Of a DNA stretch of 64,000 bases, positions 1-64,000 are shown in pieces (the first letter of the stretch is position 1; every line of letters starts with the position of its first letter). A model generated the notes under the pieces. That model made no database searches and was not told the DNA's origin. It was given only the letters and a program-made list of their open reading frames with translations. This DNA comes from Caldilineaceae bacterium (lineage in GTDB: Bacteria > Chloroflexota > Anaerolineae > Caldilineales > Caldilineaceae), in assembly GCA_020433455.1 (NCBI GenBank), contig JAGRCP010000072.1, forward strand, positions 1-64,000, written 5' to 3'. The position numbers were made by a program, and so were the translations under genes.

Positions 1-809
1 GCGGCAACCTCTACGCCGGGGGAGGCTTCACCACAGCCGGCGGCACGTCCGCCAACCGCATCGCCCAATGGGACGGAACCGCCTGGACCGCCCTGGGCTC
101 CGGCATGAATAACTTTGTCTACGCCCTGACCACGGACGCTGACGGTAACCTTTACGCCGGGGGAGACTTTTTCGTCGCCGGCGGCACGTCCGTCAACCGC
201 ATCGCCAAGTGGGATGGAACCGCCTGGACCGCCCTGGGCTCCGGCATGAATAACGCTGTCAACGCCCTGACTGCCCATACCAGCGCCGTCGTCTCAGCCG
301 CCAGCGGGGAGAGTGTCGCACCGGCGCGGGTCGGTGGGAGCACGGCCACGGACGCGATCCTCAACCTCTACGCCGGAGGAGAGTTCACCACAGCCGACGG
401 CAATCAGTCAGCCAACATCGGCCAATGGACGGTTGATCCCCCCTTGACCGTGACGTTGGGCTACTTCCTGGCTGCGCCCAATGACGACGGCGTTCGTATC
501 GAATGGTCCACCGTCACCGAGATGGGCAACGCCGGCTTCAACCTCTACGTGGAGACGAACGCGGGTCGTGAGCAGATCAATCCGGAGCTGATTCCCTCCG
601 CTGCGATCGACTCGGTGGAGCCCCAACGCTACGCCTACAACGCTATTGGCGTCCAGGGCGACGCCTTCTTCATCGAGCTGGTGGGCATTGACGGCGGCAG
701 CAAGCTATTCGGGCCCTTCGCTCTGGGGGTTCCCTTTGGCTCCAGTCCGGCAACCGACGCAGCGGAGGATGGCTATCGTATTTTCCTGCCTTCGGTGCTG
801 AATCATTAG
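1..809 (+). CDS. 3' part of secreted repeat protein (5' truncated by window edge)
   Basis: The frame is open from base 3 with no credible start, so the gene begins upstream of the window. Repeat units of the form NLYAGGxF..AGG...NRIAxWDGTAWTALGSGMN recur, the first two 141 bp (47 codons) apart; a third, partial unit follows after a Ser/Ala-rich insert. They look like beta-propeller-type repeats. A C-terminal module follows (GVRIEWSTVTEMGNAGFNLY onward) of the kind common at the ends of Chloroflexota extracellular proteins. The last residues are YRIFLPSVLNH, matching the hFLPxV tail also seen on the protein at 13644-15701. An extracellular or surface role is inferred; no enzymatic motif is visible. 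The internal ATG at 105 lies inside a repeat and is not the start. Confidence 0.75.
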   Translation, partial: GNLYAGGGFTTAGGTSANRIAQWDGTAWTALGSGMNNFVYALTTDADGNLYAGGDFFVAGGTSVNRIAKWDGTAWTALGSGMNNAVNALTAHTSAVVSAASGESVAPARVGGSTATDAILNLYAGGEFTTADGNQSANIGQWTVDPPLTVTLGYFLAAPNDDGVRIEWSTVTEMGNAGFNLYVETNAGREQINPELIPSAAIDSVEPQRYAYNAIGVQGDAFFIELVGIDGGSKLFGPFALGVPFGSSPATDAAEDGYRIFLPSVLNH

Positions 810-842
810 GGTGCGTTCAAACTCGGTTGGTGAAACACGGGC

Positions 843-870
843 GGCCGGAAGGGCATACACCCTACCGGCC
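843..870. terminator. Hairpin between convergent genes
   Basis: GGCCGG-A-AGGG / CCCT-A-CCGGCC folds with a 6-nt loop, and the flanks GGGC/CAGCCC can extend it. It sits between two convergent genes (stops at 809 and 907) and is followed on the plus strand by only a short T run (ATTTT). It is a plausible weak bidirectional terminator. Confidence 0.45.
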
Positions 871-906
871 CAGCCCATTTTGAACACACCCAATTATTTG
901 GTTTAT

Positions 907-3744
907 CTACGCGTCGGATGCGGCTTCGTTTGATGCGCTGTTCTCTTCCTGCATTGGGTGCCACGCCCAGGCCGTGAGCAGCGCCATCGTTACAACGAAA
1001 AATATAATGGACAATCCCAGCGGCGCGCCGACCTGCACCAGCCGGAGCGTTCCGGCAAGTGCAGCCCACGCCCACCAGAAGGCCGGATGAACGTGCAAAT
1101 AGCGTCGATAACGTCGCCGCCCCCACACAAGCCAGAGCGCTACCATTATCAGCATAAGGTAACCGCCCAGCCGTATATCCCACCGTACAAGTAAAAACCC
1201 GGCAAGCGTTAGCCCAAGCGCGCCCAGCGCGCCGCGCAGCGTCAGCGTGGGTCGGTTGCGCACGGCAAGGGTGGCCAGAAAAAGCGTGACGCTCGTAAAG
1301 CAGAGCAGCGCAATTCCCAAATTCGCCCATTCACGCCATGCCGCGGACAGCGGGATAGGCTCTTCCGTCAACAGAAGCGGCAGCACCATGGCCAGGGGCA
1401 ACGCCAGACCCAACAGCAGAACCATGGCCCGATCGGAAAGGATATCTTCATCCTGCGTGCGCAGCGTCCACAAAGCCATGGCAGTCAGCGCCAGCAGCAT
1501 GGCCAGCCCAAACGCGCCGTTGTTGAGGATCGTATTCCCCCAATAGAAAAACGCGGCCATACCCGGCCCGACCAGGATAAAGACGATCAAGAAAAAGCGG
1601 TCATCAGGGAGGAATTGAAGGGATTGGAACCGGCGCGCCCGGTCTACGGGGGTCTGACGGGCGGCCAAATAGCCGAGGAAGAGGGGCAACAAGACCAGGA
1701 ATCGCCGCGGCCAGGGCCCCAGGGGAGAGCGAAACAGGTAATACCAACTCATGGCGACCAGCATGGCCAGCCCGGCAAAGGCGACAAAACCCACATAAGC
1801 GCCCGTCGCCTTCAGCAGCCAAAGCGTGCGCCGCTCTTCCCCCGTAATGGGCTGGAATTTCTCCGCCAGGGGCGGCCGCGTTACCGCCGCGATGATCAGC
1901 GGCAAGAGCAGCGTGCCCACGGCAAAGTAGAAGGCAGCCGTCACCCGTGGCTCATCATCAGGTTGGGGCCATGCCAAAAACGGCCCTAACAGACACGCCG
2001 TCCCGGTCCAGAGAACCAGCGCAAACAGCAGGGTAAACGCACGGGACGCGGTCATCTTCTGCATGAAGTTGCTCAACACGCGAAGAACCATGCAGCCCCA
2101 GTCGCGCGGGCGACCGCATTCGGCCTCGGCGTCATCTAATATTTTATCCGTCAAGCCGGAAAACGCGTTGCCAAAAAAATATGCCACATTGAGCATAGGG
2201 GAGTCTTTTGAAAAATCCCGCAGGCGCCATGCCCGGTGATCAGCAGCCTCGGCGGTGTTACCCAGAAGCGAGAGGGCGGTCGCCGCCCCCCAGAACGCAG
2301 CAGCTTGGGGCATACGACCAATCGGCTCCTCTGCCAGGCTCGCGAATTTGGTTGCGCCCATCAGGTAAAGCGCGAGTGCTGCATAATAGTCGTCCCAACA
2401 TATCTGACCGTCCCGATTGACGACAAGAAATTCGCGCGCTGCCTTACGAATAACAAGCAGGGTCAAAAACGGCGCGCTCAGCTTGGCCGCAAGGGCTCGA
2501 GGCAGGGCGAATTGCCCATGAGGATGGGGTTTGCGCAGCGAGGCCTGGTGTAAATCACGGTAGAGCGAGTAGATAGTCTCGGGCGGTAAATCGGCATCGA
2601 GCAGGGCAGCGGCCAACGGATGGAGTACGGTATCCATCTCCAGACGCAGCAGGTCGTATAACACGTGATCATGACGGGCGTACGCACCGTCGATGATGAA
2701 CGCTAAATGCGCTTGAACCATCACCAAAACATTGCCCATGTTGAGGTCGCCATGGATTGTCCCCTTCACCATAGCGGTTTCTCGCTTTAGAAGATCGGGC
2801 CAAGCATGCAGAGGATTGGGCAAGTAAATATTTTCGCCGCCGGGCAGCAACAGCTCGTCAGCATCCAAATCCGGCGCGTTTGAATCAGAGGGAGGGGCCA
2901 CGGCGCTTATTGCCAACTCCCGCAGCAGATCCACGCGCGTTTGGTCTACCCTGCCTGCAATAGAATCTTTAGATTGACCAATCAGGCCGTATTCCGTATC
3001 GGGTGCATTGCGGATACGAACGCGCATGACGGGCGAATCCTCCAGTTGAGGAGCGAGAGTCAGCGTTTGCTTACGCGGCGAAACTTCCAGCACAGCCCAA
3101 TGCTCAAAACGGAGCACGTCGCCCTGTTTGAAATCCAAGGAGAGACCATTGCCGGATACTTTGTCAGCGGGGAGCACAGCTTGCACATCGGCTGCATCCG
3201 GCGGGCAATATTCCAGGATGAGTGAAACGGGCAATACCCGATCATAGCTGCGGAGAAGTGCGGTTCTTTCCTGTTTCCTTTCCGCGTTCCATATGTCGTC
3301 AAGCTGAGACAGCAGGCGCTCTTCCAGAACTTCCCACAACTCGTGAAGGTCTGCTGTCGTGCAGTAAGCCCGCAAGCTCTGCACGGGGTGCCGGCCGTCG
3401 CCGACCTGGGCATAGCGCAGCCCGGCCAGCAGACCATCCGGCGTAGGAACCGGATCCTCTTTTGCCGGCACAAAGCCGGACAAAGAGTCCTTCAAAAAGT
3501 CGGCGGACGCCCGGTGTTCCTGTAGGATAATGGGCGTAGGCCCAATCTTAACAACTTCGGGCAACATCCCCCGCCCCGATGGCCCATAGGGTTTAATTGT
3601 AAAAACACGCGTATCGCTCTGACCGTCATCATATTCATCGACTATTTTTATTTTTCGGCAGCCTTCGTACATGACGACAAGCAACTCCCGCATATCGTCC
3701 GGCAGTCGCCGATCAGAAAAATTGAGAATATCAGGCGCGGTCAT
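907..3744 (-). CDS. Kinase-fold (APH/TCAD9-like) protein with large C-terminal membrane domain
   Basis: 945 aa. The N-terminal ~420 residues have an aminoglycoside-phosphotransferase/kinase-like plan: EVVKIG with a possible beta3 Lys (K66) and a Glu ten residues later, catalytic-loop-like HGDLNMGNVLV (331-341) and a metal-site-like FIIDGAYARHDH (349-360). This resembles the ternary-complex-associated domain 9 (TCAD9) described in bacterial STAND/MoxR conflict systems; the match is from memory of the motif, not a search. From about residue 555 there are ten or so hydrophobic segments, predicting a polytopic membrane domain ending in a short cytosolic tail. The start ATG overlaps the stop of the upstream ATPase gene by 4 bp (ATGA), so the two are probably translationally coupled and act together. 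Substrate unknown; the IIDGA in place of a usual ID(F/W) could mean altered catalysis. Confidence 0.7.
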   Translation of the reverse strand: MTAPDILNFSDRRLPDDMRELLVVMYEGCRKIKIVDEYDDGQSDTRVFTIKPYGPSGRGMLPEVVKIGPTPIILQEHRASADFLKDSLSGFVPAKEDPVPTPDGLLAGLRYAQVGDGRHPVQSLRAYCTTADLHELWEVLEERLLSQLDDIWNAERKQERTALLRSYDRVLPVSLILEYCPPDAADVQAVLPADKVSGNGLSLDFKQGDVLRFEHWAVLEVSPRKQTLTLAPQLEDSPVMRVRIRNAPDTEYGLIGQSKDSIAGRVDQTRVDLLRELAISAVAPPSDSNAPDLDADELLLPGGENIYLPNPLHAWPDLLKRETAMVKGTIHGDLNMGNVLVMVQAHLAFIIDGAYARHDHVLYDLLRLEMDTVLHPLAAALLDADLPPETIYSLYRDLHQASLRKPHPHGQFALPRALAAKLSAPFLTLLVIRKAAREFLVVNRDGQICWDDYYAALALYLMGATKFASLAEEPIGRMPQAAAFWGAATALSLLGNTAEAADHRAWRLRDFSKDSPMLNVAYFFGNAFSGLTDKILDDAEAECGRPRDWGCMVLRVLSNFMQKMTASRAFTLLFALVLWTGTACLLGPFLAWPQPDDEPRVTAAFYFAVGTLLLPLIIAAVTRPPLAEKFQPITGEERRTLWLLKATGAYVGFVAFAGLAMLVAMSWYYLFRSPLGPWPRRFLVLLPLFLGYLAARQTPVDRARRFQSLQFLPDDRFFLIVFILVGPGMAAFFYWGNTILNNGAFGLAMLLALTAMALWTLRTQDEDILSDRAMVLLLGLALPLAMVLPLLLTEEPIPLSAAWREWANLGIALLCFTSVTLFLATLAVRNRPTLTLRGALGALGLTLAGFLLVRWDIRLGGYLMLIMVALWLVWGRRRYRRYLHVHPAFWWAWAALAGTLRLVQVGAPLGLSIIFFVVTMALLTAWAWHPMQEENSASNEAASDA

Positions 3745-5129
3745 GTCGGCCTTCCCTCGGGATAAAAAAGATAGCCGCCTTCGGGCTTCTCCCGGTAATT
3801 GACGATGTAGACGGGGTTGGACGGATCCGGCTCCACCTTGCGGCGCAGGGTGCGAATCACCTGGAAGAGGCTGTCGTTGGAGACGCCGTTATAGCGCTCG
3901 TCCTCATCCCAAGCAGCGACGATCACGCTGGTGTAGGTGTGGCGCTGGTGCGGACGCTCCGCCAGGAAGTGCAGCACGGCCTGCTCCTTGGGCGATAGTC
4001 CGTCAATCGCCTTTTCGCCCTGAAAAAGCAAGTCCGTTCTCTTATCGATTCGGATGGGGTCCGGCGTTCGGGCGCCGTACTCGGCAACGTAATCGGCAAA
4101 AAGCAGGCCGAAAAGCACCCAGGCATCTCCCGCTTTACGACATATTCCCCTCATTTCCAGACCGCGCAGAATCGCATCATCCGCCACCGTATCGTCCCCG
4201 CGTTGAAGCGCATAGAGGGCAATCTGCTCGTCCCTGGTCAGGCCGTTCCAGATGGCCTGAAGGCGGATATGCATGGCCGGATCCGCGCCCAACGCCGTGC
4301 GCCACGTTTCGGCCGGCCCTCTTTCCGGCGTGAGTGACCACCAGCGACCCACCGCTTTGAGCAGCGTAGGATACCCGCCGCTGAGCGCGAGCATCTGGTC
4401 AACTTCGCTGGGCGTGGGCGCAACGGGAGCGGTATGCAGGCGATAGGCCACGTCGCGCCGCGCGTCCGCCTCGACCAGCGGACCCACGTAGCAAATGTGG
4501 GTTGCCAGCAGGCGATAGACATCATCAGGGAGATCCAGATCGGGAACAGCATCCAGGCGTCGGCGCGCGCCGACGATGAAGGAAAGAGTCTCCCGATAGA
4601 CGTTATGCAGGCTGCGCAAGGCCCGGCCCAGCGCCAAAATTTGCGGGGCAGGCGGCATATCGAAATCATCCAGGAACAGCACCACGCGGTAATCGTGCGC
4701 CTGACAAGCGTCGAGCAAATTGTAGAGTGCGCTTTGTGCCGGGAAGGGGTCATCCGCCTGCATATCCTGATAGAGCCCCGTCAATTCGCCCCACCAGGTC
4801 GTACTGAAGGGTGTAGGCGAGCGGTGGGCGGCGCGCAGAATAAAGCGATAAAACGTCGTGAGGGTGTCATCCGGCAGTCCGCCCAGACGCACGTACACAA
4901 GGGCCGGCCCATCCTCAAGGGCAGGATAGCGCGCACCGAGGCGATGGGCGTTCCGGCACAGAAAGTCAAGCAGGTTGGACTTGCCCGACCCGGCCGCGCC
5001 GATGACCATGCCGCTTGCCCCTGCCGCGATCCAGCCGGTCAGGACGCGCATTTCCGCCGCACGGTAGGTCGCACCATGTCCTCGCCAGGTCCAGTCCGTC
5101 TTTCCGTCTTCACCGGGTCTGTTAACCAT
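3741..5129 (-). CDS. AAA/STAND-type ATPase with C-terminal winged-helix domain
   Basis: 462 aa. Walker A GAAGSGKS at 44-51 and a Walker B-like VVLFLDDFD near 148-156 define an AAA/ORC-like P-loop domain. Residues ~365-460 (LSPKEQAVLHFLAERP ... GVSNDSLFQVIRTLRRKVEPD ... GGYLF) match the OmpR/PhoB-type winged helix (Trans_reg_C), including the beta-hairpin wing at the end. The order ATPase-wHTH suggests either a DNA-binding switch or a protein-interaction adaptor. It is first in a two-gene unit with the kinase-like membrane protein (4-bp overlap). No clear Shine-Dalgarno precedes the ATG at 5129. The effector is not obvious, so the pair could be a membrane-linked signalling or anti-invader module. 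Confidence 0.75.
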   Translation of the reverse strand: MVNRPGEDGKTDWTWRGHGATYRAAEMRVLTGWIAAGASGMVIGAAGSGKSNLLDFLCRNAHRLGARYPALEDGPALVYVRLGGLPDDTLTTFYRFILRAAHRSPTPFSTTWWGELTGLYQDMQADDPFPAQSALYNLLDACQAHDYRVVLFLDDFDMPPAPQILALGRALRSLHNVYRETLSFIVGARRRLDAVPDLDLPDDVYRLLATHICYVGPLVEADARRDVAYRLHTAPVAPTPSEVDQMLALSGGYPTLLKAVGRWWSLTPERGPAETWRTALGADPAMHIRLQAIWNGLTRDEQIALYALQRGDDTVADDAILRGLEMRGICRKAGDAWVLFGLLFADYVAEYGARTPDPIRIDKRTDLLFQGEKAIDGLSPKEQAVLHFLAERPHQRHTYTSVIVAAWDEDERYNGVSNDSLFQVIRTLRRKVEPDPSNPVYIVNYREKPEGGYLFYPEGRPT

Positions 5130-5445
5130 GAGTTCTCAGCGTTTCCTCAGCCGCTCTTTAGCAAGTACGCCTCTACGCTCAGTAATCCCCCATTACTTCT
5201 GCCGCCGGTTTCGCTACACTACAGGCACTGCGAAAGCGTAGAACATGCGGACCGGCTACGTTATTGAGGCGTAAATGTCACGACGACAATAGTCCGGGCG
5301 CATCTCCCGTTTTCGCAGCGCGGATAATGCGGAACAACGTCCGCAACAACTCATCCTGCGCCTGTTGAGGGTCGCTGCAGCGCCACGTCCGTGGCGGGAT
5401 CCCTTCACTTGGTGGGCCTCTATCCAATCATGGAGGAACATTGAG
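5130..5445. other. Intergenic region between divergent genes
   Basis: About 316 bp separate the minus-strand ATPase gene from the plus-strand peptide gene, so promoters for both should lie here. No convincing -35/-10 pair, repeat or RNA gene was recognised. Confidence 0.4.
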
Positions 5446-5607
5446 ATGTTCAAGCGACGGATTACCCATCTTGTAGCCGCTATCGCCCTGGCCGCCGTCA
5501 TGACCGGCGGATTCCAGGTGGCGGCCGAGGCCCTTGGCCTCCACGTCACGCCAGCGGTGTATGCCTGCGATGCGGGCTCAGCTACGGGTGGCGGCGGCGG
5601 CTGCTAA
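5446..5607 (+). CDS. Small secreted peptide ending in GGGGGC
   Basis: 53 aa. A longer reading frame begins at 5365, but the ATG at 5446 has a strong Shine-Dalgarno, GGAGGA, 8 nt upstream, which fixes the start. The product has a basic start (MFKRR), a hydrophobic stretch to about residue 30 with possible AxA cleavage sites (VAA, VYA), and a C-terminal tail CDAGSATGGGGGC bounded by two Cys (41 and 53). It is therefore probably an exported peptide of roughly 13-27 residues, perhaps disulfide-closed. It is convergent with the XRE-NB-ARC-TPR gene (129 bp between stops). No maturation enzyme is adjacent. Function unknown; a signal peptide or toxin role is only a hypothesis. Confidence 0.65.
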   Translation: MFKRRITHLVAAIALAAVMTGGFQVAAEALGLHVTPAVYACDAGSATGGGGGC

Positions 5608-5736
5608 GCGTGAGAGCCAGAAACCATTGGGCATTGCAGTAGGGACACGAGGTGCAGCGGCCGACCGGGCATGCACTGAGCGAAAAGGTCTTCCGCCGCA
5701 CCTCATGTCCGTACGATTAAGGTCATTCGCAGTCGA

Positions 5737-8271
5737 TTACGGAGCGCCTGATCCCGCGGCTTTTCCCGCCCGAACATCGGCCAAGGCCAGCAAGATTGCA
5801 TCCCGCCGGTTATTATTTCCAAGGGTTTGCCAGCCATCGAGTGCAGCCAATAGATGCGTCTCCGCCTCATTAAAACATTCCTGCGCCAGGCGAATCACGC
5901 CCAAATGCTCTTCAACCAGCGTTGTACCGTGGAGGGAGGAGAGGCGTTGAAAAATTACCGATGCATCAGCAAGAATTGCTTCGGCTTTAACATAATCGGC
6001 CAGGTCTTCGTAAATTCGAACCATATTGGTAGAGATAAGCCCTATTCGCCACTCCTCACCGAGCGCTTGTGCCGCTTTCAGGGCCTCATGCGTATAATCA
6101 AGCGCCTGCTCATATTGCCGACGCTCTCCGTAAAGCAGCCCCAGATTTATCATGCCGTCTATGGGTCCATGCCGATCAGAGCCCTCAGACCAAATCTCCA
6201 TGGCCTGTTTCAGATATTCCTCAGCCTTCTCCCAATTTTTCTGGCGAATAGCAATCAGGCCCAAATGGTTATAGGTGTGGGCAAGGCCGTGCGCGTTCTC
6301 AAATGCCAAAAAAATATCTAATGCATGGCAGCAGAGGACCTTAGCGCGTTGTAACTGTCCAGCTTCGCAAAAATGATAGCCCAAATTTGTACACGCGCGG
6401 GCCTCGTCGTAGCGGTCATTCGCCAAGCGCGCCGCAGCAATCGCCTGACGGTAATATTGGACAGAATCCTGATAGTGACTTTGCAGTCTGGTCAGGCGCC
6501 CCATAAGCACCAGAAGCGCAGGCAGTTCTGCGCTCTGCGCTCTCTGACGTGCAGCGCGCAGACCCTTCTCAAGAATCTGTTGCCATTCAATCCAATAACC
6601 ATGGCTTTCCATATAGATTGTAAAAGCATGAATCAGATCCGTGGCGGAAGCCCATGCCGCGGGTTCATCCAGGGCAAAATCAATGGCCTTGACAACGCCC
6701 TCCCGCTCTTTGTCCACTGCCGAGACGTCGGCGGAATGACCGGCCAGCCACTGAAGCCAATAGTCCCCGTTCAGTTGGATTGCATAATGAAATTGGGCAA
6801 CCGTTTTCTCCTCCTGCACGCCGCCCACGCGCTGCCAGGCCACGATCTGCTTGAGCAAAAAGAGTTCCGTTAAGCGATGAATGCGGTAACGCCGCGCATC
6901 CAGCGTGCCGATTGGCTCGATAAGGAGCAATTTGTCCAGCGAGCGCAGCGCCGCATTGAGATCCGTGCGCTCTAACGTAACCAGCGCGGCTAATTGCTCG
7001 AGGGTTGCGTTGGGAGCCAACGGCATCACGGACAAAAGCGTTTTGCCCCCATCGTCCAACGCCTGCCAGGATTGGCGGAAAATATAGGTGTAGAATTCAT
7101 CGACCTCGCTGTCCTTCACCCGGCTTAGAATCGCCAGCGTTTCCGTCAACGAAAAGACGGCAATCTGACCGACAACCAGCCGCAATGCCATGGGATTGCC
7201 GCCTACCTGGTCATAGATCCGGCCGAACTGGGCATCCGTAGCGCGGACCGCCATATCCGGATCGCGCTGCCGGCTTTTATACCGCAACAATTGAATGGCG
7301 TCTTCGCGCGCCAGCGGTTGCAGCCGGATCTGCAAGGCCTTCGTTGAAGGCGAAAGCGCACGGCGAGTGGCCAGCAGCACTCTGTTTTTCCCTGCGCGCC
7401 CGCTGGACTGGAAAACCAGTTTTTCCAGGTAAGGGATGAGGGCCGCCACATCAAGCGCAGACTCCAGATTGTCAACCACGATCAGGTGGCGGGCTTGCTG
7501 CAGATGAACCGTCAAGGCATACTCACGCTCGACCGCGCCCGCGGCCAGGATAGCAGTGAGACCTAAATTCTGAAGGAGAAAATCCTGCAACTCGGCAATC
7601 CGATCTGCGCGTTGCTGCGTCGTGCCGATGCCAACCGTCGCGGGAGGGATTCGCTGGGGCAGACTCACCCAGACCAGGTCATCAAAGCAGCGACCTACCT
7701 CGGGATCGCGTACCGCAGCATCCAGCAGCGCGCTTTTGCCCAATCCGCCCAGCCCCTCTACGGCAATGAGCGAATAGTTGCCAATGCCCCGCAACGCGTC
7801 TACAAGCTGATGACGGTAGGCGTTAATGCCGAAAAGTTGCGAATGAGGAGTCGGTCCCACCTTCGCAGCCAAGACCGCGTTCCATTCTTCCAGCCTCTGG
7901 TCGGAATTCGGCCTGCGCTTTTTTTGCTGCTGATCCTGATAGGCAAGCGCGGCTGCGGTCAATTCCGACCACGTACGATATCTGTTCAGATCATATTCAA
8001 GCCGAATGGCCGTATTGACCTGATTCAGCAAGTGCGCGACAAGTTGGGGATCATTGTCATAGCGTTCGGCCAGACGCATGACAAGAAGCGCCATATACTC
8101 CTGGGGCGGGCGATCCGGGCGGATCCTGTTTTCATAGCGCGTGATGCGCGTACGGTCCAGGTAGCAAAGTTCGGCAATCTCCGCCTGGGTTGCTCCCAAT
8201 GCAGAGCGCAGCGTCAAGAGAAAGACGGAGAGGTTATCAATATAGTGAGGAAAATCCGAAAGCTGGATCAT
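5737..8271 (-). CDS. XRE-type HTH / NB-ARC STAND ATPase / TPR protein
   Basis: 844 aa. Domains in order: XRE-like helix-turn-helix (~10-55; LGATQAEIAELCYLDRTRIT), NB-ARC ATPase with P-loop EGLGGLGKS (172-180), Walker B HLIVVDNLES (~262-271), sensor-type VLLATRR (~298-304) and GGNPMAL (~358-364), a winged-helix/linker region, then TPRs from ~590 to the end (e.g. EARACTNLGYHFCEAGQLQRA, TYNHLGLIAIRQKNWEKAEE). The layout matches STAND regulators that bind a ligand through TPRs, oligomerise on ATP and act through the N-terminal domain, here probably DNA. The small secreted peptide gene is its convergent neighbour. Start ATG at 8271 gives the HTH its usual N-terminal position. Confidence 0.85.
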   Translation of the reverse strand: MIQLSDFPHYIDNLSVFLLTLRSALGATQAEIAELCYLDRTRITRYENRIRPDRPPQEYMALLVMRLAERYDNDPQLVAHLLNQVNTAIRLEYDLNRYRTWSELTAAALAYQDQQQKKRRPNSDQRLEEWNAVLAAKVGPTPHSQLFGINAYRHQLVDALRGIGNYSLIAVEGLGGLGKSALLDAAVRDPEVGRCFDDLVWVSLPQRIPPATVGIGTTQQRADRIAELQDFLLQNLGLTAILAAGAVEREYALTVHLQQARHLIVVDNLESALDVAALIPYLEKLVFQSSGRAGKNRVLLATRRALSPSTKALQIRLQPLAREDAIQLLRYKSRQRDPDMAVRATDAQFGRIYDQVGGNPMALRLVVGQIAVFSLTETLAILSRVKDSEVDEFYTYIFRQSWQALDDGGKTLLSVMPLAPNATLEQLAALVTLERTDLNAALRSLDKLLLIEPIGTLDARRYRIHRLTELFLLKQIVAWQRVGGVQEEKTVAQFHYAIQLNGDYWLQWLAGHSADVSAVDKEREGVVKAIDFALDEPAAWASATDLIHAFTIYMESHGYWIEWQQILEKGLRAARQRAQSAELPALLVLMGRLTRLQSHYQDSVQYYRQAIAAARLANDRYDEARACTNLGYHFCEAGQLQRAKVLCCHALDIFLAFENAHGLAHTYNHLGLIAIRQKNWEKAEEYLKQAMEIWSEGSDRHGPIDGMINLGLLYGERRQYEQALDYTHEALKAAQALGEEWRIGLISTNMVRIYEDLADYVKAEAILADASVIFQRLSSLHGTTLVEEHLGVIRLAQECFNEAETHLLAALDGWQTLGNNNRRDAILLALADVRAGKAAGSGAP

Positions 8272-8659
8272 TGATCGCTAAGCTTTTTTGTGCGCTGCTA
8301 ACGGAGGAGGGCTGTTACCCTGTTAAGCAGAGTTCATTGTTGCATGGGTCGCGAGAGTTTGCAAGAGACGGGGGGAAGAGGAAATATAATGCGAATATCT
8401 ACATGATGGGAAAGTCGAAGCAGGCCTTTGCGGCCATGCGGCAGGCCGGGCCCGGCCTGCGCGGGGAGATCGTACTTCAGTTCAAATGCGCCATCCCGCG
8501 GGGATTCAGCCGGTCATCGGCACGACCGGACCGGAACGAATCCGCCGCAGTACAGAGGCGGATGATGTAAAATTAAATCGGGAGGAATGGTACGCGCTCT
8601 TTAGCGCAGGGCGGGGCGGGGCTTTGCCGTAACCATACTGCGCAGCGGCGCGCCGGAGA
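8272..8659. other. Non-coding gap with inverted repeats
   Basis: 388 bp upstream of the XRE-NB-ARC-TPR gene and downstream of the small membrane-protein gene. It holds the 8441-8460 palindrome and a small stem (8540-8546 with 8557-8563, ATCCGCC/GGCGGAT). A plus-strand TATAAT at 8385 has only a poorly spaced -35 (TTGCAA, 20 nt). No convincing gene was found. Confidence 0.4.
8441..8460. repeat. Perfect 20-bp palindrome
   Basis: GCAGGCCGGG followed exactly by its reverse complement, with no spacer. It lies in the gap upstream of the STAND regulator gene. It could be an operator or a cruciform-forming element; it lacks the loop and T run of a terminator. Confidence 0.6.
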
Positions 8660-9025
8660 TCACCCGCCCGCCTTGACCATGAGCCACATCATGCCGCACA
8701 TGACCAGACCGGCCACGATGCGCTCGCTCATGGCCCACGTCATAAAGCGGCCGTTGAGCAGGGCTACGCCGATAATGGTGATGACGAACCAGAGCATAAC
8801 CTGGAGTTCAGCCGCAACGACGCCCTGACGCTGCAGGAAGTAGAGCATGATGAGATAGGCGGGAATGCCCAGCATGAAAAAACCGAAGGCCCGCAGGGCC
8901 ATAGCGGGTACGAATTGGCCCGCTTCCCAGGCAGCGGAAGCGTAGACGAACCCTTTGGCGTCCGTAAAGCCGGTGACCAGGGTAAGGCTAATGATAAAAG
9001 CGAGTGAGTAGAGAGACATGCGCAT
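8660..9025 (-). CDS. Small four-helix membrane protein
   Basis: 121 aa from the ATG at 9025, which is preceded 5 nt upstream by AGGAG; an upstream ATG (9169) would add 48 residues without membrane character or ribosome site. Four hydrophobic segments fill the protein: SLAFIISLTLVTGF, AMALRAFGFFMLGIPAYLIMLYF, LQVMLWFVITIIGVALL and RIVAGLVMCGMMWLMV. No motif or family is recognised. It sits between the two large STAND genes on the same strand, but gaps of 190-390 bp make a tight operon unlikely. Confidence 0.6.
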   Translation of the reverse strand: MRMSLYSLAFIISLTLVTGFTDAKGFVYASAAWEAGQFVPAMALRAFGFFMLGIPAYLIMLYFLQRQGVVAAELQVMLWFVITIIGVALLNGRFMTWAMSERIVAGLVMCGMMWLMVKAGG

Positions 9026-9216
9026 CTTTTCTCCTGTGAGCGGTTGCTTGACGATTCCGGTACGATATGCCCACTCCGCTACGATAGTCCGACTCGCGGG
9101 AATCGTCACCTGACTTTGGTTAGGGATTCTGCTCACAGAATAACAGGCAATTACGTAGAAAAATCTCAATTCCAGGCGGCTTTATCTCAACAATCGGCTC
9201 AAAATGCATCAGATTC

Positions 9217-11856
9217 TCACGCCACGGTGGCGGCCATGTCCTCCATGCCCAGACGCTGAAAAAGTTTCCGGGCCTGTTCGGCCGCGGCCAGGCGTTCATC
9301 CCCGGATTCGGATGCGGCGTCGCTTTCGGCCAGCACTTCGGCCGTCTTCGACCAGGCGTATGCTTCCACAAAGATATCCTCGTTCGCCTGGGCTTCACGG
9401 CGGCAGTCGGCCAGAAGTTGAAGACCCTTGTCCGTTTCGCCCCTGGCCCGGGCAACCAGGGCTAGGGTGTAGAGGGCATAGGGCACGGCCAGCGGCTCTT
9501 CCTGGCTGAGGGCCAGGTCGGCCATTTCCTGGGCCTTGTCCAATTCGCCCAGTTCGTAATGGGCCTCGGCCAAGTTACAGGCCGTGCCGGCTAGACTGTA
9601 TGCGTAACCGTAACGTTGAAAAAATTCAAAAGCGGCTCCGCCTGCAATGATTACCTGCTCGAACTCTCCCGCATCCAGATAGGTCGCAGCCAGATTGCTC
9701 TGCACCCGCGCCACATTAACAAGATCCCCCATGCGCTCATAGAGGGACATCGCATCAGCTGCATGCTTGTAGGCCCGCTCGAACTCGCCGCGACGGCCGA
9801 AGATATTGCAGAGCGAGCGATTTACCTTCGCCAGCCCTTGTTCGAATTGGAGCGCAGTTGCGACACTCAATGCAGTAAAATAGGCTGCTTCAGCTGCAGT
9901 CAAATCGCCTCGCTCTTCCTGCACCAAACCGTGAAGGTATTCGGCTTGGAAGCGAGCCTCTTGCGCAGACCGCCAGGCATCAGTCAGACGTCGCTGACGC
10001 ACGTACACCATACCTCGACGCACGTAGAGATCTGCCGCCTGCTGCTCCAGGCGTGAAAGGATATCCAATCCATCTGTGTATGCGCTCAGCGCGTCATCCG
10101 GGGCGCCCAACGCATCCAAAAAGTCGCCTTCCAACTGTCGCGCTGCGATCAGCAACTCATTTTCTTCGGTCTCATCACTCTGCTCGCTTAGCGCAGATAA
10201 ACCGGCTGCGGCCTCTCCGGCCAGTTGATGCAATTCGGCACGAATAAGGGTAAGGGTCTGTTGGCTTTTCTTTTTAAGGCGTGCGCGGGAAATATTGTGA
10301 AAGACCGCCGTCGCCGCGGCGGCCTGTCCCCGGGCAATCTCGCGTTGGCGCTGGGGAAACCAGAGAGCCACGGCCAGGTCCGGCCGCGCACCGTGATGGA
10401 AATGATAGGCGGCCAGCGTGATCTCGGCGCGTTCAGCGTAGCGCACCCCAGCCTGGCGATGAAATTCTTCCCGCTGCTCGGCGGAGAGAGTGCGTAGAAG
10501 CGCGGCGCGTACGCCGGGCAGCAGCGTCACGCCGCCGGCCCGGTCATAGCGCGCCAGATGGCGGGCCTGAAGACCATCCAACACAGTCGCCGGCCAGATG
10601 TCCCGCGGGGCTTCGGCCGGATAAACGGACAGGGCGTGCAGCAAATGACGCTCGTTTCCGTCCAGTCGCTGCCAAAGGAGGGCCAAATAGGCTTCAAAGG
10701 CTCCTGTACGATCGGCATCTACGTTGAGAATCGACTCCAGCGGCTCACCTGCCTTAATCAGATTAATACAGAGCCAGAGCAGGCGCGGGTTGCCGCCGGT
10801 TTCCTGCTGCAACTGCTCGCTCTCTTCCCGTGCGAGATCGAGACTGTTGACCGTAAGCAGTTCCCGGGTTGTCGCCAGGGGAAGGTCATCTACCGCCAAG
10901 CGCCGCGTCGCCGTCAAGTTGACTTGTTGACCGACAAAAAGAACTGGCACATTACGCTGAATAGCGGTGAGAAATTCCCCGATACGCAAAGTTTCCGGCG
11001 CATCGGCAGGCCACAAGTCTACCTCGTCAAAGATCAGGAGGGGTTGACCGGAGGCCAGCTCAGCCAGATCGCGTTGAACCAGGGCATAGAGTACAGTCAG
11101 ATCGTCCAATCGCCCGGCGCTGGCGGCGAGCGCCCGCCACAGCGCTCTAGCGCCATGTTCATGAAAAAAGGCGCCCAGTGCATAAAGCAAAGAGTAGAGA
11201 CGGTCAGTAAGGTCTGGACGCACGGTATACCAGAAGACGGCCGACCCCGGCCAATCTATAGCAATCTTTGCTGCCAAAGAAGACTTGCCCGAGCCGCTGA
11301 TCCCGCTGAGCGCAATACTTTCGCCTGCCGCTAATGCGTGTCGGATCTGGATCAGAAGTTTGTCGCGACCCAGCAACATTTGGCTATTGGGCAGAGGTTC
11401 CAGGCGCACACCCGGCCGCAACAAGAATAACAGTGCATCGGCCAGCGCATCGACGGCGCGATCGATGTCGCGGTAGAATTCGGCACGGGATTGCTGAAGA
11501 AATTCTTGCCAGATCTGTTGCAATGAGCGGGGGCGAAAAAATTCCTGAAAGTAACGCAACTCTAACACCAGATAGTTATAGCGAGCGGATCCCGAGTCTG
11601 CCAATATATCCTGCCAGGCAGCTTCAATTTCCTCGCGGTTACGGGGAGGCTGATCACCCCAAAGGGAGTGTGCAGCGCGCTGCAACTGGCGACGCAACAA
11701 TTTCCCCCAGTGAGATCTGTCTCCCAACACGGTTGCGTGGCCCAGAAAATAGGCGGTTGCCAGCGCAGATTCATTGGCCAGACGCTCGGGGTCGCGCATG
11801 TATTTCAGAGCATTCTTTAGCTCTTTATCGAACGTGGTCGCTTTCGACTTTGTCAT
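9217..11856 (-). CDS. STAND P-loop ATPase with TPR-like C-terminal array
   Basis: 879 aa from the ATG at 11856; a TTG at 11937 would add 27 residues (an aromatic-rich run) that look untranslated. Residues 1-150 are a helical prefix domain. The P-loop is GISGSGKSS (185-193) and Walker B PLLIFDEVDLW (~272-282), followed by VPVLFVGQQ as a sensor-like strand and GGNPRLL. From about residue 480 the chain is helical repeats of TPR type (e.g. GDLTAAEAAYFTALSVATAL, LAATYLDAGEFEQV). The N-terminal prefix resembles prefixes on other STAND proteins but carries no recognised effector. With the XRE-NB-ARC-TPR protein it makes a second ligand-sensing ATPase in the same island. Neither candidate start has a clear Shine-Dalgarno. 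Confidence 0.8.
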   Translation of the reverse strand: MTKSKATTFDKELKNALKYMRDPERLANESALATAYFLGHATVLGDRSHWGKLLRRQLQRAAHSLWGDQPPRNREEIEAAWQDILADSGSARYNYLVLELRYFQEFFRPRSLQQIWQEFLQQSRAEFYRDIDRAVDALADALLFLLRPGVRLEPLPNSQMLLGRDKLLIQIRHALAAGESIALSGISGSGKSSLAAKIAIDWPGSAVFWYTVRPDLTDRLYSLLYALGAFFHEHGARALWRALAASAGRLDDLTVLYALVQRDLAELASGQPLLIFDEVDLWPADAPETLRIGEFLTAIQRNVPVLFVGQQVNLTATRRLAVDDLPLATTRELLTVNSLDLAREESEQLQQETGGNPRLLWLCINLIKAGEPLESILNVDADRTGAFEAYLALLWQRLDGNERHLLHALSVYPAEAPRDIWPATVLDGLQARHLARYDRAGGVTLLPGVRAALLRTLSAEQREEFHRQAGVRYAERAEITLAAYHFHHGARPDLAVALWFPQRQREIARGQAAAATAVFHNISRARLKKKSQQTLTLIRAELHQLAGEAAAGLSALSEQSDETEENELLIAARQLEGDFLDALGAPDDALSAYTDGLDILSRLEQQAADLYVRRGMVYVRQRRLTDAWRSAQEARFQAEYLHGLVQEERGDLTAAEAAYFTALSVATALQFEQGLAKVNRSLCNIFGRRGEFERAYKHAADAMSLYERMGDLVNVARVQSNLAATYLDAGEFEQVIIAGGAAFEFFQRYGYAYSLAGTACNLAEAHYELGELDKAQEMADLALSQEEPLAVPYALYTLALVARARGETDKGLQLLADCRREAQANEDIFVEAYAWSKTAEVLAESDAASESGDERLAAAEQARKLFQRLGMEDMAATVA

Positions 11857-11964
11857 AAAGTAAAGATAGGTGGAAAGAGAGACGGATAAATAGAATGGCG
11901 GGTAGAATTTGGGATGCGATCTGCCAGGATGAGACAAATTCGCTAAAAGTTGAGATTTTTAGAG

Positions 11965-11992
11965 CCCGTTTCGTGCTAGGATGCTAAACGGG
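11965..11992. repeat. Inverted repeat between divergent genes
   Basis: CCCGTTT (11965-11971) pairs with AAACGGG (11986-11992) across 14 nt. It sits between the minus-strand STAND gene and the plus-strand secreted protein, where an operator or attenuator would be expected. Function unproven. Confidence 0.35.
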
Positions 11993-12111
11993 GGCGGGGG
12001 AAGCGTATAACGATGACGCTATCAGAACTCAGCAAGTTACGGTTTAACCCGAATTCGCTAACGCGTTATCAACTGCAAGCCGATCACTATTGTAACAAAA
12101 GGAGAAATTTT

Positions 12112-12909
12112 ATGGAACAGGCGCGAATTTTCCTAACTGCCACAGGCATTTTACTGGCTGCGGTCATGATACCCTTCGGCGCACGTTCGGCAAGCGCCGC
12201 AAGCGACAGCTTCTGGACGACCTGGAAGCTGGACGTGAGCGGTGATAACGGACAGATCGTCGCGCTGCTGTATATTACAGTAGGCAATTACGATAAAAAC
12301 GGCAACCCTATCGAATTGCACACCGAGCCGATCCAGCTTGCCTGCCAGGCAGTAAAAAGCGCCGGAGTGAACGGCAATACGTTGATTTTTAAGGGCGGTT
12401 ACTTTGAGTGCGAATTTCCAAACATATTAGGGACGGCCGAACGCATTATCCTTAACCAATTCGGCAAGCAGCATAAATTCAATGAGCCGCCGGAGGGCCT
12501 GTGCGCCTGTGATCCCGTGGGCCTTGCCTATGTCCAGGCGGATGCCGTCTTCCAGAAGGACGCGCAACATCCGGTTTTTTCTCATCCCAGTATCTCCTTT
12601 CGCGTCAATCGCCAGAGCGGCGCAGCGAGCAACCACTTTACCTTTGCCGGCCATAGCGCTGTAAGCGATTCGGTGAGTGCATCCCAAGGCTTGTTCGAAA
12701 GTCGTTATGACTGGAATCAAGATAAAGGAGAGGCATTCTGGCGGCACCTCCTGAATAACAACCAAATTGGCAACGATCGAAAGGCCCCGTCCAACCTGGC
12801 AAAGCTCTATACCAAGCCCACTGTGGTCACCATCGGCGGCAGCCAGGCCGGCGGGATGAGCGGCAGTATGACCCGACTCATCGTCGATCCGGGATGTCGG
12901 ATAAATTAA
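12112..12909 (+). CDS. Secreted protein of unknown function
   Basis: 265 aa. The frame opens at 12013, but the ATG at 12112 has AAAGGAG a few bases upstream and begins a clean Sec signal peptide: MEQARIF, a hydrophobic core (TATGILLAAVMIPFG) and a likely cleavage after ARSASA. The mature part is mixed alpha/beta in composition, with four Cys before residue 160. No domain is recognised. It is followed by a ~730-bp non-coding stretch with two stem-loops. Confidence 0.65.
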   Translation: MEQARIFLTATGILLAAVMIPFGARSASAASDSFWTTWKLDVSGDNGQIVALLYITVGNYDKNGNPIELHTEPIQLACQAVKSAGVNGNTLIFKGGYFECEFPNILGTAERIILNQFGKQHKFNEPPEGLCACDPVGLAYVQADAVFQKDAQHPVFSHPSISFRVNRQSGAASNHFTFAGHSAVSDSVSASQGLFESRYDWNQDKGEAFWRHLLNNNQIGNDRKAPSNLAKLYTKPTVVTIGGSQAGGMSGSMTRLIVDPGCRIN

Positions 12910-13005
12910 GCCAGTACCAAAAAACAATGAATCCGGGCTTTCCGTCACAGCTCGGGCTGGTTGCTGATTGCGCTTTTACAGGTTATCCAATTCAATTTAT
13001 TCACC

Positions 13006-13059
13006 ATCGCGTCGGGCATGAAATGCGCAGAATCATCACCAATTCATGCCTGACGCGAT
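13006..13059. repeat. 17-bp stem-loop
   Basis: ATCGCGTCGGGCATGAA (13006-13022) pairs with TTCATGCCTGACGCGAT (13043-13059), with one G-T wobble and a 20-nt loop. There is no T run after it on either strand, so it is not a canonical terminator. It may be a dispersed palindromic element or an RNA stabiliser behind the 12112-12909 gene. Confidence 0.6.
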
Positions 13060-13405
13060 ACGCCCCCACCCCGGCATTATGCGCTATGCGAGAAGGGCCA
13101 TGCAACAGAGAGTCCATTACGCGGCAGGTCGGGCCATCGCCATACGCCTGGCCCGCCGGAGAGCGCGTGCCGAGAATGCGCCGCCCCCCCGACATCAACG
13201 CCCCACGCCGGCCCGTCCCCTTGCTTCCCGGAACGCCAGGTCAAAAAGCGTTCTCCATGACAGCAACGGAGCTGCCCCCTTGCCGCCGCAATCGCCCCCG
13301 CCCTTGACCAGGCGCCCGACATCCGTTTCGGCCCGGCTCATGCACCTGCTGGACAGCATAAGGTAGCGGTTCAGATCGATGAAAAATTTAGAATAGCGGC
13401 TCACT

Positions 13406-13475
13406 GCGCCCCTGGGAACGCCGGACTCCAGTCCGGCAAGCGTGCCAAGCTCCAGCTTGACGTTCCCAGGGGCGC
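13406..13475. repeat. Cruciform-like multi-hairpin palindromic element
   Basis: Outer arms GCGCCCCTGGGAACG (13406-13420) and CGTTCCCAGGGGCGC (13461-13475) are perfect complements. Between them are two nested mini-hairpins, CCGGACT-CC-AGTCCGG (13421-13436) and AAGCT-CC-AGCTT, giving a three-way-junction fold. The form is that of a repetitive extragenic palindrome or small non-autonomous element. It lies ~170 bp upstream of the beta-helix protein gene. Confidence 0.6.
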
Positions 13476-13643
13476 CGCCAATTGGTATGGACGATATATC
13501 AATATTTGCTTGCCTTGGCCTTACACGACCCGATTTGAGACAAATCGCCCCCAACGCGAGATTTTTTCCTCCCTTTCCCATATTACAGTTTGAAGGCGTA
13601 ACACCCTTCGTTCATACGTTTAACCGGGAAAGGAAATTCTCGC

Positions 13644-15701
13644 ATGACGCCTTTACACAACAGCATGTCTCTACGCCGCATGGGCATCACCGCGCTGGCG
13701 CTTTGCCTGCCCGCGCTGCTCTGCGCATTTATTCTCGTTTCGCGCGCGCGTCAGGCGAATGCCGCGCCCCAGACCCCGGCCGCCGTCACCATTACGGTCA
13801 ACAGCAGCGGCGATCCGGAATCAAGCAGTACAGTCAAAACATGCGGCTATACCAGCGGCGTCTACAATCCGGCAAGCGACGGCCAGTGCACGCTGCGCCG
13901 GGCCATTGTGGAAGCGGGTGCGCGGCCGGTGGAAGACCGCCCCATCGCCATTCAGTTCAATCTCTCCGGTGAAGACCCGGGCTACGACGCGGGGACGGAT
14001 ACCTGGACCGTCACCGTTGATGATCCGCTGGTCCTCAAGCCCTTCAGCATTCTCGAAAAGACGGGCCAGGTGACCATCGACGGCGCGACCCAGCCGGGCG
14101 GGCGCAGCGACGGGCCCAAAGTCTATTTGAGCACCAACGACAATCGCCTGGATGTGGAGATGACCGACAACGTCATTCGCAACCTGGGCTTCTACGGCGG
14201 CGGCGTCATCTTCCTCAAGGAGGACGGCAATCTGGTGGAAAACATCGTCATGGGGCTGACCAAGGACGGTCAGGAGATCGTTTTGCGCACGCCCGGCCAG
14301 CCCCAGCGCATGGCGGGCGGCGGCGTGCACATGTCCTCCGACAACAACACGGTTCGCAACAGCGTCATCGCCGGCTCCTACGCCACGGCCATCACCATCG
14401 ACGGCGGGGATAACAACATCATCCAGAGCAACGCCATCGGCACGCGTTCGGACGGGACCGTGCCCGAGGTAGCCGAGGCGATTGAGTGCCTGCGCAGCTT
14501 CAGCTATGATCCGGAAAACTGGTACGGCGGGTGGGGCATTTCGCTCACTGGAGCCAACAATCAGATCATCGAAAACCGCATTGCCGGCCTGCACATCCTC
14601 CAATCGGAAAACGACACGCCGCCCCGGGCGATTGAAAGCTTTGGCCAGGGCCATCTCATCCAGAACAATGTCATCGGTCTGGACAGCGCCAACGCCATGG
14701 TCGGCACGTGCGGCCAGGGCATCAAAGTGGCGGGCAGCGACACCCAGGTCATTGACAACGTCATCGTGCGCAGTCGGGCCGATTCGGAAGACGCCGAGCC
14801 AGGCGCGATCTTCACCAGCGATTCATCGCCCCTCTTTAACCGTATGACCGTGCGCCGCAATCAGGTCATCGACGGGCCGGGCGAGGTCTACACCTTCGGC
14901 CAGGGAATTCCCGATTCGCTCAAGCTCTTTAACCCGGCCAAAGTGACCAGCATCACCGATACCAGCATCAGCGGGACCAGCGGCGACGCCACCGAGCAAA
15001 TCAGCGGGCCGGGCGTGCCCAGCGATTGCCCCAACTGCATTGTGGACCTCTATCTGGACGATCTGGATGATAATCAGGAGACGCTCACCTACCTGGGCGA
15101 AACTCAGGCCGATGAAAACGGCGACTGGTTCTTCCCGCTGAGCGAGCCCTTGCCTGCCGGAGCGGCCGTACGCACGGGCAGCACAACCACAAGCTCCGGC
15201 GTGATCGGCTCCTACGGTTCGGGCATGTCCACCAAGATTTCCCAACTCTACATCGCGCCGACCAGCGTCTCCATCGACGGACCGACCGGCGGTGATGCGG
15301 GCGTGGAATATACGTTCACGATTGTGACCGAACCGCTAACCGCGGCTGAAATCTATTCGTACACGGTCACCATCAACGATGAAGCGCCGATTATGGCCGT
15401 ACTGGCCAGTGAAGCGCAATTGCGCAAGACCTGGTCCAGCGACGGCGTCAAAACCATTGACGTGCTGGTTGAGACGTCTGTAGGCTCGGCCACCGCCAGC
15501 CACACCATCACCATCGGTTCGGGCAGCGGCTCGACGCCCACGCCCGACCCGTCGGGTACGCCCCAGCCCACGCCCGACCCGTCGGGTACGCCCCAACCTA
15601 CGCCGTCGCCAGTCCCGTCATCCATGCCCCAGCCTACCGCCACGCCCGGCAGCAGTTCGGGCGATGAGGACGGCGTCTATCTGCCGGTCATACGACGGTA
15701 G
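13644..15701 (+). CDS. Secreted CSLREA / parallel beta-helix protein
   Basis: 685 aa. The start ATG follows AAAGGAAA by about 11 nt and gives a signal peptide (RRMGITALALCLPALLCAFIL ending near RQANA). Then comes a CSLREA-type module (TVNSSGDPE ... GQCTLRRAIVEAG), and residues ~200-420 carry right-handed beta-helix turns (NTVRNSVIAGSYATAITIDG, NNIIQSNAIGTRSDG, HLIQNNVIGLDSANA). A C-terminal Ig-like region (~540-625) leads into a PTPDPSGTPQP repeat linker and the tail GVYLPVIRR. Extracellular; possibly polysaccharide-binding or cell-surface, but no catalytic triad of a known lyase is seen. The terminal VYLPVIRR parallels the tail of the protein at the left edge of the window. Confidence 0.8.
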   Translation: MTPLHNSMSLRRMGITALALCLPALLCAFILVSRARQANAAPQTPAAVTITVNSSGDPESSSTVKTCGYTSGVYNPASDGQCTLRRAIVEAGARPVEDRPIAIQFNLSGEDPGYDAGTDTWTVTVDDPLVLKPFSILEKTGQVTIDGATQPGGRSDGPKVYLSTNDNRLDVEMTDNVIRNLGFYGGGVIFLKEDGNLVENIVMGLTKDGQEIVLRTPGQPQRMAGGGVHMSSDNNTVRNSVIAGSYATAITIDGGDNNIIQSNAIGTRSDGTVPEVAEAIECLRSFSYDPENWYGGWGISLTGANNQIIENRIAGLHILQSENDTPPRAIESFGQGHLIQNNVIGLDSANAMVGTCGQGIKVAGSDTQVIDNVIVRSRADSEDAEPGAIFTSDSSPLFNRMTVRRNQVIDGPGEVYTFGQGIPDSLKLFNPAKVTSITDTSISGTSGDATEQISGPGVPSDCPNCIVDLYLDDLDDNQETLTYLGETQADENGDWFFPLSEPLPAGAAVRTGSTTTSSGVIGSYGSGMSTKISQLYIAPTSVSIDGPTGGDAGVEYTFTIVTEPLTAAEIYSYTVTINDEAPIMAVLASEAQLRKTWSSDGVKTIDVLVETSVGSATASHTITIGSGSGSTPTPDPSGTPQPTPDPSGTPQPTPSPVPSSMPQPTATPGSSSGDEDGVYLPVIRR

Positions 15702-15736
15702 CGCCTGAAGAAGTAAGAAAATGCAAAAATAAGGGA

Positions 15737-15771
15737 GGAAGCGCACGCCGCCTTATCCGCGGTGCGCTTCC
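15737..15771 (+). terminator. Stem-loop after beta-helix gene
   Basis: GGAAGCGCAC (15737-15746) and GTGCGCTTCC (15762-15771) form a perfect 10-bp stem that can extend through GGGA/CCCC flanks. It lies 36 bp after the stop codon and before the convergent metalloprotease gene. The downstream tract is C-rich rather than T-rich, so it is a likely but atypical terminator. Confidence 0.5.
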
Positions 15772-15875
15772 CCCCTTCGGCCAACGAAAAATTTAAATTG
15801 ACGGCTCAACGACTCGAAGAGACGGTTATTGCGTCGGCCTTATTCACTTTCCCGACCGGATCACCCCGAGTTGTT

Positions 15876-17885
15876 CTATTCGTCCGCCAGCGTCAGATCG
15901 TAACTAAGCAGTTCAAAAGATTGGGGATCGTCGTTGAAGTATGCGCCCATCTCCCGGGCGATAAAGACATATTCCCGCCCGACGGCCAATTCGCCCGCGG
16001 GCTGAAGCCCCATGGTGGACGGCAGGACGTAAAACATAAAGGTCACGCCTGCTTCATCAACGGCCAGGACGGGAATGTAGCCTGCTTCAACCCGGACGGG
16101 GTTGACGAATTTGCTGTCCGTTTCGGTGACATTTATCGCCTGGACCACGCCCCGCAGGCGGGCAATCTTGCGCCAAACAGGATCGGTGAGGGGATCGTAA
16201 GCGACATTCTCTTCCGCCCGCTTCTCCTCTGCCGCAACAAAGGCAGCCTGCATTTCGGCAAAGCTTTGATAGCGAATGGTCCACTCCCAGACATCCGTAT
16301 CCTGGCGAATATGGTCGGCCGAACTAAAGAAAAGCTCCGTACGACCGGCGTCGCAACCGTTCCGCTCCAGGCATTCGCCATAGCCTTCCGCCAGGAAACG
16401 ATCGGCCCGGGTACGGTACATATCGACATAGCTCATCATCTCGCCCATGACGCCCGGCCCCAGGGCCAATCCGAATTCGCCCTGCTCCGGCGCATAGACC
16501 AGGACCGCGCCGTTGCCGACGTCCAGCTTGCCGACGCGCAATTGGCGCATCATGTGCCAGGCAAATTCATCAGCCGTATAGCCTTCCAGATCGTCGGTGA
16601 GCAGAACTGCGATTTCCACGCCCCATTCCTGCGCGTGGGCGTAAAGCTGTTGCTCGAACGCGGCTACGGTTGCAGGGTCCAGAATGCCCAGTTCATCATA
16701 GACAAACTGAAGCGTCTTGGACGGAATCGCCTCAGGATCGGCGTGGGGTAGCAAGTCTACGCGGCGCTCTGTCGGCTCAGCTTGAGGCTCATCCCCGGCT
16801 TCAGCTGATGCAGTTTCAACCGGTGCAGCAGTTGCTTCTTCTATAGTTTCTGCCGTAGCTTCTGCCGTAGCGTCCTCCGCCGCTGCTTCCACGGCTTCCT
16901 CTGTAGGTTCTTCTGTAGGTTCTTCTATGGGTTCCTGCACGGGCTCTGCTGTGGCGACTGCCGTTTCCTCCGCGGGGACGGCTGTATCTGTGTTTGCATC
17001 TGTAGCCGGATCAGCCTGCGGTTGGGCCATGGCAACGGCTGATGCGCTTGCACCGGCCGCGCCGCCCTTGCAATCGGTGCGGCCAATCTGCATACAGGCC
17101 TGCATCCAGCCTTCGGTAATGGCGACAATGCGCTTGGATCGACCCGGATGGGTTTCGCCGTCTTCTTCAGGCACGAAGGTGTTGACCGCCACGAGCGCGT
17201 CATCCAGGCCGGCGCCCATCTTCTGGAGCACAAAGCCGCTAAACTTATCGGCTTCCAGCTCGGTGGGCGGCTGGCTGCCCCCGGGCTGAATAGTGTGCCC
17301 CGAGAGGTGATGCCCAACTTCGTGGGCGAGAATGCTCACCGCGCCCCAGGGGTTGTCGGTGGCCATGTCCACCCCGTCGATAAAGTCGGGATTGAAGGCG
17401 ATGACCCGGTGGGGAAGATCGTCATCGCCCAGCAAAATGGCGGCGGCGGCGTTGGGAACGCCGGCCTCGGTGACATCAAAATTTTGGGGCAGGCCGATGT
17501 AATGCATGACCATTCCCACCATGTCGATGCAATCCGCCGGGGCCTGGCCGCCCATGTCGAAGCGCACCGGCGTGCCGTCATACGAGCAGGCCTGCATCTG
17601 ACCCAGAAGGTCCTGAACTTCCTGGAAGGCGGAATCGGACTCGTCGCTTGGCGCAGCCGGCTCCGTGCCGGTGACGGGCTCCGTTGCCGCGACGGCCGCG
17701 TCAGACGCGTCGGCAGCCCCATCGTTATTCGCCTGATCAACGGTATCCTGAGCAGGAGCATCATCATTCACAGCGACGGGCGCTGGATCAGCCTGCGGTT
17801 CCTGATTACGGCCGCCGCAGCCGCTCATAACGAGAATCAACATGACGGCCAAAGCGGGCAGCACGGCCAATCGTCCATATTTCAT
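15876..17885 (-). CDS. Lipoprotein: M48-like zinc metalloprotease fused to a TPM domain
   Basis: 669 aa. Start ATG at 17885 has AAGGAAG upstream. The lipobox is VMSGC (Cys ~23), followed by an Asp/Ala-rich linker. Residues ~100-290 hold HEVGHH (zinc ligands and catalytic Glu) and the downstream ELEAD that supplies the third ligand in M48-type enzymes. A long Pro/Glu/Ala-rich spacer (EEPTEEPTEE-type, ~300-385) leads to a TPM domain (~395-530; ELGILDPATVAAFEQQL ... VEIAVLLTDDLEGYTADEFA ... NGAVLVYAPEQGEFGLALG). TPM domains are known in thylakoid photosystem II repair and membrane-associated bacterial proteins. The joining of an intact HEXXH peptidase and TPM on one lipoprotein suggests extracytoplasmic protein quality control; this role is inferred. 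Confidence 0.75.
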   Translation of the reverse strand: MKYGRLAVLPALAVMLILVMSGCGGRNQEPQADPAPVAVNDDAPAQDTVDQANNDGAADASDAAVAATEPVTGTEPAAPSDESDSAFQEVQDLLGQMQACSYDGTPVRFDMGGQAPADCIDMVGMVMHYIGLPQNFDVTEAGVPNAAAAILLGDDDLPHRVIAFNPDFIDGVDMATDNPWGAVSILAHEVGHHLSGHTIQPGGSQPPTELEADKFSGFVLQKMGAGLDDALVAVNTFVPEEDGETHPGRSKRIVAITEGWMQACMQIGRTDCKGGAAGASASAVAMAQPQADPATDANTDTAVPAEETAVATAEPVQEPIEEPTEEPTEEAVEAAAEDATAEATAETIEEATAAPVETASAEAGDEPQAEPTERRVDLLPHADPEAIPSKTLQFVYDELGILDPATVAAFEQQLYAHAQEWGVEIAVLLTDDLEGYTADEFAWHMMRQLRVGKLDVGNGAVLVYAPEQGEFGLALGPGVMGEMMSYVDMYRTRADRFLAEGYGECLERNGCDAGRTELFFSSADHIRQDTDVWEWTIRYQSFAEMQAAFVAAEEKRAEENVAYDPLTDPVWRKIARLRGVVQAINVTETDSKFVNPVRVEAGYIPVLAVDEAGVTFMFYVLPSTMGLQPAGELAVGREYVFIAREMGAYFNDDPQSFELLSYDLTLADE

Positions 17886-18172
17886 GGCGCATCTTCCTTT
17901 GCATTATTCAAATGAAGGTTGGAAAACTACTGTAGAAATTGCGCAAATTTCTAAGCGTAGGCGGAACCCGCTATCTGAAAGCCGCGTAATGCACAGAAAC
18001 ATGTGCGCTGAAGGCTCCACATGCTGGGTTAGGCCGGCCTACGCAAACGTAGACGGAAGCAGGCGGGTCCATGTTCCCATTTACGTAAAATTGCCGGGGG
18101 TTACAGGGGATAGCAACATGAGTGCGCCCCCAAATTTCGCGGCCGCTTTGGCCATAGCGTACACTAGGGCCC
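17886..18172. promoter_or_regulatory. Divergent intergenic region
   Basis: 287 bp between the metalloprotease gene (minus) and the isomerase gene (plus). Promoters for both should lie here. No clear operator was recognised. Confidence 0.3.
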
Positions 18173-19009
18173 ATGAATTTTATCTTTTCTACCGGCTCAC
18201 TCTACACATATTCTCTCGCGCGCTGCTTTGCCCTGGCCGCGGCCGCGGGCTTCGACGGCATAGAACTCATGGTGGATCCGCGCTGGGACACGCGCCAGCC
18301 CGAGCATATCCACGCGCTCACGGCCCAGTATGGGCTGCCGATTCTCGCCGTTCACAGTCCCTTTTCCGGCGTGGCCGGCTGGCCCGAAGAAGAAGCGGGA
18401 CGGATTCACTTCTCGGCGCGCCTGGCCGAAAATGTAGGCGCGCCCGTAGTCATCCACCATTTGCCGGCCCGAGTGGACATGGTAAGAGTGAGCCTGGGAC
18501 CCCAGCGCTTCTCGTTCCCTCTTCCCGGCATAAACGGCCAGGAAGAGTACGCGAATTGGCTGGAGGACGGCTACGCACAGCTCCAGGCCGCAACCACGGT
18601 CAAGCTCTGTATTGAAAACATGCCCGCCCGCACCGTATGGGGGCGCCGCCTGAATGCCCATTACTGGAACACGCCGGACGCGTTGTCACGTTTTCCCCAT
18701 ATCACCATGGACACGACACACTTGGGCACGTGGGGCATGGATCCCCTGGCCGCGTACGAGCGCTGGGGCGAGCAGATCGGCCACGTCCACCTAAGCAACT
18801 TTGACGGCCGGGAACACCGGTTGCCTGAAGCGGGCGTATTGCGCCTGGATCGCCTGCTGGCGCGCCTGGCCCGGGACCACTATGCCGGGGCAATCTCCCT
18901 GGAACTTCATCCCGACGCCGTGGGCGCGGGGCTGGACGACGACGTGATCATAGCCCGACTTGCAGCCTCGTTACAGCAGTGTCGCCTTTGGACGGACGCA
19001 GGGCGTTAG
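18173..19009 (+). CDS. Sugar phosphate isomerase/epimerase-like TIM-barrel protein
   Basis: 278 aa, normal for the AP-endonuclease-2 superfamily of xylose-isomerase-like TIM barrels. Typical strands are visible: FDGIELMVDPRW, ILAVHSPFSG, VVIHHLPAR, LCIENMPAR, ITMDTTHLGTWG, IGHVHLSNFDG and GAISLELHPD. The metal-binding set E (IEN), D/H (MDTTHLG), H (HVHLSNFD) and E (SLELHP) is present. It begins a compact plus-strand set with the flippase-like and glycosyltransferase genes (4 bp to the next start). The substrate cannot be told from sequence. Confidence 0.8.
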   Translation: MNFIFSTGSLYTYSLARCFALAAAAGFDGIELMVDPRWDTRQPEHIHALTAQYGLPILAVHSPFSGVAGWPEEEAGRIHFSARLAENVGAPVVIHHLPARVDMVRVSLGPQRFSFPLPGINGQEEYANWLEDGYAQLQAATTVKLCIENMPARTVWGRRLNAHYWNTPDALSRFPHITMDTTHLGTWGMDPLAAYERWGEQIGHVHLSNFDGREHRLPEAGVLRLDRLLARLARDHYAGAISLELHPDAVGAGLDDDVIIARLAASLQQCRLWTDAGR

Positions 19010-19013
19010 AACG

Positions 19014-20000
19014 ATGGTGATGCACTGGTTACGGCGCTTGCAGCCCATCTTTTTGCTGCTGGCCCTGCTGTTCGTGACGCTGCTTCTGCGCAGCCAGTGG
19101 ACGGACCTGCGCGCCTATGACTGGCAGATTCATGCAGGCTGGCTGCTGGCGTCCGCGCTGCTCATGCTGGCCAGCTGGCTCATGGAGATCGGCATCTGGC
19201 GTCACCTGCTGGCGCTGGTGGGCGGCGCATTGCCCTTTGCAGCAGCCGTGCGCATCTGGTTTCTCAGCGCGATCATGCGCTATATTCCCGGCAACGTCTG
19301 GCAACCTCTGAGCATGACCGTTTTTTGTCGCCGCTGGTCCATTCGCCCCGAAGTCACCGTCACCAGCGTGGCCCTCTATCAGGCTGTGCTCCTGCTGGCC
19401 GCGGCGCCCATGGCCTTGCTCTACGCAGGCGTGACCGGTACGCAGGGCGCTTTTTTCAGCCGGCCTGCAGGCGCAACCGTCTGGCTGGCGATGGGGGCCC
19501 TGCTGCCCGGGCTCATCTTTATCGCCCGTCCCCAGTGGCTCATTCAGCTCATGAATTGGGCGCTGGCGCGGATGGGACGGGAGGTTCTGCCTGTACGGCT
19601 TTCTACGCCCGGATTACTCGCTTTGCTGCTCATTGCCGCGCTCAACTGGCTGCTGTGGGGTGCGTCTTTCGCCGCGCTGGCCTTCGGATTGGGCGACTAC
19701 AACACGGGGGACCTGATGCGTCTGGCGCCGCCTCTGATACTCGCCTACCCTATTGCCTATGCCATCGGGTTTCTTTCCTTCATCACGCCCAGCGGCTTCG
19801 GCGCGCGGGAGGGAGCGTTCGTGCTCCTGCTCACGCCGGGCATGGACGCGGGCGTGGTCACGGTCATTGCGCTGGCCATGCGCGTGTGGACCACCGCGGG
19901 CGAGCTGCTCATGGCGGGCGGCGCTTTTTTGTGGGCGCGTGCCGTGCGCGCGCCCGAGCTGGAGGGGGAGCCAATGCGGGAGGCGGCGTATGAACGTTAA
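19014..20000 (+). CDS. UPF0104 / lysylphosphatidylglycerol synthase-type TM protein
   Basis: 328 aa from ATG 19014; an upstream ATG at 18960 would overlap the previous gene. About eight TM segments, with LPG_synthase_TM features: an N-terminal hydrophobic segment, MRYIPGNVWQPL (the conserved 'iPG' loop), and LSFITPSGFGAREGAFVLLL, which is the P-G-G-x-G-x-R-E region near the C terminus. Proteins of this family flip or transfer lipids and often accompany membrane glycosyltransferases, as here. Its stop overlaps the start of the glycosyltransferase gene by 11 bp. Confidence 0.8.
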   Translation: MVMHWLRRLQPIFLLLALLFVTLLLRSQWTDLRAYDWQIHAGWLLASALLMLASWLMEIGIWRHLLALVGGALPFAAAVRIWFLSAIMRYIPGNVWQPLSMTVFCRRWSIRPEVTVTSVALYQAVLLLAAAPMALLYAGVTGTQGAFFSRPAGATVWLAMGALLPGLIFIARPQWLIQLMNWALARMGREVLPVRLSTPGLLALLLIAALNWLLWGASFAALAFGLGDYNTGDLMRLAPPLILAYPIAYAIGFLSFITPSGFGAREGAFVLLLTPGMDAGVVTVIALAMRVWTTAGELLMAGGAFLWARAVRAPELEGEPMREAAYER

Positions 20001-22074
20001 CCGCGCTGACCGGCAGCGCCTAGCCCTGCTCGCGTTGATCCTGCTGGCCTTTGCGCTGCGCGTCTACCGGCTGGACGCCCAAAGCCTCTGGTATGATGAG
20101 GGGGTCACGGCCATGCTCGGCCGGCTCTCGCCCGCTGAGATGGTGCGCTGGACCGCGGCCGATATTCAACCGCCCCTCTACTACTTTTTGACGGCAATTT
20201 GGGGCCGCCTGGCCGGCTGGAGCGAATGGAGTCTGCGCTTCGTCTCGGTCTGGTGGGGCGTGGCGCTGGTTCCCCTCATGACGATCCTCACCATGCATCT
20301 GACCCGACGCCTCAACGCGGGCCTTGTCGCCGGGCTCATTACCGCCATCCACCCCCTGCTGGTCTACTACAGCCAGGAAGCGCGCATGTATGCGCTGCTC
20401 ACCGCGCTGGGCGTCATCGCGGGTTATTGCGTCGTGCGCCTGGGCGAAGGCAGGCAGCGGCCGGCTCTCTATCTGGCCTACATCGGCGCGGCCGTCGCCG
20501 CCCTCTATACTCACTACTTTGCGCTCTTTCTGCTGGCCGCGCTGGCAATCGCCTACCGGCTGGACCAACCATCCCGCCCCACAAAACGCGCCCAATCCCC
20601 AATCTCCAGTCTCCCAATCTCCCAATCTCCAATCCCTAAATCTCCTCCCTCCAATCTTCAATCTTCAATCTTCAATCTTCAATCCCCCTTCATCCTCGCC
20701 AATCTAGCCATCCTCCTTCTCTTCCTCCCCTGGCTCATCGTCATGCTGACCCAGCTGAACCAGGATGCCAGCTATTGGCAAGGCGCGCTCAAGCTGGGCG
20801 AGGCGTTGCGCAAGGTTGCCGTCAGCTTCATCGGCGGCGAGACCGTCACCGAACGGCAAGGTTTGTGGCTGCTGCCGCTCTACGGCGCGATCACTCTTGT
20901 GACGGGATGGCGACTATGGCGCATGCGGTCAGAGCATCGAACGCTACGCTATGGGCTGCTCTGGCTGCTCATCCCCACGGCTGCGGTGCTGCTGCTGGCC
21001 ACCTTTGTGCCCAAATTCAATGCCCGCTACGTCATGCTCGCGTTGCCGGGCCTGATTTTGTTGTGGGCGGCGGGGGGGACGAAGATTGAAGATCAAAAGA
21101 CGAAGATTGAAGATAAAAAATTGAAGATTGGGGATCTGGAACCTGCCGCCGGGGCTGAATCTTCAATCTTCAATCTTCAATCTTTATTGCGTTGGGGTTC
21201 GCTGCTCGTCATCACGATCTGTTCCCTCTTTGCCCTCACAAACTGGTTCGCCAACCCGGCCTTTACCAAGGATGACTGGCGGGGGGTAACGGAATTTTTG
21301 CGGCCGCGTCTGGGAGAAGAAGAGGCAATCGCCCTCATCAGCGGCCACGCCTGGCCCGTGTGGGATTACTACGCGCCCGATCTGCCCGCGCTGCGCCTGC
21401 CCGATTTGCGCATCCTGGACGTAAACGCTGTGCTCGATTTCAGCGATACGGCTGCGCCGCTCCAGGCAACGCTGGACCCTCTTTCCGAACGGCCGGGCAT
21501 CTGGCTCATCGGCTGGCAGGAAGACGTGGTGGATCCCACGGGCGTGGTGCCGACGCAGCTCACCATCGCGGGCAAGGAGAAGGGGCTGGACACCCATTAT
21601 TGGGGCATCACTTTACGCCGCTTCTCGCAACTGAAGACTCCCTGGATTCCCGCCGCGCCGCCCATCGACCACGCGCTGGACGCCCAGTTCGGCAACGACC
21701 TGGTTCTGCGCGGCGTCAGCGCGATCGATAACGGCGATCTGCTTCTCTTCTGGCAGCGCGTACCGGGGCGGAATCTCACAGCGTCCGCCTTCGTTATCGG
21801 TGGCCAAGCGCTGGACGCAAGCGGTGCAGTCATTGCCGAACTGCCCAATCTGCCGCCGGCAGGCTATCACTATCCGGTTCATCACTGGCCGGACGACCGC
21901 ATCGCCATGGGCGTGATCCCCGCAATCCAATGGCTAGGGCCGACCCCGACGCCCGGCACGTACAGCGTAACCCTGCGCCTCTATGCCGATCAGGACGGAC
22001 AGCGCACCTTGCTCACCACGCGGACCGGCGGAGAAAGCGTGACGGTAGCGGAGATTGAAGTGGTGATCGAATAG
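19990..22074 (+). CDS. GT39/ArnT-like membrane glycosyltransferase with heptamer-repeat insertions
   Basis: 694 aa from ATG 19990, which overlaps the previous stop; a longer frame opening at 19753 is a shadow of the flippase gene. The N-terminal part is characteristic of PMT_2/GT39 enzymes: first TM, then LWYDEGVTAMLGRLS with the acidic DE catalytic motif, DIQPPLYYF, and HPLLVYYSQEARMYALL. Several TMs follow, then a soluble extracytoplasmic C-terminal domain (~400-694). It likely transfers a sugar from a polyprenyl-phosphate donor outside the membrane. Oddly, two stretches (residues ~201-233 and ~364-399) are encoded by 7-nt repeat DNA, giving peptides such as SNLQSSIFNLQS that interrupt loops between TM segments. 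Confidence 0.8.
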   Translation: MNVNRADRQRLALLALILLAFALRVYRLDAQSLWYDEGVTAMLGRLSPAEMVRWTAADIQPPLYYFLTAIWGRLAGWSEWSLRFVSVWWGVALVPLMTILTMHLTRRLNAGLVAGLITAIHPLLVYYSQEARMYALLTALGVIAGYCVVRLGEGRQRPALYLAYIGAAVAALYTHYFALFLLAALAIAYRLDQPSRPTKRAQSPISSLPISQSPIPKSPPSNLQSSIFNLQSPFILANLAILLLFLPWLIVMLTQLNQDASYWQGALKLGEALRKVAVSFIGGETVTERQGLWLLPLYGAITLVTGWRLWRMRSEHRTLRYGLLWLLIPTAAVLLLATFVPKFNARYVMLALPGLILLWAAGGTKIEDQKTKIEDKKLKIGDLEPAAGAESSIFNLQSLLRWGSLLVITICSLFALTNWFANPAFTKDDWRGVTEFLRPRLGEEEAIALISGHAWPVWDYYAPDLPALRLPDLRILDVNAVLDFSDTAAPLQATLDPLSERPGIWLIGWQEDVVDPTGVVPTQLTIAGKEKGLDTHYWGITLRRFSQLKTPWIPAAPPIDHALDAQFGNDLVLRGVSAIDNGDLLLFWQRVPGRNLTASAFVIGGQALDASGAVIAELPNLPPAGYHYPVHHWPDDRIAMGVIPAIQWLGPTPTPGTYSVTLRLYADQDGQRTLLTTRTGGESVTVAEIEVVIE
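20592..20688 (+). repeat. In-frame heptanucleotide repeat tract (AATCTCC / AATCTTC)
   Basis: Degenerate tandem 7-mers, first CCAATCT/CCCAATCT units, then AATCTTC repeated four times. It lies inside the GT39-like gene without breaking the frame. The same units occur between genes elsewhere in the window. Confidence 0.8.
21080..21185 (+). repeat. In-frame heptanucleotide repeat tract, both orientations
   Basis: GAAGATTGAAGAT units (21080-21130) face AATCTTC units (21158-21184) about 30 nt apart, so the transcript could form a long hairpin. The frame stays open and encodes a TKIED-rich stretch and then SSIFNLQS. Confidence 0.8.
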
Positions 22075-22125
22075 GGCGCAAGGCTTAATCGAGCAGTGCC
22101 GCCCCGGTTTTTCTGGAGGAACAAC

Positions 22126-22752
22126 ATGGAAATTAAAGGTTACAACATCTCAAATGCAGCAGTAAGCCAGGCCACCGGCCAAGGCTGGGAGGAATGGCTG
22201 AACCTTATTGACGGCTGGGGTGGCAGCGAGATGACCCACACAGAAATCGCCCGCCAACTGGTCGAGGCGGGGCACATTGAAGTCGGAAATGAGTGGTGGG
22301 CCCAAAGCGTAACCGTGGGCTATGAGTATGCCCGGGGACGGCGAATAAAGGGTGAGACCAAGGACGCGGGCTTTCAGGTCGGCGTGCAGAAGACGCTGAC
22401 GCTTGATGCCGACTCGCTCTGGGCGTTTCTGTTCACCACTGAGGGATTGAGCATTTGGCTGGGCGAGACGGAAAACCCGCTCAACCTGGAAAGCGGCTCA
22501 GCCTACATCACCGCAGACGGAACTGTCGGGGAAATCCGCACCGTTTACCCGGGCGAGAAGATACGTCTCACCTGGCAGCCGGACGACTGGCCCGAACCGA
22601 GTACGCTACAGCTCTATCTCCTGAATAACGGCGACAAGACATCTCTGCGCTTTCATCACGAGAAGCTGATCGATGCCGATCAACGCGCCGCGATGAAGGC
22701 TCACTGGCAAGCCGTGCTTAAAGAGCTGACCAAGGCGATTAGCAGTCAGTAA
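22126..22752 (+). CDS. SRPBCC (AHSA1-like) protein with N-terminal DUF4287-like segment
   Basis: 208 aa from ATG 22126, preceded by GGAGG with 7 nt spacing; an ATG 30 bp upstream lacks this. The N-terminal ~70 residues (SQATGQGWEEWLNLIDGWG ... HTEIARQLVEAGH) match the DUF4287 helix-turn segment. The rest is an AHSA1/START-like fold (FQVGVQKTLTLDADSLWAFLFTTEGLSIWLGE ... TLQLYLLNNGDKTSLRFHHEKL). Such proteins bind small hydrophobic ligands; no ligand is predictable. Convergent with the next gene and sharing its terminator. Confidence 0.8.
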   Translation: MEIKGYNISNAAVSQATGQGWEEWLNLIDGWGGSEMTHTEIARQLVEAGHIEVGNEWWAQSVTVGYEYARGRRIKGETKDAGFQVGVQKTLTLDADSLWAFLFTTEGLSIWLGETENPLNLESGSAYITADGTVGEIRTVYPGEKIRLTWQPDDWPEPSTLQLYLLNNGDKTSLRFHHEKLIDADQRAAMKAHWQAVLKELTKAISSQ

Positions 22753-22804
22753 TCTCATAATCTCCCAATCGCTGAACAAGGATTATTGAGATTGGGAGCT
22801 TTTT
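22751..22804. terminator. Bidirectional stem-loop made of heptamer repeat
   Basis: CTCCCAATC (22762-22770) pairs with GATTGGGAG (22790-22798), followed on the plus strand by CTTTTTATT. A competing stem uses AATCTCA-TAATC (22751-22762) with GATTATTGAGATT. It ends both the SRPBCC gene (plus) and the binding-protein gene (minus) and is built from the AATCTCC-type repeat. Confidence 0.65.
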
Positions 22805-23810
22805 ATTCGCCGTAAAACCCGTCGTCGGGCAGCTTGCCGCCGATCAACTCGGGATTGGCGTCGTAGAGCACCTGGAACATACGCTCCAACTCGGGCCGGG
22901 CTTCGGCCGCAGGGACGACCGTCAGGCCCGAATAGGCCAAAGATTCCGCCGAGACCGCCTCGCTGAGACGGGTCAGCCGCGCGGCATCAGCCGCGGCGGC
23001 ATCAGGGTCAGCCGCAGCCCAATCCGCGGCATCAATCAGCGCGGCGTGGAGCGCGGCGATCATCTCCGGATGCTCCGCGGCCAGGCTGTCGGTGACAAAG
23101 AAGGCCACTTGGGGAATGCGCGGCTTGGTTCCCAGCAGCGCGCCCCACTCTTCCTGCAAATTCATGGCCCGGTGAACGGGTTCGTCGGCCTCCTCGCCGT
23201 CAAAAATCGCCACAGTGGTCCACGGCTCGCCCAGTACTGCGGCCTGAACCTGCTTACCCGCCAACACCTCGGCAGCCTCCAGAGGTTCCCGGGCATAGCG
23301 CATAACCAGGTCATCGCCCACGCTCACGCCCCCCTGGGCCGCCAGGTACTGAAAAATAACGTCGGTGACGCTGCCCCGATAGGCGACGGCCACCTTGGAG
23401 CCGCGCAGGCTTTCCCAACTGTCAATCTCCTTTTCGCCCGACAGCAGATAGAGCAACTCCCAGCCGAATACATCCACAATCTGCACCGGCGCGCCCTCAT
23501 TGCGCAAGACGGCCAACGCAGTCGTGGACGCCATGCCGCCGTGGATGCGGCCGGCATCAATACCCTGGCGCAGGGCGTTGATATCGTCGGTGCGCTCAAA
23601 GATGACGCGTTCGCTGATAGCGGCCAGGTCCGGCGAATTGGTCATGTGGGTCACGAGAACGGTAGGCGGTACGGGCGCGCCGATCAACGTCAATTCCAAT
23701 TGGGGATCACGCGGGCTCGTGAGGACCGGCCCGCTTGTACATCCGGAAATCAAGAGCGCGGCAAATAGAAGCGCCAGCGCAGAAGGCAAGAAAAACCGTC
23801 GTTTCGCCAT
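22803..23810 (-). CDS. NMT1/SsuA-type ABC solute-binding lipoprotein (orphan)
   Basis: 335 aa from ATG 23810; an upstream start (23897) would add a basic non-signal stretch. Signal MAKRRFFLPSALALLFAALLISGC with lipobox Cys24. The body shows the type II periplasmic-binding fold of nitrate/sulfonate/thiamine-precursor binders: TALAVLRNEGAPVQIVDVFG, WESLRGSKVAVAYRGSVTDVIFQYLAAQGG, VQAAVLGEPWTTVAIF and PQVAFFVTDSLAAEHPEMIAALHAAL. No permease or ATPase gene is adjacent, so partners must be elsewhere if it works as a transporter component. Confidence 0.75.
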   Translation of the reverse strand: MAKRRFFLPSALALLFAALLISGCTSGPVLTSPRDPQLELTLIGAPVPPTVLVTHMTNSPDLAAISERVIFERTDDINALRQGIDAGRIHGGMASTTALAVLRNEGAPVQIVDVFGWELLYLLSGEKEIDSWESLRGSKVAVAYRGSVTDVIFQYLAAQGGVSVGDDLVMRYAREPLEAAEVLAGKQVQAAVLGEPWTTVAIFDGEEADEPVHRAMNLQEEWGALLGTKPRIPQVAFFVTDSLAAEHPEMIAALHAALIDAADWAAADPDAAAADAARLTRLSEAVSAESLAYSGLTVVPAAEARPELERMFQVLYDANPELIGGKLPDDGFYGE

Positions 23811-24265
23811 GACGATGAGCAATCCTATCGTGTGAAGAGAGTAAGCGATAGATGAACGGCGAGGATACTTACAGCATCTCCGCGCATTGTTTATCAAGAT
23901 AGTCGTCGTTTATTAAGACGGCCGTCATAATGTCATTTTACCATGGTGAGTTGGCGCATCCGCATTCGCAACCATGGTCGAACAGAGATCGAAGTCCTCC
24001 CAATCGTTGCCAAAGGGCGCTGCCGGCTCTATAATCAGGTGCGGCGGAACAGAGGCGGGTCAACATGCGGAATTGCGACTTTATAGACGCCTGTTACGTA
24101 ATGACCTACAAGGACCGCCTGGTCAATGACGGGCTATTTCATTCATTTTTTTGTGTCTATACAGGTCCCTCCGGAAAAGTCTGCGAAAAATACGCCGGTT
24201 TCGGAGAGAAACCTTCCAGAGGCTGTACAGCAACCACTTTTTAACGCAATAGAATAGGCAGAAAC
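23811..24265. promoter_or_regulatory. Divergent intergenic region
   Basis: 455 bp between the binding-protein gene (minus) and the HlyD gene (plus). It must hold promoters for both. A 59-codon open frame (24064-24243) lacks a ribosome site and family features and was not called. No confident promoter or operator was seen. Confidence 0.3.
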
Positions 24266-25582
24266 ATGCGCAGATTTTTGATAATTTTGCTTGTGCTGGT
24301 CGTACTGGCCGCAGCCGGTTTCTTCTTCTATCAATCCCGGGGAGGCGATGTGGCCTTTCTACCCGGCCAGGAGGCGGCTACGCCTACGCCGCTGCCCGTT
24401 GTGCAGGCCAATCCGGACATCATTGTGGATGCGGTGGTTGTGCCCCAGGACTATGCCGGACTCAGCTTTGCGGCCAGCGGCGCAGTGGAAGAGATACTGG
24501 TTGAAGAGGGCGCGCAGGTCGCGGAAGGCGACCTCATCGCGCGTCTGGATGATGAGCGCCAGGTGATCGCCATCGCCCAATCCGAAAGCGCGCTGGAGGC
24601 GGCTCAGGCCCGGCTGGCTGAAATGCAGGCGGGCGCACGCAGCGAAGAGATTGCCGCCGCCCAGGCGGCCGTGGACAGCGCGGCCGCCAACCTTCAGCAA
24701 TTGCTGGAAGGTGCACGCGAGGAAGACATCGCCGCGGCCGAGGCGGGCGTAGCCGCCGCACGGGCCGGCTTACAGCAAGTTTTAGAAGGCGCGGACGAGC
24801 AGCAAATTATTACGGCCCGGGCCAATCTTAAAAACGCCGAAGCTGAAGTGCAGCGCGCGCAGAACGCCTACAACGACGTAAAGTGGGCCAACAATGCAGG
24901 CTCTCTGCCCCAGGCCGCCCAGTTGCAGACCGCAACCAACAATTTCGAGGCGGCTCAGGCCCAGCTCAATCAACTCCTGGCCGGAGCCAAAAACAGCCAA
25001 ATCGCGGCGGCCCAGGCCCAAATCGATCAGGCCCAGGCCCAGCTCGACCGCCTGCTGGCTCCGCCTACCGACGCCGAAGTCGCGGCCGCGGAAGCCGGCG
25101 TGCGCCAGGCCCAGGCCCAACTCGATCAGGTGACGGCCGGCGCGCGGGATGAGACCATCCAGGCCGCGGCAGCGGACGTCAAGAGCGCGGCGACTGCCCT
25201 CATGCAGCAACAGTCGGCGTTGGGAGATACGGAATTACGTGCGCCCTTTGCCGGCGTCGTCGCCGCGCTCAACCTGCGCCGCGGCGAGCAGGTCAGCCCC
25301 GGCGTGCCGGTCGTACAGCTTGCCGACGACAGCGTCTGGCTCGTCGAAACCGATGACTTGACCGAGATTGACGTGGTCAACGTGCAGGAGGGCAATGACG
25401 TTGTGATCAGCATTGACGCGCTGCCCGATTTGGAACTGACCGGCAAGGTTGTACGTGTCAAGACGTTCGGCGAAAACAAGCAGGGTGACATCACGTATAC
25501 GGTCACGATTGCGCCGGACGAATATGAACCGCGCCTGCGTTGGAATATGACTGCATCCGTGCGAATTATCCTTGAGGAGTAA
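24266..25582 (+). CDS. HlyD/MacA-type membrane fusion protein
   Basis: 438 aa. One N-terminal TM (RRFLIILLVLVVLAAAGFFFY), then a biotinyl-lipoyl-like half (SGAVEEILVEEGAQVAEGDLIARLDD), a long Ala/Gln-rich coiled coil (~100-300) with internal repeats of the type GARSEEIAAAQAAVDSAAANL, the second lipoyl half (LRAPFAGVVAALNLRRGEQVSPGVPVVQLADD) and a beta-barrel domain. It stands 3 bp before the permease gene, so it is the first gene of a MacAB-like operon. In a monoderm-like cell it would extend outward from the membrane rather than reach an outer-membrane channel; that is an inference. Confidence 0.85.
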   Translation: MRRFLIILLVLVVLAAAGFFFYQSRGGDVAFLPGQEAATPTPLPVVQANPDIIVDAVVVPQDYAGLSFAASGAVEEILVEEGAQVAEGDLIARLDDERQVIAIAQSESALEAAQARLAEMQAGARSEEIAAAQAAVDSAAANLQQLLEGAREEDIAAAEAGVAAARAGLQQVLEGADEQQIITARANLKNAEAEVQRAQNAYNDVKWANNAGSLPQAAQLQTATNNFEAAQAQLNQLLAGAKNSQIAAAQAQIDQAQAQLDRLLAPPTDAEVAAAEAGVRQAQAQLDQVTAGARDETIQAAAADVKSAATALMQQQSALGDTELRAPFAGVVAALNLRRGEQVSPGVPVVQLADDSVWLVETDDLTEIDVVNVQEGNDVVISIDALPDLELTGKVVRVKTFGENKQGDITYTVTIAPDEYEPRLRWNMTASVRIILEE

Positions 25583-25585
25583 GTC

Positions 25586-27991
25586 ATGTCGCCGCGCTGG
25601 CGCAAAGTAATCAACGATCTTCTTTCAAATAAAACGCGCACGCTGCTGGTTCTCCTCTCCATTGCCGTAGGCGTCTCGACTATCGGCATGGTGATGACGT
25701 CCCAGATGATTGTGGACCAGAGCCTGCCTGAAGCCTATGCCGCGGTCAAGCCGGCCAGTGCGCAGATTTACACCCTGAACACCTTTAGCGACGGCATGGT
25801 GAATTCCATCGCGGCCATGGATGAGGTGGACGCGGCCGAAGGCCGTCGCTCTCTCACCGTACGCTTTGAGACCGAGGACGGCGAATGGCGTAACCTGGAA
25901 CTCAATGCGGTCTCCGATTACGAAGAGATGGACATCAACGTCATCGAGCCCGAGACGGGGGCCTATCCGCCGCCGGATCAAGGGGTGCTTATTGAACGCG
26001 CCTCCATGGACCCGTCCTTAGGCTTGGGCGATCTCCAAATCGGCGATATGCTGGAAATTGAAACGCCCAACGGCAAAAAGCGCCAGATCCGCATGGCGGG
26101 CACCGTCTATGACATGAACCAGATGCCGGCTTTCCTTACCGGGACGGGTTTCGGCTATGTCTCTTTCGAGACCCTGAGCTGGCTGGGCGAGCCGGAAGAT
26201 TACAATATCCTGATTTTCACGGTGGCGAATGATCTGCTGAGCTATGATTATATCGACCAGGTGAGCACGGAAATTCAGGATCGCATGGCCTCCAGCGGGG
26301 TTAACGCGGTCTTTGCCTTCATTCCGCCGCCGGGCGAGCATCCAGCCCAGAATTTCCTCAACGGCTTCTCCATTATCCTGGGCGCGGTCGGTCTGCTCTC
26401 CCTGGTCCTGAGCGGCTTCCTTATCGTGAACACGCTCTCGGCCATTATGACCCAACAGGTGCGCCAGATCGGCATCATGAAATCCATCGGCGCGCGGGTG
26501 GATCAGGTGACGTGGCTCTATCTGGTCATGGTCCTGCTCTTCGGGCTTCTCTCTCTGCTCATCGCCATTCCCTTGGGGGCCATCGGCGGCGCGGCCCTGT
26601 CGTCAATGTTTGCCGGGTTTCTCAATTTTGATGTAGGGGGGCTGCAATTCTTCCCCCGGGTCATGCTTATTCAAACCGTCATCTCCCTCCTGGCTCCGCT
26701 CCTGGCCGCGGCGATTCCCATTCTGCGCGGCGTACGCGTAACCGTGCGCGAGGCCATCAGCGACAGCGGCGTGGGCGGCGGACAATTCGGGACAACAGGG
26801 GTCGATCGGTTTATCGTCAGGCTGCGGCGGATATTGCCCATTCAGCGGCCGGCCCAGATTTCCCTGCGCAACACCTTTCGCCGCAAAGCGCGTCTGGCCT
26901 TGACGCTCATTACGCTATCCCTGGCCAGCGCCATCTTTATCGCCATTTTCAGCATTCGGGCCTCCCTGCTGGAGACGCTGAACGAAGCGCTGGAGTACTT
27001 TGATTATGATGTTCAGGTCGCCTTCGATCGCTCCTACCGCATTGATAAAATTACCGGCGCCCTGGCCGGAATTCCCGAAGTCGAGATTGTAGAGACGTGG
27101 GGCTTCAGCTCGGCCCGACGCGTGCGGGCCGATGATACAGAAGGGGATTCCATCGTGGTGTACGCGCCCCGGGCCGATTCCCAAATGCTCAATCCCATCC
27201 TCCTGGAAGGGCGCTGGATTGAGGATGACGACGCCAACGCGATCGTCATCAATACGGACGTTCTGCGTGCGGAAGCGGATATCAAGCTGGGCGACACCAT
27301 CACGCTGAACATCGGCGGCCGGGAGCGAGAGTTCATTATTGTGGGCATCGTGCGGGGCATTTTAACCGGAGCCAATGCCTTCGTCAGCTTCGATTACTTC
27401 GGTCGTATCACCAACAGCGTCGATCAGGCCCAGATTGCCCTGGTGCGCCTCTACGACCGCTCAGATGCGAATCAGCGCGTCATGGGCGAAGTGCTGGAGA
27501 ACCACTACCGGGACAGCGGTTTCCGCGTACAGCAAACCCAGACGATTGCCCAATTGCGGCAAACCATCGGCAACGCCTTCAACGTCATCATCGTTTTCCT
27601 GTTGCTCATGGCGCTGCTGCTGGGCATTGTAGGCGGTCTGGGCCTCATGGGAACCATGAGCATCAACGTGCTGGAGCGTACCCGGGAGATCGGCATCATG
27701 CGCGCCATCGGCGCGTCCAACGGGTCCATCCTGCGGATTGTGCTGCTGGAAGGCGCGGTGATTGGGCTGATTAGCTGGGTTATCGGCGGCATTCTCGCCT
27801 ATCCGGCCGGCGCGCTGCTCACCCGGACCCTGGGCCAGACGCTGCTGCAATCGTCGCCTACCTACATCTTTTCGGTCAGCGGAGCCATCCTCTGGCTGGT
27901 CATCGTCCTGTTGTTGGCCGTGTTGGCCAGTTACCTGCCCGCCCGCCGTGCGTCATCCCTGACGGTGCGTGAAGTGTTGAGCTATGAATAG
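25586..27991 (+). CDS. FtsX/MacB-type ABC permease, duplicated
   Basis: 801 aa with GAGGAG before the ATG. Two tandem MacB_PCD-FtsX units are visible: TM near 20-40, extracytoplasmic domain, three TMs at ~255-390 (NGFSIILGAVGLLSLVLSGFLIVNTLSAIM, QIGIMKSIGA), then a second TM near 440 (ALTLITLSLASAIFIAIFSI), another extracytoplasmic domain and three TMs at ~665-790 (REIGIMRAIGASN, TVREVL). This is the long form with 8 TMs in one chain. It partners the HlyD protein and the downstream ATPase for export or lipoprotein/peptide extrusion. Confidence 0.88.
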   Translation: MSPRWRKVINDLLSNKTRTLLVLLSIAVGVSTIGMVMTSQMIVDQSLPEAYAAVKPASAQIYTLNTFSDGMVNSIAAMDEVDAAEGRRSLTVRFETEDGEWRNLELNAVSDYEEMDINVIEPETGAYPPPDQGVLIERASMDPSLGLGDLQIGDMLEIETPNGKKRQIRMAGTVYDMNQMPAFLTGTGFGYVSFETLSWLGEPEDYNILIFTVANDLLSYDYIDQVSTEIQDRMASSGVNAVFAFIPPPGEHPAQNFLNGFSIILGAVGLLSLVLSGFLIVNTLSAIMTQQVRQIGIMKSIGARVDQVTWLYLVMVLLFGLLSLLIAIPLGAIGGAALSSMFAGFLNFDVGGLQFFPRVMLIQTVISLLAPLLAAAIPILRGVRVTVREAISDSGVGGGQFGTTGVDRFIVRLRRILPIQRPAQISLRNTFRRKARLALTLITLSLASAIFIAIFSIRASLLETLNEALEYFDYDVQVAFDRSYRIDKITGALAGIPEVEIVETWGFSSARRVRADDTEGDSIVVYAPRADSQMLNPILLEGRWIEDDDANAIVINTDVLRAEADIKLGDTITLNIGGREREFIIVGIVRGILTGANAFVSFDYFGRITNSVDQAQIALVRLYDRSDANQRVMGEVLENHYRDSGFRVQQTQTIAQLRQTIGNAFNVIIVFLLLMALLLGIVGGLGLMGTMSINVLERTREIGIMRAIGASNGSILRIVLLEGAVIGLISWVIGGILAYPAGALLTRTLGQTLLQSSPTYIFSVSGAILWLVIVLLLAVLASYLPARRASSLTVREVLSYE

Positions 27992-28095
27992 AGGGGCAAA
28001 GGACGGGTTGCCGGAGCGATGGGGGGGGCGACCTCGCAACATCGCTGCTTCGCACCCCGCTTTTATCGCTTCTTATATACGTATCGGATTAATCC

Positions 28096-28869
28096 ATGTT
28101 TAGAACCAGAAACGGTGCATCAGCGCGGGAAGATCGCCCGCTCATTCATTTAGTTGATGTGGTCAAGGCATATGAAACGCCGGTGGGGCGCTTTATTGCG
28201 TTGGACGGCGTGAGCCTGGATATTGAGCCGGGCGAATTTGTCTCGGTGGTGGGCAAGTCGGGCAGCGGCAAGTCCACGCTCATCAATATGGTGACGGGCA
28301 TTGATCGCCCGTCATCCGGCGAGGTGTGGGTAGACGGCACGCCCATTCACACCCTGAAGGAAGGCCCTATGGCCGTCTGGCGCGGGAAAAACGTGGGCGT
28401 CATTTTCCAATTTTTCCAACTGCTGCCCATGCTCTCCGTTGTGGAGAACGTCATGCTGCCCATGGACTTCGGTAACGTCTACAAGCCGGGCGACCGTCAG
28501 GACAAGGCCATGGAGCTGCTGGGGCTGGTGGAGATGGAGGGGGAAGCCAACAAGCTGCCGTCGGAAATCTCCGGCGGACAGCAGCAGCGCGTCGCCATTG
28601 CCCGGGCCATGGCCAACGATCCGCCCGTTCTCGTTGCCGATGAGCCCACCGGCAACCTGGATTCACGCACGGCTGAGACCATCTTTCAGCTTTTCCATTC
28701 GCTGGTCGCGCAGGGAAAGACCATCCTCATGGTCACCCACGATAATGACCTGGCCCAACGAGTCACCCGTACCGTTACCATCGCCGACGGCAAAATCGTG
28801 GATGAGATGCGCCATCCTGATTACTATGTAGAAGAGGCGCTGGAAGAAGCGTTGCAGTACGGGGCGTAA
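28096..28869 (+). CDS. MacB/LolD-type ABC ATPase
   Basis: 257 aa. Walker [12 protein letters not shown]-loop in IFQFFQLLP, signature [16 protein letters not shown], Walker [16 protein letters not shown] and switch His in MVTHDNDLA. The TGNLD after Walker B marks the MacB/LolD/FtsE branch, matching the FtsX-type permease upstream. It lies 104 bp after the permease stop; that gap contains a G run and no clear terminator, so one operon is likely. Confidence 0.9.
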
Positions 28870-29038
28870 TGCGTGGCGGGCGCACTTTCCCACATTACGC
28901 GTCAAATGTTCACGTTTCCCGCTCCCTCATTTTTCTTCGCCGCCCGCTCCAACTTGCCACCCGGCCTCTTCTCAGGTATAAAGTACGCAGAGAGCGACTC
29001 AAGCTAACCGCATCAGCAAGCAATTGCAGGAGAGAGAC

Positions 29039-29593
29039 ATGGCCCCGAAAATTGGCCTCTTTTTTGGCAGCAGCACGGGCGCCGGCGAGCGAGTGGCCGG
29101 CCTGATCAAGCAGATAGTGGAACAGATCGGCGCGGCCGAAGTCGATGTGATCGTCATCACTTCCGAAGGCCCCAAGGCCCTGGAGGGATACGAGTACCAG
29201 ATATGGGGCTGCTCCACCTGGAACATCGGCGAGCTGCAGGACGACTGGGCGATTCGCTATCCTGAGTTGGATAGCGTCAATCTCAAAGGCAAGAAAATCG
29301 CCATATACGGTCCCGGCGATCAATTCGGCTATTCTAACAGCTATGCAGACGCCCTTGGCATTCTCATGGATAAGGCCGTACAGCAGGGCGCCGAACCAAT
29401 GGGTTTTTGGCCCATCGATGACTCCTATGAGTTTGAATACTCCCGCGGCGTAGTCGAAAATACCTTCATGGGCCTGGCGGTTGATGAGGATAACCAGCGC
29501 GAGAAGACCGAACAGCGGGTAGTTGATTGGGTCTACTGGGTGCTGGAAGATATGGGGTTGTATGATCCGGCCGCGGTTGAGGCTGCGGAATAA
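29039..29593 (+). CDS. Flavodoxin
   Basis: 184 aa from ATG 29039, preceded by GCAGGAGAGAGAC; an ATG 15 bp upstream overlaps the ribosome site. The FMN phosphate loop is GSSTGAGERVA (canonical GTxTGxTxxxA with Ser for Thr), the 60s loop contains WGCSTWNIGELQDDW and the 90s loop GPGDQFGYSNSYADALG, including the aromatic stacking residues. Length fits a long-chain flavodoxin. It would carry electrons in the cytosol; no partner reductase is nearby. A terminator follows. Confidence 0.9.
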   Translation: MAPKIGLFFGSSTGAGERVAGLIKQIVEQIGAAEVDVIVITSEGPKALEGYEYQIWGCSTWNIGELQDDWAIRYPELDSVNLKGKKIAIYGPGDQFGYSNSYADALGILMDKAVQQGAEPMGFWPIDDSYEFEYSRGVVENTFMGLAVDEDNQREKTEQRVVDWVYWVLEDMGLYDPAAVEAAE

Positions 29594-29597
29594 TAAG

Positions 29598-29611
29598 TGA
29601 TGCGTGATGCG
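29598..29611 (+). repeat. Heptamer direct repeat TGATGCG x2
   Basis: Two contiguous TGATGCG units just after the flavodoxin stop. Related words (TGATGCGTAAT at ~51054, TAATGCGTGAC at ~57590) occur in other intergenic spots of the window. Confidence 0.5.
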
Positions 29612-29657
29612 TAAGTCCGCAGCACGCTTTTGCGGGTTAAAAACTATTAGGACAGGG

Positions 29658-29688
29658 AAGAGCGTATGCCGTTGGCTGCGCTCTTTTT
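29658..29688 (+). terminator. Intrinsic terminator after flavodoxin
   Basis: AAGAGCG (29658-29664) pairs with CGCTCTT (29679-29685) and the inner GCC/GGC can extend it; the T run CTTTTTAT follows at once. Confidence 0.7.
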
Positions 29689-29792
29689 ATGTGGCAAAAA
29701 AGACGCTTCACATATTCTTCGGATAGATGGTACAATCTGAGCCGCGTCCCCCTTTGGGCCAAGTACGATGTGCAAAAATCTGAGACCAATTC

Positions 29793-30075
29793 ATGAATAT
29801 CGGAATTCTGTTGCAGCGTCATGCTCGCTATCGGCCTCACTACACAGCCGTCGTCTGGCAGGACCAGCGCTTTACGTTCCGGAAATTTAACCGGCGCGTC
29901 AACCGACTGATGAACGATTCAGATGTAGTCGCGCTCACCACCGATGCCTGCCGCTGCCTGAAAGCGTGGTCCTGCACAGCGCGCGATCGCTTTTAACGGC
30001 GCTTTTCTGACGCTTATGTCGGCCCTGCTCATAGGCTACACCTATATGCTTCAACCTCATTGGTTGCACCGTAAA
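29793..30075 (+). pseudogene. Acyl-CoA ligase (AMP-binding) gene remnant
   Basis: The first ~40 codons from 29793 read MNIGILLQRHARYRPHYTAV and WQDQRFTFRKFNRRVNRL, very like the N terminus of long-chain acyl-CoA ligases. The frame then decays. A second fragment in another frame from ~29992 reads FNGAFLTLMSALLIGYTYML, like the central 'GaFLtLmsALL.G.TyVL' segment. The middle ~120 residues and everything C-terminal are missing. It is therefore a deleted, frameshifted relic. The family call rests on motif memory. Confidence 0.5.
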
Positions 30076-30119
30076 GAAAAGCCCGTAGGTTATCCCGACA
30101 TGCTCCGCTACGGCAACAT

Positions 30120-30133
30120 TACGTAGTACGTAG
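30120..30133 (+). repeat. Heptamer direct repeat TACGTAG x2
   Basis: Two contiguous TACGTAG units lie between the acyl-CoA ligase relic and the hydrolase gene, near the relic's 3' end. Confidence 0.5.
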
Positions 30134-30172
30134 TGCTCAGTACCAAGCATCTTCAAAAAGGAGTCCCACCCC

Positions 30173-31018
30173 ATGTCCCACTTCGCCCACGTCAACCATA
30201 TTGACCTCCATTACCTGGACCACGCCGGCGGCGAGCCCACGGTGGTGCTCATGCCCGGCTTGACGGCTAACGCCCATTCGTTTGACGGCCTCATCACCGC
30301 CGGCTTGAGCCCTGCGGTGCGCGTGCTTGCGCTGGACCTGCGCGGGCGGGGTCTGAGCGAGCAGCCGGAAAGCGGCTATACCATGGCCGATCACGCGGCC
30401 GACGTGATTGGCCTGCTGGATCATCTGGGCCTGGAGCAGGCGGTCATCGGCGGCCACTCCTTCGGCGGCCTGCTTACCATCTACATGGCGGTGCATTATC
30501 CGGAACGCATGAGTAAGGGCATCATCATTGACGCGGGCTTGCTCCACCCGGACGTCTTCGAGTTGATCGGTCCATCTGTGGCGCGTCTGGGCCAGACGTG
30601 GCCCTCTTTTGACACCTACGTGGCGGGCATCAAGGCGCAGCCTGCTTTCACAGACGCCTGGAATGACGATATTCTCAGCTATCTGGAGGCGGACATAGCG
30701 TCCACGGGCAGCGGGGACGAAATCACAACGCGCACCCGGCCCGAGACCATTGCCAAGGCCGGCGCGGGCGTGCAGGCCGAGCCGTGGGCGGAGCTGATCC
30801 CCCAGGCCGCAAAACCTATGCTGCTCATCAATGCGCCGGGCGCGTACGGACCGCCGGGCGCGCCCGCGGTTCAACCTGAAGATCAGGGGCGGGCCACAGC
30901 CGATCTGCTGCCCGATTGCCGCTATGTCAAAGTGCCCGGGAATCATATGACCATGGTCTACGGTAACGGCGCACAGGCTGCGGTCCAGGCAATCCTGGAA
31001 TTCGTGAAGGAGGAATAG
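30173..31018 (+). CDS. Alpha/beta hydrolase
   Basis: 281 aa, start preceded by AAGGAG. The fold markers are VVLMPGLTANAHSF (oxyanion-hole region), LALDLRGRGLSEQP, nucleophile elbow GGHSFGG with Ser, and the catalytic His in VPGNHMTMV near the C terminus; the acidic member is probably within LLINAPGAYGPPG or just after it. The length and cap region (~140-210) fit the epoxide-hydrolase/lactonase-like class, but the substrate cannot be assigned. Confidence 0.85.
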   Translation: MSHFAHVNHIDLHYLDHAGGEPTVVLMPGLTANAHSFDGLITAGLSPAVRVLALDLRGRGLSEQPESGYTMADHAADVIGLLDHLGLEQAVIGGHSFGGLLTIYMAVHYPERMSKGIIIDAGLLHPDVFELIGPSVARLGQTWPSFDTYVAGIKAQPAFTDAWNDDILSYLEADIASTGSGDEITTRTRPETIAKAGAGVQAEPWAELIPQAAKPMLLINAPGAYGPPGAPAVQPEDQGRATADLLPDCRYVKVPGNHMTMVYGNGAQAAVQAILEFVKEE

Positions 31019-31035
31019 GCCGCGGATGAGATGGA

Positions 31036-31095
31036 TTTGGATTTCTCAATCTCAAGCGGGATTCAGAGATTGGGAGATTCAGAGATTGGTTCTTG
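31036..31095 (+). repeat. Heptamer-type tract with inverted units
   Basis: TTCTCAATCTC faces GAGATTGGGAGA, and further GAGATTGG units follow. It is an intergenic copy of the AATCTCC/GGAGATT repeat, between the hydrolase and binding-protein genes. Confidence 0.6.
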
Positions 31096-31185
31096 ACCTA
31101 CAGGTCACTCTCAAAATCCGTTCTATCCACGCCCTGTTGCTTTTTATAACTGAACTCTGTCTTTTCCAACCAAGGAGAATACCCC

Positions 31186-32523
31186 ATGAAAAAAGGATTG
31201 TTACTGTTGGCTCTGATGGCCGTGCTGGCCCTGGCGGCCTGCGCGGCTCCGGCTACAGCCCCGGCGGATACCGGAGCAAGCGACGCAAGCGCTGATTCAG
31301 GCGATGCCGGGACGGCGGATACGGAAAGCGCGGCCGCGGATGCCGCATGCGGGGCCAAAATCGGCCTCATCACCGACCTGACCGGGCCTCTGGCCATCTA
31401 TGGCACCATGATGGAGCGCAGCTTCATGCTGGGCATGGAGTATGCCACGGGCAGCGAAGCAAGCGATGACGGCACGTTCATGCTGGATGGCTGCCCTGTG
31501 CAGGTTATCATGCGCGATGACCAGGGCAGCGCCGACACCACGGCCACCGCGGCACGCGAGCTGCTGGAAGTGGAAGGCGTGGACATGCTGGTGGGCACGG
31601 TCAGCTCGGGCAGCACCGCGACGCTCCAGGAGATCGCCAAGGAGAACGAGACGGTCCTGGTGGTAGCTCCGGCCGCGGCCAACGACATCACGGGCAAGGA
31701 CTTCAACGAGTACACTTTCCGCACCAGTCGCGAGAATTATCAGGATTTCATCAATCTGTGTGAATTCCTCACGAGCGAATACAGCACCTTCGTCCAGATT
31801 GCGCCGGATTACAGCTTCGGCTACGGCGGCGCTGAATCGGCTCGGGACGCCTGTACTTTCTTCGGCGGCGAATTCGTGGCTGATGACATCTTCGCCCCGC
31901 TGGACACCACCGAATTTACGCCCTACATGGAGCAGATAGCCGACTCAGGCGCGGACGCCTGGATCGTGACCTGGGCCGGCGGCGGCTTTATTCCCATGTT
32001 CCAGTCGGCCAAGGAGCTGGGCGTCATGGACAGCATGGGCATGGGCGCATCCTTCTTCGACAACCAGACGATGCCCGCGGTCTTCGGCGACGTGGTGGGT
32101 CAGTCCAGCGGTATTCTCTACCACTACGGCCTGCCCGACAACGAAATCAACGACTGGCTGGTGGAGCAGACCCAGGCCCGCTACGGCGTCTATCCCGACC
32201 TCTTTGACGCGGACGGCATGAACGCGGCCATTCTGGCGGTGGAAGCCATCAAGGCCACCGGCGGCGACACCAGCGCGGACGCGCTCATCGGCGCCATGGA
32301 AGGCATGGAGTTTGACGGCCCCAAGGGCGTTATTCGCATTCGCCCCGAAGATCACGTAGCCATTCAGGACATGTATATCGTCAAGTTGGCCAACCTGGAT
32401 GATCCGGACTTCAACTTCTACGAGTTGGTGAGCACTACCCGACCGGAACCGCCCTGCCTCCTGGCGGACGACATGCAGGCCCGCTGCGGCGATCTGCCTG
32501 TGGGCAGTCTCAGCGGCGAATAG
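31186..32523 (+). CDS. Branched-chain amino acid-type ABC solute-binding lipoprotein
   Basis: 445 aa; AAGGAGAAT precedes the ATG. Lipobox LALAACAAP (Cys20) is followed by an Ala/Asp/Ser-rich linker. The body is a type I periplasmic-binding protein of the LivJ/amide class: KIGLITDLTGPLAIYG, VDMLVGTVSSGSTATLQEIA, VAPAAANDITG, YTFRTSRENYQDF and DAWIVTWAGGG. Extra Cys (e.g. 111, 222, 227) are present. Only the ATPase LivG follows; LivH, LivM and LivF are missing nearby. Ligand may be an amino acid, amide or urea-like compound. Confidence 0.8.
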   Translation: MKKGLLLLALMAVLALAACAAPATAPADTGASDASADSGDAGTADTESAAADAACGAKIGLITDLTGPLAIYGTMMERSFMLGMEYATGSEASDDGTFMLDGCPVQVIMRDDQGSADTTATAARELLEVEGVDMLVGTVSSGSTATLQEIAKENETVLVVAPAAANDITGKDFNEYTFRTSRENYQDFINLCEFLTSEYSTFVQIAPDYSFGYGGAESARDACTFFGGEFVADDIFAPLDTTEFTPYMEQIADSGADAWIVTWAGGGFIPMFQSAKELGVMDSMGMGASFFDNQTMPAVFGDVVGQSSGILYHYGLPDNEINDWLVEQTQARYGVYPDLFDADGMNAAILAVEAIKATGGDTSADALIGAMEGMEFDGPKGVIRIRPEDHVAIQDMYIVKLANLDDPDFNFYELVSTTRPEPPCLLADDMQARCGDLPVGSLSGE

Positions 32524-32544
32524 AGCGGATTTTTGTGGATTGAT

Positions 32545-32593
32545 AATCTCCCAGTCTCTTAATCTCCTGCGAGATTAAAGAGATTGGGAGATT
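32545..32593 (+). repeat. Long stem-loop from heptamer repeat
   Basis: Bases 32545-32566 pair with 32571-32593 around a CTGC loop, giving ~22 bp with one wobble and one bulged A; the arms are AATCTC/GAGATT units. It lies 21 bp after the binding-protein stop and before livG, with no T run, so it is more likely an RNA stabiliser than a terminator. Confidence 0.75.
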
Positions 32594-32666
32594 ATGAGAT
32601 TGGTTTCCGAGGGTGAGCGCCAATCCGGGGAAAAGATTCACCCAGTCTTCGAGCGATCAAAAAATT

Positions 32667-33449
32667 ATGCGTGACGACATCATTCTGGAAACCCGAGATC
32701 TGCGGAAAAACTTCGGCGGGCTGACCGCGGTAAATGACGTCAGCTTGCAGGTGCGGGCGAACTCTTTTCACTCTATCATCGGCCCCAATGGCGCGGGCAA
32801 GACAACCCTCTTTAATCTGGTCAGCGGCACCCTCGCGCCCACGTCCGGGCGCATCTTCTACAAAGGGCGGGACATTACCCGGCTCCCGGTCTATCGTACC
32901 GCACATCTGGGCATGGGCCGCTCTTTTCAGATCACCAACATCTTCCCCAACCTGACCGTGCTGGAGAATATCCGCCTGGCCGCGCAGGCGTTGGGCAAGG
33001 ACAACTTTCGCTTTACCCGCAGCGTGGACTCCTTCGACAATTATATTGAACGGGCGTGGACGGTGGCCGAACGCGTGGGCCTGCTTAGCCGCGCGCTGTC
33101 GCCCGCGCGGGAACTAGCCCACGGCGACCAGCGTAAGCTGGAGCTGGGCATGCTTCTCGCGCCGGATCCGGACGTCCTTCTCCTGGATGAGCCCACAGCG
33201 GGCATGGCCACCGAGCAGGTGCCCGACCTGATTGCGCTCATCGAGGAGATTCGGGCTGAGGGCGGCAAGACGGTCATGATGGTAGAGCACAACATGAACG
33301 TGGTCATGAGCGTCTCCGACACGGTTACCGTTATGCACTACGGCAGCGTCCTGGCCGAGGGATCACCTGCCGCCATCGCCGCCAATGAGACCGTGCAGCA
33401 GGCCTATTTGGGATCGCTGTATGGGGAGAAGATGGGGACAGGAGCCTAA
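32667..33449 (+). CDS. livG: LivG-type ABC ATPase
   Basis: 260 aa from ATG 32667; a GTG at 32613 would add 18 residues without ribosome site. Walker A GPNGAGKTT, LivG-typical GMGRSFQITNIFPNLTVLENI (Q-loop region), signature LAHGDQRKLELGMLL (a HGDQR variant of LSYGxQR), Walker B VLLLDEPTAGM and switch region MVEHNMNVVMSVSD. It would energise a branched-chain amino acid-like importer with the binding protein upstream, but no permease or LivF gene is present in the window. A cytochrome c relic begins at its very stop codon, so a deletion may have removed the rest of the operon. Confidence 0.85.
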   Translation: MRDDIILETRDLRKNFGGLTAVNDVSLQVRANSFHSIIGPNGAGKTTLFNLVSGTLAPTSGRIFYKGRDITRLPVYRTAHLGMGRSFQITNIFPNLTVLENIRLAAQALGKDNFRFTRSVDSFDNYIERAWTVAERVGLLSRALSPARELAHGDQRKLELGMLLAPDPDVLLLDEPTAGMATEQVPDLIALIEEIRAEGGKTVMMVEHNMNVVMSVSDTVTVMHYGSVLAEGSPAAIAANETVQQAYLGSLYGEKMGTGA

Positions 33450-33597
33450 AGCGGAATACCTGCTGGAATCCATGGCGCAGCCCGATGCGGATGTGATTGC
33501 CGGGTTTTCATCAGGTGTCATGCCCCCCGCATTGGGAGAAAGACTCTCCCGCCAGGATGCAGCCGATTTGATCGCCTACCTGCTGTCGGTGGAATGA
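33445..33597 (+). pseudogene. Cytochrome c C-terminal relic
   Basis: In the +1 frame relative to livG, PKAEYLLESMAQPDADVIAG followed by FSSGVMPPALGERLSRQDAADLIAYLL reads like the last ~48 residues of a class I c-type cytochrome, including the distal Met in VMP and the final DLIAYL helix. The CxxCH heme site and N-terminal half are absent and the frame runs straight out of livG, so this is a 3' remnant left by a deletion. A terminator follows. Confidence 0.6.
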
Positions 33598-33629
33598 CCA
33601 GATCGCCATCAAAAGTGAGTTGCGATAGA

Positions 33630-33666
33630 GGACCGGGTTTCGTTTATGAAGCCCGGTCCTTTTTTG
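33630..33666 (+). terminator. Strong intrinsic terminator
   Basis: GGACCGGGTTT (33630-33640) pairs with AAGCCCGGTCC (33649-33659) around an 8-nt loop, with one wobble, followed by TTTTTT. Confidence 0.85.
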
Positions 33667-33765
33667 CTTGCAGCATCTTTGCGGCCTCGATCATAGACTA
33701 TGCGTAGTCTACCCTCACCAGCCGTTAGCAATCACCAATGTGAACAAAAGAACAGAAGTGAACAC

Positions 33766-33794
33766 TTGACACAAGGAATGAAGCATGCTATGAT
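33766..33794 (+). promoter_or_regulatory. Near-consensus sigma70 promoter of the sugar operon
   Basis: TTGACA (33766-33771), a 17-bp spacer and TATGAT (33789-33794). It predicts transcription from about 33801. TGAAC words at 33741 and 33759, the second touching the -35 box, may be regulator half-sites. Confidence 0.75.
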
Positions 33795-33806
33795 GGGTTG
33801 TATAAA

Positions 33807-33822
33807 TGAACGTGCATGTTCA
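33807..33822. promoter_or_regulatory. Palindromic operator candidate for the SorC regulator
   Basis: TGAACGTGCATGTTCA is symmetric except for one central pair and lies just downstream of the predicted transcription start. The same TGAAC half-site occurs twice upstream of the -10 box. This suggests autoregulation by the SorC protein whose gene follows. Confidence 0.6.
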
Positions 33823-33847
33823 TATGATCACGAATGAGGAAATGCTT

Positions 33848-34831
33848 GTGTCGTTCGACATGAACCTTCTCTATAAAATCGCCAAGGCGTATTACGAAGA
33901 TGGTCTGACCCAGAATCAGATCGGTAAGCGCTTGGGCCTGTCGCGGATCAAGGTATCACGCCTCCTGCAGCAGGCTCGGCAGACCCGAGTCGTCCAAATC
34001 ACCATCACGGCGCCTAACGATTCGCATGCTGAGCTGGAGCGGGAGCTGGAGCAGGCATTCGGGCTAGACGAAGCCGTCATCATGTCTGTCCCCAATACGG
34101 ATCAGGTGACGGTGACGCCAATACTGGGCGGAGCAGGCGCAGCTTATCTGAACCGTTGCCTGACCGACGGACAGACAATTGCCATCAGTTGGGGTACTAC
34201 ACTGCTGCGCGTGATTGACTCGCTCACACCCCAGAACCTACCAGATACCCGCGTCATCCAAATGCTGGGCGGCCTGGGTAGCATTGAAGCCGAAGTTTAC
34301 GGAGCGGATCTAACCCTGCGCATGGCGCAGACGCTGGGCGGGCGGATGCGGCTGCTCCCCGCTCCTGGAATCGTTAACAGCCCAGTGGTCCGCGACGGAC
34401 TGCTTCAGGACGAAAACATCACCGAGACGCTCCAGAAAGCCGCCAATGCCGATATGGCGCTGGTGGGCATAGGCGCACCGTTACAGGGCTCAGTGGTATT
34501 GGAAGCCGGCATCCTGGATGAGGCGACGCTTATCGAACTGCGTGCAGCCGGGGCCGTGGGTGATATCGCGTTGCGCTTTTTCGACGCTGTCGGCGCAGCT
34601 GTCGAACACCCTATTAACGATCGCATTATCGGCCTGAATCTGGACGAAATTCGTCGCATCCCCAGGGTTATTGGCGTCTCGGGCGGCGACGGCAAGTTTG
34701 AGCTGATTCGCGCGGCAGTATTGGGCAAGTTAATCAATGTCCTTATCACCGATGAAGCGACTGCTCATCGCCTGCTGAATGAGCCGACGCCTAATGCAGC
34801 GCCGTTCGTTCAGACGTCACAGGTCGATTAA
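33848..34831 (+). CDS. SorC/DeoR-family sugar-binding transcriptional regulator
   Basis: 327 aa if begun at GTG 33848, which has TGAGGA 7 nt upstream. The longer ATG start at 33806 would place the operator palindrome inside the coding region only ~5 nt from the predicted transcript start, so it is less likely. The N-terminal HTH ([33 protein letters not shown]) and the effector domain ([15 protein letters not shown] ... MLGGLGS ... [14 protein letters not shown] ... [10 protein letters not shown] ... [14 protein letters not shown]) are typical of SorC regulators that sense phosphorylated sugars. It leads the operon; the next gene starts 27 bp later. Confidence 0.88.
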
Positions 34832-34858
34832 CTCCTTCTTCAACAAGAGAGAATTTGC

Positions 34859-36142
34859 ATGGAACTGCTAGGTCACTTGCGGGAGCGCGACAAACAGGGA
34901 AGGCCCATCCGCACTGGTCTGGTCGGCTGCGGACAGGAAGGCTCGGGCATGGTGCATGTCACCCATAAAATGCCGGGACTCATTACCGCCGCGATTGCCG
35001 ATCTGGATGTGGAGCGTCCCCTAAAAACGCTGGCCTCGCTGGGCATTGATCGTGACGCGATCTGCATCACGGAGCAGCCCGGACCGGCCGAGGACGCCCT
35101 GCGCAGGGGCGATTATGTAGTCACGCCGGACGCACTGTTATTGAGCAAGCTGGAGAGCATTGATGCAGTGGTAGAGGCCACAGGCGTGACAGAAGTGGGT
35201 GCGCAGGTCGCCTGGCATAGCATCATGGCCGGTCAACATGTGGTCATGCTTAACGTAGAGACGGACGTGACCGTAGGCCTCATGTTGCACAAGCTGGCGC
35301 GTAAGGCAGGTGTGGTCTACACAGCGTCCACCGGCGATGAGCCCGGCGTCTGCAAGCAACTCTACGACTTTGCCGCAATCTTGGGCTTTGAGATCGTCTG
35401 TCTGGGCAAGGGCAAGAACAATCCGATCGACCACTATGCCACACCTGAAAGCTGTCGGGAAGAGGCTGAACGCAAGAAAATGAATCCAAAGATGTTGGCG
35501 GCGTTTAAAGACGGCACAAAAACTATGGTTGAGTTGGCCGCCATGTCTAATGCCACCGGTCTGCGGCCCGACATACCCGGCGCGCACGGTCAAGCTATTG
35601 ATCTGCCTGATCTAAATAAGATGCTGGTTCCGGCGGAGGACGGCGGAATCCTCTCGCACAGCGGGTGTGTCGAGTACTCTACGGGTAAGGTTGCCCCCGG
35701 CGTCTTTGCCATCATCAGTAGCGATGATGAGCACATACGCGCTGATCTGCGCTTCTATGCTATGGGCGACGGCCCCTATTACACCCTCTATCGCCCCTAT
35801 CACCTGTGCAGCATTGAGACGCCCCAAGCCGTGGCTGAAGCCGTCATTTACGGCGAGAGCGTGCTTGCTCCCCAAACCATGCACGCGGAAATAGTAGCCA
35901 TTGCCAAGCGGGACCTGAAGGCGGGCGAAACGGTGGGCGGCATCGGCGGCTTTGATTTTTTCAGCCGTATTTACACGGCGGAAGATGCCAAGGCCGAACA
36001 AGGTATCCCCATGGGCTTGACGCCCGGCGGCGCTGTAATAGCCGATATCCAACGAGGCGAGATGTTCACACAGAGGAATTTCTCCCCGGATACATCAACC
36101 TTAGTCTACCAGCTGCGCCAACTACAAGACTCGTTAAGTTAA
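34859..36142 (+). CDS. COG4091-type NAD(P)-dependent oxidoreductase (homoserine dehydrogenase-like, SAF domain)
   Basis: 427 aa. Rossmann start [16 protein letters not shown]; then [36 protein letters not shown], where a nucleotide-binding half passes to the catalytic half ([34 protein letters not shown]). The C-terminal SAF-like segment is [27 protein letters not shown]. Family members are annotated as predicted homoserine dehydrogenases but sit in sugar or polyol catabolic operons, as here, so true homoserine chemistry is doubtful. It probably oxidises or reduces a carbohydrate intermediate in the cytosol. Confidence 0.8.
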
Positions 36143-36178
36143 ATCATCTATTAAAGCAAACTTTGTGGAGGTGATCGC

Positions 36179-37600
36179 ATGGAACTGCCCACACCAACGC
36201 TTGGTGTGATTGTCGGCAATCGCAACTTTTTCGCCGATTCGCTGGTCACCAGCGGACGACGCAAAATCCTGGAACAGCTGGCGGAATTCGGGATTAAAAC
36301 GGTCGTCATTGATGAGGAAACAACCAATCTCGGCGCGGTGGAGACCTGGTCCGATTCGCAAAAATGCGCTGACCTTTTCAAGCGCCACCGGGAAGAGATT
36401 GACGGAATCTTGATTACGCTGCCCAATTTCGGCGACGAAAAAGGCGCGGTAGACGCCGTCCACCTTGCCGGACTCAACGTTCCAGTGCTGGTTCACGCAT
36501 TTCCCGACACGACGGACGAACTGACCGTGGCCGGCCGGCGTGACGCCTTCTGCGGCAAGATCTCAGTCTGCAACAACCTTTATCAATATGGCATCTCCTT
36601 CAGCGTGACCGAGAACCACACCATCGCGCCGGAGAGTGAAGAGTTCAAGCAGGAGATCCTTCGCTTCATCCAGCTCTGCCGCGTAGTAAAGGGCATGCGC
36701 AGCGCACGCCTGGGTGCAGTAGGCGCACGTCCCAACGCCTTCCAGACCGTACGCTATTCCGAGAAGCTCCTGCAAGCCACAGGCATTAACGTCTCTACCA
36801 TTGATCTGTCCGAAATCTTCGGCGCAGCTAACCTCATCAACAGCAGCGACGGACGCGTGAAGGAGAAGCTCGAAGATATCCGTGCGTATGCGCCCGGTAC
36901 GGCTGCGCCAGATGATCGCCTGACGCTCATGGCCAAACTGGGGATTGTCATCGGCGACTGGATGGACGAGAACAGCATTGACGCCACGGCCATTCAGTGC
37001 TGGGAGTCGCTGCAGAAAAATTACGGCATCAACTCCTGCACCATTATGAGCATGATGAGCGATCGCCTGATGCCCAGCGCCTGTGAAGTAGACATTGCCG
37101 GCGTAGCCTCCATGTATGCCTTACAACTCGCCTCTGCTACGCCCAGTGCGCTGGTCGACTGGAATAATAACTACAATAACGAGCCCGACAAGTGTCTCTT
37201 CTTCCACTGCGGCAATTGGGCCAAAAGTCTGGTCTCCAATATCGAGTTGGTCTCAGCCGAAGTGCTGGGCGCCACTCTGGGTTCCGGAAACACGTGGGGC
37301 GCGATCCAGGGGCGCACGCCTCCCGGTCCGCTCACCTATGCCCGCATCGAAACCGATGACCGGCACGGCCGCATTCGTACGTATGTGGGCGAGGGTTCTT
37401 TTACTGACGATCCTCTTTCCAAAATTTCCGGCAGTCATGCAGTGGTGGAGGTGCCCGAATTGCAAGCGCTCATGCGTTATATCTGCAAGAACGGTTTCGC
37501 TCATCATTGCGCCATGACCCGGGCTTCAGTGGCCTCCGTCTTAGCTGAGGCATTCGGCGAATATCTTGATTGGGACGTTTATCATCATCAAGATGCGTAA
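36179..37600 (+). CDS. L-fucose/L-arabinose isomerase-family protein
   Basis: 473 aa with GGAGGTGATCGC before the ATG. N-terminal FucI/AraA fold ([47 protein letters not shown]), central [23 protein letters not shown], and a C-terminal barrel with candidate metal ligands ([34 protein letters not shown]). COG2407-like aldose-ketose isomerases of this sort use Mn2+. The exact sugar is unknown. It is the third gene of the SorC operon and would feed a ketose to the FGGY kinases. Confidence 0.8.
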
Positions 37601-37632
37601 AGGTCTCTTCATTATTTAAGGGGGTTTGTTGA

Positions 37633-37659
37633 GTGGGTGACCCATTACCTTTCACCCAC
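37633..37659 (+). repeat. Stem-loop upstream of binding-protein gene
   Basis: GTGGGTGA (37633-37640) pairs with TCACCCAC (37652-37659), followed by AACTTTTCG. It separates the enzyme genes from the importer genes and could be a partial terminator or processing site. Confidence 0.5.
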
Positions 37660-37744
37660 AACTTTTCGCCTGCACCGTACTGCCCATAATCCTGGCTCCC
37701 TATTTTTGTTTTCCGATCATTTTGTCCACTAAGGAGAATGAAGC

Positions 37745-38815
37745 ATGAAACGTCTGTCGGCTGTACTCTCATTGTTGCTCCTCGTAGCGTTTACCGCGGC
37801 TTGCGCTGCGCCGGCTGCGGCGCCCGCGGCTGAAAACGAAGGGACCGCGTCCACAGCGGCCGACGCGGACGCCCGCACCATCTGCTTTGCCTATCAGGAT
37901 CTGGAGACCGAATTTTGGGTGGCGGGCCACAAAGCCATCGTTGAAACGCTAACCGGATTGGGTATCAACGTCATTGAACGCAACGCCAATGAAGATGCCA
38001 ACAAACAGCTTGAACAGGTCAAGGACTGTATCGCCCAGAGTGTGGACGGCATCATCATCATTCCGCAGGATGGCGAGAGCGCCGTAACCATCGTCGGCGA
38101 GGCCAACAAGGCCGACATTCCCATCGGCGTCTTCAATCGCCCGCCTGCGGATGACTCTAATCCGGCGCTGGTCATCGTGGCCGATAATGAAGTCATTGCC
38201 CAGCAGGCAGTAGAGTACATGGCGGAAGAGGCCAAGACGCTGGGCCGCAAGGTCACCCCGTTGATTATGGTGGGCGATCTGGGCGACCCCAACGCGGTAG
38301 GCCGTCGCCAGGGCTTCTATAACGTCATCGAAGCAAATCCTGATCTCTTCAACGAGGTCATTGAGGTGCCTACCAAATGGGACGGAGCGCTGGCCCTCTC
38401 CAATCTGGAAGCGGCCATGCAGGCCAATCCAGAAGTGGACTTCCTCTTCACCTCTTCCGACTTTATGTATCCCATGATTCGCTCCGTGCTGGAGCCGCTG
38501 AATAAATGGCAGGTAGCGGGCGATGAGAACCATGTCATTCTGGGCGGCCTGGACGGCGATTCCCGAGCCTGTCAACTCATGCGTGACGGTTATGTGGATG
38601 CCACCGGCGTACAGGATCTCTTCTTTGAAGCCGACACCATCATGAATGCCATGCTCGAGGCCATTGACGCAGGCGAGACCCAGCCCAACAACTGGATGGA
38701 TGATCCCGGCTTTGCGCTAACGCAGGCGAATTGGGAAGAGCGGGCTGAGGATATGTGGGGGTGCAAGCTCTTCGCGGAGACCGGCGAAAGCCTGGAACGC
38801 TCGTTCGGCGAGTAA
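37745..38815 (+). CDS. Ribose-type ABC solute-binding lipoprotein
   Basis: 356 aa; AAGGAGAATGAAGC leads the ATG. Lipobox FTAACAAP (Cys20). The fold is Peripla_BP_4 (RbsB/YtfQ-like): TICFAYQDLETEFWVAGHKAIVETL, CIAQSVDGIIIIPQDGESA, IPIGVFNRPP, NPEVDFLFTSSDFMYPMI and GGLDGDSRACQLMRDGYVDAT. Predicted to bind a monosaccharide or polyol and deliver it to the permeases downstream. A 30-bp palindrome follows its stop. Confidence 0.88.
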   Translation: MKRLSAVLSLLLLVAFTAACAAPAAAPAAENEGTASTAADADARTICFAYQDLETEFWVAGHKAIVETLTGLGINVIERNANEDANKQLEQVKDCIAQSVDGIIIIPQDGESAVTIVGEANKADIPIGVFNRPPADDSNPALVIVADNEVIAQQAVEYMAEEAKTLGRKVTPLIMVGDLGDPNAVGRRQGFYNVIEANPDLFNEVIEVPTKWDGALALSNLEAAMQANPEVDFLFTSSDFMYPMIRSVLEPLNKWQVAGDENHVILGGLDGDSRACQLMRDGYVDATGVQDLFFEADTIMNAMLEAIDAGETQPNNWMDDPGFALTQANWEERAEDMWGCKLFAETGESLERSFGE

Positions 38816-38876
38816 TGCAGCAATCTGAAATTCATGTTGATTTTATCGAGACCGGGCGGTAGAGACAGATAGTTGT

Positions 38877-38906
38877 GGGATCGATCATGCGTGCATGATC
38901 GATCCC
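38877..38906. repeat. 30-bp palindrome between binding-protein and permease genes
   Basis: Arms GGGATCGATCATGC (38877-38890) and GCATGATCGATCCC (38893-38906) are exact complements around GT. No T run follows, so readthrough into the permease gene is expected; it may protect the 3' end of the binding-protein message. Confidence 0.75.
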
Positions 38907-38931
38907 GCTCCCTCCTGCCGCCGGTACCGCA

Positions 38932-40050
38932 ATGGAGAGGATAGAAGCCAAGGTGAACAAGGTACAGGCCGCATCGACTGGGAAGAGCCGACCAGCAACA
39001 GCGGACGCCCAATCCGGCATCAGCAAGGCGATCAGGCGGTTGCTCCTGTCCGAGTATTTCGTACTCTACCTGAGCCTTGCTTACTTTCTCGTGCTTTTAC
39101 CGTTTATCCCCCGCATCGCAACTCCCCAGAACCTGGGTAACATTTTTTCTAATATGTGGCCGCTGCTGGCGGTTGCCATTGGTCAGACATTTGTACTCAT
39201 CATTGCAGGAATTGACCTGTCGCAAACGTCAATCATGGCGCTGGTCAGCGTCATCGGTGCGGCCGTCATGACCAGCGAGCTAAATCCGGTGCTTTTCGAA
39301 AAAGCCCCGCTATGGGGGATTCTGCTCAGTGAAAACGGCGGGCCTCTGGCCGGCAGTCCGTTGGCTATGCCGGTCGCAGTATTCGTCATGCTGCTGGTGG
39401 GCGCGGCCATCGGCTGGTTCAACGGCATGGCTGTGGCGCGCCTCAAAATGCCGCCCTTTATGGTCACCCTGGTAGGCATGATGTTCTTCAGCGCGCTGGC
39501 CATCTACCTTGTCAAGTCGGAAAATATCATCCACCTGCCTGCGAGCTACGTGGAAATCGGTCAGGGCGAGATTGGCTTCATCCCCTATTCCTTCTTCATT
39601 GTGGGCGTGCTGGCGATCCTGGCCCAACTGTTACTAAGCCGTACGGTACTGGGCCGCTGGTTCTACGCCATCGGCACCAATACAAAGGCTGCGCTGGTTT
39701 CGGGCGTGCCGGTGATACGGGTTACGATCATGGCCTATGTTTTGAGTGGATTATTTGCAGCCGTCGGGTCCGTCTTCTATTCGGCGCGGCTGGCCGCCGG
39801 ACGACCGACGCTCGGCGCCACGCTGTTGCTGGACGTCATTGGCGCAACCGTCATCGGCGGCACCAGCCTCTTTGGCGGCAAGGGCAAGATCATCTGGACA
39901 GTTTTTGGCGTTCTCTTCTTCGTTCTGCTTGATAACAGCCTGAACTTGCTCAATCTCTCATATTTCTGGGTACAGATCGTCAAAGGCTCGGTAATTTTGC
40001 TGGCTGCGGCCTTTGACGTTGTTCGCACGCGTCTGCTGGCCGCAACATAG
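38932..40050 (+). CDS. RbsC-type ABC permease (1)
   Basis: 372 aa; the ATG at 38932 has no clear ribosome site, and a GTG at codon 8 is possible. About nine TM segments: YFVLYLSLAYFLVLLPFI, LLAVAIGQTFVLIIAGIDLSQTS (the family's GIDLS motif), GWFNGMAVARLKMPPFMVTLVGMM and GVPVIRVTIMAYVLSGLFAAVGSVFYSARLAAGRP. The motif [17 protein letters not shown] is typical for the EAA-like loop of BPD_transp_2 permeases. It likely pairs with the second permease in a heterodimer. Confidence 0.88.
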   Translation: MERIEAKVNKVQAASTGKSRPATADAQSGISKAIRRLLLSEYFVLYLSLAYFLVLLPFIPRIATPQNLGNIFSNMWPLLAVAIGQTFVLIIAGIDLSQTSIMALVSVIGAAVMTSELNPVLFEKAPLWGILLSENGGPLAGSPLAMPVAVFVMLLVGAAIGWFNGMAVARLKMPPFMVTLVGMMFFSALAIYLVKSENIIHLPASYVEIGQGEIGFIPYSFFIVGVLAILAQLLLSRTVLGRWFYAIGTNTKAALVSGVPVIRVTIMAYVLSGLFAAVGSVFYSARLAAGRPTLGATLLLDVIGATVIGGTSLFGGKGKIIWTVFGVLFFVLLDNSLNLLNLSYFWVQIVKGSVILLAAAFDVVRTRLLAAT

Positions 40051-40059
40051 GAGATGACC

Positions 40060-41601
40060 ATGACCAACAATTCGGAAACCGCAGACTCTTTGTCCGACGC
40101 AATGGTCGTCTTTGAAGAGATCAGTAAATCCTTTTTCAGCGTACCGGTGCTCAAAGGAATCAGCCTGAGCCTGGCAGCAGGTAAGGTGCTGGGCCTGGTG
40201 GGCGAAAACGGCGCAGGCAAAAGCACGCTCATGAATCTGCTGGGCGGCGTTCACCAGCCAGATCATGGACGCATGTTTCTGGACGGCCAACTCTATACGC
40301 CTCGTTCGCCCGGCCAAGCCTATGATGCAGGCATCGCCTTCATTCATCAGGAACTAAATCTCTTTACCAATCTGAGCATCGCCGAGAATATCTTCATCGA
40401 CGGATTTCCCCGGTACGGTCGCCTGCCCTTTCTTAATCGCCGGCGGATGAACCAGGCCACCCGCCAATATTTAGAAACTGTGGACCTGGACGTAGCTCCC
40501 GATACGCTGGTGGAGAAGCTCTCGCCGGGCGAGCGTCAACTGGCCGAGATTGCCAAGGCCTTGAGCGTGGACGCACGGGTTATCATCTTCGACGAGCCGA
40601 CTACATCCCTCACCGCACGAGAGACCGATCATCTCTTCGCCCTCATTGAACATCTGCGGAAAGAGGGAGCAGCCATCATCTATATCTCCCATATTTTGGG
40701 CGACGTGCTGCAGCTGGCCGATGAGGTTGCGGTCCTGCGCGACGGCGAATTGGTTGACTACGATTCGAGCGCAGCCTTTACCATCGATCGCATGATCTCC
40801 TCCATGGTCGGTCGTGATATCAAGCAACTCTATCCTCCCCGAGCCGCCGCGCCTACGACATCACCGGTACTGGAAGTGAATGACCTTTCCCAACGAGGCA
40901 TTCTGGAGAAATTGACCTTTACTTTGTACCGGGGCGAAATTCTGGGCATCTTCGGACTTATGGGGTCGGGACGGTCGGAGATGGCGCGCATGGTCTTTGG
41001 CCTGGATACATTCGAGCGTGGCTTAATCCGCATGAACGGAACCGAGCATACGATCCGCTCAGCCAGAGAAAACATCTCCAAGGGAATGGCTTTTGTCACC
41101 GAAAACCGCCGCGAGGAAGGGCTGCTCATGGACATCTCCATTGCCGAGAATATTGGCCTCGTTTCGCTGCCCCATTATGCTGCAAACAGCTTGGCTCCCG
41201 TGCATCGCAACCGCTATTACAGCGAAATCGACGGCACGGCCGAAAGCCTCCATATCAAGAGCGCCGACGTGCGCCACCAAGCCGTGAAGACGCTGAGCGG
41301 CGGCAACCAACAGAAGACGGTTATCGGCAAGTGGCTGCTGGAATCCCCGAAAATTCTCATCATCGACGAGCCGACCCGAGGCGTCGACGTGGGAGCCAAA
41401 TATGAGATATACAGTATCGTCAACGATCTGGCAGCAGACGGCGCGGGCGTACTCTTCATCTCGTCCGAGCTGGAAGAACTCATGGGGATGTGTGATCGCA
41501 TTCTGGTCATGAGTAATGGTGAAATCCAGGCAGCATTTGATCAGGCTGAATTTGATAAAAAGAACATTTTGCGGGCCGCATTTCGGGAGAACGAGACATG
41601 A
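40060..41601 (+). CDS. RbsA-type double ABC ATPase
   Basis: 513 aa. ATG 40060 is preferred over ATG 40054 because AGGAG (40049-40053) abuts the latter but is 6 nt from the former. First nucleotide-binding domain: GLVGENGAGKSTLMNL, signature LSPGERQLAEIAKAL, Walker B IIFDEPTTSL. Second: GIFGLMGSGRSEMARMVFGL (degenerate Walker A with Arg, normal for RbsA-type), LSGGNQQKTVIGKWL, ILIIDEPTRGVDVGAK. It energises the two RbsC-type permeases. Ends in a 4-bp overlap with the next permease. Confidence 0.92.
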   Translation: MTNNSETADSLSDAMVVFEEISKSFFSVPVLKGISLSLAAGKVLGLVGENGAGKSTLMNLLGGVHQPDHGRMFLDGQLYTPRSPGQAYDAGIAFIHQELNLFTNLSIAENIFIDGFPRYGRLPFLNRRRMNQATRQYLETVDLDVAPDTLVEKLSPGERQLAEIAKALSVDARVIIFDEPTTSLTARETDHLFALIEHLRKEGAAIIYISHILGDVLQLADEVAVLRDGELVDYDSSAAFTIDRMISSMVGRDIKQLYPPRAAAPTTSPVLEVNDLSQRGILEKLTFTLYRGEILGIFGLMGSGRSEMARMVFGLDTFERGLIRMNGTEHTIRSARENISKGMAFVTENRREEGLLMDISIAENIGLVSLPHYAANSLAPVHRNRYYSEIDGTAESLHIKSADVRHQAVKTLSGGNQQKTVIGKWLLESPKILIIDEPTRGVDVGAKYEIYSIVNDLAADGAGVLFISSELEELMGMCDRILVMSNGEIQAAFDQAEFDKKNILRAAFRENET

Positions 41602-42614
41602 AATACAGCAATCGATTGGCCCAACTGCTCCTGCAAAATATTACCTTTTTACTCTTTATCGTCGTCTTCGTGATCTTCGGCCTGCTCTCACCTCGCTTCT
41701 TTACCCTTCAGACTTTCGACAATATTCTGAAGCAGGCATCCTTTATCGGCATTGTCGCGGTCGGCATGACCTTCGTCATCCTCACTGCGGGTATTGATCT
41801 GTCGGTCGGCTCCAACATGTATCTCGCCTCATCGGTCGCGGCCCTGCTCATGCAGGACTTCGGCCTGGGCGTCTTTCCGGCTCTCCTAGCTTGCCTGGCC
41901 GTGGGCGCGCTCTTCGGCATCATCAACGCGCTGCTGATTACGCGGGTGCGCATCATCCCCTTCATGGCCACCCTCGGCACGATGGTGGCAGGCAAGGGAT
42001 TGGGGCTGCTTCTCACCCGATCCGTAACGATTCCCGTTCCTGACGCTATGCTGAACCTGGGCCAAAGTCGCCTCTTCGGTTTTCTGGCCCTACCGACGGC
42101 CATGTTTATCCTGGCCGCGATCATCGGTCACTTCATTTTGACCATGACGCCATTGGGGCGGCGCATCTACGCTGTGGGCAATGATGAGGAATCGGCCAAG
42201 AAAGCCGGCATCAACGTGCAGAGCGTTATCGGTACGGTCTACGTCATTAGCGGAATCACCGCAGCGCTGGGCGGCTTTGTGGCTGTGGCCCAGCAAGGTG
42301 TGGTGATCCCTGGTTTGGGCGAAGGCTACGAATTTAACGCCATCGCTGCGGTGGTGCTAGGCGGCACCAGTCTTTTCGGCGGCGTGGGCACCGTTCTGCC
42401 GGGGACGGTGATGGGTGCGGTCCTCATTCAGATGATTCAGAGCGGGTTGGTTTATACGCGGGTAGACATCTACATTCAGCCGCTCATCATGGCCGCAATC
42501 ATCTTCCTGGCCGTTTTGCTGGACGCTTTCCGCAATGTTCAATTACAAAAATTGCGCCGGCGCAACATCCGCATGGAAAAGGATGCCTTGCCCAATGCGG
42601 CCGGCGGGGATTAA
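41598..42614 (+). CDS. RbsC-type ABC permease (2)
   Basis: 338 aa, starting ATGA over the ATPase stop. TMs include [17 protein letters not shown] and [22 protein letters not shown] with the GIDLSVG signature. Then come [27 protein letters not shown] and, near the C terminus, [39 protein letters not shown]. It has a basic tail ([13 protein letters not shown]). It differs from permease 1 in sequence, supporting a heterodimeric channel. Confidence 0.9.
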
Positions 42615-42627
42615 AAAGGAAGATTTG

Positions 42628-43236
42628 ATGAATCGCCAATCTATTTTGTCCGAAGCCCGGGCGCTCATCCGGGCCGAGGCAGCAGCCGTTGTGGCTACGG
42701 CGGAACAGCTCGATGATCAGTTCATCGACGCAGTGGAGATACTCAACGCCTGCGCGGGCGTCATCATGACGACGGGGTCAGGCACGTCGGGGACCATTGC
42801 GCGCCGCTTGGGTCACCTCCTCGCCACCACCGGCTCCCATGCATTCTTCGTCCATCCGGCTGATGCGCTGCACGGGCCATCGGCCGCAGTGCAGCCGGGA
42901 GACGTACTCGTTGCCCTCTCCAAAGCGGGCCGCAGCGCCGAAATCAACGACTTTGCGCGCGTAACCAGGGAGCGGGGCGGCCAGGTCATCAGCCTGACCT
43001 GGCAACCTGACTCACCGCTGGGTAAAATGAGCAATGTGGTGCTGGCTCAGCCTAAGCTGGCTGAGGCGGAAGGCGACGGCATCTACCCCATGGGCAGCAC
43101 GCTGTCCGCCGGTGCGCTCTGCGATGCACTCTGTCTGGCCGTAAAAAAGCTGCGCGGTTTTGATGATGCGACATTGACCCAAACCCATCCTTCCGGTGCA
43201 ACGGCCGATTTGGTGCGCGATTCGGCCCGATCATAG
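42628..43236 (+). CDS. SIS-domain sugar phosphate isomerase
   Basis: 202 aa from ATG 42628, with AAGGAAGATTTG upstream; the frame extends upstream into the permease gene but without start evidence. One SIS domain ([60 protein letters not shown]). It is like GutQ/KdsD without CBS domains, or 6-phospho-3-hexuloisomerase. In the operon it would interconvert phosphosugars after kinase action. The catalytic choice cannot be settled from sequence. Confidence 0.82.
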
Positions 43237-43244
43237 AGGCAACT

Positions 43245-44804
43245 ATGCCTGACTATTTACTCGGTATCGATTATGGAACCGGCGGAGCCAAGGCCTGCAT
43301 TATCGACCAGGACGGGGCTGTGCTGACCCGGGCCTTTGAAGAATATCCACTCTTCCACGATCTGCCCGGCTGGTCTGAACACGACGCGCCTCGATACTGG
43401 CGTATGGGCTGCGACATAATCCGCCAATGCCTGAGCGGGGCAGCGATCGACCCGCACCATGTACGCGGCGTCGCCGTCTCGTCGGCCTTACCCTCGCTGG
43501 TAATGGTGGACAGCGCAGGTGAGCCCATTGCCCGGGCATACAATCTGCTGGACCGGCGCGCCGTCAAAGAAGTAGCGTGGCTCAAAGAAACCGTGGGCGA
43601 AGCGCGCATCCGGCAGCTTACCGGCAACCGCATCGAAGACCATCCCATCCTCGTCAACCTGCTGTGGGAACAGCGCAACCGTCCGGACGTCTATGTACGT
43701 ATGGACAAAGCGTTGACCATTGACGGCTTTATCACGCGCAAGCTCACGGGCGAGTCGGTGGTCAGTTATGGCGGTGCAGCCTTTTACGGCGTGGCTTACG
43801 ATCTGCTCAACAATCGCTTCGATGAAGAGTTGCTGGATGAATTAGGCGTCTCGCCCGAGCGGCTGCCTGCGCTTTATCCCTCCGAAGCGATTATCGGCCA
43901 GGTAACCGATGAAGCGGCTGCGGCTACGGGGCTGGCTCCGGGCACGCCGGTTGCGGCCGGGCAGGTAGACTTCAATGCTTCCTGTATCGCTGCGGGGATC
44001 ACCGAGCCGGGCGATATCATGAGTAATCTGGGTACGGTGGGCAACTTCGGCGTCATCCACACCAGCCGGGATTTCAACTTTTCAGCGGTGGGGCTGGCCA
44101 TGATCAATCTGGCCTTTACCATTGATGGCACGAATCGCTACATCACCATTCCGTCCACCGCGACCGGCGGGCAAATTCTGCGTTATTTTCGGGATGAGTT
44201 CGGACAGTTTGAACAGGCGGCGGCCAAACGCAAGGGCGTATCCGTCTACGATCTCTTTAATGCGCAAGCCGCCAATGTTCCGCCGGGCAGCGAAGGGTTG
44301 ATTATTCTGCCCTACCTGGCAGGCGAGCGGACGCCCATCTGGGATGCAGCGGCGCGCGGCGTGGTCTTTGGCCTTTCCCTCTCCCACGGCAAAGGCCACA
44401 TCGTGCGGGCGGCAATGGAAGGCGTGGCCTATGCGCTTTACGACTCTTTTCGCCTCATCGTAGAGTCGGGACTGCCTATCAGCTATCCGCTGGTCATGAA
44501 TGAGGGCGGAGCGGTAAGCGATCTCTGGCGGCAAATCATCACGGATGTCTTTAACGTGCCCACGGTGCTGGTCAAGCAGCGCGTAGGCGCACCGTTGGGC
44601 GACGCTATCCTGGCGGGCGTTGCAACGGGCGTATTTCCCGATTACTCTGTGGCCAAGGCGTGGGCTGAATATGCTGCTCCCATGGAGCCTGACGCTGATA
44701 ATCATGCCTGCTATCAGGAGTATTTCGCACTTTATAAACAGCTTTATGGACAGACGAAAGACAGCTTTAAAGTGCTGGCGGAATTGCGTGGGAAATATGC
44801 ATAA
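43245..44804 (+). CDS. FGGY-family carbohydrate kinase (1)
   Basis: 519 aa. Phosphate-1 motif [19 protein letters not shown]; metal/sugar region [22 protein letters not shown]; then [11 protein letters not shown] and, in the C-terminal domain, [47 protein letters not shown] and [25 protein letters not shown]. It is xylulokinase-like, with Asp in DYGTG. Likely phosphorylates a ketose or sugar acid made by the isomerase or dehydrogenase. Start 8 bp after the SIS stop shows one operon. Confidence 0.88.
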
Positions 44805-44850
44805 CAGCATGCGTGAAAGTTAAAGATTTCAAATTGGAAGGACAAAAAGA

Positions 44851-45897
44851 ATGAAAACCGCGGTACAAACGGGACCTCGCACGCTCGAAGTGCGGGAAGT
44901 CGCCGAACCGACCTTACCGGATGACGGCCTGATTCTGCACGTCAAGGCCGTTGGCGTCTGCGGGTCGGACCTGCGGCGCTGGCGACAGGGCGTTGACGCA
45001 AACGAGTTTGTGCCCGGCCATGAGGTGGCCGGAGTAGTGGAAGCGGTCGGGCCGGACGTCACGCACTTTCGGGCGGGTGACCGGCTGGCCGTCGCACCCG
45101 ACATTCATTGCAACCAATGCTGGTATTGTCAGCGGGGCCTCTATAACCTATGCGACAATATGCGCTTTCTGGGTATTTCACCTGAATTTCCCGGCGGCTT
45201 TGCCGAGAAATTAGTGCTGCCCAACGCAGTCCTGACCCGAGGCATTGTGCACGCTATTCCTGACGGATTAGGCTACGATATAGCAGCAATGGCGGAGCCG
45301 TGCTCATCGGTGCTGGCAGCGCACGCCAAAACCAACACCAGCCTCAACGATTTTGTAGTTATTATCGGCGCAGGGCCCATCGGCGTCCTGCTAGCGGCAA
45401 CTGCGCAACTGCGCGGCGCCCGCGCCGTCATCGTCGTGCGTAGCGAGACGCGACGGCGCCTGGTCGAACGCTTTTCGCCCGACGCCATCATCGACCTGCG
45501 GACGGACGACATGATCGAAAAGACGCAGCAACTAACCGAAGGACGGGGTGCGGATATTGTCATCTGCGCCAATCCTGACGTGGCCACCCAGACCGCCGCG
45601 GTCCACATGACGCGTAAGGGTGGCAAAATTGTCCTCTTCGGCGGCGTCCCCAAATCGAACCCTATGGCGTCTCTGGACAGCAACCTGCTCCACTACGGCG
45701 AACGGGAAGTCATCGGCTCCTTCTCCTATCACCCAACCATGCATGCATTGGCGCTGGACCTGTACCGGCAGGGAGCGCTGCCCATCGAATGCCTTATCAC
45801 CCACCGCTTTCCGCTGGATGATGTGGCCGCTGCCTTCGAAACCGCTAACGACGGCGTAGGTCTAAAGGTGCTGGTTGAACCGGAGGCAATTGGGTGA
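44851..45897 (+). CDS. Zinc-dependent medium-chain dehydrogenase (polyol/sorbitol type)
   Basis: 348 aa; GGAAGGACAAAAAGA precedes the ATG. Catalytic zinc site candidates GVCGSD and GHEVAGVV; structural zinc cysteines [16 protein letters not shown] (C-x2-C-x2-C-x7-C); NAD site [22 protein letters not shown], with KIVLFGGVP and [15 protein letters not shown] near the end. It would oxidise a polyol to a ketose. Alternatives are threonine dehydrogenase-like or L-gulonate-type enzymes, but the operon argues for a sugar alcohol. Confidence 0.87.
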
Positions 45898-45942
45898 AGT
45901 TACAGGAAAAATCGCTCAATTTCTGATCCCCGAGGTCCCATT

Positions 45943-47460
45943 ATGTCTCTTATCGGACTCGACATCGGCACAACCAGTTGCAAAGCTATCATCTTCCGTG
46001 AAGACGGTAATATTATCAGCCAGGCAGTGCGCGAATACAGCATCATCACACCGCGTCCCGGCTGGGCAGAGCAGGACGCCGAAGAAGTCTGGTCGCTTGC
46101 CTGGTCTGCCCTGCAAGAAGCCGTGGCCGGTGCACGCTCCGATCCGCCTGTCGCGCTGGCCCTTTCCTGTCAGGGCGAGGCCGTCATGCCCGTAGATAGC
46201 ACGGGGCGCGCACTTCGGCCCATGATCCTGGGTATGGATACGCGCACTATTGATGAGAATCAGTGGCTGGATAAAACGTTTGGCGGCGAGACGCTATTCA
46301 TGCGTACAGGAATGCCGCTCCACACGATCAACACCCTGCCCAAGCTGCTCTGGCTCCAGCAGCATGAGCCGGAATTGTGGGCGCGAGCGGAACGATTTCT
46401 ACTCTACGAGGACTTCTTTTTACAGCGGCTGGGCGGCGAGGCTGTCATCAGTCCCTGTCTGGTTTCGCGCACCCAAATGGTCAATCTGCAGACGGGATCC
46501 TGGGCCTATGATCTGCTGGACGCCTGCGCCATTGATCCGGGACGCTTGGCCCGCATTGGCCCGCTGGATGGCAGTCCTGTAGGCATGCTGCGGCCAGCGT
46601 TACGCAGACATCTCGGTCTGGAGCACGATGTCCTATTGGTGGGCGGCGGTCATGATCAAGCCTGCGCTGCGCTGGGTAGCGGCGTCATCGCGCCGGGTGC
46701 GGGCATGGTCTCTACGGGTACGGCTGAAGTAGTGGAAGTGGTAATGGGCAATCCGGTCCTCACGCCCGCCCTGAGCGACGGCGGCATCTCCGTCTATCGT
46801 CACGTGGCGCCGGATCGCTTTCTCGCTATGACGCTTAACCATAGCGGCGGGTTGTTGCTGCGCTGGTTCCGGGATCGATTTTGCGAGCCGCAGATGATTG
46901 CTGCGCAAGAAGCAGGCGAAGACGCGTACGACCGTATGCTTGTCGGCGCGCCTGACGGACCGACAGACCTGTTTGTCCTTCCCCATTTTGCCGGCAGCGG
47001 GACGCCGACGCTGGACTCATTATCACGAGGCGCGATCCTGGGCCTCACCTTCAGCGCAGATCGGCCGACTGTGGCCAAGGCTATTCTGGAAGGGCTTACT
47101 TTTGAGCTGCGCACCAACGTGGAGTTGTTGCGAAACGCGAACATTCCCCTCACCACGCTCCATGCGGTAGGCGGCGGCGCGCGCAGTGCATACTGGCTAC
47201 AATTAAAGGCGGATATTTGCCGCGTGGATCTGCGCGTCCCGCTTGTTACAGAAGCGGCCTGCCTGGGGGCCTTCCTATTGGCAGGAGTCGGCGCAGGCGT
47301 CTATGCAGATGTGGAAGAAGGGGTTACCTGCGCCGTACGTAACGGCGACGTTTTCCGGCCTGACGCTACTCGTGTGGATGCCTATGACGTACGCTACGAA
47401 CTTTTTTCTGGTATCTATCCCCTGCTGCGTTCATTTCATCATCGCCTATCCGCCATCTAG
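45943..47460 (+). CDS. FGGY-family carbohydrate kinase (2)
   Basis: 505 aa. Phosphate-1 motif [33 protein letters not shown]; adenosine-side motifs [60 protein letters not shown] and [20 protein letters not shown]. Distinct from kinase 1 (gluconate/xylulokinase-like). Having two FGGY kinases, a dehydrogenase and an isomerase in one operon suggests at least two entry substrates. Last gene of the operon; a terminator follows 140 bp later. Confidence 0.88.
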
Positions 47461-47598
47461 GCCGCATATAGTTTGGGGTACGCCTTTATGCGGCAGCCGC
47501 AATTAGCGATTGGGGATCGGCTTGACGCTCTATTCAGGCAGACTGCCGAGTCATTCACCAGATGCGGCTGTCGATGGAATAAACCAGATTTCCGCTAA

Positions 47599-47626
47599 AA
47601 ACCCGCCGGACTTCCACGGCGGGTTT
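47599..47626. terminator. Bidirectional terminator between convergent operons
   Basis: AAACCCGCCG (47599-47608) and CGGCGGGTTT (47617-47626) form a perfect 10-bp stem around GACTTCCA. On the minus strand it is followed by TTTTTAGC, on the plus strand by CTGATTCC, so it terminates best for the leftward malG operon. Confidence 0.75.
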
Positions 47627-47629
47627 CTG

Positions 47630-47678
47630 ATTCCTCATTTCTCATTCCTTCTTCCTCCTCCCTAACTCCTCACCCCTT
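47630..47678. repeat. Degenerate heptad tract at 3' end of malG
   Basis: Seven consecutive 7-nt units (ATTCCTC, ATTTCTC, ATTCCTT, CTTCCTC, CTCCCTA, ACTCCTC, ACCCCTT) run into the last codons of the MalG gene. The period-7 structure matches other tracts in the window. Confidence 0.6.
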
Positions 47679-48539
47679 CACGCCCCCATAACTGATCCCC
47701 TCAATAAAATAGCGCTGGAAGAATAGAAAAATCAGCGCCATGGGCAGGGTGGTGAGCATGGAGCCGGCCAGGAGCGCATTCCACTGGAGGTTCTGGCCTA
47801 TGCCGCCGCGCAGAAAAGCAAGCCCCAGAGGCAGGGTATAAAGCTCGGTGTTGGTGGTAATGACAATCAGAGGATGCATAAAATCATTCCAACTGCCCTG
47901 GAATGAAAAAATGACCAAAGCGATCACCGCGGGCTGGGCCAAAGGGAGCGCAACCCGGAAGAAGGTATCAAGCCGGCTTGCGCCGTCAATACGCGCCGCC
48001 TCCTCGATTTCCACCGGCATCGATTCGAAAAATTGCTTCATCAGAAAGATGCCGAACGCCGTGACCATTTTGGGGACGATCAAACCGGTATAGGCGTCCA
48101 CCATGCCCAGCAGGCGCAAGACCATAAACATGGGGATCAGCAGCACGATACCGGGGATCATCATCGTGCCCAGCAGGGCCAGAAAGACTGCATTGCTGCC
48201 GGGAAACTTGATGCGCGACAGGGCATAGCCGGCCAGCCCGGCAAAGATCACGTTGGAAACGGTGACGATGACGGCAATGAATGCACTATTGAAAAACCAG
48301 CGCCCGACATTGAGGCCGATGAGGCGCGCATAGCCTTCGGTCGTCCACATACTGGGAATCAGACCCACGGGATCGGCATTGATTTCGGGCAGGGTCTTGA
48401 AGCTCGTCGTCAACGCCAAAAGAAAGGGATAGATAAAGGTCAACGCCAACAAAATCAGCAGGCCATAGGACAAGACCGTGCGCACGCGCCGCCAAACAGG
48501 CGACGGAGAGCCCACTTTAGCCATCGCTCCGGCACTCAT
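47670..48539 (-). CDS. MalG-type ABC sugar permease (disaccharide operon)
   Basis: 289 aa; AGGAGAGTATAAA precedes the ATG. Six TM segments. The EAA loop is [32 protein letters not shown], and the C-terminal end has [40 protein letters not shown], the standard CUT1 MalG ending. It partners the MalF-type gene 12 bp upstream. No ATPase gene is in the operon, so a shared MsmX-like ATPase is likely. Confidence 0.9.
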
Positions 48540-48551
48540 TTTTATACTCTC

Positions 48552-49583
48552 CTATGCTTTTTCGCCTTCGGTAACGCGGCGTTGAATCATGGTCAGAATG
48601 AAGATGATGATAAAAAGCAGAATAGCCACGGCCAGCCCCATCCCCATTTCAAAGTTATTGAAGCCTGAACGATAGACCAGATAAGCCACGGTCAGCGTTG
48701 TCTTGGCAGGCCCGCCTGAACTCATGACGTAGACCTGGTCAAAAACCTGATAAGTGCCCATCAGGCCCAGGGTAACTACGAAAAACGTGGTGGGGCGCAG
48801 CAGAGGCAGGGTGATGCGACGAAAGATGGTCCACGTGCCGGCGCCGTCCATCTGCGCGGCTTCGTAGACCTGGGGTGGCATGTCTTGCAGGGCAGCCAGA
48901 AAAATGACCATGAGCGTGCCGATGGTGGTCCACGTGTTCATGAGCATAATGGCCAGCAGTGCAATGCTGGGACCGCTGATCCAATCCCAGACGGAAAGCC
49001 CTAAAAGCGAAGTGTTAGCGAGCCAGGGCACGCGCTCGGAATTGACGCCCAGCCAGTTAAGCCATATGTGAAAAATGCCCCGGGCATCGGCCATCCACGC
49101 TACAGGCTTCCATGCCCCAAAAGTGACAAAAGACAAGGCTTCGTTAATCAGGCCGTCTTTCTGATAAAGGAAGAGAAAAATCAGGCTGATGGCGACGGAG
49201 GATGTGATAGCCGGGAAATAATAGGCCGTACGGAAGAAGCTCTTAAAGCGTAGAAAGCGCTGATTCACAACCACGGCCAGGAAAAGAGCCAGGGCCGTCT
49301 GCACGGGCACAACCCCCAAGGCAAAGTAGGTCGTGTTTTTGAGCGCTTTATAGAAGTCCTGTTGGCGAATACCACCGCCGAAGAGAACGTCCTGATAATT
49401 TCTTAGCCCCACAAAAGCCGCCTCACCGGGCGGACTGATGCCGTTCCAGTCCGTCAGGCTGAAATAGAGGGCGAATAGAATGGGGATGAAGACAAAAATT
49501 CCAAAGATGATGAGCGTCGGCGTCATAAAAAGCCAACCGGCGATAGCATCCTGTCTGTCCTGTTGTTTAATCCCGGTAGCCAT
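48552..49583 (-). CDS. MalF-type ABC sugar permease (disaccharide operon)
   Basis: 343 aa from ATG 49583, preceded by GGGGGGAATC; a start at 49655 would add 24 residues of non-conserved leader. TMs begin at [28 protein letters not shown]. The EAA loop is [35 protein letters not shown]. The tail [24 protein letters not shown] is typical of CUT1 MalF proteins. Translated just after the binding-protein gene, past a long stem-loop. Confidence 0.9.
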
Positions 49584-49606
49584 GATTCCCCCCGAAGAAG
49601 TAGCAA

Positions 49607-49696
49607 TAGACCGTGGGTGGAGCGGATGCAACAGGTATAGACGGTTCAGATACAAAACGCGTCAAAACCTGCTGCATCCGCCGGATTAGCGGTCTA
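49607..49696 (-). repeat. Long stem-loop after binding-protein gene
   Basis: GCGGATGCAACAGG (49622-49635) pairs with CCTGCTGCATCCGC (49668-49681), with one mismatch that is a wobble on the minus-strand RNA. An outer stem TAGACCG (49607-49613)/CGGTCTA (49690-49696) encloses it. It begins just after the binding-protein stop and before malF; no T run. Confidence 0.7.
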
Positions 49697-49701
49697 CTGT
49701 T

Positions 49702-50979
49702 TTAGCGGTTCAGAACCTCGGTCCCGACAGTTTCGGTATCAGACAGAACGGCGTCAACGCTCTTCGTACCGGCCATGGCTTCCTGCAAGCCGGAGTTGAA
49801 CGTGTCCAGTACATCCGAAAAGCCGGGGCGGAATTGCCACGGATAGGCGTATTCCGCGCCGTTGAGGAAAGCTTCCTGGTCCGGATACTGCTCCAGCCAG
49901 CCATCACGCAGGCTGGCCCGGGTAGGCATGGCCAGGCCCAGATCGGTCCACGCGGCCATACCGGTTTCGTTGGTCAGCAGGTTAACCGCCTGGGAAGCGG
50001 CTTCGGAGTTCTTGCCGTTGGCAGGGATGTCGTAACAGACGGTAAAAGAGAGTGTAGCTTTACCGGCCGGACCGGCCGGCAGCTCCGCCACAGCAAAGTT
50101 GATGTCCGGAAATTGATCGGTCATGAAGGGCATAATCCAGTTGCCTTCGATGGTCATGGCGGCTGCGCCCTGGCCGAAAGCCTCGCCATTCCAACCCGCG
50201 CTCAGATCCGCCGGCTGGGCGGCAAAACCGTCCTGCACCAGCCCGACGTAAAACGCCAACGCTTCCTGGGCTTCAGGGCTGTTGATAGTCATCGCGGTAA
50301 AGTCGTCATTCACGACGGAACCGCCGGCCTGATAGAGGAAGGCCAACCAGCGCGCCATGTCCGGGCTCAGCGCGAGGCCCACAACGCCGTTCTCTGCGTC
50401 GGTCAGCGCTTCGGCCGCGGCATGCAGATCATCCCACGTCCAGTCGGTTGTAGGATATTCCAGGCCGGCCGCATCAAACATATCGGTGTTGTAGATGAGC
50501 CCCAGGGTGCTGAAATCCTTGGGCGGACAGTAGAATTCGCCGTCGCTGGAGAAGGCTTCTCGCAGGTTGGGGTAGAAATCATCCGGGTTTTCAATGTTCT
50601 GCACCGGAATCACGGAGCCGGAGGCCACCAGGTCAGGGAACTTAAACGAGTCGATGTAGAAGACATCCGGCGGCGCGCCGCCGGCCATCGACGTTTGCAG
50701 CTTGGTGTCGTAATCCGGTACCAGATTCATGGTCAGGGTGAAGCCGTCCTGCGCTTCATTAATGTTATCCACAACCGATTGCAGGCGGTCATTCTCCGCT
50801 TCCGAGCTGGCCCAACCCATGAGCTGAAGCTCCACCGCGCCGGAGGCTGCGTCGCCTGAGGCGGCATCACTGCCGGCTGCGGCATCGCTGCCCGATTCCA
50901 CCGGCGCCCCGCTGCATGCGGCCAGCAACGCCACGGTCAGCAGCGCAACCAGCCCCAAAACTACTCGACGAGCTTGCAT
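49702..50979 (-). CDS. Extracellular sugar-binding lipoprotein (CUT1, family 1)
   Basis: 425 aa from ATG 50979, preceded by AAGGAGAAAAAC. Lipobox LLAACSGAP (Cys22), then a short Ser/Asp/Ala linker. Family 1 binding-protein features: [108 protein letters not shown]. It delivers an oligosaccharide, probably a glucosyl disaccharide judging by the phosphorylase in the operon. Confidence 0.9.
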
Positions 50980-51179
50980 GTTTTTCTCCTTGTAATGAGA
51001 TGTGTGATGGAATAACGAACCGAAACAGATCAAAATCATGATACGTGCGTTCGTGATGCGTAATTAACTGTCCGCCAATACCAACGATCTAAAATTCCGG
51101 CGGAAATAAACCGACAGCTCTCACCAGAGGCAGAAAGCCCTGATTTACGCTGAATATACCGGCCGGGCTGCGCCATGCC

Positions 51180-54011
51180 TCACGCAGAGCGCCGTATATC
51201 GACCTCATGCCATTGATCGTGAATCCGCACTTTGAATGCCAATCGTCGCCAGCGGGAAGGAAGCTGAGGCGACGTGGTGATTCCATCTCCGTCCTGACGC
51301 AACCCGGCAAAACCGAAAACCAGCGCCTGCCACAAACCGCCGGATGACGCGATGTGCATACCGTCGCCTGCATTGCCGCGTACGTTAAAGATATCCGCCC
51401 GCGCTGCACGCATAAAGTGTTCGTAAGCAACTTCCGGTTGGCCCATGAGGCAGGCGACCCGCGCCATCATGGCTGGGCCTAAGGATGAGCCGTAGCTATG
51501 GTCAGTGCGCGGGTTGTAATACGCCCAATTCACCTGGAGTTCAGAGTGGCTGAACTCATCGGGCAGAAGCGCCATAAGCATGAGCACGTCGGGCTGTTTG
51601 AGCACCTGATGTTCATTTGCGCCGTCAATGCCCAGGATGACCTGCATGGATTCCGTGCGATCCTGAACCGCAGGCCAATCCACCTCTGCCAGATTGAAAA
51701 ACCCGGCAAACTGTTCGATCAGACCGCTTTCGGGGTCTTGCAGGATAAGCAGGTTATCGGCAATATCCGCCCAGCGGGCCAAACGCCCGTCGGTCAAATC
51801 CAGCCGAAGGCGCAGCGCATTCGCCTGGGCCGGAGCGTTTCGGGTCAGCCACGCCAAACAGTCGGCGGCAAAGCGCAACTGCCAGGCTGCCGTCGCGTTG
51901 GTATAGGCATTGTTATCTACATGTTCGTGATACTCATCCGGCCCGATGACGTCGGAGATGGAGTAGCATCCAGGCTGGGGCGTATCCGGCTCAGCGCGGC
52001 TCTCCCAGAAGAGTGCGCCCTCCAGCACAATCGCTACACCGGCCTCCATCATAAACTGATCGTCACCGGTGACCTTCCAATATTGACGGATGGCGTAGGC
52101 GATATCAGCCGTAATGTGCAGTTCGATATCGCCGCACCAGATCCGAATCAGCTCTTCCCCCTGGGGGCCCGGCACCCAGCGCGGCGTGACCTCATCACCG
52201 GTCTCCGCACTCTCCCAGGCGAACTGGGCCCCGGCGAAACCATTGGCCGCGGCTTTGCGTCGCGCGCCGTCAATGGTGCGCCGGCGATACATGAGCAGAT
52301 TGCGGGCAATGGTCGGCTGTACGTAGGTAAAGAAGGGGAGGACAAAAATCTCCGTATCCCAGAATGCATGCCCCCGATAGCCGAAACCGCTGAGGGATTT
52401 GGCGCCGATACTGACGCGATCGTCCGTGGCAGAGGCCGCAATGCGCAGTTGATACAGTGCATGGCGCACGGCTAGCTGGGCGTCATCATCGCCTTCGATC
52501 AGGACGTCGGCGGCCTGCCAGAATTTGCGCCAGGCGCTCTCGTTGGAATGCTCAATCGCGTCGAAGCCCATGCGCTTCATCTCCCCGACCTTCCGCTCCG
52601 CCGCGCCGACGGGATCGTCCGTATCCCGACTGGTGTAGACGCTGACCAGCTTATCCAACGTCAAGGTTGCACCGGCCGGAAGGCGCGTCGTGACGTCCCA
52701 GCCGGGTGCGCCGGGACAATCGGCGTAAGCGCCGGCAAGCTCTTTTCCGTTAACGCCGGCCGTTACGGTCATGGCCATGGCCAGACGCTTTCCGGTATGG
52801 CGGGTTATGCTCGTCAGGCAGACGGCATCGCCCGCGTTGCCTTGCTCCAGCTCTTGCCAGTGGAGCAGCCCTTCATTCTCCACATGACCATTGAGCCAAG
52901 GCCGGAGGCGTATCTCGGCCGCGCCCTCCAGCGCGGTGACCGTCACGCGCAGGACCAGGACATGGGGGTCGGCCAGGCTTGCGACACGCGTAAAGGTGAG
53001 TTCAACAGGCGTGCCGCCGGGCGCTCGCCAGTAAAGACGGCGCTCCACCCGGCCGCGCCGAAGATCAAGCCGCCGGGCATAGGCGCTGACTTCGCCTTGA
53101 TCCAGGCGGAACGACGCACCGTCAATCCGCAATTCCAGCGCCGTCCAGTCAAACGCATTGGCCAACTCGGTAAAAACGATGGGCGCATCATCCCATAGAC
53201 CATGGATCAGCGTCGCCTGGCGATCGCCGGGAAAGCCTTCTTCCAATGCGCCCCGGGTGCTCAGGTAACCATTGCCCGTTGTAAGCGCCGTCTCCATGTG
53301 ATGGGGAGAGGCTGCGTTGAAGGCAGCTTCATTCACATGCCATGTAGCCGCGGCCAGGAGACGCGCCAGTCCAACGCCGGCCAGATCGAATACAACCAAA
53401 TCCGCAGTCGCTAAGCGCTCGCTCGGCCCGATGCCCACCGCAGTCATACCCGCGGCGCGTGCGCCTTCGATACCCGAAGCGGCATCTTCCACAACAAGGC
53501 AGGCGGCAGGCGGCAAATTCAGGCGTTGGGCGGCAAGGAGGAAAAGATCGGGGCAGGGTTTGGGCCGACGATAGCCGGACGGGGCGTCATCTTCAGGGCC
53601 GGCGATGATAACAGCAAAGCGGCGGGTGATGCCCAGCCGGTCCAGCGCCGTCAACGCATTTTTGCTGGCCGAGACGATAGCGGCCTGCAAACCGGCCGCC
53701 TCGATTTCATCCAACAGCGCGGCCACGCCGGGCAGCAGATCGTCAGGCGAAACCTGCTGCAACAAGTCCTGATAGTAGCCGTTCTTGCGCGCCATCCACG
53801 CTTGCAGGGTCGCCTCATCCAGAACGCGCCCGTCCAGAATAATCTCCAAGGACGCGCGCCGGGAGACCCCGCGCAGCAGCTCATTGCGCTCCCGGTTGAA
53901 GGGGAGCCCTTCTTCATCGGCCAATCGTTGCCAGGCCAGATAATGATATTCGGCTGTATCAGTAATGACGCCATCCAAGTCGAAGAGGATGGCCTGTATG
54001 CGAGCTTGCAT
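51180..54011 (-). CDS. Bifunctional beta-phosphoglucomutase (HAD) - GH65 disaccharide phosphorylase
   Basis: 943 aa, a fusion. Residues ~1-225 are a beta-PGM-type HAD: nucleophile/acid FDLDGVITD (D11, D13), [16 protein letters not shown], and [23 protein letters not shown]. Residues ~230-943 are GH65: [21 protein letters not shown] at the start, [12 protein letters not shown], and [20 protein letters not shown] near residue 690 with the catalytic acid Glu in GPDEY. GH65 enzymes phosphorolyse alpha-disaccharides (maltose, trehalose, kojibiose, nigerose) to glucose and beta-glucose-1-phosphate; the HAD domain would turn that product into glucose-6-phosphate in the same polypeptide. Which disaccharide cannot be read from sequence. 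Confidence 0.9.
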
Positions 54012-54071
54012 TCAATTGTTCTCGGAATGTAGGAGATGGTTGACACGCGCAGTTGCGCTCGTTCGGCTGAC

Positions 54072-55097
54072 CTATTGGCTGCGCAAGCTCGACCCGCGGA
54101 CGACGAGCTTAGGCGGCAGGATAATGCTCTCGGGAATGGTTCGCCCTTCGATAAGGGCAATCAGCCGCATGACGATTTCCCGGCCTATCTCATGCAGGGG
54201 CTGACGCAGGGACGTGAGCGGCGGGCTATAGTGCTGGATGCCGGGCGTGTCATCAAACCCGGTAACGCCGAAATCGGGGCCCACAAGCAGACCCGCACTT
54301 TGGGCGGCGCGCATGGCGCCGATGGCAAGCTGATCATCTACCGTTACCACTGCCGTCGGACGCTGGGGAGCAGGCAGGGAGAGCAAAGTTTTGGTGGCTT
54401 CTATACCGGCTTCCACATCACCCGGGAGTTGGATTACCCAATCCTGATTGATGGACAGGCCGGCTTCTTCCATGGCTTGAAAATAGCCGTTACGCCGCGC
54501 ATCACCCGTACGCGAGCGCCCGTCCCAGGCCAGCAGCGCAAGACGCGTATGCCCCTGCTCGATAAGGTGGCGGGTTGCCGCGGCTACGCCCGCCCGGCCA
54601 TCCACATCCACAAAGGGAAACTCCCAGTCGGCATTGGCCCGGCCAAAGGCGACGAAGGGAAAGTTGAGTTTTTGCAGCAACAACACACGCGGGTCGTCAT
54701 AGTCCATACTGGCAACAATAAAGCCGTCCACCCGTCCGGTACGCGCCAGGGTACGATACGTCTCGGTTTCATCATCCGTATTGTGCGTAGGAAAAAGCAG
54801 CAGGTGATAACCCGCTGCGTCCGCGGCTTCGATGGTGCTGGAGAGAAAGCTGTCCAGAATGGGATTGGGCTGCCAGGGCGGAGCGGGCGTCCAGGTATAG
54901 CCGATAAGACGCGAGGCCTGGGTGCGTAAATTGCGCCCGGCGGCATTGGTCCGATAGTCCAGATCTTCAACCGCTTGCCAGATCGCGCGCTCCGTCTCGG
55001 CGGAGACATTGGCCTTGCCGTTGAGCACCTTGGAAACGGTTTGATAACTCACGCCGCTTTTAGCCGCAACGTCTTTTAAGGTGGCCTTCTTGTCCAT
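54072..55097 (-). CDS. LacI-family repressor of the disaccharide operon
   Basis: 341 aa. HTH TLKDVAAKSGVSYQTVSKVLNGKANVSAETERAIWQAVEDLDYRTNAAGRNLRTQAS is intact at the N terminus (hinge helix included). The effector domain reads SRLIGYTW ... GRVDGFIVASMDYDDPRV ... PFVAFGRANADWEFPFVDVDGRAGVAAATRHLIEQGH ... DQLAIGAMRAAQSAGLLVGPDFGVTGFDDTPGIQHYSPPLTSLRQP. It is first in the operon, 60 bp before the phosphorylase gene, and its own promoter carries tandem CGAACGTTCG sites. Confidence 0.92.
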   Translation of the reverse strand: MDKKATLKDVAAKSGVSYQTVSKVLNGKANVSAETERAIWQAVEDLDYRTNAAGRNLRTQASRLIGYTWTPAPPWQPNPILDSFLSSTIEAADAAGYHLLLFPTHNTDDETETYRTLARTGRVDGFIVASMDYDDPRVLLLQKLNFPFVAFGRANADWEFPFVDVDGRAGVAAATRHLIEQGHTRLALLAWDGRSRTGDARRNGYFQAMEEAGLSINQDWVIQLPGDVEAGIEATKTLLSLPAPQRPTAVVTVDDQLAIGAMRAAQSAGLLVGPDFGVTGFDDTPGIQHYSPPLTSLRQPLHEIGREIVMRLIALIEGRTIPESIILPPKLVVRGSSLRSQ

Positions 55098-55126
55098 TGA
55101 GCTTCGCCTGGAATTGAGTTCGGCAA

Positions 55127-55160
55127 TTTAGGCGAACGTTCGGGCGAACGTTCGCCTAAA
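55127..55160. promoter_or_regulatory. Tandem LacI operator
   Basis: TTTAGGCGAACGTTCG, GG, CGAACGTTCGCCTAAA: a perfect 16-bp-armed inverted repeat whose halves each contain the palindrome CGAACGTTCG (55133-55142 and 55145-55154, centres 12 bp apart). It begins at the -10 edge and covers the predicted start of the lacI transcript. Confidence 0.85.
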
Positions 55161-55188
55161 GAATATCATGCAGCAGAGCGTTTGTCAA
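55160..55188 (-). promoter_or_regulatory. lacI / disaccharide-operon promoter
   Basis: On the minus strand, TTGACA (55188-55183), a 17-bp spacer and TATTCT (55165-55160), very near sigma70 consensus. The tandem operator follows directly, so LacI binding would block initiation. Confidence 0.75.
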
Positions 55189-55201
55189 TAGGCAAAAAAA
55201 T

Positions 55202-55246
55202 AAAGGGATGCGGGAGGAGATGATTCATCTCCTCACGCATCCCTTT
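55202..55246 (-). terminator. Strong intrinsic terminator of the GH4 operon
   Basis: A long hairpin pairs AAAGGGATGCG (55202-55212) with CGCATCCCTTT (55236-55246), with an inner AGGAGATG/CATCTCCT stem. Read leftward it ends in ATTTTTTTG, just after the GH4 stop. Confidence 0.9.
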
Positions 55247-55269
55247 ATTGTACTTTTTCCGTCAATCAG

Positions 55270-56652
55270 CTACGCGTATTCCGGCAACATCTCCCCATGT
55301 TCATCAATGAGGCGGTCCACCAACTGCCAGATCTGGTCGATGTCCAGTTCGGCCGCGGTGTGGGGATCCAGCATGGCCGCGTGATAGATGTGCTCGCGCT
55401 TCCCTGTGAGCGCGGCCTCCACCGTCAGGCGCTGGACGTTGATGTTAGTCTGCATGAGCGCGGCCAGATGCACGGGCAATTCGCCGACATGGGTGGGCTG
55501 AATGCCGTTTTTGTCCACAAGGCAGGGCACTTCTACGCAGCAATCCTGGGGCAGGTTATCGATGAGGCCCCGGTTGATTACGTTGCCGTAGATGACCTGG
55601 GGATCGCCGGTTTCCATGGCATAGATAATTTGGGAACCGTATTCCATGCTGCGCTTCAGAGTGAGCAGACGGTTCACGATGCGGTCCATGTCCCGGACGC
55701 TGCCGTCCATGGGCACGTGCTCCTCATCGCCGTTTTGGGCCAAATGGAAGCGGGTATTCTCATCCTCAAAACGACGCCGCATGGCTTCCCAGGCGTCGAT
55801 CTGGAACTCACAGCGGGTGATGTACTCGTCCAGCGGAATGTTGAACTCCTCCAGCAGGTCCGGCCGATCCCGCTTGATAAACCACGGAACGTACTCGCTG
55901 AAGTGCTCGCTGGACTCGGTGACGAAGTAGCCCAGCCGGCGGAACATTTCGTAACGCACCCGATTCCAGTCGGGCACGCGTCCCTCGTCCAATACCCGGC
56001 GGATTTCAGGATAGAGATCCCGGCCATCCCGCTCAAAGGTGAGGTAGAAGGCCATGTGATTGATGCCGGCACAGAGATAGTTGATCTCTTCATAGGGCAC
56101 GCCGATGTCGCCGGCCAGTTGGTGGGCCGTGCTCTGGACGCTGTGGCAAAGTCCTACCGTATTGATGGACGTGGCCCGATCAATGGCCCAGCAGTTCATC
56201 GCCATAGGGTTGACGTACTGGAGCAGCGTCGCGTCGGGGCACAGTTCCTCCATATCCCAGCAGATGTCAAGCAGCACGGGAATGGTGCGCAATCCCCGCA
56301 TAATGCCGCCGATGCCCAGAGTATCGGCAATGGTCTGGCGCAGACCGAATTCTTTGGGCACGTCAAAGTCCACCACCGTGCTGGGGCGATAGCCGCCCAC
56401 CTGGATCATGGTGATGGCGTAGTCGCTGCCTTCCAGCGCCCGCCGTCGATCCAGGCTGCTCTCGATGGTCGGCTGCGCGCCCATGGCATCGGCTACTTTG
56501 CGGGCCACGATTTCCGACGTACGCAACCGTTCTTCATCAATATCGTGAAGGCTGATGGTTGCATTCTGCAACTCAGGATAGCTGAGGATGTCGTTGAGTA
56601 AATTTTTTGCAAAGACGGTGCTGCCTGCACCGATAAAAGTAATTTTCGTCAT
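55270..56652 (-). CDS. GH4-family alpha-glycosidase (MelA/AglA-like)
   Basis: 460 aa; AAGGA precedes the ATG. N-terminal NAD-binding KITFIGAGSTVFAKNLL (GAGS 8-11), LHDIDEERL (acidic end of beta2), YVNPMAMNCWA (Asn ~147), Mn2+ site Cys in CHS (169-171) and His in GINHM (196-200). GH4 enzymes hydrolyse alpha- or beta-glycosides by a redox-elimination mechanism needing NAD+ and Mn2+. The CHS pattern and length favour the alpha-galactosidase/alpha-glucosidase/galacturonidase branch. Last gene of the leftward alpha-glycoside operon. Confidence 0.9.
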   Translation of the reverse strand: MTKITFIGAGSTVFAKNLLNDILSYPELQNATISLHDIDEERLRTSEIVARKVADAMGAQPTIESSLDRRRALEGSDYAITMIQVGGYRPSTVVDFDVPKEFGLRQTIADTLGIGGIMRGLRTIPVLLDICWDMEELCPDATLLQYVNPMAMNCWAIDRATSINTVGLCHSVQSTAHQLAGDIGVPYEEINYLCAGINHMAFYLTFERDGRDLYPEIRRVLDEGRVPDWNRVRYEMFRRLGYFVTESSEHFSEYVPWFIKRDRPDLLEEFNIPLDEYITRCEFQIDAWEAMRRRFEDENTRFHLAQNGDEEHVPMDGSVRDMDRIVNRLLTLKRSMEYGSQIIYAMETGDPQVIYGNVINRGLIDNLPQDCCVEVPCLVDKNGIQPTHVGELPVHLAALMQTNINVQRLTVEAALTGKREHIYHAAMLDPHTAAELDIDQIWQLVDRLIDEHGEMLPEYA

Positions 56653-56683
56653 GAGAGGTCCTTGGTAAGGGGGAGAAGAAAAA

Positions 56684-56783
56684 AGAGTAAAGATCGGAGA
56701 GTGAAGATTGGGTCAGCTACCCTTCGGGATGATCTGGCAGGCGCTTATCAATCCCGCCAGGGCTGCACGCCGATCTTTACTCT
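56684..56783. repeat. 14-bp inverted repeat flanking the gap before the GH4 gene
   Basis: AGAGTAAAGATCGG (56684-56697) and CCGATCTTTACTCT (56770-56783) are exact complements separated by 72 nt. It brackets most of the intergenic region between the membrane-protein and GH4 genes, which contains no gene. Confidence 0.6.
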
Positions 56784-56812
56784 TTAATCTTTATTCTTTG
56801 GTTTTTGATTTT
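56778..56812. repeat. Heptad tract at the 3' end of the membrane-protein gene
   Basis: Five consecutive 7-mers: TACTCTT, TAATCTT, TATTCTT, TGGTTTT, TGATTTT. It encodes the last residues (EKSKTKE) of the membrane protein on the minus strand, so repeat expansion has shaped the coding tail. Confidence 0.65.
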
Positions 56813-57552
56813 TCCAGAATTTTCGGCGCGCTTACCCACACTGCCGCCAGCAGTAACGCCATTTCTCCGAAGTTCCACCAGAAATGAATCGCTATACGCG
56901 ATGATGTGGTGAGACCGGGAATACGGCCGCAAAAGCTGCTGAGGGCCAGCCATCCGTCGCGTCCCAGGATGCCGGGCAGACTGCCGGCGACCGGCGGCGC
57001 GGTGACGCCGAGCGCGGACAGCTCGCGCACGATCCGAAGATAGCGGATGAGCATGTAGGTGTGCTCCAGACTATGGGCAAAGGCCCAAACGAGCAGCACC
57101 CATGCCCAGCGATTGCGCAGGCCGTTGCGGATGAGGTAAACCAGAAAACCTACCACGATCCAATTCCAGGTAAAGTGAACCCACTCATTGTTGAGAGTCG
57201 AGAGCAATCCCTGGGAAAAGTATGGCGGATTGTTAAAGACGTAATACTGAATAACCTGCGAGAAATGCTCCAGCGTGTGAAAGCCCTGCATGACCAGCAG
57301 CATGCTCAGGAGCACGGCCGTCAGCCCATAACGTTGGAAGTCCGTGCGCCACTTCATGGTTGCGGGTACGGCCAGCACGCCGATGGCAATGGTGGTTGCG
57401 CCCCAGAGAGGCATATGCGCACGCCAAACCGCGATGCCCCAAAGGACCAGGGCCGCGGCGGCCGCGGCCACAAACCAGAGCACGCGATCGCCCGGGCTGA
57501 GTAACGTCCAGAAAGCGGCGGATCGACGGGCGGGCTGGGTGATAATGCTCAT
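56791..57552 (-). CDS. Multi-TM membrane protein with intramembrane His clusters
   Basis: 253 aa; GGGAG precedes the ATG. Seven or so TM helices. Conserved-looking polar residues lie in or beside helices: QGFHTLEHFSQVIQYYVF, NNEWVHFTWNWIVVGF, WAFAHSLEHTYMLIRYL and AIHFWWNFGEMALLLA. The repeated HxxEH pattern (HTLEH, HSLEH) with further His suggests a metal or heme site in the membrane. The family is not recognised. It lies between a CRTAC1-type protein and the GH4 gene on the same strand, gaps of 120-140 bp. The C-terminal tail is made of heptad DNA. Confidence 0.65.
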   Translation of the reverse strand: MSIITQPARRSAAFWTLLSPGDRVLWFVAAAAAALVLWGIAVWRAHMPLWGATTIAIGVLAVPATMKWRTDFQRYGLTAVLLSMLLVMQGFHTLEHFSQVIQYYVFNNPPYFSQGLLSTLNNEWVHFTWNWIVVGFLVYLIRNGLRNRWAWVLLVWAFAHSLEHTYMLIRYLRIVRELSALGVTAPPVAGSLPGILGRDGWLALSSFCGRIPGLTTSSRIAIHFWWNFGEMALLLAAVWVSAPKILEKSKTKE

Positions 57553-57672
57553 GAGCGGCTCCCGATGAAATCTGATACGTGAATAGGTAATGCGTGACGG
57601 TTACGACGGCCAGTTCCCCCGAGACGTCATGCTGATAGCATGACCTACGCATGGATCCGTCGTGCTGCTAAT

Positions 57673-59367
57673 TTAGTTTAACCGCGTGACGATCAGGCGC
57701 GCGCCCGGCTCAATAGGCGGGATCTCACTAACGGCGCCGTCAGGCCAGCGAACGGACAGACCGATAACTTCCGCACCATCGACCAGACCGAAGTGGATGC
57801 GGGATGGATCGCCGGAGAGATAACCGCCGGCCGTGCGGACCATACGCTTCTGAGCGCCTGCTGTCGTGTACAGCGTAACCTCAGCGCCGATACCGACACG
57901 ATTATCAACCTTCGGCCACTGTAAGTCAATGAGCAACGCGCGCCCGGAGATGCACAGGCGATTCTCGAAGAGCTGGGCCGCGGTGTTGAGATTGTTGACG
58001 ACGATATCCAAATCGCCGTCCCGATCCAGGTCGGCCATGCTCATCCCGCGGCCGCTGCGCAGCGAGTTGAGCCGCCATTCCGGCGCGGAGATAAAATCGC
58101 CGTCCGCCGTCTGACGCAACGCCTGGTTCTCCTCTATCAGCTCGCCGCCGGGCAGATAATCCAGCAGGTCTTCGGCGATCATGCCATTGACCACATAGAG
58201 GTCCAGGCGACCGTCATTATCCAGATCGCCAAACTTGCCGGACCAACTCCATCCCGTCGCATCAATCCCCTCTGCGTATGCCCGGTTGCGAAAAGCGCCG
58301 TTGCCGCCGGGCTTGAGCAGCACGTTTTCAGACTTCTGGGCATCATCGCTGCGCCGCGTTTCGTACCCGTCCTGCATGAGGGGGGCCCACGCCGCCAGGA
58401 CCTTGGGCGCGCGTTGATACGGCTTCATGTCCGTCGCAAAGAGTTCCCAATCGCCGTCGTTGTCGCTATCGACCGGGTCGAAGCCCATGGTGCTATGGGT
58501 GGTGACGGGAAAGGGTTCCTGCGCCTGCCACGCGCCGCCTGCCTGCTGCACGAAAGCATAATCCGGCAGATCGAAATCATTGCCCACAAGGATATCCAGC
58601 CGACCGTCCCGGTTGATATCCATTGCGGTAATGGCCAAAGCCTGGGCTTCATCCGCCAGGACGCGCCCCGTGAAGCGACCATCCTCCTGTTGGTAGTAGA
58701 CTACGCCGGATCGCGCATCCGTCAGGAATTGGTTGCTCTCGGTGAGCATGCGCTCGGCGTCATAAGAGCCCGTCACCAGGTCCAGATCGCCGTCGCCGTC
58801 CCAATCCGCCCAATACAGGGCATACGCCGCGTGGGTCAGTCCCGATAGCGGTGCAAATTGGAAGTCGCGTCCGCCCTGATTGGCCAAACGGACTACGCCG
58901 CTGCCCGTACTGAACGTGATATCCGGCAGACCGTCGCCTTCCACATCCACGATTGCCACGGCCCGCGCGCGGCGCACCTGCGGCAATGTTGTACGCGAAA
59001 AGACCAGGTTGCCTTCGTTCCACAGGATAATCGCCGGTCCGCTCAGATCGGCCAGGACGATCTCCTCGTAGCCGTCGCCGTCCAGATCGCCGATTGCCAG
59101 CCCGGAGCCGTTGCTGTCGAAGAGGCGCGTCACGTCACCCGGCGCACGGGCGGCGTGGGGCAGATCGTGGGCAATGAAGCGATTCTGGCATGCAGCCGAA
59201 GCGGTAAGCGGCTGGGTTGCGATTTCCACCGCGGCAACAGGCCGCTCGGACTCGGCCGCATCGCTCTCCTGCGCGGCTGTGATGGTCGCACAGGCGCTGC
59301 ACAGGACCACGAACAGCACGACCAGGATCCAGGTTGACGAGCGGCGAAAACACGGGATGACGTGCAT
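57673..59367 (-). CDS. CRTAC1-type secreted protein: FG-GAP/VCBS propeller with ASPIC/UnbV domain
   Basis: 564 aa. N-terminal signal anchor (STWILVVLFVVLCSACATI), perhaps a lipoprotein at Cys26. Seven calcium-loop motifs of DxDxDGxxD type are visible (GDLDGDGYEE, VDVEGDGLPD, ADWDGDGDLD, MDINRDGRLD, VDSDNDGDWE, GDLDNDGRLD, ADLDRDGDLD), consistent with a seven-bladed integrin-like propeller. The C terminus is ASPIC/UnbV-like (VGIGAEVTLYTTAGAQKRMVRTAGGYLSGDPSRIHFGL ... VRWPDGAVSEIPPIEPG). Extracytoplasmic ligand or partner binding is likely. No clear ribosome site at ATG 59367. Confidence 0.85.
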   Translation of the reverse strand: MHVIPCFRRSSTWILVVLFVVLCSACATITAAQESDAAESERPVAAVEIATQPLTASAACQNRFIAHDLPHAARAPGDVTRLFDSNGSGLAIGDLDGDGYEEIVLADLSGPAIILWNEGNLVFSRTTLPQVRRARAVAIVDVEGDGLPDITFSTGSGVVRLANQGGRDFQFAPLSGLTHAAYALYWADWDGDGDLDLVTGSYDAERMLTESNQFLTDARSGVVYYQQEDGRFTGRVLADEAQALAITAMDINRDGRLDILVGNDFDLPDYAFVQQAGGAWQAQEPFPVTTHSTMGFDPVDSDNDGDWELFATDMKPYQRAPKVLAAWAPLMQDGYETRRSDDAQKSENVLLKPGGNGAFRNRAYAEGIDATGWSWSGKFGDLDNDGRLDLYVVNGMIAEDLLDYLPGGELIEENQALRQTADGDFISAPEWRLNSLRSGRGMSMADLDRDGDLDIVVNNLNTAAQLFENRLCISGRALLIDLQWPKVDNRVGIGAEVTLYTTAGAQKRMVRTAGGYLSGDPSRIHFGLVDGAEVIGLSVRWPDGAVSEIPPIEPGARLIVTRLN

Positions 59368-59408
59368 GGTGAATTGGTTGGCTTGTTGATCGGTTGATTG
59401 GTTGAATT

Positions 59409-59470
59409 AGAGATTGGGAGATTGGGAGATCGGCTGAGGAACTGTCGCTTCCGCCAATCTCCTAATCTCT
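59409..59470 (-). repeat. Heptamer-repeat stem-loop after binding-protein gene
   Basis: AGAGATTGGGAGATTGG (59409-59425) pairs with CCAATCTCCTAATCTCT (59454-59470) with one wobble; more AATCTCC units continue to ~59494. It lies just 3' of the binding-protein stop on the minus strand and before the CRTAC1 gene. Confidence 0.75.
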
Positions 59471-59513
59471 CCAATCTCCAATCCCTAATCTCCTACATTT
59501 CCTAATCTATTAC

Positions 59514-60932
59514 TTACTTAAACAACGCATTCACTTCAGCGTTCGCCGTGGACAGGGCGGACTCTGCATCGCTCTGACCCAGGAGAATGCTCTGAACGGC
59601 CGGATTCATGATCGCAACCACCTCAGAGGCGTGGTCCGTCACCGGGAAGAGGAAGGTGCCGCCTTCCTCCAGCGCCTGTTCGGTAAAGGCCGATACGTCC
59701 AGCCCCCGCTCCTCATAGGCCGCCAGGGCGTTATCCACGCCGGACTGCTGCGCCGGGAAGACCACGCCGTAGCTGCCGACCGTGTCGGCGCATTCCTGGG
59801 AAGCAAGATACTTCACCCACTGCCAAGCGGCCTCTGTGTTCTCCGAGCCGACCCAGATGGAGTCGGCCAAGCCGTTAAACATGCTCTTGCGGCCTTCAGG
59901 ACCTTCGGGCAGGCGGGCAAAGCCGACGGTGAAGGGAGACTGGCTGGTAAGCTGACCAATCATCCACGAACCGTTTGCGTGGAGAGCGCCCTGTCCGCTC
60001 TGGAAAGCGGCCGAGCCGCCCAGGCTGGAGACCTGCTCTTCGGGCATGATGAAGCCGGCAGCCATCTGGTCAGCCACCCACTGGAGCGTCGCAGCGAAGC
60101 GCGGATCATCGTAGTAGTACTTGGTGTCATAGAGGCCGTCGTTATAGGTCCAGCCCGTGGTCTCCGCCAGCCAGCTCCACTGAGTCTGACCGTAGGCCCC
60201 GCCGTTGGCATCCATGATGAAGCCGTACTGGGTAATGTTGCTCTTGTCGAAATCAGCGCTCAGGCCGTTGTTGCCGTTGGCGTCGACGGTCAGCTGGGCG
60301 AGCATCTCCCCAAAGGAACCGCCGTCTTCCGGGTTCCAGGTCAGGCTGTTGAGATCATCAGCCGTTACGCCGGCAGCATCCAGCGCTTCCTGGTTATAGG
60401 CAATGGCGACGGTATCCCAATCTTTGGGCAGGCCGAAGCGTGCGCCATCCCGGGCCCAGAGATCGGCCAGATCGCCAATGTACGCATCCAGACTTACGCC
60501 GTCGCGCTCTGCATAGGGCTGGATGTCCACCAACTGGCCCTTTGCGGCAAATTCAGGGTATTTGGCCAGGTGATCGGTAAAGACGTCGGGCGCGGTGCCG
60601 GCGACCATGCCCGTCTGCACGTTACTCCAGTAATCGTCCCAACCGGACTGGGTGATTTCAATCGTGATGCTGGGATTAGCGGCCATGAAGTCATCAGCGC
60701 ACTTCTGATAGGCAGGCAGTTGGAGCGAGTCCCACAGCCAGTAGGTGACCGTGCCGGACGCTTCTGCCGCGTCCGGGGCTGCACCGCTGTCGGATGAAGC
60801 GGCATCACTGCCGGCCGCGGCCGTATCGCTGCTGCTGCTGTCGGCCGGCGCGCTGGAGTTGCCGCCGCAGGCTGCAAGGACCATGCTCAGAATCAGCAAG
60901 ATGGTCAGGGGAAGTAGACGAACGTTCTTCAT
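59514..60932 (-). CDS. Extracellular sugar-binding lipoprotein (CUT1, alpha-glycoside operon)
   Basis: 472 aa; CCGGAGGAAACA leads the ATG. Lipobox MVLAACGGN (Cys22) and a long Ser/Asp/Ala linker to ~60. Family 1 features: TVTYWLWDSLQLPAYQKCADDFMAANPSITIEI, GTAPDVFTDHLAKYPEFAAKGQLVDI, FGLPKDWDTVAIAYNQEALDAAGVTADDLNSLTW, GQGALHANGSWMIGQL and AADSIW-like ADSIWVGSENTEAAWQWVKYLASQECAD. Partner of the MalG and MalF genes upstream. A possible CGAACGTTC site within codons 2-5 is probably chance. Confidence 0.9.
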   Translation of the reverse strand: MKNVRLLPLTILLILSMVLAACGGNSSAPADSSSSDTAAAGSDAASSDSGAAPDAAEASGTVTYWLWDSLQLPAYQKCADDFMAANPSITIEITQSGWDDYWSNVQTGMVAGTAPDVFTDHLAKYPEFAAKGQLVDIQPYAERDGVSLDAYIGDLADLWARDGARFGLPKDWDTVAIAYNQEALDAAGVTADDLNSLTWNPEDGGSFGEMLAQLTVDANGNNGLSADFDKSNITQYGFIMDANGGAYGQTQWSWLAETTGWTYNDGLYDTKYYYDDPRFAATLQWVADQMAAGFIMPEEQVSSLGGSAAFQSGQGALHANGSWMIGQLTSQSPFTVGFARLPEGPEGRKSMFNGLADSIWVGSENTEAAWQWVKYLASQECADTVGSYGVVFPAQQSGVDNALAAYEERGLDVSAFTEQALEEGGTFLFPVTDHASEVVAIMNPAVQSILLGQSDAESALSTANAEVNALFK

Positions 60933-61080
60933 TGTTTCCTCCGGAGAGATGATTGGCCCGCAGTCGGCGCTATTGGCGCAACTGAGGCAAAAATAAGTAA
61001 AACTGCGACCAGATTTATGTGGAAACCGACGCCCGGCTCTATGGGCCGGGCAACGGATTTTCCCTTAGGCAGTCAACGAT

Positions 61081-61992
61081 TTATTTAAAGCCGGTAAATT
61101 GGATGGAATCCAGAATTTTACGGCCCAGCAGCATAAAGATGATGAAGGTCGGTATGATGGCCAGGGTCGTACCCGCCATGAGGCCCGTCCAGTCGGGCGC
61201 GCCTTGGGGGGTTTGGGTGCGGAAAATGCCCAGCGCGACGGTCAGCACCCGGACCCGCTCATCGCTGCCCACAATCAGGGGCCAGAGGTAATTGTTCCAC
61301 GTGTTGATCATGGTCACGATGGCCAGCGTAGTGAGCGCGGGCATGGTGATGGGGACGACCACGCGGATAAAGGATGTCCAGATGCTGGCTCCGTCAATGC
61401 GGGCGGCTTCTTCCACTTCCCGATTGACGCCCAGGAAGAATTGACGCAGGAAGAAGACGGCGAAAGGCGTCATGAGGAGCGTGGGCGCAACAATGCCCGC
61501 ATAGGTGTTGAGCAGCTTAAATTGGCGTACGAGAATGAAGTTCGGGATGGTCGTCACGATGGCCGGTACCATGAGCGCAGCAATATAGAGGCCGAAAATC
61601 AGCTCGCGTCCGGGAAAACGCAGACGAGCGAACGCATAGGCCGCCATGGCGCAGGAAAGCACCTGAAAGAAGACCACGACGGCCGTCACGATAATGGAAT
61701 TCATGAGGGCGCGGCCGAAATTGATGGACTGGCCCGAGCCGCCCATGGCCACTGCCGTTTCCGTATCCACCAGGCCCAGCACGCGCCGGAAGTGGATCAG
61801 CGTGGGATCAACCGGCAAGAGCGAACCGGTGTCGCGAAAGAGAGATTGGGGGCCGGTTAACGCGGTCCGCACCATCCACCAAAAGGGAAAAAGGGTAATA
61901 ATCAGGAGGAGCGCCAGTCCGATCCAGGCAAGCGTCTTTCCCCAGGGGATGTTGCTTCCCGAACGTTTTACGCCCTGCACTTGGGTTGTCAT
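61081..61992 (-). CDS. MalG-type ABC sugar permease (alpha-glycoside operon)
   Basis: 303 aa; AAAGGAAAAACGACTC precedes the ATG. Six TMs beginning TLAWIGLALLLIITLFPFWWMVRTAL. The EAA loop is [31 protein letters not shown], and the ending PTFIIFMLLGRKILDSIQFTGFK is the usual MalG C terminus. Order malF-malG-binding protein on the minus strand. Confidence 0.9.
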   Translation of the reverse strand: MTTQVQGVKRSGSNIPWGKTLAWIGLALLLIITLFPFWWMVRTALTGPQSLFRDTGSLLPVDPTLIHFRRVLGLVDTETAVAMGGSGQSINFGRALMNSIIVTAVVVFFQVLSCAMAAYAFARLRFPGRELIFGLYIAALMVPAIVTTIPNFILVRQFKLLNTYAGIVAPTLLMTPFAVFFLRQFFLGVNREVEEAARIDGASIWTSFIRVVVPITMPALTTLAIVTMINTWNNYLWPLIVGSDERVRVLTVALGIFRTQTPQGAPDWTGLMAGTTLAIIPTFIIFMLLGRKILDSIQFTGFK

Positions 61993-62096
61993 GAGTCGTT
62001 TTTCCTTTGCCTGCGTCTAATTGCAGTACTGGGACATTGCCAAAATACAGCGGCAAGTCTTGGGGTAGTTAACGGGACGAATAAACAGATCGGCCA

Positions 62097-63032
62097 TTAC
62101 ATATCCGACTCTCCGGCCCGCATAAGACGCATCTGAGCCAGACTAATGAAGACAAGAATCGCAAAGAGAATAATGGAAATGGTGGTGGAATAGCCCATGT
62201 TATAACGCGTGAAGGCCTGCTCGTAGATGTACCAATTCATCACCTTGGTGGCGTTAATCGGTCCACCCTTGGTGGTAATGGCGATGGTGTCAAAAATCTG
62301 GAACGAGCCGATGACCGACGTGACCAGCACGAAGACCAGCACCGGGCGCAGCAGGGGAATGGTGATTCGCCAGAACATCTGATTTTCTGACGCGCCGTCA
62401 ATGGATGCCGCTTCATAAACGGAGCCGGGAATCGACTGCAAACCGGCAAAAATAAGCAGGGCGGTATAGCCCACGTACTGCCAAATGTTGATCATGGCGA
62501 TGGTGGGCATGGCGTATTGGGGCAGACCCAAAAAGGCGATCATGGGCAGCCCCAGGCTCTTCAGGGCAACGTTGACGATGCCGATGTTGGGATCCAGCAG
62601 CCAGAGCCAGAGGAGACCGACCACCACAGGCGGCAGCAGCCAGGGCAGGATAATCAGACCGCGCACGAGCATGGACTTGGTCAGGCGCGACATGAGAACG
62701 GCAATGACAACAGCCAAAATTGTCTGCAAAGGGATGTTCAGCACTACGTAATAGAGCGTGACCTTGAGCGCATTCCAGAACTCTGCGTCCTGAAAAAGGC
62801 GGGAATAGTTTTGCAGACCGATAAAGCTGGCGTCGGTCAGCAAATCCCAATCGGTCATGCTAATCCAAACGCCGCGCAAAGCCGGCATAGCATAGAAGAG
62901 GATAAAACCGAGCAGGCTGGGCAAAATAAAAAAGAGCGCAGTAACGGATTCTTCGGTTATAAGTCGTCTGCGACCGGGAGCGGGCGGGGCGGGCAATGCT
63001 GTACCGGTCGGCAATTGGCTGGATGCGGTCAT
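62097..63032 (-). CDS. MalF-type ABC sugar permease (alpha-glycoside operon)
   Basis: 311 aa; GAGGAGATT precedes the ATG. TMs from TALFFILPSLLGFILFYAMPALRGVWISM. The EAA loop is IPGSVYEAASIDGASENQMFWRITIPLLRPVLVFVLV, and the tail STTISIILFAILVFISLAQMRLM. First importer gene after the 353-bp regulatory gap downstream of the kinase-AraC gene. Confidence 0.9.
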   Translation of the reverse strand: MTASSQLPTGTALPAPPAPGRRRLITEESVTALFFILPSLLGFILFYAMPALRGVWISMTDWDLLTDASFIGLQNYSRLFQDAEFWNALKVTLYYVVLNIPLQTILAVVIAVLMSRLTKSMLVRGLIILPWLLPPVVVGLLWLWLLDPNIGIVNVALKSLGLPMIAFLGLPQYAMPTIAMINIWQYVGYTALLIFAGLQSIPGSVYEAASIDGASENQMFWRITIPLLRPVLVFVLVTSVIGSFQIFDTIAITTKGGPINATKVMNWYIYEQAFTRYNMGYSTTISIILFAILVFISLAQMRLMRAGESDM

Positions 63033-63385
63033 AATCTCCTCGCTAGTACATTACGGCGTAAATACCGCGGCGGAAACCAGGGCCTTCTACCTCGGGCAGG
63101 AACTGTCGGCTTATTTCCGGCGGGATTTACTAGGTTTGGATGATGCGATGGTTTAAGGTGAGCTGGTTCACCGGGCGGCGCAATCTCGTATTCGGGTAAT
63201 AATATTGGGAACGGCTACAGCATAGCGGCAAGCGGGGCGGGCGTCTTGCACAAAAGAATCCTATAATTGCACAATACGACCGTTTTGGCGTAAACAATGC
63301 ATTTTTTATCTGTTTGGGGTAGGAACGCGGCCCTTGCGGTCTCTCGTTCCGCATGCGCCATAAAAGCGCATGGAATCGGAACGCG
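63033..63385. promoter_or_regulatory. Regulatory gap upstream of malF
   Basis: 353 bp between the kinase-AraC gene stop (63386) and malF start. It holds the TTGCACAA direct repeat (63246-63274), a TATTAT box read leftward near 63206-63213 and a partial palindrome GGTGA-GCTGGT-TCACC at 63157-63172. The promoter of the leftward operon is expected here. Confidence 0.5.
63246..63274. promoter_or_regulatory. AraC-type operator: direct repeat with 21-bp period
   Basis: TTGCACAA at 63246-63253 and again at 63267-63274, exactly two helical turns apart. This is the usual spacing for the two half-sites of an AraC-family dimer. It lies upstream of malF and just downstream of an AraC-domain gene. Confidence 0.6.
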
Positions 63386-64000
63386 TCAGGTTGAGCCGGT
63401 TTCGATGCGGAAAGCGTGGGGTGATTTGCCGCTTTCCCGGCGGAAGATGCGGCAAAAATAGGCCGGGCTGTTGAAGCCCACAGCCGTGGCGATATCGGTA
63501 ACGCTGGTCTCGCTGGTGCGCAGCAGATGCTGGGCTTTGGCCACCCGGTAGCGGTTCAGATATTGCCAGGGAGTAAGCCCGACCTCTTCCCGAAAGGTCC
63601 GCGCCACGTGATTAGGACTGAAGCCTACCGCATCGGCCAGCTGGGCGCGGCTGATGTTATGATCAAAGTGGGCGTGGATATAGTCGGTCGTCGCGCGCAC
63701 CAGCGGCCCGCTGGTGCGCGTCAGTTCATCCAGCAGGGCAGCCAAAGGTTGGTCGGTAGGGTGCAGAGAGCGAATCGGCGACTCGGGGCGTTGTTCTACG
63801 GGGAGCGGCCAGTAGAGATGACAGGTCGTGCCATAGCCCAGCAAACTGTCAATTTTTAGCCGACCGCCATGCAGGTGCACCAGTTCCCGGGTCAGGCTCA
63901 ACCCCAGGCCAATGCCCTCCTGGCTCCGGTCCAGGGGCGAAACGGTGGTTTCCGCCGTCACAAACGCCTCGAAAATATGATTGAGCAAATCGGCCGGAAT
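63386..64000 (-). CDS. C-terminal part of histidine kinase-AraC fusion regulator (runs off the right edge)
   Basis: The frame is open to base 64000 (reading IPADLLNHIFEAF upstream of the internal ATG at 63988), so the gene continues beyond the window. The visible 204 residues begin in an HATPase domain (F-box IFEAF, G2 box EGIGLGLSLTRELVHLHGGRL) and pass through a short linker to a full AraC/XylS double HTH (LADAVGFSPNHVARTFREEVGLTPWQYLNRYRVAKAQHLL ... VTDIATAVGFNSPAYFCRIFRRESGKSPHAFR). No receiver domain stands between them. It likely senses the alpha-glycoside or a related signal and activates the malF operon. Confidence 0.85.
   Translation of the reverse strand: MPADLLNHIFEAFVTAETTVSPLDRSQEGIGLGLSLTRELVHLHGGRLKIDSLLGYGTTCHLYWPLPVEQRPESPIRSLHPTDQPLAALLDELTRTSGPLVRATTDYIHAHFDHNISRAQLADAVGFSPNHVARTFREEVGLTPWQYLNRYRVAKAQHLLRTSETSVTDIATAVGFNSPAYFCRIFRRESGKSPHAFRIETGST

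Follow-up and report, generated by a model that had tools for sequence, protein, structure and literature searches.

The described proteins that most resemble the regulator reported here are the hybrid two-component systems (HTCSs) of Bacteroides, in which a sugar sensor, a histidine kinase core, and an AraC domain share one chain that serves sugar-use genes. One account of HTCSs (PMC11253607) describes a membrane sensor and a receiver that keeps the AraC domain off DNA until the receiver is phosphorylated. E. coli XylR is a second close system, which joins a cytoplasmic sugar sensor of the periplasmic-binding-protein-like type to an AraC output, also in one chain. XylR is directly controlled by xylose. 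A third group is formed by the pseudo-histidine kinases, such as DivL and RetS, which act by contact on other kinases; the kinase fold is kept and phosphotransfer is lost in some members.

We analyzed by computation a regulator gene at the end of a 64,000-nucleotide stretch of DNA from a Caldilineaceae bacterium (contig JAGRCP010000072.1, positions 1 to 64,000; hereafter, the window). As in the HTCSs, the kinase core of the window protein carries the H, N, and G boxes, but the receiver phospho-aspartate and the membrane-spanning periplasmic sensor of the HTCSs are absent. As in XylR, a soluble sugar sensor and an AraC output are combined, and phmmer matched XylR structures 4fe4 and 4fe7 over the AraC end of the protein; XylR, however, has neither a GAF domain nor a kinase core between its sensor and its DNA-binding part. 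The presence of HisKA and HATPase_c also sets the window protein apart from XylR-like one-component regulators, which are defined by having no phosphotransfer domains. DivL and RetS appeared among its structure matches, but the kinase core of the window protein forms one chain with its DNA-binding output. We found no description of this architecture in the open-licence full texts searched, which is weak evidence of its absence from print. The features within the window are listed in the table.

Table. Features of the regulator locus and its putative target genes (window coordinates)
Feature	Position	Strand	Basis or remark
Regulator, C-terminal 204 residues: end of HATPase_c, 53-residue linker, AraC double helix-turn-helix	63386..64000	-	open frame and Pfam
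Predicted operator: direct half-sites TATTGTGCAATT and TTTTGTGCAAGA, 21 bp apart	63244..63276	-	half-site matrix
Predicted promoter: -35 AAGACG 63247-63242, -10 TATGCT 63224-63219, spacer 17	63219..63247	-	
malF-like ABC permease, first gene of putative target operon	62097..63032	-	named from sequence
malG-like ABC permease	61081..61992	-	named from sequence
Extracellular sugar-binding lipoprotein, malE-like	59514..60932	-	named from sequence
FG-GAP/UnbV_ASPIC protein	57673..59367	-	family search
GH4 family glycosidase	55270..56652	-	operon transcript membership uncertain
LacI-type protein in same cluster	54072-55097		named from sequence
HAD hydrolase-GH65 fusion, glycoside phosphorylase type	51180..54011	-	operon transcript membership uncertain

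The regulator gene crosses the window edge, and its upstream end lies at G000:C157:65947 on the corresponding contig of its own genome (138,714 bases). The frame is open from a GTG that would give 896 residues and from an ATG that gives 853 residues beginning MTQTLRIGLH; the ATG is the likelier start, and the gene so defined is L001:3387-5948 on the minus strand (G000:C157:63386-65947). Pfam recognized Peripla_BP_4, GAF, HisKA, HATPase_c (to residue 759), and HTH_18 (from residue 813) in the 896-residue frame, the last with an E value of 4.6e-23 and 81.7 bits against a cut-off of 33.6, placing an AraC/XylS double helix-turn-helix at the C terminus. Numbered on the 853-residue product, the domains are an RbsB-like sugar-binding domain (about 3-325), GAF (335-463), HisKA (486-556, with H495 within NVSHELRTP), HATPase_c (604-716), a 53-residue linker (717-769), and the AraC double helix-turn-helix (770-847). 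All the kinase motifs are intact: H495, the N box, D645, the F box, and the G boxes. No Response_reg domain was detected in the 896-residue frame at E values up to 1. A reading of the sequence alone had described an HATPase domain joined to AraC by a linker of about 60 residues with no receiver between them, which the full protein bears out, and had left room for a sensor and a receiver at the N terminus, which lay beyond the sequence in view. That terminus consists of the sugar-binding domain and GAF, ruling out a receiver there.

The highest hydropathy over 19 residues was 1.29, under the level of a membrane helix, and no membrane segment was found, so that ligand-binding and DNA-binding domains share one soluble chain. 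An AlphaFold2 model of the regulator had a mean pLDDT of 83.6 and a pTM of 0.54, and the placement of the domains in it is therefore unreliable. Between HATPase and AraC the model showed a low-confidence linker of coil and helix and no receiver fold, and residues 446-512 formed a long helix. In Foldseek comparisons the first domain resembled ribose- and glucose/galactose-binding proteins (TM-score of about 0.8 on the target) and the kinase core matched histidine kinases.

A five-row alignment (A1) scanned against 84,980 species genomes found 34 loci, almost all of them in Chloroflexota, with a few metagenome-assembled genomes labeled otherwise that are possibly misassigned; because the scan was seeded by two peptide patterns, diverged members were missed. 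A search across 396 genomes of the class yielded 25 matches, from 23 of them. Four of the scan loci were not aligned (L041 and L061, with broken frames; L064 and L065, with the kinase core only), and L059, also with a broken frame, was aligned but excluded from counts and trees. Among the class-wide matches, L084-L090, L094, L095, L096, L102, L107, and L069 were judged to be duplicates (L094 and L096 by the length of the contig, the others by frame length, position, or genome) and were not added again, and L101, whose longest frame is only 635 residues, was excluded. The final set contained 42 rows.

These rows fall into two forms. Thirty carry tandem receiver modules between HATPase and AraC, as the sequence-only reading expected of hybrid sugar sensors, and 12, including the window protein, carry none. 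The stretch between the two domains (the columns of residues 716-765) is 17-53 residues long in the receiver-less rows and 278-322 in 29 of the receiver-bearing rows; the remaining row, L099, exceeds the 120-residue dividing line. Pfam found Response_reg in none of the 12 receiver-less rows and in 20 of 21 receiver-bearing rows scanned together, the exception being L054. The receiver-bearing proteins, which have the order sugar-binding domain, GAF, kinase, pseudo-receiver, receiver, AraC, share the order of the other domains with the window protein and are 37-45% identical to it (21 aligned whole), but have about 280 extra residues comprising two receiver-like modules, of which the first is degenerate and the second has an intact aspartate in 29 of 30 rows. 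The short linker is common to 12 rows from different genomes, which rules out an assembly or frameshift artifact that deleted a receiver from the window protein. On a tree of the sugar-binding and GAF domains, the absence of receivers required at least two changes, and a single receiver-less clade was not rejected (AU test, p 0.505), a result consistent with a single origin of the receiver-less form. The midpoint root, which is not secure, placed a receiver-bearing group deepest and suggests loss of the receivers rather than their gain.

Every one of the 29 rows whose receiver aspartate is intact kept the phospho-histidine, and 5 of the 13 rows lacking such an aspartate lost it (Fisher p = 0.0015, which is optimistic because the rows are related). 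Divided by architecture, the losses number 4 of 12 receiver-less rows, with Gln in L005, L058, and L093 and Glu in L043, and 1 of 30 receiver-bearing rows (L054). The five losses were separate changes on the tree of the sugar-binding and GAF domains. In L054 (L054:4127-7399) the kinase histidine (replaced by Gln), the receiver aspartate, and the receiver lysine are all gone, and the protein resembles a whole relay that decayed without deletion. The regulator of L058, which adjoins malF as the window regulator does, lacks the entire ATPase domain; it lies on a low-coverage contig and has no recognizable operator in its gap. In a clade of four, the constraint on the ATPase domain was relaxed (47.7%, vs 65.1% in matched receiver-bearing pairs). 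No such relaxation was seen in the window protein, whose ATPase conservation relative to its own other domains was 15.1, the lowest receiver-bearing value being 14.2.

Autophosphorylation of H495, or ATP binding alone, could in principle be a switch that positions the AraC domains and needs no receiver. The histidine is kept in 8 of the 12 receiver-less rows, the window protein among them, and N618, D645, and G680 are kept in 11 of the 12, as such a switch would predict; however, four receiver-less rows lost the histidine in events that are separate on the tree, and L058 has dispensed with the ATPase domain altogether, and we regard this explanation as unlikely. The conserved ATPase domain and intact motifs nevertheless suggest that the window protein still makes use of ATP binding or of kinase activity, and residual use of ATP, autophosphorylation, or phosphotransfer in trans may occur in it. 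Because its motifs are intact and its ATPase domain is not relaxed, the family trend argues about what the output needs and is no proof that the kinase is dead.

A small, stand-alone receiver gene adjoins the regulator in 22 of the 34 loci scanned and was also found in G127 and G204, two further receiver-less members; in all, 8 of the 12 receiver-less members have it. AlphaFold2 gave its product a receiver fold (pLDDT 90). Of 21 aligned rows, 19 have Glu at the phospho-aspartate position and 2 have Asp. Glu-type pseudo-receivers with an LEP motif include L033:8925-9332, L038:9404-9781, L063:9539-9916, and L072:9524-9907, among others. In having a receiver fold with Glu, and rarely Asp, at the phosphorylation site, the partner is like the aspartate-less receivers (ALRs), which are reported to be enriched in Chloroflexi (PMC4395418). 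It differs in being encoded by a small gene of its own next to a kinase-AraC regulator, and it had no good match in the window genome (best 52 bits, vs 132-160 in G013, G005, and G012). It likewise had no good match in G003 (best 55 bits) or G065 (67 bits), and none at an E value of 1e-16 in the genome of L043. The absence of the partner at some loci says little because the sequence ends near the gene. Among receiver-less members, the histidine was lost in three of the four without the partner and in one of the eight with it (p = 0.067), so a tie between the two losses is suggestive only. A function for this pseudo-receiver family was not found in the literature searched.

The notion that the next gene supplies the missing receiver thus applies to 8 of the 12 receiver-less members, mostly as a Glu-type pseudo-receiver, and is ruled out for the window protein. 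An active kinase might instead phosphorylate a response regulator in trans, with the AraC domain serving as a tether to the promoter or as a second output. The window protein has all the catalytic motifs and a well-conserved ATPase domain, and its genome encodes ordinary receiver proteins (10 matches at 37-52 bits); an unlinked cognate regulator may exist. However, the nearby cognate response regulator of a classical histidine kinase was not found: no partner-type receiver was seen at L001, G000 gave no good match to one, and the adjacent 353-bp gap holds no receiver gene. Furthermore, relatives of the same architecture lost the histidine, and the prevailing Glu in the partner family should prevent it from accepting phosphate at that site. 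We therefore consider phosphorylation in trans to be quite improbable.

The sequence-only reading had drawn attention to a 21-bp direct repeat upstream of malF. The 8-mer TTGCACAA indeed occurs at 63246 and 63267 with a period of exactly 21. Considered alone the repeat was not significant (at spacing 21, 10 of 14 positions match, with p = 0.076 for this gap), and significance came from comparison with relatives. When 35 spacings were compared in 24 gaps (a 25th was too short), 21 came first or tied for first in 14. We built a half-site matrix from eight receiver-bearing loci only (consensus TATTGTCCAAGA) and applied it to 16 other gaps, in 12 of which, including that of the window, 21 scored highest among 22 spacings; the test failed in the gaps of L058, L055, L057, and L060, and scores were low in L072 and L108. 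The best 21-bp pair in the whole window, on both strands, was the predicted operator, which scored 21.8; the next scored 10.3, and the best score in the window at other spacings was 16.9. Where the site is seen, receiver-bearing members have the same half-site and 21-bp spacing, and in G013 the spacing is also 21 bp but the word differs (GTTTCTAATTGTCC / GTTTCTAATCGTGC).

Promoter geometry was compared in 17 of the 24 gaps, leaving out L034, L045, L108, and the site-less L055, L057, L058, and L060. In these 17 gaps the proximal half-site runs into AAGACA-like letters at the -35 position, and a -10-like hexamer follows 16-18 bp past the -35; the distance is exactly 17 bp in 15 of the 17 gaps (p 0.0005 by shuffling). 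The predicted -35 element of the window also overlaps the proximal half-site. Such geometry is typical of AraC-type activators that touch RNA polymerase, and a direct repeat of about 21 bp beside a -35 box matches, on sequence evidence, what is expected of an AraC/XylS operator. Because the half-site is conserved beside relatives, as are its 21-bp period and the promoter geometry, the repeat is very likely the operator of the window regulator and the malF operon its target, as had been proposed. Across the genome the operator has a single exact occurrence, the window site itself, and one match with two mismatches; matches were no more frequent than in a reversed control, and gave no sign of a wider regulon. 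That the repeat belongs to another regulator is highly improbable, for although a LacI-like gene lies in the cluster and a similar one beside the G013 regulator (both named from sequence), the site is a direct 21-bp repeat and not an inverted one, the half-site occurs beside receiver-bearing and receiver-less members alike, and 21 bp outscores each of 19 alternative spacings in 21 of 32 loci (13 of 24 without the eight training loci).

The malF-like gene lies 211 bp downstream of the predicted operator. Behind the G013 repeat there are also transporter genes, the one in the position of the window malF being BPD_transp_1, followed by an FG-GAP/UnbV gene after malE and by a GH36 melibiase. In two genera, represented by the window and by L072:13411-15264, an FG-GAP/UnbV_ASPIC protein is encoded immediately after the sugar transporter genes. 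From the enzymes of the clusters (GH4 and GH65 here, GH36 in G013), an alpha-galactoside or alpha-glucoside is a reasonable guess for the ligand. Beyond the window edge, L001:9554-11152 (G000:C157:69553-71151) encodes a fusion of an ABC-transporter ATPase with a HisKA_3-HATPase histidine kinase and adjoins two permease-like genes and a substrate-binding-protein-like gene (named from sequence). A dihydrodipicolinate-synthase-like gene near the regulator (L001:7339-8229, named from sequence), which may serve another pathway, has counterparts beside the regulator in L003/L032 and in L033 (DHDPS by Pfam).

The relatives lose the relay yet keep both the sugar sensor and the DNA-binding part, along with the DNA target, and the signal therefore probably passes by a direct change of shape. 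Of the two routes first proposed for a protein of this kind, allosteric transfer thus gains from the loss of the phospho-histidine in receiver-less relatives, although the kinase motifs of the window protein are intact, and transfer through an N-terminal receiver falls away. We consider it fairly probable that the regulator is a former hybrid two-component regulator that has turned into an intramolecular, XylR-like cytoplasmic activator of the adjacent sugar ABC-importer operon. Its ancestor would have had the order sugar-binding domain, GAF, HisKA, HATPase, pseudo-receiver, receiver, AraC, from which the two receiver modules were lost. We infer that an imported sugar or a derivative binds and closes the RbsB-like domain inside the cell, and that the GAF domain and the long helix would pass the change on to the AraC domains by way of the kinase core's dimerization helices. 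The two AraC parts of a dimer may then be brought into register on the direct half-sites, the proximal of which overlaps the -35 box, and would there recruit RNA polymerase and so activate the operon. This output step would proceed without phosphotransfer to a receiver. As there is no receiver, the "off" state would have to come from the kinase core, the sensor, or, where present, the partner pseudo-receiver.

For the family as a whole, we offer more tentatively the possibility of a phosphorelay that is becoming a one-component system. The receivers may have been deleted once, and the Glu-type pseudo-receiver may have been kept as a nonphosphorylated allosteric partner that was later lost in some lines, including that of the window; the kinase core would be left as a mechanical, ATP-optional transmission from the sugar sensor to the AraC activator, with the operator largely unchanged. 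The regulator stands between the HTCSs and XylR, and its interest lies in the graded series of its relatives. Receiver-bearing, receiver-less, and histidine-less members on much the same operator form a natural series, which lets one ask how a kinase core signals without phosphotransfer and how a two-component system becomes a one-component system; with soluble parts and a short operator, the question is directly testable.
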